Made by a program: the position numbers and the translations under genes. A stretch of DNA of 43,170 bases from Candidatus Calescibacterium sp. (GTDB lineage Bacteria; DRYD01). The notes under the pieces are model-generated. The model was not told the DNA's origin. It ran no database searches and was given only the letters and a program-made list of their open reading frames with translations. Shown in pieces: positions 1 to 43,170 of this stretch. The stretch spans positions 1 through 43,170 of the forward strand of contig JANXBF010000010.1 of the NCBI GenBank assembly GCA_025057615.1. The letters run 5' to 3'. Positions within the stretch are counted from its first letter, which is position 1; each line of letters starts with the position of its first letter.

Positions 1-568
1 GATCTACTGGATTTGATATAAAGACAAATTTGTTTCCATATTTTTCAAAATTTTGTTGAACAGACTTTTTCACACTCAAAGATGGGAAAATAATAGCATC
101 AACAAAACTAAATATTTCGTCCAAATGTTTGTATAGAAAGCGCTCATAAATAAATTTTGGGATGAGCTTAAAATAATGATAATATTGCTCGTATTGAGTA
201 TGGTAAATAAACACCACTTTTGACTTAGGATTGTACTCTTTCATTATTCTTGATAATTTATAAATAACAAAAGGATGGTTGACTTGGATGATATCTGGCC
301 TCAAGTTTGTTCTCCTTATTTCATCCCTTAAAGTAAATGGATTAGGAATACAGTAATCAACCTTTGGGAAATATATAGATTTCAACTTAATAAGCTTATA
401 GTTAATCCTATACTTCTGAACTATATCATGATTGAAACTTGGATGTTTAGAAGATATAACAATTACATCTTTTTCTAATTCCTTAAGTCCCCTTGATATT
501 AAATGAACACTATGTACAACACCATTAGTTACGGGGAAAAATACATTAGTTAAAACAGATATATTCAT
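1..568 (-). CDS. Glycosyltransferase (GT4-like), N-terminal part, cut by window edge
   Basis: The reverse strand reads open from an ATG at 568 to the window edge, giving 189 residues that start MNISVLTNVFFPVTNGVVHS. A glycine/valine-rich first strand, a central HTQYEQYYHYF segment and a late FVFISNPVD segment match the N-terminal domain of GT4 glycosyltransferases. The HTQYE-type segment is typical of diacylglycerol glucosyltransferases and related enzymes that move a sugar from a nucleotide sugar onto a membrane lipid or glycan. The catalytic C-terminal domain lies outside the window, so donor and acceptor cannot be read. The start codon overlaps the accA stop (ATGA), so the gene is probably translated with accA. 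The family call is good; the lipid-glucosyltransferase assignment is inference. Confidence 0.8.
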   Translation of the reverse strand, partial: MNISVLTNVFFPVTNGVVHSVHLISRGLKELEKDVIVISSKHPSFNHDIVQKYRINYKLIKLKSIYFPKVDYCIPNPFTLRDEIRRTNLRPDIIQVNHPFVIYKLSRIMKEYNPKSKVVFIYHTQYEQYYHYFKLIPKFIYERFLYKHLDEIFSFVDAIIFPSLSVKKSVQQNFEKYGNKFVFISNPVD

Positions 569-1536
569 ACATAGTTAGAAATATTATCAAAATATCCAAT
601 TTTTCTAAACTTTTTAAACCTGTGTTCTTTGAGATCCTTAAGTTTAATACTTTTCTCTATATACTCAAATAACTTATTTTTTATATTTGAGAAAGAGTTT
701 TTCAGGTCCCTGTGCATCCCTAAGAATGGTTCATAAATTATTTCATCTACTACTCCAAGCTCAAGCAAATCGTAGGAAGTCAATTTCAAATTTTTTGCTG
801 CAACAGCGGACTTAGAAGAATCCCTGTATAGAATTGAAGCAGCACCCTCAGGAGATATCACAGAGTAATAAGCGTTTTCCATCATCAATATATAATTGGC
901 AACAGCTATAGCCAGAGCACCACCCGAACCACCTTCTGATAAAATCAAACAAAGAACAGGAATATCCAATTCAAACATTTTAGAAATAGATTTGGCTATC
1001 GCTATATACTGTCCATTCTGCTCAGCGTTATCACCTGGATAAGCCCCAGGTGTATCAACTATAGTTATTAAAGGTGTTCTGAAATTATTTGCCAAGTCCA
1101 TTACCCTGATTGCTTTGTAAAATCCCTCCGGATTACTCATTCCATAATTTCTTTTTATCTTTTCATTGGTGGTTTTACCTTTGTTATGACCAATAACAAA
1201 AACTGGGTAATCTCCTAATTTTGCCATTCCAGCAGTTATTGACAAATCGTCACCAACATACCTATCACCCTTTAACTCAATGAAATCAGAAAAAACATTA
1301 TCAATAATGTCTTGTAGAACTGGTCTTTTGGGATGCCTTGCTATTTGAACTCTATTAAAAGGATGTATCTTTATTTTCAATTCTTCTATGATTTTTTGAG
1401 TTTTAGATTCCAATATTTCAAGTTCTTGCGGATTGGAAAGTTTACCCTGCTTTTTTAAATCCCTGAGAATGTTTATCCTCTCTTCTAATTTATCAAGAAA
1501 TTTCTCTAGTTCAAATACATTTAAGATGTCTTCCAT
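565..1536 (-). CDS. accA: Acetyl-CoA carboxylase, carboxyltransferase subunit alpha
   Basis: The protein has 323 residues, close to the usual ~320 for AccA. With AccD it transfers the carboxyl group from carboxybiotin to acetyl-CoA, making malonyl-CoA for fatty acid synthesis in the cytoplasm. The family signature is visible in the middle: DTPGAYPGDNAEQNGQ followed by LSEGGSGGALAIAVAN, which forms the crotonase-like acyl-CoA site. The N-terminal ~60 residues are the usual helical, lysine/glutamate-rich region. It starts at an ATG 40 nt after the tRNA-Val gene and ends overlapping the next glycosyltransferase by four bases. No accD, accB or accC is in the window, so the complex is encoded at several loci. 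Confidence 0.96.
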   Translation of the reverse strand: MEDILNVFELEKFLDKLEERINILRDLKKQGKLSNPQELEILESKTQKIIEELKIKIHPFNRVQIARHPKRPVLQDIIDNVFSDFIELKGDRYVGDDLSITAGMAKLGDYPVFVIGHNKGKTTNEKIKRNYGMSNPEGFYKAIRVMDLANNFRTPLITIVDTPGAYPGDNAEQNGQYIAIAKSISKMFELDIPVLCLILSEGGSGGALAIAVANYILMMENAYYSVISPEGAASILYRDSSKSAVAAKNLKLTSYDLLELGVVDEIIYEPFLGMHRDLKNSFSNIKNKLFEYIEKSIKLKDLKEHRFKKFRKIGYFDNISNYV

Positions 1537-1576
1537 AAGATATTCTTTTTTTCACAGGTAAGGTATCTAGATTTTT

Positions 1577-1653
1577 TGGTGGGCGAGACAGGAGTTGAAC
1601 CTGTGACCTCTTGCATGTCACGCAAGCGCTCTAACCACCTGAGCTACCCGCCC
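1577..1653 (-). tRNA. tRNA-Val (anticodon GAC)
   Basis: The reverse strand folds as a full cloverleaf. The acceptor stem is GGGCGGG with CTCGCCC, the D arm contains TAGCTCAG, the anticodon stem CTTGC/GCAAG encloses loop GTGACAT (anticodon GAC), and the T arm is ACAGG-TTCAACT-CCTGT. The 3' CCA is encoded (1577-1579). The gene lies 40 nt upstream of accA on the same strand and may be co-transcribed with it. GAC reads the GUC and GUU valine codons. Confidence 0.95.
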
Positions 1654-1700
1654 ACTTATAAATATAATTCTATTTTATACCCTCACTAACCTTCATAAAA

Positions 1701-2906
1701 TCAGATAAACTTTTCCACTATCATCTTTGTTAGAGGATAACTAGCAGTTAAACCTGGAGAAACAATATTTAGGATATGAACACTATTTTCAGTATTTTCA
1801 ACTATGAAATCCTCTTCCAGTTCAAAATTCTTCAAATTAAGAATCTGAGCTCTTATTCCAGGAACAGCTTTTATAAAATCATCAATATTTAGCATAGAAC
1901 CCATTTCGACCAATTTGAAAGCCTCCTCAATAAAATCTTTTTTTCTTATTTTTTTTAGTTCTTTTAATGCATTAATCCTATATTCTTTGTTTTTTAGTAG
2001 TAATATGATGTTCAGAGAAACTGTTTGTATTAACTCACTTAGTGAAAAATTGTTGAGTCCCTGGTAGTTTTCTCGCCAAAAAGCAGTGAAAGCGTTAGGT
2101 CCCACTTTTGTCTTGTCATCGTATACCGTCCAATGAACCCCAAGGAAATATTTTGAAGTCGGAACGGGATAAACATTTGTGTTTAAAACCTTTTTATTAA
2201 TTTGGTAGTACATTCCTCTAAACGGTAGGATGATATAATTTTTTGCTAGACCGAATTTTCTCGCTATCATGTCAGCATATAATCCAGCACAGTTAATAAA
2301 TTTATCATTCCAAATCAAAACAACATCTTTCCCTTGAGTATTTAAGAGTATCATATTTTCCATAGGTTTCAAGGATAATATTCTACAATTAAATAAAAAG
2401 GATACTCCTCTATCCATCAATTGTTCATAGAGTTTGTATATCAGTTTTACTGGATCTATGGTAGAAGTTTTTGGACTCCATATAGCCTGCTCAAATACCC
2501 TTACCTTTGGTTCAATTTCTTTTGCTTGCTTGTGGGACACTAATTCTACTTGAGCACCATTTCTTTTGGCTCTATCGTATAGGTCATGTAGTTTCCGAAG
2601 TTCTTCAACACAGGTTGGAACTATTAGTTTACCCACTTTATTTATGGGAATTCCATTTTTTTCACAGTAGTCAGTTAAAAATTTGTTACCTTCGATACAG
2701 AACTTTGCCTTAAGTGAATCCGGTGTATAGTATATACCTGCATGTATTACCCCACTATTCTTTCCACTTGCATGTATTCCCACTTCTTTCTCTTTGTCAA
2801 TGATAATTATCTTTTTTTTGTTTTGATATTTCTCCAGTATATTATAAGCGGTAAACATTCCCACTATTCCAGCACCAACTATTAAAAAATCCACACTATA
2901 TCTCAT
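1701..2906 (-). CDS. lhgO: L-2-hydroxyglutarate oxidase/dehydrogenase-like FAD protein (LhgO family)
   Basis: About 401 residues of the DAO/GlpA-like FAD oxidoreductase fold. The N-terminus has the dinucleotide-binding motif LIVGAGIVGMFTA, then ASGKNSGVIHAGIYYTP, which closely matches LhgO/YgaF proteins. Further LhgO-like blocks are ILPFRGMYYQI and FLGVHWTVYDDKTKVGPNA. LhgO oxidises L-2-hydroxyglutarate to 2-oxoglutarate and passes electrons to the quinone pool or another acceptor. A TTG three codons upstream (2915) would lengthen the ORF, but the ATG at 2906 starts right before the FAD strand and is preferred; no strong ribosome-binding site supports either. The gene is divergent from the membrane-protein cluster at 3069. 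Another FAD-dependent 2-hydroxyacid or amine oxidase remains possible. Confidence 0.82.
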   Translation of the reverse strand: MRYSVDFLIVGAGIVGMFTAYNILEKYQNKKKIIIIDKEKEVGIHASGKNSGVIHAGIYYTPDSLKAKFCIEGNKFLTDYCEKNGIPINKVGKLIVPTCVEELRKLHDLYDRAKRNGAQVELVSHKQAKEIEPKVRVFEQAIWSPKTSTIDPVKLIYKLYEQLMDRGVSFLFNCRILSLKPMENMILLNTQGKDVVLIWNDKFINCAGLYADMIARKFGLAKNYIILPFRGMYYQINKKVLNTNVYPVPTSKYFLGVHWTVYDDKTKVGPNAFTAFWRENYQGLNNFSLSELIQTVSLNIILLLKNKEYRINALKELKKIRKKDFIEEAFKLVEMGSMLNIDDFIKAVPGIRAQILNLKNFELEEDFIVENTENSVHILNIVSPGLTASYPLTKMIVEKFI

Positions 2907-3001
2907 AGACCACAAAAATTGTAAAAAACAAAATAAATTAACAATAAAATAAAGCTAAATACATTATCATCAATAAATTATTTTAGTGTATCATTTCTCA
3001 A

Positions 3002-3033
3002 AAACCTTCTTAACTTTCAAAAAAAGAAGGTTT
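3002..3033. repeat. Perfect 10-bp inverted repeat in a divergent promoter region
   Basis: AAACCTTCTT (3002-3011) and AAGAAGGTTT (3024-3033) are perfect reverse complements separated by 12 nt. The element sits between the divergent lhgO-like gene and the plus-strand gene at 3069, about 35 nt before its ATG. No gene ends here, so a terminator is unlikely. It could be an operator or a 5'-UTR hairpin. Confidence 0.6.
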
Positions 3034-3068
3034 GAATCCAAAAATATGGTATTTCTCTTAATAAAGAA

Positions 3069-3725
3069 ATGTATGAAAACATCATAGAGTATGAAATAAG
3101 ACCAATAAAGAATAAAATTTATCTTTTTTTGATAGTAATAATTTTTTTATATATCATTTCTTTTTTCATTTTTTTTTCATACTTCACTAAAATAGATATT
3201 GATTCAAAAGTGCATATCATACTTATAGGATTCTCAATAATCACTATATGGGGCCTAAGCGAAGATATAAATAGAATTTTTAGTAGAAGAATAAAGAGTA
3301 TTATATATAGAATCTTAAGCAGTAGTGAGCTAAAACTAGAATTGGTAAAAAAAATAGATAGTAAACTTGACAATATTATGAATACTCAAATTCAAACTTA
3401 TAAAGAGATTGCGAATGTTCCTAACTTAATTATAGAATATAAAGAAGTGATAAAAATTGTTTATGATTATGAAACCAGATATATTTTTCTTATTTCAGTC
3501 CTAAAAAATAAGAATGATAAGAATTATCTAATTATTTCTTATAATCCAGAAAAATTAGTATCTTCTCTTCCAAATGAATTTCAAATTTTTCACACCGATG
3601 AATATTCAATTATAATAACAGATAAAACTATGGATCTAACAATTTGGACCAAAAAAGAAGATATAAAAAAAGTGATTCAAAACATTAGCACCGTAATAAA
3701 CTATGTATCATCTATTCACAAATAA
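3069..3725 (+). CDS. Hypothetical protein with two N-terminal membrane segments (1st of cluster)
   Basis: 218 residues with no family I recognise. Two hydrophobic segments lie at about residues 17-39 and 48-63, the second containing ITIWGL. A lysine-rich helical stretch of about 60 residues follows, then an alternating beta/helix domain that ends with KKEDIKKVIQNISTVINYV. This suggests a membrane-anchored protein with a soluble domain of ~150 residues. The stop is directly followed by the ATG of the next gene (TAAATG), so the two are almost certainly co-translated. The convergent protein at 4544-5563 has the same layout and a similar TIWIGL end to its second segment, hinting at shared ancestry. 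The ribosome-binding site is weak. Function unknown. Confidence 0.75.
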   Translation: MYENIIEYEIRPIKNKIYLFLIVIIFLYIISFFIFFSYFTKIDIDSKVHIILIGFSIITIWGLSEDINRIFSRRIKSIIYRILSSSELKLELVKKIDSKLDNIMNTQIQTYKEIANVPNLIIEYKEVIKIVYDYETRYIFLISVLKNKNDKNYLIISYNPEKLVSSLPNEFQIFHTDEYSIIITDKTMDLTIWTKKEDIKKVIQNISTVINYVSSIHK

Positions 3726-4517
3726 ATGATACAGGATATAAAAACAATAAAATTCTGGACATTTCAAATTACGCAACTATTACACATAATTTGGTTTACA
3801 ATTACCTTACTATTAATATATTTCTACATTTCCTCAACAATGTATTATGTTCTCAAAAAGCTTTTACTCTTTACATTTTCTGATAGGGAAGGTAAAGATA
3901 CATATAAAGAAATAATTTTGAAAAATAAAAAACCAGACTCAATAATTACCATTACAATACTCTTAGTATTTATACTCATTGCTCTCTATAGCATTTTTCA
4001 AACTATTTATAATCTTACCTGGATTGCTTACAACGATTTTAATAAAAAGTTTTCAAGAATAATAAATAAAGAGTTACTGAAAAACGGTATATTAATTGAT
4101 AACTTTTACATAGGTAAATATATTCCACAAGAATCAAATTTCTTTAAAAATTACCTATATCAAAGGGAATTTAGCAAGTATGAAATCAAGGAACATAACT
4201 CTCTAATAATACTGTATATAAAGGATAAACAGCAACTGCCTATATATTTTTCAGAATTAGAGATATCCGAGAAAACACAGAGATACACAGAAACTTTCTT
4301 TTATGGTTGCATCTTCAGTATACATGAAGCTATCTTCCAATCAAGAGAAAAATATTACATGAAGTTCAATGATAATCATTATCACATCATAATGTATCAG
4401 TACAACTATCCAGACAAAAGCCTACTGGAATACAAGTTATTTAGAATAATAAATCCACAAATAGTACTTGTTAACTTTAATAAAATTCTACAAATAGTAA
4501 AGAGTTTTATAATATAA
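3726..4517 (+). CDS. Hypothetical protein with two N-terminal membrane segments (2nd of cluster)
   Basis: 263 residues, unrecognised. Hydrophobic segments lie at about residues 19-42 and 72-98, separated by a short charged loop (SDREGKDTYKEIILKNKKP). The remaining ~165 residues are a mixed, tyrosine-rich alpha/beta domain without cysteine pairs or a known catalytic motif. The ATG abuts the stop of the preceding gene, indicating translational coupling. The gene ends 26 nt before the convergent gene at 4544-5563, with a 23-bp tandem repeat in the junction. Its architecture parallels both neighbours. Function unknown. Confidence 0.75.
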   Translation: MIQDIKTIKFWTFQITQLLHIIWFTITLLLIYFYISSTMYYVLKKLLLFTFSDREGKDTYKEIILKNKKPDSIITITILLVFILIALYSIFQTIYNLTWIAYNDFNKKFSRIINKELLKNGILIDNFYIGKYIPQESNFFKNYLYQREFSKYEIKEHNSLIILYIKDKQQLPIYFSELEISEKTQRYTETFFYGCIFSIHEAIFQSREKYYMKFNDNHYHIIMYQYNYPDKSLLEYKLFRIINPQIVLVNFNKILQIVKSFII

Positions 4518-4521
4518 CCAA

Positions 4522-4567
4522 TAAAAATAATAATTTGATACATCTAAAAATAATAATCTGATCCATC
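4522..4567. repeat. 23-bp tandem duplication at the junction of convergent genes
   Basis: Copies at 4522-4544 and 4545-4567 match at 21 of 23 positions and abut exactly. The TAG stop of the minus-strand gene (4546-4544) straddles the copy junction. Because 23 is not a multiple of three, loss of one copy would shift the frame and remove this stop. Confidence 0.85.
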
Positions 4568-5563
4568 TGATGTATCAGCATCTTGATTTGATTTCATAGC
4601 ATCCGCTTTTGATACCTCTATATATGGTTCATCCGATTTTCTATTGTCCAGCTCAACTGATATATCGTGAGGATAAAAAAAGATACTGAAATAATGCCTA
4701 ATTTTTTCTATTTCTTCTTCTATATACTTCATTGTAAATTTCCTCAATATACTGAAGTGGAACATTCTTTCATCCTTATGTATGTAGTAGTAAAATACGT
4801 TATAGATGTGAGTATCATTTTCCACTTTAAAGTGTTCTACTTTGGTATTACTAATTTCTATTGTATCTTCTTCTCTAATTAATTCAGATTTTGTTATTAT
4901 AAAAATCAATGCCACACAGGAAAATTCTCTTTTGTATTTTCTGAGTGATCTATACCTATGAGCATGTTCCTTAGAGAGAACATATTTAGAAAAAGATACC
5001 ATATGTAATTTTTTACTTCCTGTTTTAATAGCAAAGTAGTCATTAAATCTTATATAACTATTTTTATGTCCATATTGAATTTTACTATCCAAAGGTTTAT
5101 TAAAAAATTTTTCTATTATTTCCTGTATATCACGAGGTGGATATCCCCAAGAAGATATTCCAAATCTTCCAATATCTTTAATCTGCATATCATAAAATTC
5201 AAGATCACGAGGCAATATTCTATTTCTTACAATATAATTATATTCTTCTTTTACATTTTTAAAATAGGGTAAACCAATCCAAATAGTGAACATAAACAAA
5301 GATGAAAGAAATACTATCAAAAACATATTGAAATCAATGTTATAAATAATAATCTCCAGAACTGCATTCCATATATTGCTATCAGACAGATATATATTAA
5401 GATTCTCTAACAAAGATTGTATAAAGAACAGTATTAGAATAATTACTGTAGAAATAAATGAAAAGAAAAAAATTTTTTTCACAGGATCTATTATTAGTCT
5501 TATTCTTTCCTTTTCGATAGATACTATCTTATCATCCAATGATAATATATCGCTTTTATTCAT
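4544..5563 (-). CDS. Hypothetical protein with two N-terminal membrane segments (3rd of cluster, convergent)
   Basis: 339 residues, unrecognised. A charged N-terminus of ~30 residues precedes membrane segments at about 31-53 and 78-99, the second ending in FTIWIGLPYF. A long soluble part follows, containing SSWGYPPRDIQEIIEKFF, an NSYIRFNDYFAIKTGSKK strand region and a helical segment KYIEEEIEKIRHYF. The last ~20 residues are acidic and low in complexity (SNQDADTSDGSDYYF). That tail is encoded inside the 23-bp tandem duplication, so its length may vary between strains. The ATG at 5563 has a modest GGTGA upstream. It is convergent with the two-gene unit at 3069-4517. Function unknown. Confidence 0.72.
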   Translation of the reverse strand: MNKSDILSLDDKIVSIEKERIRLIIDPVKKIFFFSFISTVIILILFFIQSLLENLNIYLSDSNIWNAVLEIIIYNIDFNMFLIVFLSSLFMFTIWIGLPYFKNVKEEYNYIVRNRILPRDLEFYDMQIKDIGRFGISSWGYPPRDIQEIIEKFFNKPLDSKIQYGHKNSYIRFNDYFAIKTGSKKLHMVSFSKYVLSKEHAHRYRSLRKYKREFSCVALIFIITKSELIREEDTIEISNTKVEHFKVENDTHIYNVFYYYIHKDERMFHFSILRKFTMKYIEEEIEKIRHYFSIFFYPHDISVELDNRKSDEPYIEVSKADAMKSNQDADTSDGSDYYF

Positions 5564-5964
5564 TTTAGATTCACCATATATGTTAAGTGTTATATTATAA
5601 CTACAGTTCTGCTTACTTTGGGTATTTCTTTACTAAAACCTAAAAACTAACTACTTAAAATAGTATGAAAATACATTTAATTCATTTAAGTCTAATTTTT
5701 ACGAATACTTTCCGTAAATAATAAGACACCTATGTTTTTACATTTCTCAATTTCTACAAAATAGTAAATTTTCCTCTGAATAAATCAAGAATAAATCAAG
5801 AATAAATCATCAATTTCCATAATAAACACCGATGTAAAATTTTATTATATTTTTTATCTATTGGTTTCCTAAATATAAAACCAAAAGTATTCAAATTGTG
5901 AAGGATAGAATATTTAGTCCAAAGAATTTATATTTCTGAAAAACAAAAAACAGGGAGAAAATGT
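5564..5964. other. 401-nt non-coding region upstream of the nucleoside transporter
   Basis: I find no convincing coding frame or known RNA. It holds a three-copy 11-bp repeat (5778-5810), a short inverted repeat TTTACG...CGTAAA near 5697-5717, and the GGGAG ribosome-binding site of the transporter near 5952. It must contain the promoters of the minus-strand gene at 5563 and of the transporter, but no clear -35/-10 pair stands out. Confidence 0.6.
5778..5810. repeat. Three tandem copies of an 11-bp unit (GAATAAATCAA)
   Basis: GAATAAATCAA occurs at 5778, 5789 and 5800 back to back; only the last base of the third copy differs. The 11-bp spacing is about one helical turn, so a protein binding each copy would sit on one DNA face. 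The array ends about 155 nt before the transporter start. A regulatory iteron or slippage product are both possible. Confidence 0.8.
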
Positions 5965-7440
5965 ATGAATGAACAAGAAAATAGTAACAATAATCCAAAT
6001 GATGGGAAAAATGTTGAAAATACTAATAAATCCAAAAATGAATCCCAAAATCATATAAAGGTGAAAAACTCCATATCCAGAATACTCACAAAACTATTAC
6101 TATATTTTTTATGTGTAGGGTCTTTATTCTTCCTGGCCAACTTATTTGAAACCAATAAAATTATAAGAGGACTAATAGGACTAACATTCATATTTACAAC
6201 TTTATTTTTTTTAAGTGAAAACATAAGGGCAATAAACTACAAAACGCTGATAGTAGGTTTTCTATTTCAATTAGTTTTAGCAATCCTTCTACTTTTGACC
6301 CAAGATATAGTAGGAATATTTAAAGCAGCAAATGATGTTTTTTTAGCCTTAATGGACTATGCTAAGAAAGGTATAGAATTCCTATTTGCAAGTTTTGTAA
6401 CCAATAAGTTGGAATCTCCCTTAATTAATTTCACGTTTATAATTTTGCCAACGATTGTATTTTTTGGTGCTCTAATTTATTTCTTTTATTACATAGGAGT
6501 GATGGAGTTAATAATTAGAGCTTATGCTTGGGTAATGATGAGAGTATTGGGAACATCAGGAGCAGAATCAGTTGTGGCTTCTGCAAAACTATTTGTAGGT
6601 CAAACAGAAGCTCCACTTATAATCAAACCATTTCTCGCTTTACTTACGAGGTCTGAAATTTTTACAGTCATGTCAGCAGGAATGGCAACTATGGCTGGAG
6701 GAGTCATGGCAGCCTACGTAGCAATGATCAGTCCATACATACCAACAATAGCAGGACACCTACTAACAGCAATAATTTTGTCAGTAACTGCATCGGTTTA
6801 CATGTCAAAGACATTAATCCCAGAAACAGGAGATCCTGTAACAAGAGGAGACATAAAAATAAAACTGGAAAAACAGGGAACCAACGTATTTGAAGCTATA
6901 ACATTAGGAGCTAGAGATGGTATGTTCTTAGCATTCAATGTTGGAGCAATGTTACTGGCATTCATTAGTCTAATAGCACTACTAAATGACCTATTTTTCA
7001 ATATAACCAAATGGTTATTCACAAACATAGGTTTTTTATCTACCCTAAAACCTTTCACATTCCAAGATATACTATCATTAATAGCTTATCCGATAGCCTA
7101 TCTTTTGGGAGTACCAAAACAAGAAGCGTTCTTAGCAGCAAACTTTATCAGCCAAAAAATAGTAATAAACGAATTTGTGGCTTACAGCAATTTTGCCAAA
7201 ACTATAGCAGAGAATCCTGAATCTCTATCAATGCAAACCAAAATAATCTTGAGTTATGCTCTTGCGGGATTTGCAAACTTCAGTTCAATAGGTATCCAAA
7301 TAGGTGGAATAGGAGCTTTAGAACCCAAAATAAGACCAACAATAGCACAACTTGGACTAAGAGCTCTAATAATTGGAAACTTGGCAAATTTTTCATCAGC
7401 AGTATTGGCAGGAATAATAATGTCACATACAACTTTCTAA
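5965..7440 (+). CDS. nupC: Concentrative nucleoside transporter (NupC/CNT family)
   Basis: 491 residues of a polytopic inner-membrane protein. The CNT substrate and cation signature GQTEAPLIIKP is at about residues 212-222, and a late NEFVAY motif supplies the second conserved Asn/Glu pair. Gly/Ala-rich segments such as MATMAGGVMAAYVAMI and the ending ANFSSIGIQIGGIGAL are also typical. CNT proteins import nucleosides with Na+ or H+. The first ~35 residues form a hydrophilic Asn/Lys/Glu-rich extension, so the protein is longer than the ~400 residues of E. coli NupC. The ATG at 5965 has a GGGAG 8 nt upstream; an ATG at 5961 is out of frame. It appears to be a single-gene unit. The ion and nucleoside specificity cannot be read. 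Confidence 0.92.
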   Translation: MNEQENSNNNPNDGKNVENTNKSKNESQNHIKVKNSISRILTKLLLYFLCVGSLFFLANLFETNKIIRGLIGLTFIFTTLFFLSENIRAINYKTLIVGFLFQLVLAILLLLTQDIVGIFKAANDVFLALMDYAKKGIEFLFASFVTNKLESPLINFTFIILPTIVFFGALIYFFYYIGVMELIIRAYAWVMMRVLGTSGAESVVASAKLFVGQTEAPLIIKPFLALLTRSEIFTVMSAGMATMAGGVMAAYVAMISPYIPTIAGHLLTAIILSVTASVYMSKTLIPETGDPVTRGDIKIKLEKQGTNVFEAITLGARDGMFLAFNVGAMLLAFISLIALLNDLFFNITKWLFTNIGFLSTLKPFTFQDILSLIAYPIAYLLGVPKQEAFLAANFISQKIVINEFVAYSNFAKTIAENPESLSMQTKIILSYALAGFANFSSIGIQIGGIGALEPKIRPTIAQLGLRALIIGNLANFSSAVLAGIIMSHTTF

Positions 7441-7495
7441 ATAGCCCTCAAAGAAAATAATTCACTGAGAATATCATTCCTGGAAACGAGAATAT

Positions 7496-7876
7496 CTAGA
7501 AAGGAAGTTTACTTATATATTGTTTTAAATTATACTTATCAAAAATCCTCAAGATTTCGTCAGTATATATTTGAACAGATTTTTCCTCCGAAAAAGGACC
7601 ATTATAGACTATTTTCATATTTGGATAAAAGGATTTAACATATAAATGTATTGCTTGCATAAACTCGTCCTTTTCTACAATTTTGTTACTATTCTGATCA
7701 ACTTGCTTTAGATAGTGAAAAAACTTTTTCACAAAAGTTGAATCTTCTGAAGATAAATTATTAACAAACTCATCATTATAAAATTTAGTTACGTCTGCGT
7801 ATAACTTCTGTTCACCTTTTGAAAATTCTATTTTCAATCCATCAAACCCAACCCTATTAATTTCTACTTTACCCAT
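7496..7876 (-). CDS. Small hypothetical protein with a single EF-hand-like motif
   Basis: 126 residues, no signal peptide or membrane segment, so probably cytoplasmic. Residues 60-71 read DQNSNKIVEKDE. This fits the EF-hand calcium loop at positions 1 (Asp), 3 (Asn), 5 (Asn), 7-8 (Ile-Val), 9 (Glu) and 12 (Glu), but position 6 is Lys instead of the usual Gly. Helices are predicted on both sides (FVKKFFHYLKQV before, FMQAIHLYVKSF after), as in a true helix-loop-helix. The rest is unrecognised. It has a strong AAGGGGGTG ribosome-binding site. It lies downstream of the flavoprotein gene on the same strand, 97 nt away, where sdhB would be expected. Calcium binding is inference. Confidence 0.7.
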   Translation of the reverse strand: MGKVEINRVGFDGLKIEFSKGEQKLYADVTKFYNDEFVNNLSSEDSTFVKKFFHYLKQVDQNSNKIVEKDEFMQAIHLYVKSFYPNMKIVYNGPFSEEKSVQIYTDEILRIFDKYNLKQYISKLPF

Positions 7877-7973
7877 TATAAATACACCCCCTTAGAAATG
7901 GGAATACGCATTAAAGGAAAAAAATTATCAAAAATTTATTAAATAATTGTAAAAATTATTCAAATAAGTAATT

Positions 7974-9815
7974 TTATATTTTAATTATTTCTTTTTTTAG
8001 TTCATTTATTTTATCCTTTGTTTTTTCATAAAGTTGTAAAGCCTTATTTATTTTTTCTTTGTGAGAGCTTTGATACTCCCTTTCTTGTGGATAAATTATA
8101 CAGGTATCAACTTCATCATATGATATTTCTGGTTCCATAGTTTGAGGTGTAAATTTAGCTTTAGTAGTCTTCAAGAAATTGGAATCATCTCTTTGAGGAA
8201 AATCCGTCCTATAATGAGCACCTCTACTTTCCTTTCTTTCTATTGCTCCCTTTATTATAGCAAGAGATAAAATAAACATATCTTTCAATTGCTTAATGAA
8301 AGAGATTGAAACCACAGGATGATCATTTTGAAAGACGTACGAATTTATATAATTATATTTTTGCAAACAATTTTTGACAAAATTGTAGGAATACTCCAAT
8401 CCTTCTTGATTTCTTATAACAGTAACTTTTTCAGACATGATGCTTCTAAATTCATCAGCTAAAATATATGGATTTATTTCTCCTTTCATATTTTTTATCT
8501 TTTCTATTTCTTCAATTGCATAAGATAAGTGTTCTTTAATTGAACTATCAGATACAGGGCTCCTACTATTCTTTACATAACTTTCTATTATAGGTGGAAT
8601 TATATAACCTGCATATAGGCATGAAAGTAATGAATTAGCTCCCAGTCTGTTAGCACCGTGATACTCATAATCCTGTTCACCAATAGCAAAAAGTCCCGGA
8701 ATATTCGTCATTTGGTTATAATCAACCCACAAACCTCCCATTGAATAATGAACAGCGGGAAAAATTTTCATGGGGTTACTATATGGATCAACTCCCGAGA
8801 ACTTTTCATATATTTCCAAGACTCCTCCAAGTTTGGCCTTAACATAATCCTTACCCTTTTGCTTAACCAAGTCCGTAATATCTAAGTACACCATTGGTTC
8901 ACCATCAGCAGTATGATAACCGAGTTCATAAACAGCTTTATATATTGCCCTACTTGCTATATCTCTAGGTACCAAATTACCATATCCTGGATACCATTCT
9001 TCCAAGAAATACCGTTTTTTTCCTTCTGAGTCATAAGCCCATACTCTTCCACCCTCACCTCTAACACTTTCTGATATAAGCCTATTTTTATCTTTACCTT
9101 TCATTGCAGTGGGATGAACCTGAATAAATTCTGGATTAGCCCAATAAGCTCCCTGCTGATAAGCTATACTCCCAGCAGAACCAGTATTTATCAAACTATT
9201 AGTATTATGTTTAAAAATATATCCTAATCCACCCGTTGCAAGTATAACAGCATCAGCAATGTAAGGATAGACTTCTCCACTATATAAATCCATAGCAATA
9301 ATACCTTTGCAAATACCATCATGGTCAATTATTAGCCTCAGCAATTGAAATGGTTCAAATTTTTGAACTATTCCATCTTTTTCCAACTTTCTGACTTGTT
9401 CATCAAGAGCATAGAGAAGCTGTTGTCCTGTAGTAGCACCAGCAAAAGCTGTTCTATGAAAGAGTGTTCCACCAAACCTCCTGAAATCTATGTTTCCTTC
9501 AGATGTTCTATTAAAAGGAACACCCATTCTATCAAATAGGTATACAATTCTTGGAGCCAGTTCAGCCATTCCCAAAACAGGTGGCTGATTTGCTAAAAAA
9601 TCCCCCCCGTATATAGTTTCATAAAAATGTAGGAACGGACTATCGCCCTCACCTTTTGCATTTATTGCAGCATTTATACCACCCTGAGCACAGACACTAT
9701 GAGAACGCTTAACAGGAACAATAGAAAACAACTTTATTTTATGCCCTTTCTCTCCCAACCTCATTGCAGCCATCAATCCCGCAAGCCCGCCACCAACTAT
9801 TATCACATCAGCCAT
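7974..9815 (-). CDS. sdhA: Succinate dehydrogenase / fumarate reductase flavoprotein subunit
   Basis: 613 residues, very close in sequence style to the Bacillus-type SdhA. The FAD motif VIIVGGGLAGLMAA is at the N-terminus. SHSVCAQGGINAA follows, where His39 is the expected covalent FAD site, then GEGDSPFLHFYETIYGGDFLANQPP. Downstream are the active-site blocks FIQVHPTAM, SESVRGEGGRVWAY, PAVHYSMGGLWVDY and GANRLGANSLLSCLY. The subunit interconverts succinate and fumarate and normally passes electrons through the iron-sulfur subunit SdhB to a membrane anchor. No sdhB or sdhC lies on either side: upstream is a secreted protein and downstream an EF-hand-like protein. The direction of the reaction cannot be told. 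Confidence 0.93.
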   Translation of the reverse strand: MADVIIVGGGLAGLMAAMRLGEKGHKIKLFSIVPVKRSHSVCAQGGINAAINAKGEGDSPFLHFYETIYGGDFLANQPPVLGMAELAPRIVYLFDRMGVPFNRTSEGNIDFRRFGGTLFHRTAFAGATTGQQLLYALDEQVRKLEKDGIVQKFEPFQLLRLIIDHDGICKGIIAMDLYSGEVYPYIADAVILATGGLGYIFKHNTNSLINTGSAGSIAYQQGAYWANPEFIQVHPTAMKGKDKNRLISESVRGEGGRVWAYDSEGKKRYFLEEWYPGYGNLVPRDIASRAIYKAVYELGYHTADGEPMVYLDITDLVKQKGKDYVKAKLGGVLEIYEKFSGVDPYSNPMKIFPAVHYSMGGLWVDYNQMTNIPGLFAIGEQDYEYHGANRLGANSLLSCLYAGYIIPPIIESYVKNSRSPVSDSSIKEHLSYAIEEIEKIKNMKGEINPYILADEFRSIMSEKVTVIRNQEGLEYSYNFVKNCLQKYNYINSYVFQNDHPVVSISFIKQLKDMFILSLAIIKGAIERKESRGAHYRTDFPQRDDSNFLKTTKAKFTPQTMEPEISYDEVDTCIIYPQEREYQSSHKEKINKALQLYEKTKDKINELKKEIIKI

Positions 9816-9853
9816 AACCTTCTAACCCCTTTCCCTATTGAATCACTTTAGAT

Positions 9854-10570
9854 TTAATTTCCATTATACTGACTTTTAAAAATTTCCATTATACTGGCTT
9901 TCCTGTAATCTTTTGGTATATCAAAGTATCCCTGATTGTAATCAATCAATTTTATGGTTTCTGTAAGAATAAAATAGTCTTTATTATAGTAAATTTTTAC
10001 TGGAATATTGAGAAAGTCTTTTTTAGCATCTTGTTTCTTATTATGATTTTTATTCACTTTGCTTATAGGTTTTCCACAAAATATTTCAAATATTGTGATA
10101 GAATCATTTAGAGAAAATAGATCAGTTAAGTTAAGAACAGAGAATGCTATCCCTTGCAAATGAGACTTCTTAATCATTACCTTTACTTTTTTGCCATTTA
10201 TTTTTAGCTCTTCATATCCAGATTCTTCAAGTTCCATAGCTTCAGAAATGAAATCTGCAATATCCTCGGCCTTATAACCATAAATTTCACCCTTTGAGCT
10301 ATTAGATACTTCAGCATACTTTCTACCTATGTGATCAAGAATAATCATTACATTATTTCTCTTATCCACAAGATAAGTAATATAAGGCTTAGATTCATTA
10401 TTTTTGAAATGGTCAGTCCTATGAAAACGAATAGAAGCATATTCACGCAAGTATTCGTAAATATTAAAATTTTTTAAAATCTTTGAAATAAAAACCATTT
10501 TTTCATTAGCTCCACAAACAGAAAATAGAGCAATAATAAAAAACAGTAAAATAAATCCTTTTTTCTTCAT
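9854..10570 (-). CDS. Exported hypothetical protein (periplasmic or surface)
   Basis: 238 residues from the ATG at 10570 (MKKKGFILLFFIIALFSVCG), with a signal peptide of about 20 residues ending near SVCGAN. A GTG at 10579 would add three residues, but it overlaps the AAGGAG ribosome-binding site, so the ATG is preferred. The body is a beta-rich domain with YITYLVDKRNNVMIILD in the middle and YFDIPKDYRKASIMEIF at the end. This resembles proteins of the DUF4412/outer-membrane-lipoprotein-sorting type, in which a closing 'iPkdY' segment is common; I hold that only as a possibility. It begins 12 nt after the upstream exported CsgG-like gene, so the two are co-transcribed. The last codons come from a short tandem duplication. 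Confidence 0.75.
   Translation of the reverse strand: MKKKGFILLFFIIALFSVCGANEKMVFISKILKNFNIYEYLREYASIRFHRTDHFKNNESKPYITYLVDKRNNVMIILDHIGRKYAEVSNSSKGEIYGYKAEDIADFISEAMELEESGYEELKINGKKVKVMIKKSHLQGIAFSVLNLTDLFSLNDSITIFEIFCGKPISKVNKNHNKKQDAKKDFLNIPVKIYYNKDYFILTETIKLIDYNQGYFDIPKDYRKASIMEIFKSQYNGN
9856..9901. repeat. 21-bp direct repeat (25-bp period) at a gene's 3' end
   Basis: AATTTCCATTATACTGACTTT (first 20 bases shared with one mismatch) occurs at 9856-9876 and again at 9881-9901, matching at 20 of 21 positions. Both copies are in the 3' end of the minus-strand exported-protein gene. Read in different frames they encode ASIMEIF and then SQYNGN plus the stop. Confidence 0.85.
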
Positions 10571-10578
10571 ATTTATCA

Positions 10579-10584
10579 CTCCTT
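10579..10584 (-). promoter_or_regulatory. Ribosome-binding site AAGGAG deciding the start at 10570
   Basis: AAGGAG overlaps the stop codon of the upstream gene (10585-10583) and lies 8 nt before the ATG at 10570. It also overlaps the alternative GTG at 10579, which rules that start out. Confidence 0.8.
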
Positions 10585-12373
10585 ATCTGGATATCCTAAA
10601 AACTACTGTTTCAGAATTTTCTTCAGCACCCAAAAATTTCAAAGTATAGTTACCATTTGAAACAGAACCAAGATAATCTATTATTAGAGTCTTTTGTTTA
10701 TCGTACAAAGATTGATTTTTTTGATTTATTCTTATTTTGATATCTGGTGACCCCAAAGCAATAGCAAGTTTGTCTATCAAATCCAGGGAATCCTCAAATA
10801 TATCCTTTTTAGTCACAAGACCATATTTTTTATCAATATTGAATAGTTGTTTAGAAGAAAAAGAAACAACATAAGAGTTTTTGGTTTTTGAAACATTAGC
10901 ACCAAGATTAACTAACCTTTCTTCAATATCATCAATCTTATTTGTATCTTCTTTCACAAAACTATCTTCTTGTAAAATCTTTAATTTATATAGGCAAACA
11001 CCACTTATACCAACCAACCTTCCATTGAAGAAAACATTTCCTGAAGCAAATTTGGCTGATAAATCACTTGGTATTTCAATATTAACCGGTGTTTGGTTTT
11101 CAACCTGAACAACCAGTTTATTACCAGTTACAAATATTCTTATATGCAATTCTTTGTTAGAAACGATTTGACGATCTAAGACAACCTGCCCCGAAGAAAT
11201 CATACTGAAATTAGGTTTTGGAGTGTGAATAGCATCAATATACCAATCCCTATTTATATCTCCCTTTTCAACTAAGTAACTTTTTATATACATATTGGCA
11301 TTGTATTGAGTGGTTCCATCTATGCTAAAACCAAAAATGAAAAATAAGCCGTTGAAATTATTTTTATCTTTATTTACTTTACCATAAGCAACACCCAACC
11401 TACTGAATATAATTTGTCCATACTGTTCAACAAATGGGACTTTCAAATCTATACAGATGGGAATCTTGTGTTCCGATGTCTTAAGCATTAGTGCTGGTGA
11501 GTAATGATCATGGCGTTCCCCAAACAAAGGAACATTCCTACCAACTTTGGGAATATAATCGGTTACAGCTTTATAGTTAGAAATGTTTTCCATTCCGTTA
11601 ATAAAAGCAGTTCCTTTGGGAAGATCTTTCATATTATTCTCATAAACTTTGACAAACTCGTAATCTCCAAGTTTTATTATTTCTTCACCAAACTTTGTTG
11701 TTTGATTTAATAGATTAGAACCATGTTGAACAACCTGAGAGTTAAAACCATAAGTAGTATTATTCTGACTCAGTGTTCCTAAAACGCTAAGGATTTTATT
11801 TTTATTATTTTCCAAATCCTGAATAAACTGCGTAGTTGCTTTGTTGAGTGCTTTTCCTACAGGACTATTATGGAAAGAATAAGAATTAACATCTACATAA
11901 CCCCAATTTGTCCAAGCCCAAGCACCAACGTTACTAACAGTTTCAGAAGCACTATAAGTATTATTAAAAACAATGGCACCATCACTTACATACCTCACAT
12001 CAGCTTGAAAAGCAATTGTTGCAGTGGCACTTCTTACGGTAACTCCTCCACCCCAAGGAGAAGGAATTCTAGCATCAGAATAGGTAACATTGCTATCAGT
12101 GACAACCCCACCTATCAAAATACCAAAATTTTTCTTCTTGGCATCTTCCAAAGCTGCAGGAAGATTATCATAACTATAAGAAGAGTTTAGAACTGAAGTA
12201 TAAGAAGTACTGCTTGCTAATTTAGAACTTATAAATTTCGCGACAGGAGCACCAGCATAACTACCCGTAGCATCACTAAAATTTATAACCACAGAATTTA
12301 TCTTGTTCTGAGCAAAAATATTAACAGTAATCAAAAGAAAGACAGAAAGCATAACTAACATTCTCAAAAGCAT
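10583..12373 (-). CDS. Secreted CsgG-like protein with C-terminal carbohydrate-binding-like region
   Basis: 596 residues. A clear signal peptide (MLLRMLVMLSVFLLITVNIFAQ) is cleaved near residue 22. Residues ~25-200 alternate strands and helices in the manner of CsgG/LpoB-type domains: VVINFSDATGSYAGAPVAKF, then NFGILIGGVVTDSN, then a long repetitive-strand section ATATIAFQADVRYVSDGAIV. The middle and C-terminal part is beta-rich, resembles a LamG/concanavalin-type domain, and ends in a small alpha/beta section. CsgG-type proteins work in outer-membrane export or envelope assembly. Here the role is unknown and the CsgG relation is a pattern judgement, not a search result. The ATG at 12373 follows an unusually long purine-rich site (12376-12390). 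It is the first gene of a two-gene unit. Confidence 0.65.
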   Translation of the reverse strand: MLLRMLVMLSVFLLITVNIFAQNKINSVVINFSDATGSYAGAPVAKFISSKLASSTSYTSVLNSSYSYDNLPAALEDAKKKNFGILIGGVVTDSNVTYSDARIPSPWGGGVTVRSATATIAFQADVRYVSDGAIVFNNTYSASETVSNVGAWAWTNWGYVDVNSYSFHNSPVGKALNKATTQFIQDLENNKNKILSVLGTLSQNNTTYGFNSQVVQHGSNLLNQTTKFGEEIIKLGDYEFVKVYENNMKDLPKGTAFINGMENISNYKAVTDYIPKVGRNVPLFGERHDHYSPALMLKTSEHKIPICIDLKVPFVEQYGQIIFSRLGVAYGKVNKDKNNFNGLFFIFGFSIDGTTQYNANMYIKSYLVEKGDINRDWYIDAIHTPKPNFSMISSGQVVLDRQIVSNKELHIRIFVTGNKLVVQVENQTPVNIEIPSDLSAKFASGNVFFNGRLVGISGVCLYKLKILQEDSFVKEDTNKIDDIEERLVNLGANVSKTKNSYVVSFSSKQLFNIDKKYGLVTKKDIFEDSLDLIDKLAIALGSPDIKIRINQKNQSLYDKQKTLIIDYLGSVSNGNYTLKFLGAEENSETVVFRISR

Positions 12374-12691
12374 TACTCCTCCACCTCCTCATAGAAATTT
12401 CATTTTAAACCACCTAAAAATTTATTTACACATTATCTCAATATAGATTATTCTATAAACCAGATAACATTACCTTCTTTAAGTACTTCCAATCAAATAT
12501 TAAAACGATCATTATCCTAAATATTGAATACAACAGGGTTAATTTTTTGTCCATAATATAAGCTTACTTTAAATGTCTCTTTTAATTAAAAAATATATAT
12601 TACATAGTGATAATAAAATTGATCTTAATTAAAAATTGGAAGGATTAGAAAATCTGCACCGAAGGATACAGCTGAAAAAGCAATAAATACA
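12374..12691. other. 318-nt non-coding region between two minus-strand transcription units
   Basis: The region separates the zinc-ribbon gene at the end of the por operon from the CsgG-like gene. It contains the strong ribosome-binding site of the latter, a possible MKFL mini-ORF (12389-12403) and a small inverted repeat TATAGA-TTAT-TCTATA (12442-12457). I see no recognisable riboswitch, tRNA or U-tract terminator. Confidence 0.55.
12376..12390 (-). promoter_or_regulatory. Extended double Shine-Dalgarno before the CsgG-like gene
   Basis: On the minus strand this reads GAGGAGGTGGAGGAG, two overlapping GGAGG-type sites just before the ATG at 12373. A five-codon reading frame (12403-12389, MKFL then TGA) with its own AGGTGG site ends inside it. 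Confidence 0.65.
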
Positions 12692-12901
12692 CTAATTATC
12701 CTTAGGTTTTATTAGAGAAATGCTTGATATAATTTCTTCTAAATCTATCCAAAATCTATATCCGCATATAATACAAGAATATTCTCTGATATGATCATAA
12801 AAAAAAATTACTTCAAAATCGGTGGATTCAACTATGATTCCACCACATCGCGGACATACCAGGTCCTTCTCTATGTTTTCAAACTCTTTCTCAAAATTCA
12901 T
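12692..12901 (-). CDS. Small zinc-ribbon protein downstream of porB
   Basis: 69 residues. Two knuckles, C16-P-R-C19 and C43-I-I-C46, are separated by ~24 residues, a typical zinc-ribbon arrangement. A helical N-terminus and an aromatic/acidic C-terminus flank them. No catalytic domain is present. The gene starts 14 nt after porB on the same strand, with an AGGATAT site, so it is likely expressed with the pyruvate:ferredoxin oxidoreductase genes. Metal binding is inferred from the four cysteines; a role in por assembly or regulation would be speculation. Confidence 0.7.
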   Translation of the reverse strand: MNFEKEFENIEKDLVCPRCGGIIVESTDFEVIFFYDHIREYSCIICGYRFWIDLEEIISSISLIKPKDN

Positions 12902-12915
12902 TAAATGGTTATATC

Positions 12916-13815
12916 CTATACTACTTTTTTACCGTCCATGGAGGCATATTCTTCAGAAATTTCGTCGACCCATTTTTCGATAAGTTTTATATCTTCTTCT
13001 TTCAAATGTTTAAATCTTCCCTGAAGTTTAAAGTAATCAGTCAACGGTTTCCTCTTTTCTTTTTTCAGATAGGCTTTACTTGGAGCACTTATTTTAAATA
13101 TACCATTCTCTATCTCAAACAGTGGGTACATACCAGTTTGAACAGCAAGTTTTGCAGATTCCACACTTTTTTCGGTTGGTAAGAGCCAACCCGGTGTACA
13201 AGGTGAAAAAATTTGTATATATCTAAATCCCTTCATGTCTTTGGCTTTTAGTATTTTATCATATAAATCTGTTATAAAGGCAATACTTGCGGTAGCAACA
13301 TATGGTATACCATGAGCTGCCATAATCAAAGGTATGTTCTTCTTGTTTTCCCTTTTACCTGTTGGAGTCGTACCTGTAAAAGTGCCGAGTGGAGTAGCAC
13401 TCGACCTATGACCCCCAGTATTCATATAAGCTTCATTGTCATAACAAATATACAGTAAATCTTCGTTTCTTTCAGCTGCTCCACTAACTGTTGCAAGACC
13501 TATATCAAAAGTACCACCATCACCAGCCCAAACCATAACAACTGAATCTCTACCCATTACTTTCAAAGCTCTTACCATACCAGAAGCGGCAGCAGCAGAG
13601 GCAGCAAAAGGAGTATTCAGTAAGGGAACAGTCGCAGAAGAATTGGGGAACGGCGACTGAACAACACTGCTACATGAAGCAGGAACAACCATATAAACTT
13701 CCTTACCCAAAGCTTTAAGTACATTTCTTAAACCTATTGTCAAACCACATCCAGGGCAGCTGCCGTTACCAGCCAAAAAATACTCTTCATACGGTAACTG
13801 TTTTATAGAAGTCAT
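12916..13815 (-). CDS. porB: Pyruvate:ferredoxin oxidoreductase subunit beta
   Basis: 299 residues, the usual size for PorB. This subunit binds thiamine diphosphate and a [4Fe-4S] cluster. The TPP motif GDGGTFDIG is at residues 98-106, with the DNEAYMNTGG block ~20 residues later. The cluster cysteines are visible as C20 and C23 (CPGCG), C48 and C206 (SPCTPGW). The enzyme oxidises pyruvate with CoA to acetyl-CoA and CO2 and reduces ferredoxin. The ATG at 13815 has a GAGGTG site overlapping the end of porA, three bases away. It is the fourth gene of porC-porD-porA-porB, the order known from Thermotoga. A close 2-oxoacid relative is possible but pyruvate is most likely. Confidence 0.94.
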   Translation of the reverse strand: MTSIKQLPYEEYFLAGNGSCPGCGLTIGLRNVLKALGKEVYMVVPASCSSVVQSPFPNSSATVPLLNTPFAASAAAASGMVRALKVMGRDSVVMVWAGDGGTFDIGLATVSGAAERNEDLLYICYDNEAYMNTGGHRSSATPLGTFTGTTPTGKRENKKNIPLIMAAHGIPYVATASIAFITDLYDKILKAKDMKGFRYIQIFSPCTPGWLLPTEKSVESAKLAVQTGMYPLFEIENGIFKISAPSKAYLKKEKRKPLTDYFKLQGRFKHLKEEDIKLIEKWVDEISEEYASMDGKKVV

Positions 13816-13818
13816 AAA

Positions 13819-15054
13819 TCACACCTCCTCAAAATAGGAATCAACAGCAGCAAGATCCAATCCAACCCACCTAACCCGCTGAACTCCAATTCTACCATCA
13901 ACAATTTCTTTTAACTCAGTAAAAATCTTTTCAAAATCAACTATCCTAACGTCTTTCCCTCCCAATCCTCCAATGTAAGATTGAACTATTGGTTTATCCT
14001 TGAGATCATATAGTGCAAACTTCACTTCTGTTGCAATCATTCCACCTAAACCAGGAGACATGTTTCTATCAAAAACACCTATAGCTTTTAATTTACTAGC
14101 AATTTGAGATAGTCTTTTCACAGGAAAAGGTCTTATACTCCTGAGTCTTATAACACCGGCTTTTATACCATACTTTTCTCTAACATTTTTAGCAGCCTGT
14201 TTAGCATCACCAGATGAAGCACCTATAACAACAATGGCTACTTCTGCATCATCCAACAAATATTCTTCAATAACTCCCCCATAACTTCTACCAGTAAGTT
14301 TCTCCCATTCTTTGTCAACCTGATCAACCAAATCCTCAGATTCTTCTATAGTTCTAAAAATATCATACCTGAATTCTAAATAAACATTTGAATGAACAGC
14401 ATTACCATGAGTAAATGGATTAGAAGTATTCAAAGCATAGGGTTTAGGAACATCCTTAGGAATAAAACTATCTATAACAGACTGATCTGGTATTGATATT
14501 GGCATAGTAGTATGACTCAGTATGAAACCATCCAAACCTACAACAACAGGAATCAATGTTTTATCAGCAATCCTATAAGCTTGAATTATTGTATCAAAAA
14601 CCTCCTGATTATGCTCAGGAAACAAAACCATCCATCCCCATTCCCTTGGAAGCAAGACATCGGTATGTTCATTTCCCAATATCCAAGGAGCACCCATAGC
14701 TCTGCTGGTAATAGCCATGACAACAGGTAACCTACTACCACCAACCCAATATACCATCTCAGCCATGTAAAGTAATCCCTGAGAAGCTGTTGCAGTAAAA
14801 GCCCTTGCTCCAACAGAAGCTGCACCCATGGCAACAGCCATTGCACTGTGCTCCGACTCAACCCTTACTATCTCCATAGACAAATTCTCGGTCTCAATAT
14901 ACTTGGTCAAATATTCCATAATACTGGTTTGTGGACTTATAGGATAAGCTCCAACAACATCAACTTTTGCACACTTTACAGCTAAGGCAACTGCTTCATT
15001 CGCAGTAACAACTTTTACATTGGAAACACCCTTCTTTTCTTCTATAATACTCAT
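13819..15054 (-). CDS. porA: Pyruvate:ferredoxin oxidoreductase subunit alpha
   Basis: 411 residues. It carries YPISPQTSIMEYL near the N-terminus, the conserved VESEHSAMAVAMGAASVGAR segment and then TATASQGLLYMAEM, which together shape the pyrimidine side of the TPP site and the substrate pocket. The C-terminal half has the transketolase-C-like fold (VAIVVIGASSGDAKQAAKNV). The subunit pairs with PorB to form the catalytic core. It starts 15 nt after porD and ends 3 nt before porB. The beginning (MSIIEEKKGVSNVK) is slightly extended compared with typical PorA. No missing motif was seen. Confidence 0.94.
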   Translation of the reverse strand: MSIIEEKKGVSNVKVVTANEAVALAVKCAKVDVVGAYPISPQTSIMEYLTKYIETENLSMEIVRVESEHSAMAVAMGAASVGARAFTATASQGLLYMAEMVYWVGGSRLPVVMAITSRAMGAPWILGNEHTDVLLPREWGWMVLFPEHNQEVFDTIIQAYRIADKTLIPVVVGLDGFILSHTTMPISIPDQSVIDSFIPKDVPKPYALNTSNPFTHGNAVHSNVYLEFRYDIFRTIEESEDLVDQVDKEWEKLTGRSYGGVIEEYLLDDAEVAIVVIGASSGDAKQAAKNVREKYGIKAGVIRLRSIRPFPVKRLSQIASKLKAIGVFDRNMSPGLGGMIATEVKFALYDLKDKPIVQSYIGGLGGKDVRIVDFEKIFTELKEIVDGRIGVQRVRWVGLDLAAVDSYFEEV

Positions 15055-15069
15055 ATAATCACCTTCCCT

Positions 15070-15321
15070 TTAATCCTCTACCATTTCAATAGCATTAACT
15101 GGACATTCATTAGCACAAACCCCACAACCTTTACAATATTCATAATCAATATCAACAGAATTATCTTGAAACCTAAAGATGGTAGTTTCTGGACAAAAAG
15201 CCCAACAAATAACACATTTTATACATTTATCGTGATTAACCACAGGTTTTGAAGTTCTCCAAAGACCGGTTTTACCAACCGCTCCTTTAGATGGCTTAGA
15301 TTTAGGTATCAAAACTCTCAT
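15070..15321 (-). CDS. porD: Pyruvate:ferredoxin oxidoreductase subunit delta (2[4Fe-4S] ferredoxin-like)
   Basis: 83 residues. Two classical cluster motifs are present: C33, C36, C39, C43 (CIKCVICWAFCPE) and C63, C66, C69, C73 (CKGCGVCANECPV). The N-terminal SKPSKGAVGKTGLWRTSKPVV is characteristic of PorD rather than of free ferredoxins. It relays electrons from the TPP site to ferredoxin. The ATG follows an AAGGGGGT site and lies 3 nt after porC. Confidence 0.95.
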   Translation of the reverse strand: MRVLIPKSKPSKGAVGKTGLWRTSKPVVNHDKCIKCVICWAFCPETTIFRFQDNSVDIDYEYCKGCGVCANECPVNAIEMVED

Positions 15322-15324
15322 AAG

Positions 15325-15897
15325 CTACCCCCTTACTAAATTCTTCAAAACAACCTCATATGTCTCCTCATAAGCTCTTAAACAAGCCTGAGAATTCTTT
15401 TTACCAATTTCTCCTTTCCAATTCTCTTCAATAGTTTTAACCAAGGTATTTATATTGACAATATTGGTGGCTTTGGACAAAGCACCTAAAATAGCGGTAT
15501 TAACAACTGGCCAACCTGAAATAACCAAGTTCAAATCCAAACAAATCCTTGTTGCATCAACAATAAACAACTTACCATCAAAGTTCAAATCTTCGGGTAT
15601 TCTGTTAGTATTGATTATAACAGATCCACCTGGTTTCAAACCCTCAACTATATTGGTCATCTGTAATATTTTTTTATCAAGAACAACAACAACATCAGGT
15701 TCGTATATTTGCTGATGAACATTTATGGGAATTTGATCTATTCTTGCGTAAGCATTAAGAATAGCTCCTCTTCTTTCAGCACCAAAAGAAGGGTAAGCAA
15801 GCCCGAATTTACCTTCCTTAAAGGAAGCTTGAACAATTAGATTGGCAGCGGTAACAGCACCTTGGCCACCCCTACCAAGAAACTTAATCTCTATCAT
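15325..15897 (-). CDS. porC: Pyruvate:ferredoxin oxidoreductase subunit gamma
   Basis: 190 residues, first gene of the por set. The family opening IKFLGRGGQGAVTAANLIVQA, with GAERRGA at about residue 40, and the late ISGWPVVNTAILGALSKAT identify the gamma subunit (also called PorG). It binds the CoA-facing side of the complex. A strong AAGGAGGAATC site precedes the ATG. The 62-nt gap to the upstream LpxB-related gene could hold a por promoter, but no convincing -35/-10 pair was found. Confidence 0.94.
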   Translation of the reverse strand: MIEIKFLGRGGQGAVTAANLIVQASFKEGKFGLAYPSFGAERRGAILNAYARIDQIPINVHQQIYEPDVVVVLDKKILQMTNIVEGLKPGGSVIINTNRIPEDLNFDGKLFIVDATRICLDLNLVISGWPVVNTAILGALSKATNIVNINTLVKTIEENWKGEIGKKNSQACLRAYEETYEVVLKNLVRG

Positions 15898-15959
15898 TCT
15901 AAGATTCCTCCTTACTTTTTATTTATACAACAATTGAATATATTCCTTTAATTGAAATT

Positions 15960-17030
15960 TCAAAGAATTTTTTGAATTATAAATCTAGATATATTCAATG
16001 CTCCTCCTAAATCACCCATCTGCTGCTTTCCAACATTTCTCAAATAATTATAATAATTAACATTTTTTTCTAATTCCAATGTTTTTGATATGAAATCATC
16101 AACTGTTTTCACCAATATTAGAGAATCTCCAAGCAATTTTTTCTGCCTTTTCCTATACCAAGTATTCTCACTTAAAGATATCACAGGTAACCCAAATCCC
16201 GCAGCCTGTTCATTGGCAGATCCCCCAAATCCCCAAACCAAAAAACTTCTCTCCAAAAAAAACCTATAGTATATAGAATCAATAATAAATATCCGATCAA
16301 TTCCATTAACTAAACTATAAATCTCATTGACAGGATAAAATTTAGGTATAACAATAGTGAAACTAAAACCATTTACAACAAGCTTTTTCATAGCAGGTAA
16401 AAAAGTAACCAGATTCTTCAGAGCTTGATCAACTCTCCCTGGCAAAAATATTATATTCCTATCCAAATTATCAAAAGAATCAAAAGAATAAAGAGGAATA
16501 TCCAAAACAGGGTTCCCTAAAAAATACACATTACCTAACCCGTAATGTCTCAATATCCAATCCATTGTAGGCTGGTCCCTAACAAAATTGGCAATAACCT
16601 TCTTCATTAAAAATATTTCAAAAGGATTAAAATATTCGGTTTTAACAGACTTCGCAGTAGCAACAAAAAATGTTCTGTGAATCCTCTTAGAAAAATACAA
16701 AAGAATTAGAGGATAAATGTCTCCCACAGCAACAAAATAAGTACTACTATCCAAATTATTTAAATATTTTATCTGCTCCCAAATGTGAAACACTAATCCC
16801 TCTTGTAAATCTTTTATAAAATTACGTAAATTCAAAAATCCACTTATACCTCTACTTGGAAAAACCCTTACAGGTCCTTCAATACCTATTCCCTCATCCA
16901 CAAAAACATTACCTTCAGTAACCAAAGGAAAAACAGAAATATTTCTCAAAAAATCCGTTGGAAAAGACTTTATAATATAAGAAGCAATAGTATCCTCTCC
17001 ATAACCATTTGACAAAAACAAAACCTTCAT
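15960..17030 (-). CDS. Lipid-A-disaccharide synthase-related glycosyltransferase
   Basis: 356 residues. The opening MKVLFLSNGYGEDTIA and the downstream VWGFGGSANEQAAGFGLPVI match the 'lipid-A-disaccharide synthase-related' family, distant GT-B relatives of LpxB that also occur in cyanobacteria and thermophiles lacking standard lipid A. The glycine-rich C-terminal block would bind the nucleotide sugar. No lpxA, lpxC or lpxD is present here, so genuine lipid A synthesis should not be assumed. The start overlaps the topA stop by four bases (ATGA), so the two are translated together. Confidence 0.8.
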   Translation of the reverse strand: MKVLFLSNGYGEDTIASYIIKSFPTDFLRNISVFPLVTEGNVFVDEGIGIEGPVRVFPSRGISGFLNLRNFIKDLQEGLVFHIWEQIKYLNNLDSSTYFVAVGDIYPLILLYFSKRIHRTFFVATAKSVKTEYFNPFEIFLMKKVIANFVRDQPTMDWILRHYGLGNVYFLGNPVLDIPLYSFDSFDNLDRNIIFLPGRVDQALKNLVTFLPAMKKLVVNGFSFTIVIPKFYPVNEIYSLVNGIDRIFIIDSIYYRFFLERSFLVWGFGGSANEQAAGFGLPVISLSENTWYRKRQKKLLGDSLILVKTVDDFISKTLELEKNVNYYNYLRNVGKQQMGDLGGALNISRFIIQKIL

Positions 17031-18715
17031 TTTAACATCCCATATATCTCTTTTATCTTACTAAACGACATCTTTTTTGCCATTTCGTAATCACTACTTT
17101 CTATACTATCAAGCAATTCTTCTAAATTGGAAGTGAAGTCCACATTTAATAACTCTGAATATTTGTCAAACAAAAACAAAACAACTCTCTTACCCAGGTC
17201 AGTTATATAAATAGACCCCTTTCTAACCTCTATATATTTCCTTTTCTTAAGAATCTCTATTGTAGATGCATAAGTCGATGGTCTACCAATGCCAACCTCC
17301 TCCATCTTTTTTATTATACTTGACAAGGTATACCTGGCAGGTGGTTTAGTGAACTCTTCTTCTATTTCATAGTCAATTATTTCCAAATATTGATTTTTGG
17401 GTTCTAAAAAGTCATTCTTAAAAATTTTAAATTTTTCAACAAAATCAGGTAAAATCTTAATAAACCCTTTATCAATTATCCTCCCACTCTGATAGCTTAT
17501 GTATAATTCCTCACTCAATTGAGAATATAACTGCTGATGAACATATCTACAAGCTGGAGAAAGAGAAGCTAAAAATCTCCTATATATCAACTCGTAAATT
17601 CTAAATTCATTATTATTCAAGTAATTCTTAATAATAGAAAGAGGTTTTGTTGTTGTTATTCTTATTGCCTCGTGAGCATCAAAAACCGCCTTATTCTTTC
17701 TAGGATGAATAACAACATCTTTAATTATTTTCCTAGCTAAATTGATACCATAATCACTTATCCTAATACTATCTGTTCTATGATAGGTAATCAAACCTAT
17801 TTTTTCATCTCCAACATTAACTCCTTCATACAATTTTTGTGCTATTTTCATAACTTCGCTGTTACCTATTCCCATTTTAGCAGCTTCTTGTTGAAGAGTA
17901 GAAGTCTTCAAAGGATCGGGAGGAACTATAAATCTTTCATTATTAATCAATTTAAAATTTCTTCTAGAATTGACAAGATTTTTTAAGAATTCCAATTCAA
18001 ACTTTTTAACTTCATTTAGATCAAACAGTTTGTAGAGTTCATTTTGCCTATGTATAAAAGCCTCTAAAATTTTATCACCTATCTTAAACTTCAATTTTAT
18101 CAGGTAATACCTTTGCGGTTTGAACTGTTCAATTTCAAGTTCCCTATCGAATATAATCTTAAGTGTAGAAGTTTGTACCCTACCTGCACTTAATCCTTTC
18201 AACTTAAAATTCCTCCATAAAACAGGACTTATCTTATAACCTATTATTCTATCTATCAATCTACGAGTTAACTGGCTTTCAACCATTGAGTAATTTATAT
18301 CTCCCAAATTTGCAAGCCCCCTTAAAACACCGTCATATGTTACTTCATTTATAAAAGCTCTTCTAAAAGAAACAGAAGTACCAAAACCACGAAGCTCATT
18401 ATAAACATGATAAGAAATGGCTTCACCTTCTCTGTCAGGATCGGTTGCCAAAATAACATAATTGTAATTATTTAACATTTTTTTTAACCTTTCTATCATC
18501 TTTTTCTTATTGGGTAAAAATACAAAAAATGGAGTTACAGTGTCCTCCTCTATTTTCAATCCCAAATTATTTTTGGGTAGATCCTTAATGTGTCCCATAG
18601 TGGCAAAAACCTTGAAATCCTTAAAATTCATCTTTTTCAAAATACCGGAGATAGTCTTAACCTTAGAAGGAGACTCCAAAATAAAAAGCAGTTTTTGATT
18701 TAAAAAATTATTCAC
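17027..18715 (-). CDS. topA: DNA topoisomerase I (type IA), short form
   Basis: 562 residues, against 865 in E. coli and ~630 in Thermotoga. The TOPRIM domain (FILESPSKVKTI; DPDREGEAI at 92-100) and the catalytic block GLITYHRTDS, with active tyrosine Y311, are intact, as is RPSTYASTI near the end. The enzyme nicks one strand and relaxes negative supercoils. No cysteine-rich zinc-finger C-terminus is present; the protein stops after the core. The start is a GTG at 18715, only 10 nt after the 3' end of tRNA-Thr and with no clear Shine-Dalgarno site of its own. The next in-frame ATG is too far inside the fold. Confidence 0.93.
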   Translation of the reverse strand: MNNFLNQKLLFILESPSKVKTISGILKKMNFKDFKVFATMGHIKDLPKNNLGLKIEEDTVTPFFVFLPNKKKMIERLKKMLNNYNYVILATDPDREGEAISYHVYNELRGFGTSVSFRRAFINEVTYDGVLRGLANLGDINYSMVESQLTRRLIDRIIGYKISPVLWRNFKLKGLSAGRVQTSTLKIIFDRELEIEQFKPQRYYLIKLKFKIGDKILEAFIHRQNELYKLFDLNEVKKFELEFLKNLVNSRRNFKLINNERFIVPPDPLKTSTLQQEAAKMGIGNSEVMKIAQKLYEGVNVGDEKIGLITYHRTDSIRISDYGINLARKIIKDVVIHPRKNKAVFDAHEAIRITTTKPLSIIKNYLNNNEFRIYELIYRRFLASLSPACRYVHQQLYSQLSEELYISYQSGRIIDKGFIKILPDFVEKFKIFKNDFLEPKNQYLEIIDYEIEEEFTKPPARYTLSSIIKKMEEVGIGRPSTYASTIEILKKRKYIEVRKGSIYITDLGKRVVLFLFDKYSELLNVDFTSNLEELLDSIESSDYEMAKKMSFSKIKEIYGMLK

Positions 18716-18725
18716 GGTTTAATAT

Positions 18726-18797
18726 AGCCCACGACCGGGATCGAACCGGCGACCTCATCCTTACCAAGGATGCGCTCTTCCACTGAGCTACATGGGC
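18726..18797 (-). tRNA. tRNA-Thr (anticodon GGT)
   Basis: The reverse strand gives a complete cloverleaf of 72 nt. The acceptor is GCCCATG with CGTGGGC, the D arm has TAGCTCAG, the anticodon stem CATCC/GGATG encloses loop TTGGTAA (anticodon GGT), and the T arm is GCCGG-TTCGATC-CCGGT. No CCA is encoded, unlike the tRNA-Val of this window. It lies between pilC and topA and ends 10 nt before the topA start. Confidence 0.95.
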
Positions 18798-18832
18798 ACC
18801 CCAATATCAAAAAAACTTATTTAGAATCGTCT

Positions 18833-20053
18833 TTAAAAACTTGCTGTAATAAGCTGATACAAAGGTAAAAATACTGCCAAAACTATAAATCCTACCATTC
18901 CACCCATACCAACTATCATTATAGGTTCTATCAAAGAAGTTAAAGAAGATAAAGTATATTCAACTTCGGTATCATAGAAATCTGCTATTTTATTCAACAT
19001 CGTGTCAAGATTACCGGTTTCCTCACCAACAGCTATCATTTGAGTAACCATTGGAGGGAAAATTCCAGTTTCTGAAAGAGGAGTTGACAAATTCTCACCT
19101 TCCCTCAATTTTCCTCTAACACTATCAACTGCTGATGATATAACAGCATTACCTGCAACCTGAGAAACTATTTCTAAAGAAGCCATTAAAGATACACCAG
19201 ATGAAAGCAATGTCCCTAAAGTCCTTGTGAACCTACTTATTGCAACTTTCTTGTTAAGCATTCCAAACACAGGAATATTCAACATTATCAGATCTATTTG
19301 CCGTTTACCAACAGGAGTTTGGTAATAAACATTCAATCCCAAAAATCCTATAATGAACAATACAAAGAGAGCAACAATTATTTCGGGCCTCCTTAAAGCT
19401 TCAACAACCGTTATAAGAATTTGTGTAATAATAGGTAACTGAACTTCCATTTCTCTGAACAAATTAACAAATGTTGGCAAAATATAGGTGACAAGAAATA
19501 TTACTATACCAATTGCTAAAACCAATATTATTGCAGGATAAGTCATAGCGGATTGGACTTTTTTCTTAAGCTGGAAATCCTTTTCCATAAAGCCAGCAAG
19601 CCTGTCAAGTACTTCATCAAGCATACCACCAATTTCACCAGCTTTAACCATACTTATGTAAAGATCACTAAAAATATGTCTATGTTTTGCTAGAGCTGAA
19701 GATAAAGCCTTACCACCTTCAACCTCTTTCTTAATATCAGATATTGCAGCCTTAAGAATTTTGTCTTCGGTCTGTTCAGCCAATATATCAAGAGCCCTAA
19801 CAAGCGATAATCCTGCGTTTATCATAGTGGCAAACTGACGAGAAAATATGGTGAGAGCCTGCTGGTTAACCTTAGGTCTAAATGTTGCTCCCAGTTTAGC
19901 AAGAGCAGTGGTTTCAGCTTTAGGTTGAATAGAAATAACCTGAAACTTCTGCCTTATTAATTGGGTTCTTGCATCTATTTCATTTTTTGCTACTATTTCT
20001 CCTTGTTTCTCTTTCCCCTCAGAAGTTCTTACCCTGTATACATAAGTTGGCAT
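18833..20053 (-). CDS. pilC: Type IV pilus / type II secretion inner-membrane platform protein (PilC/GspF)
   Basis: 406 residues, standard length. The N-terminal MPTYVYRVRTSEGKEKQGEI is the typical PilC/GspF start, followed by two GspF domains. Each has a helical cytoplasmic half (FSRQFATMINAGLSLVRALDIL; FTRTLGTLLSSGVSLMASLEIV), with the repeated MVKAGEIGG/VGEETGN motif. Hydrophobic segments follow near residues ~170-195, ~215-245 and ~380-400. The protein sits in the inner membrane and couples the assembly ATPase to pilin insertion. It has a GGGTGG site before the ATG. No pilB, pilT or pilin gene is in the window, so pilus and type II secretion cannot be told apart. Confidence 0.92.
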   Translation of the reverse strand: MPTYVYRVRTSEGKEKQGEIVAKNEIDARTQLIRQKFQVISIQPKAETTALAKLGATFRPKVNQQALTIFSRQFATMINAGLSLVRALDILAEQTEDKILKAAISDIKKEVEGGKALSSALAKHRHIFSDLYISMVKAGEIGGMLDEVLDRLAGFMEKDFQLKKKVQSAMTYPAIILVLAIGIVIFLVTYILPTFVNLFREMEVQLPIITQILITVVEALRRPEIIVALFVLFIIGFLGLNVYYQTPVGKRQIDLIMLNIPVFGMLNKKVAISRFTRTLGTLLSSGVSLMASLEIVSQVAGNAVISSAVDSVRGKLREGENLSTPLSETGIFPPMVTQMIAVGEETGNLDTMLNKIADFYDTEVEYTLSSLTSLIEPIMIVGMGGMVGFIVLAVFLPLYQLITASF

Positions 20054-20069
20054 ACTTATTCACCCACCC

Positions 20070-20819
20070 TTACTTTTTTTCTAAAACCAAACTATTTATT
20101 ATACTTATTCTTTTATTAACAAACCACTTAAAAGATTCACTATTTTTAATAAGTTCATAAGTAGAAACCACATAGTTAATTTTATTAAGTTCAGAAAGTA
20201 AAATACTTATCTTTCTTTCCGATAGATTAGGTTGATACAAACTTTTATCCACTTCTTGTAACAATTGATTCAATTCAGAATCATTTTTCTCTTTTATTTT
20301 TTTGATAACCTCTGGGTCTATTTTATATACTTTTCTTTTTATGAACTCAGCCTGTTTTTTTAATTCTGAAACCTTTGACTCATCTAACTGAGACATTATA
20401 AGATAAAAATAAAATTCATAAAAAGCTTGATAGAAATTTTCTTCATTAACAAACAAAGTGGTAATAAGCTTCCTCTGATTTTGGTCATACTTCAAAGTCT
20501 TAACTATATTCTTAAAGTTATCCTTGTTAATAAGCAAAGAGAGTAATTCCTGCTTTTCTATTTTTCTTCTCAATTCATAAGCCAACTCTTTGTTGTTCTT
20601 AAAGGTATACAGAAATTCCCAAACCTTTTTAAATTTTTCTATTTCCGAATCATTTTCATTTACATTGTAAATATTAACAGTACTCAAAACAACACTTTTA
20701 TCAGCTGGTGTTTCATTCTTGGCAAATATCTTCAGAGTGATGAAAATAATTAACACACAGGCCATAATGACTAGGAACATTGTACTTAATCGATTGTTTT
20801 TGATCAATTTGTTATTCAT
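20070..20819 (-). CDS. Hypothetical membrane-anchored helical protein
   Basis: 249 residues, unrecognised. One hydrophobic segment at about residues 13-33 follows a basic N-terminus, giving a signal-anchor topology. The remainder is almost entirely helical and lysine/glutamate-rich (KKQAEFIKRKVYKIDPEVIKKIKEKN), with no cysteine, no catalytic motif and some coiled-coil character. It begins 4 nt after rpsI and ends 16 nt before pilC. The position before pilC suggests a link to the pilus or secretion system, but that is inference only. Confidence 0.75.
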   Translation of the reverse strand: MNNKLIKNNRLSTMFLVIMACVLIIFITLKIFAKNETPADKSVVLSTVNIYNVNENDSEIEKFKKVWEFLYTFKNNKELAYELRRKIEKQELLSLLINKDNFKNIVKTLKYDQNQRKLITTLFVNEENFYQAFYEFYFYLIMSQLDESKVSELKKQAEFIKRKVYKIDPEVIKKIKEKNDSELNQLLQEVDKSLYQPNLSERKISILLSELNKINYVVSTYELIKNSESFKWFVNKRISIINSLVLEKK

Positions 20820-20823
20820 ATTT

Positions 20824-21207
20824 TTACCTTTTGTGCCATTGATGAGCTTTTCTAGCCTTATGTTTATTATAATGCTTTCTTTCCACTTCTCTGGGATCCC
20901 TTGTTAATAAATCGTACTTTCTCAATATTTTTTTGTATTCTTCAGATATATTAGCCAAACATCTTGCTATACCCAATCCAATAGCTTCTGCTTGTCCAGT
21001 AGTTCCACCACCTTTTACATAACATTCTGCTCTATACTTATTATTCAGTCCCAGTACCTCCAAAGGTTTCCTCACCTTAATTCTATAAACTTCCCTCATT
21101 TTAAAATATTCATCCAGGGGCTTTTCATTTATAATTATTTCGCCCTTTCCTGGTTTTAGATAAACTCTCGCGGTGCTTTCCTTCCTTCTGCCAGTTGCGT
21201 AGTACAT
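20824..21207 (-). CDS. rpsI: 30S ribosomal protein S9
   Basis: 127 residues beginning MYYATGRRKESTARVYLKPG and ending in the basic tail RKAHQWHKR, the classical S9/uS9 form whose C-terminus reaches the ribosomal P site. The frame stays open further upstream to 21258, but the start at 21207 is preferred: a GGAGGTG site (21212-21218) lies just before it and the family begins here. It starts one base after the rplM stop, the usual rplM-rpsI pairing. Confidence 0.97.
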   Translation of the reverse strand: MYYATGRRKESTARVYLKPGKGEIIINEKPLDEYFKMREVYRIKVRKPLEVLGLNNKYRAECYVKGGGTTGQAEAIGLGIARCLANISEEYKKILRKYDLLTRDPREVERKHYNKHKARKAHQWHKR

Positions 21208-21208
21208 T

Positions 21209-21637
21209 TCACACCTCCAAAGTTTGCAGTCTTTGAGCAGTATGGTTATGTTGATCATTAGAATAAATCTTCAATCTTTTCAACATTCTTTCTCTCAATT
21301 TATTTTTAGGAAGCATTTTAGAAACAACCAATCTCAATAATTCTTCGGGATTTTTTTCTATCATGTATTTAGCAGAAAATTCCTTTAAATTACCCAAATT
21401 TCCAGAATGCCTATAGTATTTCTTCTGGGTAATTTTTTTACCCGTAAGTTTAACCTTTGAAGCATTCAATACCACAACGTAATCTCCACCAATATATGAA
21501 GGGCTGTAAGTTGTCTTATGTTTTCCCATTAGTATGTAGGCTATTTTAGTGGCCAATCTCCCGAGAACTTTATTAGTAGCATCTATTAAATACCATTTTT
21601 CTTCTTGTTTAGGAAATTCTTTTGTTCTTTTATCCAT
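21209..21637 (-). CDS. rplM: 50S ribosomal protein L13
   Basis: 142 residues, the normal length of L13/uL13. Family blocks seen are WYLIDATNKVLGRLATKIAYILMGKHK, IGGDYVVVLNASKVKLTGKK and the central KKYYRHSGNLGNLKE. The SKMLPKNKLRERMLKRLKIY segment near the end is diagnostic. The ATG at 21637 is preceded by GGAGTAGTGATA. It stands 9 nt after an upstream glycosyltransferase, an unusual partner for a ribosomal operon. Confidence 0.97.
   Translation of the reverse strand: MDKRTKEFPKQEEKWYLIDATNKVLGRLATKIAYILMGKHKTTYSPSYIGGDYVVVLNASKVKLTGKKITQKKYYRHSGNLGNLKEFSAKYMIEKNPEELLRLVVSKMLPKNKLRERMLKRLKIYSNDQHNHTAQRLQTLEV
21212..21218 (-). promoter_or_regulatory. Ribosome-binding site deciding the rpsI start
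   Basis: GGAGGTG on the minus strand lies 4 nt before the ATG at 21207 and inside the last codons of rplM. It makes this ATG, rather than an upstream in-frame codon, the start of S9. Confidence 0.8.
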
Positions 21638-21646
21638 AAGCTATCA

Positions 21647-22771
21647 CTACTCCTTCATTTTTTTCAACAAATTGTCAACCATTTCTTTCCAACTAAATTT
21701 TTTCACTATATCTTCTTGTAGAATTCTATCACTTTTAAGATAATCCTTCTCATTATAAAATTTCAACATACATTTTGTGATATCCTCCACACTTAAAGGA
21801 TCAAAAGTATAAATATTACCGGGATAAATTTCGTTAAAAACTTTTATATTTGAAAATAATATGTTTTTCTTGCAGGCCAGGGCCTCAAGAAGTGGAAGCC
21901 CAAAACCCTCATAAAAAGAAGGTAAAATCACTCCCAAACAACCATTATACAAAGCCACCAATTCATCATTACTAACATTATCTAAAAAAACCACTCTATC
22001 ATCAGAATTTTCCAAAACAGACCTCACATACTTATCATTACTGTCTAAATTATTTGCAGTAATAATCAAATATACCTTATCACTTACATATTTACAAAAA
22101 TTCTTAAAAGAAAGGATTAAATTCAAAGCATTTTTCCTATACCAAATCTTACCCAAAGGTGCAAAAAAATATTTATCAACAAAATCAATACCCATCTTAC
22201 TAAAAATAGAAAATAATGCTCGCCTTTTATCATTCTCAGGTATAGGCCTAAATATATTGGTATCAACACCCAAATATAACCAATCCAAATTATTTAACAT
22301 CAATACCCTATTTATGTCTTGGAAAGAAGAATAAGATATAGTAAATATCTTTTTTAATTTTCTCCAGAATAAGCTTTTGAAAAGAAACTCTTTCTTCAAA
22401 CTATCAAGAGTTTTACCCTGGTACAACTTCTCAAAAGGTAGATCATACAAAAAAGCGTATTGCTCAATATTCAAAGGTAAAAAAAAAGGTTTCGGGTACA
22501 GTAACTTCACTACTCCCCCATTTTTCCTAAGAATCCAATCTTTTATCTTATTAACTTCAATAAAAAGCTCAAGATAACTACCATATTTAATTTCCCAGAA
22601 ATCAATATAATCTTTAAAATTTTCAAAATCCTTACTATTTTTTTTAACCACAAAAACATATCTGAAATCTGAATGAGGATTAATATTTTTTAGAATACTA
22701 TGGAAAACTACATTGGGACCCAATATTTTATTATCACCAAGTTCTATACCAAAAAATACAATAGTTATCAC
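21647..22771 (-). CDS. Glycosyltransferase family 4 protein
   Basis: 374 residues of GT-B fold. The C-terminal signature PSFYEGFGLPLLEALACKK contains the E-x7-E pair that binds the nucleotide sugar in GT4 enzymes. Upstream are APLGKIWYRKNALNLILSF and RVVFLDNVSNDELVALYNG, both typical of this family. The N-terminal acceptor domain begins MITIVFFGIELGDNKILGPN. The start is a GTG whose bases overlap the stop of the GspF-like gene (GTGA). The sugar and acceptor are unknown; lying between pilus-type and ribosomal genes, it might glycosylate envelope or pilus components, which is speculation. Confidence 0.87.
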   Translation of the reverse strand: MITIVFFGIELGDNKILGPNVVFHSILKNINPHSDFRYVFVVKKNSKDFENFKDYIDFWEIKYGSYLELFIEVNKIKDWILRKNGGVVKLLYPKPFFLPLNIEQYAFLYDLPFEKLYQGKTLDSLKKEFLFKSLFWRKLKKIFTISYSSFQDINRVLMLNNLDWLYLGVDTNIFRPIPENDKRRALFSIFSKMGIDFVDKYFFAPLGKIWYRKNALNLILSFKNFCKYVSDKVYLIITANNLDSNDKYVRSVLENSDDRVVFLDNVSNDELVALYNGCLGVILPSFYEGFGLPLLEALACKKNILFSNIKVFNEIYPGNIYTFDPLSVEDITKCMLKFYNEKDYLKSDRILQEDIVKKFSWKEMVDNLLKKMKE

Positions 22772-23820
22772 TGCACAAAATGCATAGATATACCCATAAT
22801 AGGAACAAGTATTGAAACAGCTATGAAAAAGACAAACAAAGAAACACCCGTTACTAAAAGCGGCTCAATTAAAATTAGAACCCTATCAATAGCCAAATTT
22901 ATATCAAAAGTTAAATAGCTAACCAGTTTATCTATTATCTCAGTTTTCGCAGTCTCTTCATAACTAGCAATAAAATTAATAATTATCTTATTAAAAAATG
23001 GTTTGTTTGAAAGAATCTTAGAAAGCTCCTCACCTTCCAAAACCCTCTTATAAACATCCGAAAAATGTTTCTTCGATATCCTCTCAGGTAACAAACCCAA
23101 AGAAAATTTTATCGCCTCAGACATAGTTAAACCACTTTTTATACATAAACCAAAAGTATACAAAAAATTATTAACCAAGTACTTTTTATATATGTTGGAA
23201 ATTATAGGTAAAGAAGAAAATGTATCTAAGAAAAAAGACATGAATTTTTCTTTACCAATATATAAATACACTCCCCCACCAATAAGAACAAATAAAGTAA
23301 AAAAAATTAAAAGGTTCTGAAAACTAAAAAATTCCATAAATAATTTCAACAACTGTGTCATAAAAGGTAATTTCACATTTAATTCATCATACATTCCAAT
23401 CACTACAGGAAAGACAAAATTTAATACAATATAGGCTATAATTATAGCAAAAGACACAATGAAAATTGGGTAACTAATAGAAGAAACTATTTTATTAATT
23501 ACTCTACTTTTGTTTTCATAAAACTCAAAAAGATATATACATATGTCATCAAGTTTCCCTGTACTCTCCCCAACAGCTATTAATTTAAGCGTAACAGGTT
23601 CAAATATTTCTTTGAAAGTTTGCATACTTTGTGAAAGAGAATATCCTCTTCTTAAATTCTCGGATAAAAAAGAAACCACGTCCCTCCAATAATACGGTAG
23701 ACTCTCCTTCATAATAAGTAAAGTCTGGTATAAAGGTAACCCAGAACGCAACGATACGTTTAACATCAAAAAAAATCTGGCTTTTTCTCTGTCACTTTTC
23801 AATAGATTAAAACCAAACAT
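22768..23820 (-). CDS. Second GspF/PilC-like membrane protein, shorter form
   Basis: 350 residues, about 55 fewer than the full-length PilC at 18833-20053, and missing the N-terminal Y-x-Y-R domain. Two GspF repeats remain: FFLMLNVSLRSGLPLYQTLLIM with KLIAVGESTGKLDDI, then FLYTFGLCIKSGLTMSEAIKFSL. Each is followed by hydrophobic helices, and the protein ends MGISMHFVQ. The second repeat replaces the usual E-x-G-x motif with IASYEETAKTEII. It overlaps the next glycosyltransferase by four bases and follows a lipoprotein gene by 10 nt. It could be the platform of a separate secretion or pilus machine. Confidence 0.85.
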   Translation of the reverse strand: MFGFNLLKSDREKARFFLMLNVSLRSGLPLYQTLLIMKESLPYYWRDVVSFLSENLRRGYSLSQSMQTFKEIFEPVTLKLIAVGESTGKLDDICIYLFEFYENKSRVINKIVSSISYPIFIVSFAIIIAYIVLNFVFPVVIGMYDELNVKLPFMTQLLKLFMEFFSFQNLLIFFTLFVLIGGGVYLYIGKEKFMSFFLDTFSSLPIISNIYKKYLVNNFLYTFGLCIKSGLTMSEAIKFSLGLLPERISKKHFSDVYKRVLEGEELSKILSNKPFFNKIIINFIASYEETAKTEIIDKLVSYLTFDINLAIDRVLILIEPLLVTGVSLFVFFIAVSILVPIMGISMHFVQ

Positions 23821-23830
23821 TTCCTATATC

Positions 23831-25357
23831 TTATTTTATAAGGTTAGTAAATAAAGTAAATGTTTGACCAGCATTATTACTGTATAAAATAACACCACGC
23901 ATATTGTTAAAAGTATTTATTATATCATTATCATTAGTAGTTCCTGGGAAAATAAGTGATTTAGTTAATTTGGGAATACCAACCTGAGGATATGGTTTTA
24001 TATTACAATTAGTTAGGTCCACACCAACAACAACCACATTTTCTCCAACACTGTTTACATCTAGGAAAATAGTATTTTGTAAATTCAATCCCAATCCAGA
24101 TAAATCAACTTCTTGTGGATCCGAGTCAATAAAAACATCTCCATTAGAATCCTGTGCAATACCTCTGTAAATAACCGCTCGTTGATTAGTATCATCATAA
24201 CCAACAAGAACAACTCTGTTACTATTAGCATCTTTTATAATATTACCGCCATAAAAGGTAATAGATGGATTAAGATAAATAACAAAACTATCAGTTAAAT
24301 CAAAAATTCCATCACTATCATTATCTCCCCAATACAACATCAATCCTTTACCAACAATGACAGCAGCTCTTATAATATCCTGATTAATATTATTACTAAC
24401 ATAATCAGAAGAATACAGTGGATAAACATTAGTTCCAACTACAGAAGAAAAAGAATCTATATAGTTATTACTCCAACTATTAGTGGAAGCAAAAAAAACC
24501 CTCAATTCTGCTTTGGATTCAGCAATATCAGAACCTATGAATATAAAAGAATTTGGAGTAGCACCGCTTTGGATAACATCAAAAGCTATAAAAGTCGGAG
24601 GTTTGTTAAAAACAGTGTTACTTAATGCATTCTGCCAATTTGCCATAGGAAGGCTAGAATAGAAAGCAGTATTTCTACCCACTATAGATCCTGCAAAAGC
24701 AGCTGAACTACCATCTGATTTGAAGGCAACAGCTCTGAAATCCTCATTAATGTTATCAAAATCTGTTATATCATATTCACCACTTGTAGCTTTGTTAAAA
24801 GTTAAAGCACCTGAGGTTTCCAAATTACTGTTAAATCCTCCAATACCAGTAGTAAACCTAGCCACAAAATTTCTTCCTTTAATCGTTTTGTAATTATTAC
24901 CACCATCTGTAAAAGTTGCAACATCAGAAACACCAAGATTACTATTAATTATTTTGCCCACCCAAAAAATATCCTTATCTGTAGATAAAGGATTAGAATA
25001 CCTCCAACCTGTACCAAAAATGATAACTTTTTTATTAGTCAATTGATTTCGGAAATCATTTGAGTAAGAAAACGGGACAAATGAAAACCCAGATTGGATA
25101 CTTAAATTGACAAATTTAAATGGATCAAAAATGTTGTTATAATAACCTAAAGATAACTCAAGTGGTTGAGGATTACTGCCAGTCAATTTAAATGAAGAAA
25201 CTGCAAATACAGGTGGTTGACCAGATATTGTTCCTCCAGGGCCAAGCACAGCAGATAGCCCTTTCATACCACAAGAGCTAAAAAACAAATATACTGAACT
25301 AACAACCAAAAATAAAAGGAATGAGAAAAAAAAGTAAGTAAATCTCTTAATTTTCAT
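23831..25357 (-). CDS. Predicted lipoprotein, large beta-rich surface protein
   Basis: 508 residues. A long hydrophobic signal (YFFFSFLLFLVVSSVYLFFSSC) ends at a cysteine near residue 29, a lipobox-like site. The rest is glycine/asparagine/serine-rich beta structure. It includes a calcium-loop-like DNDSDGIFDLTD and a closing YSNNAGQTFTLFTN that resembles a BNR/Asp-box of beta-propellers. No catalytic motif is seen. The ATG overlaps the stop of the RNB-like gene (ATGA), and the GspF-like gene follows after 10 nt. A secreted or outer-surface role is likely; a propeller fold is a guess. Confidence 0.72.
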   Translation of the reverse strand: MKIKRFTYFFFSFLLFLVVSSVYLFFSSCGMKGLSAVLGPGGTISGQPPVFAVSSFKLTGSNPQPLELSLGYYNNIFDPFKFVNLSIQSGFSFVPFSYSNDFRNQLTNKKVIIFGTGWRYSNPLSTDKDIFWVGKIINSNLGVSDVATFTDGGNNYKTIKGRNFVARFTTGIGGFNSNLETSGALTFNKATSGEYDITDFDNINEDFRAVAFKSDGSSAAFAGSIVGRNTAFYSSLPMANWQNALSNTVFNKPPTFIAFDVIQSGATPNSFIFIGSDIAESKAELRVFFASTNSWSNNYIDSFSSVVGTNVYPLYSSDYVSNNINQDIIRAAVIVGKGLMLYWGDNDSDGIFDLTDSFVIYLNPSITFYGGNIIKDANSNRVVLVGYDDTNQRAVIYRGIAQDSNGDVFIDSDPQEVDLSGLGLNLQNTIFLDVNSVGENVVVVGVDLTNCNIKPYPQVGIPKLTKSLIFPGTTNDNDIINTFNNMRGVILYSNNAGQTFTLFTNLIK

Positions 25358-26952
25358 AACATACCCTCCTTACATTTATAGTGGCTAATTTCCTCATAAA
25401 GTATTTGGAGTATTTCATCTTTAGAAAATATAATCCTGTTTTTACTGATTAATTTATTCTTTAAAATTTTGGGATCTCCTACTTTTACTTCCTCATCAAT
25501 TTTTTCAAGAATTAAAAATATATTTTCACCGTTTTGATAAAAAAGAAAAACCTGATTATTATTGTTCGAGTTATTTAATTCATTCATAAACTTAATAATC
25601 TTTTGTTTTTTATTATACTTTTTTATCAGACAGTTATATTTTTGTAGAACTGGACCTATAATTTTGAGTATATCCCTAAGCTCCGAATATGTAAAAAATT
25701 CATCAAAATTGTAGTAATAAGATATGAGTTGTTTCTGATTAATAACATCTATATATCTCCTTATGGGACTAGTAATATGTGTATATTTATCTAATCCTAA
25801 GATATCATGACCACTGTTTCCAATATCGTATCTCGCATTGCCTAATAAATTAAGTATTCTATATTTTAAAATTTTACATGTATCTTTTTTTAGATCATAA
25901 ATTTTCCCCCTGTATCCTTGTAATTCTGGAGGAATTTCCAAAACTCTTGATATAAAAGGTATATTATTCCTTGACAACAACTTAGCACAAATATGATTAA
26001 CAAGTATCATTAATTCTTGTATAACAAATTTCATACCTTTATATTCATCAAAATATATCGCTCCATTAGAAACTCTCTTTCTTAGTAAATTAATTGCAAA
26101 TTCTTGGATGAAGTTATTCTCTCTAATAAATTTTTCACCTTGTCTGTAAGATAGATTTTTCTTAACAGATATAACAACGGGTTCAAAAAAATAGTCTTTT
26201 ATTTCGAGTTCTTTTGTCAAACAAAAGTTGAATAAAAAAACTGGTCGCTTAGAACCTTTTTTCAAAGCCAAAAATTCTATATAATTACTCGGAAGCATAT
26301 AATATTTGGAGTCAACAGAATATAAAGTTTGTGGAAACTCTAAAACAGATTTGTCCATATGTATATTCCATACTTCAGACAAATCAGAAACAGCAACATA
26401 AATCTCAAATCCATTTTTCAATCTTTTGAAACCAATAGCATCATCATATTCAATAGTACCTTTATCATCAAAAGTGTAGAAATCTATAAAGTTAATATAT
26501 TTTCTTGAGTTAATACAATATTCCATATTTTTTATCAAAATATCCCATGAACCTTGAGTAAAATGTGGTATCTTTATACTCTCCAGTAACAAACGATAAA
26601 GTATTATGCTTTTATTCAATAAAAGATAAAAGAAGTGTATCCTTTTCATAAATTTTATCAATTTATTATAATCTCTAAAAAACTTTATTGAATAAAAATG
26701 AGGATTCAAACTCAAAAAAAAAAGTAATCTTCTTTTCAAATCATAGCCGTCGGTAAGAAGAGTTTGATCACCATCGATTATATATGATTCTTCATTGGAA
26801 AAATAGTAGATATGATTCAAAATCTGTTTTTTATTACCAACTAAATTTTTATTTTCTAACTTTATCAATAATGGTTTAACAATATCAAAATCACTTAAAT
26901 TTAGGAACACTTCTTTATTAACCCTATTCAAGTATATTAAACAGTAAATCAT
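25354..26952 (-). CDS. RNB-domain protein (RNase II/R-like), possibly altered active site
   Basis: 532 residues. The central and C-terminal region matches the RNB exoribonuclease domain: TFDDKGTIEYDDAIGF at residues 160-175, then IYVAVSDLSEV, and THITSPIRRYIDVINQKQL near residue ~400. RNase II/R degrade RNA 3' to 5' using four acidic residues in this block. Here they align as D162, E168, D170, D171, so one conserved Asp is Glu. No clear cold-shock or S1 domains are visible; the first ~150 residues are unrecognised. It is coupled by ATGA overlaps to flhA upstream and to the lipoprotein downstream. It may be a specialised or weakened ribonuclease. Confidence 0.8.
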   Translation of the reverse strand: MIYCLIYLNRVNKEVFLNLSDFDIVKPLLIKLENKNLVGNKKQILNHIYYFSNEESYIIDGDQTLLTDGYDLKRRLLFFLSLNPHFYSIKFFRDYNKLIKFMKRIHFFYLLLNKSIILYRLLLESIKIPHFTQGSWDILIKNMEYCINSRKYINFIDFYTFDDKGTIEYDDAIGFKRLKNGFEIYVAVSDLSEVWNIHMDKSVLEFPQTLYSVDSKYYMLPSNYIEFLALKKGSKRPVFLFNFCLTKELEIKDYFFEPVVISVKKNLSYRQGEKFIRENNFIQEFAINLLRKRVSNGAIYFDEYKGMKFVIQELMILVNHICAKLLSRNNIPFISRVLEIPPELQGYRGKIYDLKKDTCKILKYRILNLLGNARYDIGNSGHDILGLDKYTHITSPIRRYIDVINQKQLISYYYNFDEFFTYSELRDILKIIGPVLQKYNCLIKKYNKKQKIIKFMNELNNSNNNNQVFLFYQNGENIFLILEKIDEEVKVGDPKILKNKLISKNRIIFSKDEILQILYEEISHYKCKEGML

Positions 26953-29093
26953 ACTTCAGAAGGAACCTCAAGTTTTATTAAGTATATATTTTTTATCTGG
27001 TAGTTAGTAGCAACCTCAGCAAAAGAAATTACAAAAATCTGATTAAAATTCCTTTCTATTATTTTCCTGAAGTGTCTCCTGACCGTAGGAGAAGTTACTA
27101 TAATTGGTTGATAACCATTATTAGAAGCAAATCTCATAAATTCGGCTACCGACATCAATATAGCTTGACTAATATTGGGATCCAATACAGGGAAAGTTCC
27201 AAATTCGTTTTTTTGTAAACTATTAAGTATCAACTGTTCAACCTGAGGATCAACCGCAGCAGTGTATATAACACTATCCTTTGCTAACATATAAGAAATA
27301 GAATTTGCCAGGCCAATTCTAACAAATTCTGTTAATTCAGAAATATCTCGGGTATATCTTACAGCATCGCTGAGAGACTCTATTATGGTTATCAAGTCTC
27401 TGACAGGTATTTTTTCCTTAAGCAGATTCTGAAGTACTCTCTGTAATTCACCTATACTAATCTGCTCAGGAATAACATCCTTAACAACAGCCGGATGAGT
27501 TTTTTTAAGATTATCAACCAATATACTTGTTTCTTGTCTCCCCAGAATATCTGAAGCATTATTTTTTACTATCTCTGTTAAATGAGTAGCTATAACAGAT
27601 ACAGCATCAAAAAGCATACATCCCAACCTTTCTGCTTGTGGCTTATCCTGGGGTTCAATCCAAACAGCAGGCATACCAAAAGCAGGTTCTATAGTAACGT
27701 TACCATTTAACTGTTTTATAACGTTTTCAGGTCCGATGGCCAAGAATTTATTAATATGAGCCTCTCCTTGACCAACCTTTACACCCTTAACCTTTACAAC
27801 ATACGTGGTAGGTTTCAAATCCATGTTATCAGTAACGTGAACACCAGGCATTACTATACCAACTTCTTTGGCAATACTTATTCTGACAGAAGGTATTCTT
27901 TCCAAGAGTTTCCTCCCCTGCTGCTCATCAACCAATCCTAAAAGCATTCTACCAAGTTCCAATGAGAGAGTCTCAACAGTGGTATAAACCATAGCTGTTT
28001 CTGGTTTTCTTTGCTCCTCTTTTCTCTGTTCTTTTTTTACTTCCTCTTTAACAATTTCTTGATGGACCTCTTTCTGTTTAGCTTTTAATGATAAAAATAA
28101 AAACAATCCTGCAAAACCAAGTAATGGAATTAAAGGTAATCCCATACCCATAATAGAAAGTAAAGCCAAGCCACCAGAAGCACCAGCAGCTATCTGTAAA
28201 GCTCTTGGTTGACCGGTTAACTGACTTATCACGTCCTCACCCAAATTGGACTCAGAAGCAGCCCTAGAAACTATTATACCCATAGCAGTTGAAACAAGAA
28301 AAGAAGGTAAAATAGAAACCAAACCATTACCTATCGTTAGTATAGTATAAGTTTGCAAAATATCAACAATTCCGCCTTCAAAATAACTTCTGAAATAGGT
28401 AAAACCCATAAGTATACCACCTATTATACTGATTGCCAATATTATAATATTCGCGATTGTATCTCCTTTAACGAACTTTCCAACACCATCCATCGCACCA
28501 TAGAAGTCAGTTTCCCGTTCTATATCTCTTCTCCTTTTTTTAGCTTCTTCCGGAGTTATGAGACCAGCATGTAACTCACCATCTATTGCCATCTGTTTTC
28601 CTGGCATGGCGTCCAGTGTAAACCTGGCAGCAACTTGAGCTATTCTCTCTGCCCCCTGTGTTATAACTATAAACTGTACAATAACTATCATAAGAAATAA
28701 TACGAAACCAATAACGAGATTACCACCAGCAACAAACTTGGCAAAAGTGGGTATAACATGGCCCGCACCAATCGGCTCACCACTTCTTGGATCTTTTATA
28801 TGTCCCTTTGCCAAAATAAGCCTGGTAGCGGCAATATTCAAACCCAATCTGAATATAGTCTCAACCAAAACAAGGGTTGGAAAAACAGCAAAATCCAGAG
28901 GACTCTTAACATAAACAGCCATAAGTATCACAAGAATAGAAACAATTATATCAGTTATAAGTAAAGTATCAACCAACCAAGCTGGTAATTCTACTATGAT
29001 TAACAAGACAGCAAGAAGTATTGCAATAGGTATAAAAACATCTAGAGGGACCCTTTGACCTCCAATATTTATAACTTGTCCTGCACCTAGCAT
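26949..29093 (-). CDS. flhA: Flagellar biosynthesis protein FlhA
   Basis: 714 residues, the usual size. The N-terminal half has about eight membrane segments with the FHIPEP-family loop DFYGAMDGVGKFVKGDTIA and the IGAGHVIPTFAKFVAGGN segment. The C-terminal cytoplasmic half holds VVMPGVHVTDNMDLKPTTYV and the late YQPIIVTSPTVRRHFRKII. FlhA is the core of the flagellar type III export gate and docks chaperone-substrate complexes. A GTG at 29099 is in frame, but the AAGAGG site (29099-29104) favours the ATG at 29093. It follows flhB by 12 nt. Confidence 0.97.
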   Translation of the reverse strand: MLGAGQVINIGGQRVPLDVFIPIAILLAVLLIIVELPAWLVDTLLITDIIVSILVILMAVYVKSPLDFAVFPTLVLVETIFRLGLNIAATRLILAKGHIKDPRSGEPIGAGHVIPTFAKFVAGGNLVIGFVLFLMIVIVQFIVITQGAERIAQVAARFTLDAMPGKQMAIDGELHAGLITPEEAKKRRRDIERETDFYGAMDGVGKFVKGDTIANIIILAISIIGGILMGFTYFRSYFEGGIVDILQTYTILTIGNGLVSILPSFLVSTAMGIIVSRAASESNLGEDVISQLTGQPRALQIAAGASGGLALLSIMGMGLPLIPLLGFAGLFLFLSLKAKQKEVHQEIVKEEVKKEQRKEEQRKPETAMVYTTVETLSLELGRMLLGLVDEQQGRKLLERIPSVRISIAKEVGIVMPGVHVTDNMDLKPTTYVVKVKGVKVGQGEAHINKFLAIGPENVIKQLNGNVTIEPAFGMPAVWIEPQDKPQAERLGCMLFDAVSVIATHLTEIVKNNASDILGRQETSILVDNLKKTHPAVVKDVIPEQISIGELQRVLQNLLKEKIPVRDLITIIESLSDAVRYTRDISELTEFVRIGLANSISYMLAKDSVIYTAAVDPQVEQLILNSLQKNEFGTFPVLDPNISQAILMSVAEFMRFASNNGYQPIIVTSPTVRRHFRKIIERNFNQIFVISFAEVATNYQIKNIYLIKLEVPSEV

Positions 29094-29098
29094 AACCA

Positions 29099-29104
29099 CC
29101 TCTT
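29099..29104 (-). promoter_or_regulatory. Ribosome-binding site AAGAGG before flhA
   Basis: AAGAGG with five nt spacing supports the ATG at 29093. The alternative GTG at 29099 would begin right next to the site and lacks its own spacing. Confidence 0.6.
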
Positions 29105-29105
29105 A

Positions 29106-30197
29106 TTATCTGGCCAATATCTTTTTCTTTCTTTTCATTTTATATACAAAAGCAAGCACCTCGGCAGTGGCTTGATAAAGCTCTGCAGGTATATAATCAC
29201 CTACCTTACATTTAGAATATAACATCTGAGCAAGCTCAACATTTTCAATTACAGGTATATCATGCTTATCAGCAACTTGTTTAATAAGTTCAGCGAAATA
29301 CCTCTCTCCTTTTGCAACAACCTTTGGTGCTTGCATTTGACCGTGTTCATACTTAAGAGCAACGGCGTAATGAACAGGATTGGTAACGACAGCAGTGGCA
29401 TCTTTAACAGCCCCTATACCTCCGCCCATAGCCAACTGTTGAGCCATCTGTCTTCTTTTACTTTTAATATGTGGGTCTCCTTCCAACTCTTTGTACTCAT
29501 CTTTCAATTCCTTGAAAGACATCCTCATATCTTTCATGAAAAATTTTTTCTGAACAAAATAATCAAAAGCTGCAAGAGCAACAAAAACACCAATAACCAT
29601 CCAAACCATCTTTTCTATTATTTTTTTAAATTCCATAAGGAATGGCATGAAATCCCAAGTTCTAGCAAAATCAATAAACAACTTTACATTACTTTTTATC
29701 ATTAGATAAACCAAATATGAAATTATTCCTATTTTAAGAACGTTTTTGAGTAACTCAATAACCGATTTTTTGGAAAATATACGTTTAAATCCATCAACAG
29801 GATTAATTTTACTGAATTTAGGAGAAAGGGGCTCAAATGTGAAAAGAAAGCCTATTTGAGCCAAATTTCCTATTAATCCGGCGATAAAGGCAACTATAGC
29901 CAATGGTAGCAAAACAATTGCAAATAAAATTAAAGCTTTTATAAAAACACCTACTAAAAAAGCTATTAAATTATCTGCGTGAACAGCGTTCCTAAAAAAT
30001 TCACCCATGTAAATATCCTTTGTAAATTCTGCTATTTTTAATCCCATTATTTTGGAGTATGCAAAAAGTGTGGCAAATGTAGCAACCATAGCTATAAACA
30101 TTACGACATCTTGGCTTTTAAGGACTTGTCCTTTTTTTCTTGCTTCTTGTAGCTTATGCTCCGTTGGCTCTTCCGTTTTATCGGCGTCGTCAGCCAT
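29106..30197 (-). CDS. flhB: Flagellar biosynthesis protein FlhB
   Basis: 363 residues. The N-terminal KTEEPTEHKLQEARKKGQVLKSQD is diagnostic. Four membrane segments follow, then a cytoplasmic domain with the autocleavage site N273-P-V-H276, where most FlhB proteins have NPTH. Cleavage at this Asn-Pro bond switches the export machine from rod/hook to filament substrates. A GTG at 30206 extends the frame, but the GGGGGTG site (30204-30210) overlaps it, so the ATG at 30197 is chosen. The gene is the first of the long minus-strand run; the 156 nt to the UV-endonuclease gene should hold the promoter. Confidence 0.96.
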   Translation of the reverse strand: MADDADKTEEPTEHKLQEARKKGQVLKSQDVVMFIAMVATFATLFAYSKIMGLKIAEFTKDIYMGEFFRNAVHADNLIAFLVGVFIKALILFAIVLLPLAIVAFIAGLIGNLAQIGFLFTFEPLSPKFSKINPVDGFKRIFSKKSVIELLKNVLKIGIISYLVYLMIKSNVKLFIDFARTWDFMPFLMEFKKIIEKMVWMVIGVFVALAAFDYFVQKKFFMKDMRMSFKELKDEYKELEGDPHIKSKRRQMAQQLAMGGGIGAVKDATAVVTNPVHYAVALKYEHGQMQAPKVVAKGERYFAELIKQVADKHDIPVIENVELAQMLYSKCKVGDYIPAELYQATAEVLAFVYKMKRKKKILAR

Positions 30198-30203
30198 TAA
30201 TAA

Positions 30204-30210
30204 CACCCCC
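30204..30210 (-). promoter_or_regulatory. Ribosome-binding site GGGGGTG deciding the flhB start
   Basis: GGGGGTG is 6 nt upstream of the ATG at 30197 and contains the alternative in-frame GTG, which is therefore unlikely to be used. Confidence 0.7.
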
Positions 30211-30353
30211 TACCTATTAATTTAACACCTAATTACAAATTCCCTCAGAAAATATTATGAAATCATATCAAACTTTCCTGAAAGCTATTTAAATATATTT
30301 TACATTTTTTTTACATTTTTAACATTTGTCTGACTAAGTAGTTTAATTCACCA

Positions 30354-31220
30354 CTATTTTATCCATTCTAAAAAAATAAGTGCAGCTTTTTCTTTCATTT
30401 TAACTTCAGGCATAACGTCAATCACAATATCTGTATTCAAGAGTGGAAACATAAGTTTTTTGAATCCATCAAAGTCCTTTCTATCTAAGTAATCAGAATG
30501 TTCATATTTTCTCTTACCAGCGCTAGATATATGAAATTTAGGAATCTTATTAACCCATGTTTTTATCAAATCATGCAAATCAAACTCAGAAGGATTGATT
30601 AAATGATGATAATAATCGAATACAACAGGTAAACCGGTAAATTTTGATATTTGTAAAACATCATTAACTGAAAATGATTTATCGTCATTTTCTATGGCTA
30701 TTCGCCTTTTCAAAGATACATTCTTTTCAAGATTTTTTATAAATCTCTCAATTGATTGTTGTTTATCTTGATATTTACCACCAATATGAATTATAATAAT
30801 GGAGTTTTGATCGGCTTCCAGAGAGTCCAAAATAAATGAATGATACTCTATTTCTCTTACTGATTCACTAACCACCTTTGGATCAGGAGAATTCAATACC
30901 ACAAACTGTCCAGGATGCATAGTCAATCTCACATTGTACTTTGTTATATTTTTTCTTTCAGATTTAAGTATATCTTCTATTTCATATCTCCATTCATCTT
31001 TGAAATCTTTGTGAGAAAAAAAGGGGACAAAATTACTACCAATCCTGAAAACTTCAAATCCATTATTTTTACAAAACTCAAGAATTAACTTCAGATCATT
31101 TAAATTTCTTAGAAATGTTTCAATAACTCTTTTATGTGATAAATTTTGAAACTTTATTTTTCTATTTGTAGTTAGTCCATTATCCCAAGTAGAACAGAAA
31201 AAACCAGTTCTGATTATCAT
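30354..31220 (-). CDS. uvsE: UV damage endonuclease (UvsE/UVDE family)
   Basis: 288 residues, a TIM-barrel DNA repair nuclease. Diagnostic blocks are VFRIGSNFVPFFSH, RLTMHPGQFVVLNSP (HPGQF at 102-106), IIIHIGGKY, IAIENDDKSFS and KFHISSAGKR. The His and Glu residues in these bind the metal cluster. The enzyme nicks DNA 5' to UV photoproducts and some other distortions. The gene stands alone and is divergent from lysS; no strong ribosome-binding site precedes its ATG. Length is within the family range. Confidence 0.93.
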   Translation of the reverse strand: MIIRTGFFCSTWDNGLTTNRKIKFQNLSHKRVIETFLRNLNDLKLILEFCKNNGFEVFRIGSNFVPFFSHKDFKDEWRYEIEDILKSERKNITKYNVRLTMHPGQFVVLNSPDPKVVSESVREIEYHSFILDSLEADQNSIIIIHIGGKYQDKQQSIERFIKNLEKNVSLKRRIAIENDDKSFSVNDVLQISKFTGLPVVFDYYHHLINPSEFDLHDLIKTWVNKIPKFHISSAGKRKYEHSDYLDRKDFDGFKKLMFPLLNTDIVIDVMPEVKMKEKAALIFLEWIK

Positions 31221-31233
31221 TGTTCATTACTTT

Positions 31234-31259
31234 ATATTTAAATAATATATTTAAATAAT
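31234..31259. repeat. Perfect 13-bp tandem duplication in the uvsE-lysS divergent region
   Basis: ATATTTAAATAAT occurs twice back to back (31234-31246 and 31247-31259). It lies 14 nt upstream of the uvsE ATG, within the divergent spacer, where it could affect promoter spacing. Confidence 0.8.
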
Positions 31260-31359
31260 TGATTATAAAAATCCTCCAATTTCAAAAGGTAAGTACTGAA
31301 AATTATATAACAATAATAAAAAACCATCAAAACTACAGAATATTTAGGAGGTTCTAATT

Positions 31360-32811
31360 ATGGAAAACTATAGATTGAGACATATGGAGGAATTGAAAAA
31401 AAATGGCATAAATCCTTTTGGTTATCCCCTGAAAAAAAGACCAAACATAACAGTAGATGATCTGAAAAAAAAATACAAAAACGAACAAGAACTACCAAAT
31501 CAAACATTTATCACAGGTGGGAGAATACTGAACACAAGACATCATGGGAAAAGCATATTCGCAGATCTTTTAGGGCAAGAAGAAAAAATACAAATATATC
31601 TTAAAAAAGACGAATTAGATCAAAAATTTGATATATTTAAAGATAATATAGACAACGGAGATTGGATAATGGTTGAAGGGTTTCTATTTAGAACAAAAAC
31701 TGGAGAAATAACTATACATATAAAAGATTATGATTTTCTATCTAAATGTCTATTGGAACTACCAGAAAAGTGGCACGGGCTTAAAAACCCAGAAATAAGG
31801 TATAGGCAGAGGTATCTGGACCTGTTTGTTAATCCTCAGGTCAAAAAAAACTTCGTAATCAGAAACAAGATAATAAAATTTTTAAGAAACTACCTAGACA
31901 ATTTAGGATTCATAGAGGTAGAAACACCAATGTTAAACATAATACCCACAGGGGCTCTTGCTAAACCGTTTAAAACATTTCATAATGCACTTGGAACAGA
32001 AATGTTTCTCAGAATAGCACCAGAATTGTACTTAAAGAGATTGATTGTAGGTAACTTTGAAAAAGTCTATGAGTTGGGGAAAGTATTTAGAAATGAGGGG
32101 ATATCAACCAAACATAATCCCGAGTTTACAATACTGGAACTCTACCAAGCATTTGCAGACTTATCGGACATGATAAATCTAACAGAAAATCTTATATCAG
32201 ATCTCGTATTCCATATACATCAAACCAAACAGATAGATTATCAGGGTAAAAATATTGATTTTAGTACTCCTTTCAGAAAAATATCATTTCCAGAGGAGCT
32301 ATATAAAAAAGGTGTGGATATAGAAAAACTTAGACAAGATAAAAACTATTTAGAAAAAGTAGCTAAAGATTTAAATATTGCAAACAAAGCTTTAAGTCAT
32401 GTAATAGATAAATCTTTTGACGAACTAGTCAAACCCGATCTTATCAATCCAACATTTGTTATTGACTACCCTGTGGAAATATCCCCGTTGGCAATATCCA
32501 AATCCGATAATCCAATGTATGTAGAAAGGTTTGAACTTTTTGTTGCAAATTTTGAAATAGCTAATGCTTTCAGTGAGCTCAATGATCCATTTGAACAAGA
32601 ATCACGTTTTACTCAACAAAAAGAACTAAAAGAAACTGGTGAGGAAGAAGCACATGAATATGACGAAGATTATATAAACGCTTTAAAATATGGTTTACCA
32701 CCCACAGGAGGTCTCGGGTTTGGTATAGATAGAATAGTAATGATACTAACAAATCAAAACTCAATAAGGGAAATAATTCTATTCCCTGCTATGTTACCTA
32801 AAGAAGAATGA
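31360..32811 (+). CDS. lysS: Lysyl-tRNA synthetase, class II
   Basis: 483 residues, a standard length for LysS. The N-terminal OB-fold (GRILNTRHHGKSIFADL) binds the tRNA anticodon. The class II catalytic core shows motif 2 as FRNEGISTKHNPEFTILELY and motif 3 as GLGFGIDRIVMIL. It charges tRNA-Lys in the cytoplasm. An AGGAGG site precedes the ATG. The stop overlaps the cdsA start by four bases. No missing catalytic residues were seen. Confidence 0.97.
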   Translation: MENYRLRHMEELKKNGINPFGYPLKKRPNITVDDLKKKYKNEQELPNQTFITGGRILNTRHHGKSIFADLLGQEEKIQIYLKKDELDQKFDIFKDNIDNGDWIMVEGFLFRTKTGEITIHIKDYDFLSKCLLELPEKWHGLKNPEIRYRQRYLDLFVNPQVKKNFVIRNKIIKFLRNYLDNLGFIEVETPMLNIIPTGALAKPFKTFHNALGTEMFLRIAPELYLKRLIVGNFEKVYELGKVFRNEGISTKHNPEFTILELYQAFADLSDMINLTENLISDLVFHIHQTKQIDYQGKNIDFSTPFRKISFPEELYKKGVDIEKLRQDKNYLEKVAKDLNIANKALSHVIDKSFDELVKPDLINPTFVIDYPVEISPLAISKSDNPMYVERFELFVANFEIANAFSELNDPFEQESRFTQQKELKETGEEEAHEYDEDYINALKYGLPPTGGLGFGIDRIVMILTNQNSIREIILFPAMLPKEE

Positions 32812-33662
32812 TAAAAAAACCACAAAAGTTTGTTCTCAGAATAGTAACAGGTTTGCTACTGGGTTCTCTTTTCATTTTCTCAGTCTTTGAAAACAAGCTT
32901 ATTTTTTATACAATGGTCATATTTTTCCAGATTATATCAATTTGGGAACTGAAAAAAATGTTTCCCAACAGTATAGATACATTTTTTTGGTTATTTTTGG
33001 TAATATGGATGGATAGTATTATACTACTAGATTTACATAGTTATAATCTTATATCAAATCTATCATATTTTAATAAGAGTATACTGGTTCCGTTTTCATC
33101 TATTTCAATAGTGATTTTATTAATATTTATTTTGAAAAACATATTAAATAGTAAAAATATTGTAAATGACATAGTTTTCAAAAACACAATTACTGAATTT
33201 TTTTTATTTTTTTACTTCATAGTATCATTATCTTTGTCATTCGTGTTGTTTGAGATAAAAAAAGGTTTATTTTTTTTATTAGTTGTAGTTACAAATTATT
33301 CACATGATATTTTTGCTTATTTCAGTGGCAAAATTTTTGGGAAAACTCCATTCTTTAACAACATAAGCCCGTCAAAAACTCTAGAAGGGTATATTGGAGG
33401 ATCTTTGCTGAGCTTCCTGATCGGCTTGTTCATCGCAGAAAAATTGCAATTATTTGAACTGGGAATGGTAAAAATAGTGGTTATAATATTTTTAATATCG
33501 TTTTTCTGTGCCTTTGGTGATTTATTTGAATCATTAGCTAAAAGAGTGGCAAATGTCAAAGAATCTGGAAGTATCATACTTGGACATGGAGGGGTTTTAG
33601 ATAGACTTGATAGTTTGATATTTTCAATTTTCATATCCTCCAGTATTTATTTCTTAATATGA
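32808..33662 (+). CDS. cdsA: Phosphatidate cytidylyltransferase
   Basis: 284 residues, polytopic. The C-terminal signature is intact: SPSKTLEGYIGGS followed by GDLFESLAKRVANVKESGSI and HGGVLDRLDSLIF. The enzyme makes CDP-diacylglycerol from CTP and phosphatidic acid in the inner membrane, the entry to phospholipid synthesis. It overlaps lysS (ATGA), so it depends on lysS translation. About seven or eight hydrophobic helices are visible. Family identity is secure; the usual LGHGG is HGG here after IIL, within normal variation. Confidence 0.95.
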   Translation: MIKKPQKFVLRIVTGLLLGSLFIFSVFENKLIFYTMVIFFQIISIWELKKMFPNSIDTFFWLFLVIWMDSIILLDLHSYNLISNLSYFNKSILVPFSSISIVILLIFILKNILNSKNIVNDIVFKNTITEFFLFFYFIVSLSLSFVLFEIKKGLFFLLVVVTNYSHDIFAYFSGKIFGKTPFFNNISPSKTLEGYIGGSLLSFLIGLFIAEKLQLFELGMVKIVVIIFLISFFCAFGDLFESLAKRVANVKESGSIILGHGGVLDRLDSLIFSIFISSSIYFLI

Positions 33663-33772
33663 AAAACAAATAAAAGGATTTAAATATTTTACGTTTAATT
33701 CTATATATGAATAAATTGAAATTTAATGTTTTTACTCTGACATATTAAATAAGGAAGGAGATAAAGAAAATT

Positions 33773-35587
33773 ATGAAAAAGGTAAATAATTTTACATGGT
33801 TAATTGGAGGTCCACAAGGAAGTGGAGTGGATTCCTCTGCTAACACTTTTGCTAAAACCTGTGCCTCAATAGGATTGTATATTTTTGGTAAAAGAGAATA
33901 CCATTCAAATATTAAAGGTGCGCACAGTTATTACCCAATAACAGTTTCTGATAAACCCGTAAGATCTCATACAGATAGTATAGACATACTTGCAACATTT
34001 GAAAAAGAAACCTTAAGTTTACACAAAGAAAATGTTGTTGAAAATGGTATAATAATATTCGATAAGGATTATAACGTGGATTTAAATCCTAATAAGTACA
34101 CCTTAGTTCCGTTACCGTTCAATGATATAATAAAGGAAGCTGCTGTTAAATTTCAGAGGGAGAAAGACTATTCAAAACTACAGATAATGAGAAATGTTAT
34201 AACGGTTGCAGCATCACTATCAATTTTAAACCTGGATGTAGAGTATCTCATAAAAACCTTGGAATCAGTATTCATAGGTAGAAGATCAAAATTACTGGAA
34301 ATAAACATTTTTGCTGCCAATTTGACATATGAGTATATAAAATCAAATTCTTTTAATAAGAAATCCATTTATGAGCTTAGACCAACAGAAAATAATGAAA
34401 ACTTGGTATTAACTTCTGGAACGACGGCAACAGCAATTGGCAAAATAGCTGGAGGATGTAGATTTCAAACTTACTATCCAATAACTCCTGCAAGTGATGA
34501 AAGCGAATACTTGGAAGCACATCCAGAATACGGTGTAGTTGTTGTTCAAACTGAGGATGAGATAGCTGCAATCTGTATGGCTATAGGAGCCTCATTGGCA
34601 GGGGTAAGAGCATCAACCTCCACATCAGGACCTGGATTCAGTCTAATGGCAGAAGCTCAAGGATGGGCCGGAATCAATGAAGTTCCCGTTGTTATCTTCA
34701 ACTATCAAAGAGGAGGTCCATCAACAGGGTTACCAACAAGACATGAACAGGGTGATCTGGAATTTGCACTCTACGCAGGACACTCCGAATTTCCAAGAAT
34801 AGTTTTGAGCCCAGGAGACATAGAAGAAAGCTTTTATTTAGCTATAGAATCTTTCAATCTAGCAGAAAAATATCAGTTACCAGTTATATTCCTATCAGAT
34901 AAGGCAATCGCAAATAGTATTCAAACAGTCAAATCTTTTAATCTATCAAACGTCAAAATAGAAAGAGGTAAAATGTTGTCAGACCAAGATTTGTTAACTC
35001 TATTAGAAAAAGAAGGTAGATACAAAAGATTCAAAATAACAGAAGACGGCATATCTCCAAGAATAAGTTTAGGACAGGGAATATTCTGGAATACAGGAGA
35101 TGAACATGACGAGTTTGGACATATATGCGAAGAATCAAATAATAGGACAATAATGTTCGATAAGAGAATGAGAAAAATGAATACGATAATAAAGGAATTG
35201 GATGTTTCATTGAAGTACAGAATGTATGGTCCAGAAAATGCTGATTATACTCTCATAGGGTGGGGCTCAGTAAAAGGTCCAATATTAGATACCTTGGAAG
35301 AATTAAATAAGTACTATAAGGTTAATTTCTTACAAATAATATTACTTAAGCCATTTCCTAGCGAAGAAATACTGTCACTTATTAAAAATTCAAAAATGTT
35401 AATAGGAATAGAAATGAATTATTCAGGACAGTTATGTAACTTAATTAGAAAAGAAACAGGAATAAAGATAAACAAGAGAATACTCAAATGGAATGGAAGA
35501 TCATTCTCAAGAGAAGAGATATTCAAAGGTGTAATAGATGCAATAAATTTGGATCAAGAAAAGATTATATGTAAATCTGGTATATAG
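33773..35587 (+). CDS. korA: 2-oxoacid:ferredoxin oxidoreductase, fused gamma-alpha subunit
   Basis: 604 residues. Residues ~8-190 form the gamma domain (WLIGGPQGSGVDSSANTFAK, REYHSNIKGAHSYY). The alpha domain begins near 205 with TATAIGKIAGGCRFQTYYPITPASDESEY and contains STSTSGPGFSLMAEAQGWAG. This fusion is typical of the two-subunit 2-oxoacid:ferredoxin oxidoreductases (KorA type), which oxidise 2-oxoglutarate and sometimes pyruvate or branched 2-oxoacids. Substrate preference cannot be read. An AAGGAG site lies 12 nt before the ATG. It is first in a run of genes with korB, bpsA and others, and differs from the four-subunit por set at 12916-15897. Confidence 0.92.
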   Translation: MKKVNNFTWLIGGPQGSGVDSSANTFAKTCASIGLYIFGKREYHSNIKGAHSYYPITVSDKPVRSHTDSIDILATFEKETLSLHKENVVENGIIIFDKDYNVDLNPNKYTLVPLPFNDIIKEAAVKFQREKDYSKLQIMRNVITVAASLSILNLDVEYLIKTLESVFIGRRSKLLEINIFAANLTYEYIKSNSFNKKSIYELRPTENNENLVLTSGTTATAIGKIAGGCRFQTYYPITPASDESEYLEAHPEYGVVVVQTEDEIAAICMAIGASLAGVRASTSTSGPGFSLMAEAQGWAGINEVPVVIFNYQRGGPSTGLPTRHEQGDLEFALYAGHSEFPRIVLSPGDIEESFYLAIESFNLAEKYQLPVIFLSDKAIANSIQTVKSFNLSNVKIERGKMLSDQDLLTLLEKEGRYKRFKITEDGISPRISLGQGIFWNTGDEHDEFGHICEESNNRTIMFDKRMRKMNTIIKELDVSLKYRMYGPENADYTLIGWGSVKGPILDTLEELNKYYKVNFLQIILLKPFPSEEILSLIKNSKMLIGIEMNYSGQLCNLIRKETGIKINKRILKWNGRSFSREEIFKGVIDAINLDQEKIICKSGI

Positions 35588-35601
35588 AAAGGTAGGTGTA
35601 G

Positions 35602-36561
<960 letters not shown>

Positions 36562-36565
36562 ATAC

Positions 36566-37615
36566 ATGAGAATAAATACTGAAAATATAAGCAGAACAGA
36601 ATACATAATTCTCAGATCTCTTTCTGAGTCCCCAAAAACTTATTGGGATCTTTTGTTAGAATCATTCGATACAGCAGCAAATACGATAAACTCAATAAAA
36701 AATCTATTGAATAATAACACAATATTATACAAAAACAATTATTTTTATTTATCGGAAGAAAATAAAGAGATATTTAAAAATATTCTAAAAATAGAATACA
36801 AAGATGTAAAATGCAAAGGTTGTAATGGAAAAGGGTTTATTAACGCATTCAATGGTATCTCAAAAGAATTTGGAGAAATAATAAAAGATAGACCCAAGGC
36901 AATACCTGAGTTCGATCAAGGCGTGGTAAACATTGATACCGTTATAAGCAGAATAACATTCATGTACTATAAAGGAGATCTAGAAAACAGAGATATAGTT
37001 TTAATTGGCGATGACGATTTAACTTCAATAGCTTTATCTCTTACAAATTTACCAAACAAAGTAATCGTTTTAGAAGCTGATAAAAGATTAGTAGATTATA
37101 TAAATGATAAAAGCAGAAAATTAGGGCTTGACAATCTCAAAGCAATATCTTATAATGTTGAGTGGAAAGTGGATAATAGTTTGAGAAATTCTTTTGACGT
37201 TTTCTTGACAGATCCCGTGGAAACTGTTCAAGGAATAAGCCTATTTATTTCAAGGGGATGTTCCATGTTAAAATCCCAGGGAGTACTATATTTTGGTCTA
37301 ACACATATAGAAGCTTCATATAAAAAATGGTATAAAATACATAAAAATCTCTATGAAATGAATTTTGTCATTACTGATATTCTTGATAAGTTTCAACTGT
37401 ATGAACTAAATCCGGATGATATAGTTTCCAAAGGATATAGAGTGTTCACTGAAATCGGTCTAGAGCTACCTAAACCAGAGAAACCCTGGTATAATTCCGC
37501 TTTCCATAGATTGGAACTAATCGATAAACCAAATCCATTATTTGATCCCGATAAGGAGTACAGATTAGAAAGGGATTTATATTATGATGACGAAGCTTAT
37601 GTCACTCTATACTGA
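36566..37615 (+). CDS. bpsA: Branched-chain polyamine synthase-like protein (BpsA family)
   Basis: 349 residues. The first ~70 residues look like a winged-helix domain (TEYIILRSLSESPKTYWDLL). A short CKGCNGKGF knuckle follows at 83-91. Then come DRPKAIPEFDQGVV and the catalytic GDDDL at 148-152 in a Rossmann-type methyltransferase fold (VIVLEADKRL). The R-P...F-D-Q block and the GDDD motif are hallmarks of BpsA, the N4-bis(aminopropyl)spermidine synthase of Thermococcus and other thermophiles. BpsA adds aminopropyl groups from decarboxylated S-adenosylmethionine to spermidine. It follows korB by 4 nt and overlaps the next gene by 32 nt. Family assignment is fairly strong; the product is inferred. 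Confidence 0.85.
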   Translation: MRINTENISRTEYIILRSLSESPKTYWDLLLESFDTAANTINSIKNLLNNNTILYKNNYFYLSEENKEIFKNILKIEYKDVKCKGCNGKGFINAFNGISKEFGEIIKDRPKAIPEFDQGVVNIDTVISRITFMYYKGDLENRDIVLIGDDDLTSIALSLTNLPNKVIVLEADKRLVDYINDKSRKLGLDNLKAISYNVEWKVDNSLRNSFDVFLTDPVETVQGISLFISRGCSMLKSQGVLYFGLTHIEASYKKWYKIHKNLYEMNFVITDILDKFQLYELNPDDIVSKGYRVFTEIGLELPKPEKPWYNSAFHRLELIDKPNPLFDPDKEYRLERDLYYDDEAYVTLY

Positions 37616-38342
37616 GAAAAAGTTAAATATAATATTAGTGGAAAAATACAGCCAAAGTGGATACTTGAATATGAAAATAGATGAATTTCTTTTTGAAAAC
37701 TTTGAAAAATTGGCAATCAATCCTTATAATTCCATAATATTTAGATTCTATAATTTCGCAAACCATACTATTACTCTAGGTTATTCACAGAATACTGTGG
37801 ATGAAAATATAAGAGAAGAATATAAAAAATGGTCATTTGTTAAGAGAATAACAGGAGGAAGAGCAGTATTTCATTATCCAAAAAAAGACTTAACATTATG
37901 TTTAATATCATCCATTCAAACATTTGAAAAGCTAAATATAAATATCCACAAAAACAAAATAAGAAATATACATTTATTCATAAACAATTGCTTATGGGAC
38001 TCAGTATATCCTCTCTTGAAAAATAATAAAAGCAAAGATATAAAAAATGTTCAGAATAAATATGTAAAGTTTGATTGTTTTCAAAACATTCATGATTTCG
38101 AAAAAGTCTATAACAATAAAAAAGTCATAGGAACAGCAATAAAAATTTCAGATCAAAAATTCATAGTCCAAGCGAATATAAAATTACAGTACATGTTTGA
38201 AAGGATAAGTAAAGACATAATCAACCAAATAGAAAACAATTTTCTGCGTAAACTAATAGAAACTGAAAATAGTCATTTTTATGATTCAAAAGAGTTCTAT
38301 CCTCTGAAACTTTTCGATTTATTCAAATTAATATCAAGATAA
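37584..38342 (+). CDS. Lipoate-protein ligase A-like protein (BPL/LplA/LipB superfamily)
   Basis: 252 residues. SIIFRFYNFANHTITLGYSQN and VKRITGGRAVFHYPKKDLT match the lipoate ligase fold. KKVIGTAIKI supplies the Lys that, in canonical ligases (KISGSA), contacts the lipoyl-AMP. These enzymes attach lipoate or octanoate to carrier domains; no lipoyl-bearing subunit (2-oxoacid dehydrogenase E2 or GcvH) is present here. The second half is short and divergent. The ATG at 37584 follows an AAAGGG site inside bpsA; an ATG at 37599 is a possible alternative. The substrate is uncertain. Confidence 0.72.
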   Translation: MMTKLMSLYTEKKLNIILVEKYSQSGYLNMKIDEFLFENFEKLAINPYNSIIFRFYNFANHTITLGYSQNTVDENIREEYKKWSFVKRITGGRAVFHYPKKDLTLCLISSIQTFEKLNINIHKNKIRNIHLFINNCLWDSVYPLLKNNKSKDIKNVQNKYVKFDCFQNIHDFEKVYNNKKVIGTAIKISDQKFIVQANIKLQYMFERISKDIINQIENNFLRKLIETENSHFYDSKEFYPLKLFDLFKLISR

Positions 38343-38353
38343 TCTTTATTTCT

Positions 38354-39211
38354 ATGAATATAAGTAAAGTGTTAATATTTTATAATTCAATAAATGTTGA
38401 TTTTTTTGTTATCAAATCTTTTTATGAAAAAATCAAGAAAGATTGTTCCTGTTTTAAACCAATAGATATAACAAACAAGAGAGAAATATCAATTTTTAGG
38501 AGTAATATAAAAAAAGTTGATATAGAGGATGATATTTTGGTTATAAACTTTGGTGGCGATGGTAGTCTATTTTCTTCATTATCACTTACAGCAGAATCAT
38601 TAGAAAAAAATAACATATACACAATTTCATTCAATTTTGGAAACAAAGGATTTTATTGTTTTTACTCTAAAGAAACACTAATGAATTTCTTAAAAGGGGA
38701 ACTAAATTTATTAGAAGCATCAATTTTAGCTTACGAAAATCAAGAATTTGTAGAAGGATATTTTTGGAAAGTAAACAATCAACACTACTTCATAGGAGAT
38801 GCAGTTATAAAACCCTATATACACTACAAAACTATAAAACTTGAATATCATATAGATAAAAAAAACATAGAGGAGATATGCGATGGTATAATAATTTTTA
38901 CAACATTTGGTTCCACAGGATATTTTTTATCAATAAATGGGATTTACATTGATACAGGGTTCAGCGACTTGATAGGAGTTTCTTTTATAGCTCCACATTC
39001 ACTAAAACACAGAGCTCAGCTATTCAAAAATAAAGAAATAGTAGTATTAAATAAAGATAGGAAAAATGCCATTTTATTAACTGATGGACAAGATAAATTG
39101 ATTATTGAACCTCAAGAATCTATTATTATAAACAAATCTGAAAAAAAATTCACTCTGATTGGTAATAAGAACATATTCACTCGATGGATAGAAAACTTCT
39201 ATGAAAAATAA
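38354..39211 (+). CDS. nadK: NAD kinase-like protein, divergent
   Basis: 285 residues. The family shows as INFGGDGSLFSSL (GGDG at 67-70), the FNFGNKGFYCF segment, TTFGSTGYFLSINGIYID and GVSFIAPHSLKHRAQLF. NAD kinase makes NADP from NAD and ATP. Compared with typical members, the GGDG is followed by SLF rather than TLL, and the Asn-Glu pair expected before the second strand is not evident (YFIGDAVIKPYI there). It starts 11 nt after the preceding stop without a clear ribosome-binding site and overlaps the next gene by 11 nt. It could be a functional NadK or a relative with another role. Confidence 0.75.
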   Translation: MNISKVLIFYNSINVDFFVIKSFYEKIKKDCSCFKPIDITNKREISIFRSNIKKVDIEDDILVINFGGDGSLFSSLSLTAESLEKNNIYTISFNFGNKGFYCFYSKETLMNFLKGELNLLEASILAYENQEFVEGYFWKVNNQHYFIGDAVIKPYIHYKTIKLEYHIDKKNIEEICDGIIIFTTFGSTGYFLSINGIYIDTGFSDLIGVSFIAPHSLKHRAQLFKNKEIVVLNKDRKNAILLTDGQDKLIIEPQESIIINKSEKKFTLIGNKNIFTRWIENFYEK

Positions 39212-40613
39212 AATAGAAAAAAAAATAACAGACTTAAAAGAGTTAAAAATAATTCCATTAAATACAACAGTTCCATTTGTAGACATTATTTTAAATAATG
39301 ATGTCCTGATTTTAAATTATTCTTCACCAAATATCAGAATGCTTTTTAAATTTATAGAACATTTCATATCGGAAAAAAAATATGAATTACTAAATGAAAG
39401 TTTAACTATAATTTGTATAATTCCACACAAAGTCAAATATTATGACGAATATCTAATAGATAATTTGCCATTTCCAATATACCAAACTACTGATACTTTC
39501 TATTTGGAAATATCAAAAAATACATTAGTAACAAATGTAAATAATTCATTAGAAATACAAACTTCAAGTAACTATGATTTAGCATATTTATTTATTAGCA
39601 AAAATAAGATCGATTTTTCATTACAAAATGAAATAAATGTAGAAAAAGAATATTTAAAAGTCACAGAAAAATTGAACTATAAAATAATACCAATAAACTA
39701 CTCCGAAAGAATAAAAGATATAAAAATGGAGAGCTTTAGAAATAGTAACATATTATGTATTTTAAAAAATGTAAATTTATATTCAGTTGTTAATCTATAT
39801 TCTATTGGTACCAACTACAAATTGGTAACTCTCAAATCTATAAAAAATCTTACATTCATAAAATCCATTGGTCTACTGACACTGGATCACAATAATATAT
39901 TAATATTTCTACTGACAATTGAAAACACAATAATTATTCAAAAATACAATATTGATAATGATAGACTTGAATATTTGGAAGAATTGAAATTATGGAATTA
40001 CTATGAAAAACTAAAAAGCTTAGATTTGAAGAAGATGAACATAAATAATGAAAACATTATTCTGTGGGATCATAATACAATATATGTTTTTAAACACAAC
40101 ATTACAGCTAATGTATTAACGGGTAAAAAAACGGAAATTTCATTTTACAATGTCAGTGGTCAGAAATCAAAACAAACTCATGTACCCACAGATGGAGTAT
40201 GGAAACAAACAATATGGGGAAATATTAATAACACTCACTTAAATAATGATGATTTATATGTAGCAGATACAGAATATTCGCAATTAAGAAAATTAGATTT
40301 AAGAAGTGGTGCAAGCAAATCAATCAACTTTAAATCTCCAGATAAAGAGCGAGAAAAACTTAAAGGAAAGATATCTTCAATTTACACTACATTTAATAAA
40401 ACATTTTTTATTGATTTAGATTTTAAAAAAATAAGATATATAGACAATAATTCGAAAAATTCAGTAATAAAGACGGTATTTTATGACGAAAATATCAATC
40501 TTTTTTCCCAGTTATTCTTCATCGAATCTCTGAATTCAATAGTATATAATACAGATAAACATGTAATATTTATTGATTTATACAGAATGGAAACAAGGAG
40601 GGAGATATGTTAA
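39201..40613 (+). CDS. Hypothetical protein, possible beta-propeller (NHL-like) domain
   Basis: 470 residues, unrecognised. No signal peptide or membrane segment. The first ~130 residues look like an alpha/beta domain (NNDVLILNYSSPNIRMLFKF) lacking catalytic cysteines. The rest is a repetitive series of strands, of which DDLYVADTEYSQLRKLDLRSG strongly resembles an NHL/beta-propeller blade. A Trx-like plus NHL layout as in NHLRC2 is conceivable but unproven. The ATG overlaps the NAD kinase-like gene by 11 nt, and its stop overlaps the phosphoketolase start by 7 nt, so the genes are translated together. Function unknown. Confidence 0.7.
   Translation: MKNKIEKKITDLKELKIIPLNTTVPFVDIILNNDVLILNYSSPNIRMLFKFIEHFISEKKYELLNESLTIICIIPHKVKYYDEYLIDNLPFPIYQTTDTFYLEISKNTLVTNVNNSLEIQTSSNYDLAYLFISKNKIDFSLQNEINVEKEYLKVTEKLNYKIIPINYSERIKDIKMESFRNSNILCILKNVNLYSVVNLYSIGTNYKLVTLKSIKNLTFIKSIGLLTLDHNNILIFLLTIENTIIIQKYNIDNDRLEYLEELKLWNYYEKLKSLDLKKMNINNENIILWDHNTIYVFKHNITANVLTGKKTEISFYNVSGQKSKQTHVPTDGVWKQTIWGNINNTHLNNDDLYVADTEYSQLRKLDLRSGASKSINFKSPDKEREKLKGKISSIYTTFNKTFFIDLDFKKIRYIDNNSKNSVIKTVFYDENINLFSQLFFIESLNSIVYNTDKHVIFIDLYRMETRREIC
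40595..40603 (+). promoter_or_regulatory. Strong ribosome-binding site AAGGAGGGA before phosphoketolase
   Basis: AAGGAGGGA lies inside the end of the preceding gene and 3 nt before the ATG at 40607, supporting independent high-level initiation of phosphoketolase. Confidence 0.75.
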
Positions 40614-43003
40614 TAAAGGAAAAGATAGATGAGAATTTATTGGATTACTTTTTTAAAGCCTGTTGCTATATAGCAGTTGGTATGATATATTTGAAAGATA
40701 ATCCTTTATTAAAAGAACCATTAAAATTTGAACATATAAAGGATAGACTTTTGGGTCATTGGGGTGCAAGCCCAACCATAAGCTTCGTTTATACACATAC
40801 AAACAGAATAGTAAAAGAGTATGATATCGAGTGTATGATAGTAGTAGGACCTGGTCATGGAGCTCCGGGGTACATCGCTCCACTATACTTAGAAGGAACT
40901 TTATCAAAATATTACCCAAATTTTAGTCAGGATGAAGAAGGCTTAAAATCTCTTTTCAGAGCGTTTTCTTTTCCTGGGGGTTTGGGTAGCCATTGTACTC
41001 CCGAGTTACCGGGAACAATTCAGGAAGGAGGAGAATTGGGATATACTTTGTCACACTCATTTGGAGCAGTTTTTGATAACCCGAATCTGATAGTTATATC
41101 AATTATAGGAGATGGAGAGGCTGAAACTGGTCCATTATCAGCTTCATGGCATTCAAACAAATTTATTAATCCCGTAACGGATGGAGTTGTGATCCCAATC
41201 CTTTCACTAAACGGATATAAAATAAATAATCCGACCATATTATCTCGTATAGAAAATAAAGAGCTCATGGATCTATTTAAAGGATATGGTTATGACCCAA
41301 TAATAGTAGAATATAATGAAAATATACATCAACATATGTCACAGGCAATGGATTTTTGCATTGAAAAGATAAAGAATTTATGGGAAGAAGCAAGAAGCAA
41401 AAACAAACCATTTTATGTGAAACTACCAATGATAATACTCAAGGTTCCAAAAGGATGGACCGCACCTAAAAAATTTAAGAATCATTTTATTGAAGGATAT
41501 TGGAGATCACACCAGGTTCCGTTACAAAACTGTAAAACTAGTGAAGAAGAATTAAAAATGTTAGAAGAATGGTTAAAAAGCTACGAACCAGAAAACATAT
41601 TTGATTCGTCGGGTAAGCTAAAAGACACAATAAAAAAGGTGATACCAGATAAAAAAATAGGAGAGAATATATATTCTAATGGAGGAAAGATAAGAAAACC
41701 ACTCAAACTACCGGAAATAAAAAAATATGGTATAGATTTAGAAAAACCATGTAAAACAAATGTATCAAATACTCAGAACTTAGGTGTATATCTAGCCGAT
41801 ATAATAAGAGAAAACAGGGACAATTTCAGAGTATTTGGACCAGATGAAACTGCTTCTAACAGATTATCTAAAGTTTTTGAATTTGGAAAAACATGGATGT
41901 TACAGAAATTACAGGAGGATGAAGACGAAGGATATTTAGAATCTTTTGGTAGAACGATGGAAATTCTATCTGAACATACAATCGAAGGTTGGTTAGAGGG
42001 CTACCTACTTACAGGAAGACATGGAATTCTTAATACATATGAGGGTTTTGCTCCTATAATTTCTTCGATGGTAAACCAATTTGGAAAATGGTTAGATATT
42101 TCTTTAGATGTTCCATGGAGAGAACCTATAAGTTCATTGAACATTTTGTTAACTTCTGTAGTATGGAGACAGGATCATAACGGTTTTACCCATCAAGATC
42201 CAGGGTTTATAAATTCCATAGTTGATAAATGGCCTGAGATAGTTAGAGTATATTTCCCTTGCGACTCCAATACACTGATTGCTTGCATTCATTCGTGTTT
42301 GCAGACAACAAATAGAATAAACATTATTATTTGTGACAAACAAGTTCATCCACAGTATTTAACGATAGATCAAGCTTTCAACCATTTCATCAAGGGTATA
42401 GGAATTTTTGATTTTTTAAGTGATGAAAAAGAGCCAGACGTAATACTAGCAAGTTGTGGAGATATACCAACCAAAGAAAATGTATTTGCAAGAAGCATAC
42501 TGAAACAACTTTTCCCTGAGATTAACATAAGATTTATTAACATATCCAATCTTTTCAGATTAGCTCCAGAAAATGAGCATCCTGATGGATTGAAAGATGA
42601 TATTTTTGATATGTACTTTACAGAAGATAAACCAATAATATTCAATTTTCACGGTTATCCTTGGCTAATACATAGATTAACTTATAGAAGGAAAAATCAT
42701 AAAAACCTACACGTAAGAGGATACAGAGAAAATAGGAAAACTGGGATAGATGCTTTTCATCTGGTCCCATTTTTAAAAGGAAGAGGAGGAATAACCACTC
42801 CCCTACAATTGGCAATAATAAATCAAGTAGATAGATTTAGTATAGCCATAGATGCTATAAAGAGGATAGAAAAATTGAAATTGAAAGGAGCAAAATATGT
42901 AGACTTACTTAAAAATAAACAGATAGAGGCTTTAAAATTTGCATACGAAAACGGGGTAGACAATCCTGATTATGAGGACATTTTTGATTTTAAATTATGG
43001 TAG
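40607..43003 (+). CDS. xfp: Xylulose-5-phosphate/fructose-6-phosphate phosphoketolase
   Basis: 798 residues, standard for the family. GPGHGAPGYIAPLYLEG (81-97), SFPGGLGSHCTPELPG and the TPP motif GDGEAETGP (168-176) are diagnostic. SVVWRQDHNGFTHQDPGF and the late NHKNLHVRGYRENRKTGI are typical of the C-terminal half. The enzyme splits xylulose-5-phosphate (and often fructose-6-phosphate) with phosphate into acetyl-phosphate and glyceraldehyde-3-phosphate (or erythrose-4-phosphate). The ATG overlaps the previous gene by 7 nt. The end overlaps an acetate kinase start by 32 nt, a natural partner that turns acetyl-phosphate into ATP. Single or dual substrate use cannot be told from sequence. Confidence 0.96.
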   Translation: MLIKEKIDENLLDYFFKACCYIAVGMIYLKDNPLLKEPLKFEHIKDRLLGHWGASPTISFVYTHTNRIVKEYDIECMIVVGPGHGAPGYIAPLYLEGTLSKYYPNFSQDEEGLKSLFRAFSFPGGLGSHCTPELPGTIQEGGELGYTLSHSFGAVFDNPNLIVISIIGDGEAETGPLSASWHSNKFINPVTDGVVIPILSLNGYKINNPTILSRIENKELMDLFKGYGYDPIIVEYNENIHQHMSQAMDFCIEKIKNLWEEARSKNKPFYVKLPMIILKVPKGWTAPKKFKNHFIEGYWRSHQVPLQNCKTSEEELKMLEEWLKSYEPENIFDSSGKLKDTIKKVIPDKKIGENIYSNGGKIRKPLKLPEIKKYGIDLEKPCKTNVSNTQNLGVYLADIIRENRDNFRVFGPDETASNRLSKVFEFGKTWMLQKLQEDEDEGYLESFGRTMEILSEHTIEGWLEGYLLTGRHGILNTYEGFAPIISSMVNQFGKWLDISLDVPWREPISSLNILLTSVVWRQDHNGFTHQDPGFINSIVDKWPEIVRVYFPCDSNTLIACIHSCLQTTNRINIIICDKQVHPQYLTIDQAFNHFIKGIGIFDFLSDEKEPDVILASCGDIPTKENVFARSILKQLFPEINIRFINISNLFRLAPENEHPDGLKDDIFDMYFTEDKPIIFNFHGYPWLIHRLTYRRKNHKNLHVRGYRENRKTGIDAFHLVPFLKGRGGITTPLQLAIINQVDRFSIAIDAIKRIEKLKLKGAKYVDLLKNKQIEALKFAYENGVDNPDYEDIFDFKLW

Positions 43004-43170
43004 TTCCTCAATCAAAATAGCACTCTACACAGAAAATCTATACTTAATAGAAAAATACAATATAAAGGACATAAATCAAGAAAATTTCGAGGAACACCTC
43101 AAATACATTACAAACGTCCTTAAGAAAGATGTAGATATTTTCATTCACAGGGTGGTGCATGGAATGGATT
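42972..43170 (+). CDS. ackA: Acetate kinase, N-terminal part, cut by window edge
   Basis: The frame opens at an ATG at 42972, inside the phosphoketolase gene, and continues to the window edge (66 residues, MRTFLILNYGSSSIKIALYT). The phosphate-binding strand LILNYGSSSIK matches acetate kinase (typical LVINCGSSSLK), and FIHRVVHGMD corresponds to the family HRVVHGG block. Acetate kinase converts acetyl-phosphate and ADP to acetate and ATP. The 32-nt overlap with phosphoketolase implies co-translation. Catalytic residues further on are beyond the window. Confidence 0.9.
   Translation, partial: MRTFLILNYGSSSIKIALYTENLYLIEKYNIKDINQENFEEHLKYITNVLKKDVDIFIHRVVHGMD

Follow-up and report, generated by a model that had tools for sequence, protein, structure and literature searches.

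The analysed window, that is, the whole 43,170-nt stretch, carries on its forward strand an ORF at 36566-37615, which starts with ATG and encodes a 349-aa protein, referred to here as bpsA. It lies in a same-strand gene string with lysS, cdsA, korA and korB upstream and an lplA-like gene, a nadK-like gene, the gene of a 470-aa protein and a phosphoketolase gene downstream; the names of the flanking genes are based on Pfam and NCBIfam matches, and those in the first 30 kb of the window were given by eye. The nearest upstream neighbours, considered only as such, are korA (33773-35587 +, TIGR03710, 647.7 bits), encoding a fused gamma-alpha form of the 2-oxoacid:ferredoxin oxidoreductase alpha subunit, and korB (35605-36561 +, NF041171, 446.9 bits), encoding the beta subunit. 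As the earlier note had correctly described, only 4 nt separate the end of korB from the bpsA start, and the 3′-end of bpsA overlaps the next gene by 32 nt. Direct reading of the sequence also revealed a Shine-Dalgarno-like GGGGG run at the end of korB (36554-36558 +), 7 nt before the start of bpsA. The overlapping gene (37584-38342 +) encodes a lipoyl-ligase/octanoyltransferase-like protein, named from a PF21948 match (41.9 bits) and synteny, for which the sequence search of the PDB gave no match at E 0.01. According to the coordinates, the same 32-nt overlap occurs in the genus relatives that have both genes on the contig (L016 and L017). The NAD kinase-like gene follows at 38354-39211 + (PF20143, 55.5 bits).

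The 470-aa protein gene (39201-40613 +), without Pfam or NCBIfam match, is kept after nadK in the relatives with long enough contigs. The model of this protein had a pLDDT of 60 with an unreliable N-terminal third, and it suggests with modest confidence a beta-rich, possibly propeller fold for the C-terminal two thirds. The phosphoketolase gene (40607-43003 +, NF003617, 1248.6 bits) closes the string; in the relative L017 it is followed by an acetate-kinase-like gene (14385-15449), which suggests a phosphoketolase-acetate route. Elsewhere in the window, a second 2-oxoacid:ferredoxin oxidoreductase set of four genes (gamma, delta, alpha and beta by eye) is present at 12916-15897 on the reverse strand besides the fused korAB, and a UvdE/UvsE-type UV damage endonuclease gene (30354-31220, reverse strand) is divergent to lysS. 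Inspection of the ORF list of the window showed no further polyamine genes. The Rfam search for an RNA element at the operon detected two tRNAs only, promoter-like and terminator-like sites numbered 75 and 7, respectively, versus 70.5 and 4.3 in shuffled sequences, and comparison with a plasmid collection gave one weak and partial match.

Family assignment of the 349-aa protein by hmmscan yielded PF01861 (BpsA_C) as the sole Pfam family, with 238.2 bits against the curated cut-off of 27 (E 1e-70), and an NCBIfam search of the protein gave no match. The PDB sequence search returned only four distinct chains, namely the Thermococcus BpsA, the Pyrococcus relative 2qm3 and two Thermus BpsAs, the best match being the Thermococcus enzyme 5xnc (E 2.5e-50). 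Both E values are far beyond chance, at an identity of approximately 30% to the characterised BpsAs. SpeE-type linear aminopropyltransferases (PF01564) share the decarboxylated S-adenosylmethionine (dcSAM) donor and the Rossmann core with BpsA. The genome of the window encodes one of these beside speD, but the 349-aa protein had no PF01564 match at E 0.001 and direct BLASTP against this SpeE found nothing (E 2.6). Membership in the SpeE-type spermidine/spermine synthases was rejected on the absence of the PF01564 domain.

An AlphaFold2 model built from 13 homologues (mean pLDDT 88.7) was compared with known structures. The top nine Foldseek matches were BpsA entries and 2qm3, the weakest with an E value of 1.1e-28, after which the values dropped to 1e-9. 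In the VIA-align comparison, made on chains already selected by Foldseek, the model matched 5xnc with a Z score of 39.6 (rmsd 2.2, 335 residues aligned) and the Thermus BpsA with 37.9 (325 residues). The next structural family was METTL5 with Z 21.1, and full-length coverage was obtained only with BpsA. The presence of METTL5-type and other methyltransferases as the next structural matches, together with the deposition of 2qm3 as a "predicted methyltransferase", could point to a SAM-dependent methyltransferase, acting for instance on RNA, with only the Rossmann core in common with BpsA. However, the distance between Z 39.6 and 21.1, the full-length match with BpsA only, and the retained GDDD motif and acidic tail make such an enzyme extremely improbable, and this reading was rejected on the fold and motif tests.

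The residues known to work in the enzyme of Thermococcus kodakarensis (Tk-BpsA) could be traced in the window protein. A 2026 review (PMC12979288) lists for Tk-BpsA the GDDD-motif aspartates D159 and D160, together with D225, E259, Y290, Y316 and the acidic tail, and attributes to the GDDD loop the positioning of the dcSAM aminopropyl group. The equivalents of the six residues are D150, D151, D216, E249, Y279 and Y309, which are invariant in 13/13 aligned homologues, as are C83, C86, D117 and Q118. The codons of G148-D149-D150-D151, the counterpart of Tk-BpsA GDDD 157-160 and likewise invariant in all 13 homologues, occupy 37007-37018, those of D117-Q118 36914-36919 and those of C83-x-x-C86 36812-36823 (all +); the conserved cysteine pair is a possible metal or structural site. 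The acidic tail is also retained (D337, D341, D342 and E343), and the codons of D341-D342-E343 (37586-37594 +) correspond to the aminopropyl-carrier region of Tk-BpsA, two of the 13 aligned rows ending before the tail. Since the tail-carrier numbers in the review (339, 342-345) fall 2 short of those obtained when the PDB chain is counted from Met1, this tail equivalence was set by spacing. The confidence of the model was lower here, with a pLDDT of 69 for the last block. Considering the family model, the sequence matches, the predicted fold and the active-site residues, we assign the window protein with very high confidence as a true BpsA. The earlier note had proposed a BpsA-type enzyme from the FDQ (F116-D117-Q118) and GDDDL (G148-L152) blocks, both of which are present; the structural comparison with Thermococcus BpsA, which it had recommended, bore out this identity, with BpsA chains at the top of the matches instead of unrelated methyltransferases.

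Beyond the full-length fold and the retained GDDD loop and D225, E259, Y290 and Y316 equivalents shared with Tk-BpsA (5xnc, 5xnf and 5xnh), the window protein differs from this enzyme in its bacterial host, in the sequence (approximately 31% identity) and in the tail, which reads YYDDEAYVTLY versus LYDDEESSTT in Tk-BpsA. The Thermus thermophilus enzyme (Tth-BpsA; 6j27 and 6j28) resembles it in being bacterial and in having an acidic D-[DE]-E tail (LQDEEATTY), but the identity is again about 31%, and Tth-BpsA groups with the Tk branch. This grouping was obtained from an unrooted tree of 33 rows, including the added Tk, Pf and Tth enzymes, for which the tool gave a long-branch warning and which was split with 100/100 support into 15 rows with all three solved BpsA-family proteins and 18 rows with the window protein. 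By its sequence, the window protein is a member of a deep bacterial BpsA branch without solved structure. The tail signature of this branch is Y-[YFL]-D-x-x-[AST]-[YFW], the tail ending with D-[DEN]-E-A-[YF]-V-T-L-Y in the window's order and with D-x-[ED]-[AST]-[YFW] in the rest, whereas the tail of the other branch is mostly E-[SA]-[AST]-T-T, or EEATTY. Reverse gyrase was found in one of the 11 genomes of the window's branch outside the window's order (G019) versus 7/12 genomes of the other branch. In the literature on branched-polyamine synthases in bacteria and metagenomes, surveyed with few subscription papers covered, no study of the window protein's branch was found.

The tail may bear on the product. 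As described in section 9 of the review (PMC12979288), swapping the tails of the Tk and Tth enzymes alters their product choice. A branched-polyamine synthase whose own tail gives it another main product, either by stopping at N4-aminopropylspermidine or by using another acceptor, would agree with this observation, with the deep separate position of the branch lacking a solved member and with its distinct tail signature. On the other hand, every acceptor-site residue named for Tk-BpsA is retained, and we regard such a variant as unlikely for the window protein. A broader version, in which the protein represents a second deep bacterial BpsA branch whose own tail changes the branched-polyamine product or the range of acceptors, and which reaches bacteria without reverse gyrase, is tentative and only slightly less doubtful. 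Because the tail is distinct and tail swaps change the known products, N4-bis(aminopropyl)spermidine is assigned to the window protein as its exact product with no more than moderate confidence.

The partner enzymes of BpsA were sought in the window's own genome (G000), a 1.40-Mb bin of 83.7% completeness. The earlier note had remarked that bpsA does not lie with speD/speE-type genes and had suggested a genome search for S-adenosylmethionine decarboxylase and spermidine synthase. Indeed, neither gene is next door, and both were found side by side on another contig (C13), thus the enzymes supplying dcSAM and spermidine are encoded in the same genome as BpsA. SpeD matched TIGR03330 with 151.7 bits. 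The closest PDB entries of SpeE are the Thermus aminopropyltransferases 3anx/1uir, and it carries a GGGEGA motif, which a study of bacterial aminopropyltransferases (PMC11107197) links with the clade formed by thermospermine and spermidine/aminopropylagmatine synthases. An agmatinase-type ureohydrolase (TIGR01230, 179.2 bits versus the cut-off of 174.3) and a second arginase-family gene are also present. Arginine decarboxylase (PvlArgDC, PF02784 and OKR_DC_1) was not found in the 83.7%-complete bin; its single PF02784 match adjoins aspartokinase, reads as LysA by eye and was rejected as a candidate. PvlArgDC was absent from 7/7 genomes of the order. Since OKR_DC_1, lacking in G000, was over the cut-off in 4/6 order-mates (G002, G003, G004 and G005), the missing decarboxylase is likely a gap in the incomplete bin. 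As a separate observation, beside speD-speE of G004 (L093, 5316-6377) there is an L-erythro-3,5-diaminohexanoate dehydrogenase-like gene of the lysine-fermentation type, scoring 192.3 bits, just below the cut-off of 200, with an arginase-family gene next to it.

The significance of the korAB neighbourhood was examined by comparing the gene order among relatives. The bpsA gene is present in 7/7 genomes of the order and these copies form one clade (support 100/99) in a tree that follows kinship, a pattern more suggestive of descent than of recent transfer. The korAB-bpsA order was found in 4/4 genomes of the genus, but in neither of the two sister-genus genomes nor in the one genome of the neighbouring family, although all of them carry bpsA. 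The bpsA-lplA-nadK order is more widespread, being present in 5/6 genomes of the family (the contig of G001 stops shortly downstream of bpsA). In G006, bpsA adjoins the genes of ribosomal proteins L18, S5 and L15 (L18 by eye), and in the distant genome G016 it is preceded, within 3 kb, by speE and a ureohydrolase gene. Co-regulation of bpsA with korAB, by which branched polyamines would track growth on 2-oxoacids, could be suspected from the common strand, the 4-nt gap, the ribosome-site-like run inside the end of korB and the full conservation of the order in the genus. Against it, korAB is missing beside bpsA in all three genomes examined outside the genus, and the genes next to bpsA in G006 and G016 are different ones, making such co-regulation highly improbable. 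As the neighbours of bpsA change across genomes, the link with korAB is a young, genus-level arrangement and not a functional tie; a general tie between bpsA and korAB was rejected on the restriction of the link to one genus. Of the two explanations offered in the earlier note, shuffling of neighbours therefore fits, while coordination with growth on 2-oxoacids is left without support, as only co-orientation within the genus speaks for it. Nevertheless, the korAB neighbourhood may provide bpsA with steady expression of the housekeeping-operon type.

Branched polyamines are used by heat-loving microbes for the protection of nucleic acids. The reverse gyrase encoded in G000 is full-length (1095 aa, 792.6 bits); the enzyme was over the cut-off also in G001-G005, and separate fragments of it were found in G006. 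The 16S search of G000 gave no match. The G+C content of the 16S rRNA is 57.6% in G002 and 56.3% in G004, compared with 41% and 35%, respectively, in the 1500-base flanks. Among 386 sampled genomes, BpsA was over the cut-off in 43, reverse gyrase in 22 and both in 16. Outside the window's order, BpsA was present in 10/16 genomes with reverse gyrase versus 26/363 others (Fisher p 9e-8, uncorrected for kinship), and when counted by family, a strong BpsA match was found in 6/10 reverse-gyrase families. These counts indicate that BpsA is associated with heat without marking it strictly. For this genome, the thermophily that the earlier note read from BpsA is independently supported by the full-length reverse gyrase. 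The host bacterium is probably thermophilic with a nearly complete branched-polyamine pathway.

Judged from sequence and model, the bpsA product is very probably a branched-chain polyamine synthase of the EC 2.5.1.128 type, which would convert spermidine to N4-bis(aminopropyl)spermidine with dcSAM as donor, in a korAB neighbourhood that is a genus-level arrangement. Provision of dcSAM and spermidine would fall to the adjacent speD and speE genes on contig C13, spermidine probably arising through the agmatine route by SpeE and then the agmatinase-type ureohydrolase. BpsA would act by a ping-pong mechanism, in which the GDDD loop positions dcSAM and the aminopropyl group is taken over and held by the acidic residues in the flexible C-terminal tail. 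From there it would be transferred to N4, the central nitrogen of spermidine; the first transfer would yield N4-aminopropylspermidine and the second N4-bis(aminopropyl)spermidine. The role of this branched polyamine would be to protect nucleic acids against heat. A little-known bacterial lineage is added to the expected makers of branched polyamines, its genome supporting heat adaptation as well as the pathway for donor and acceptor, and its BpsA branch, which has no solved structure, offers a place to test the rule that the tail decides the product.
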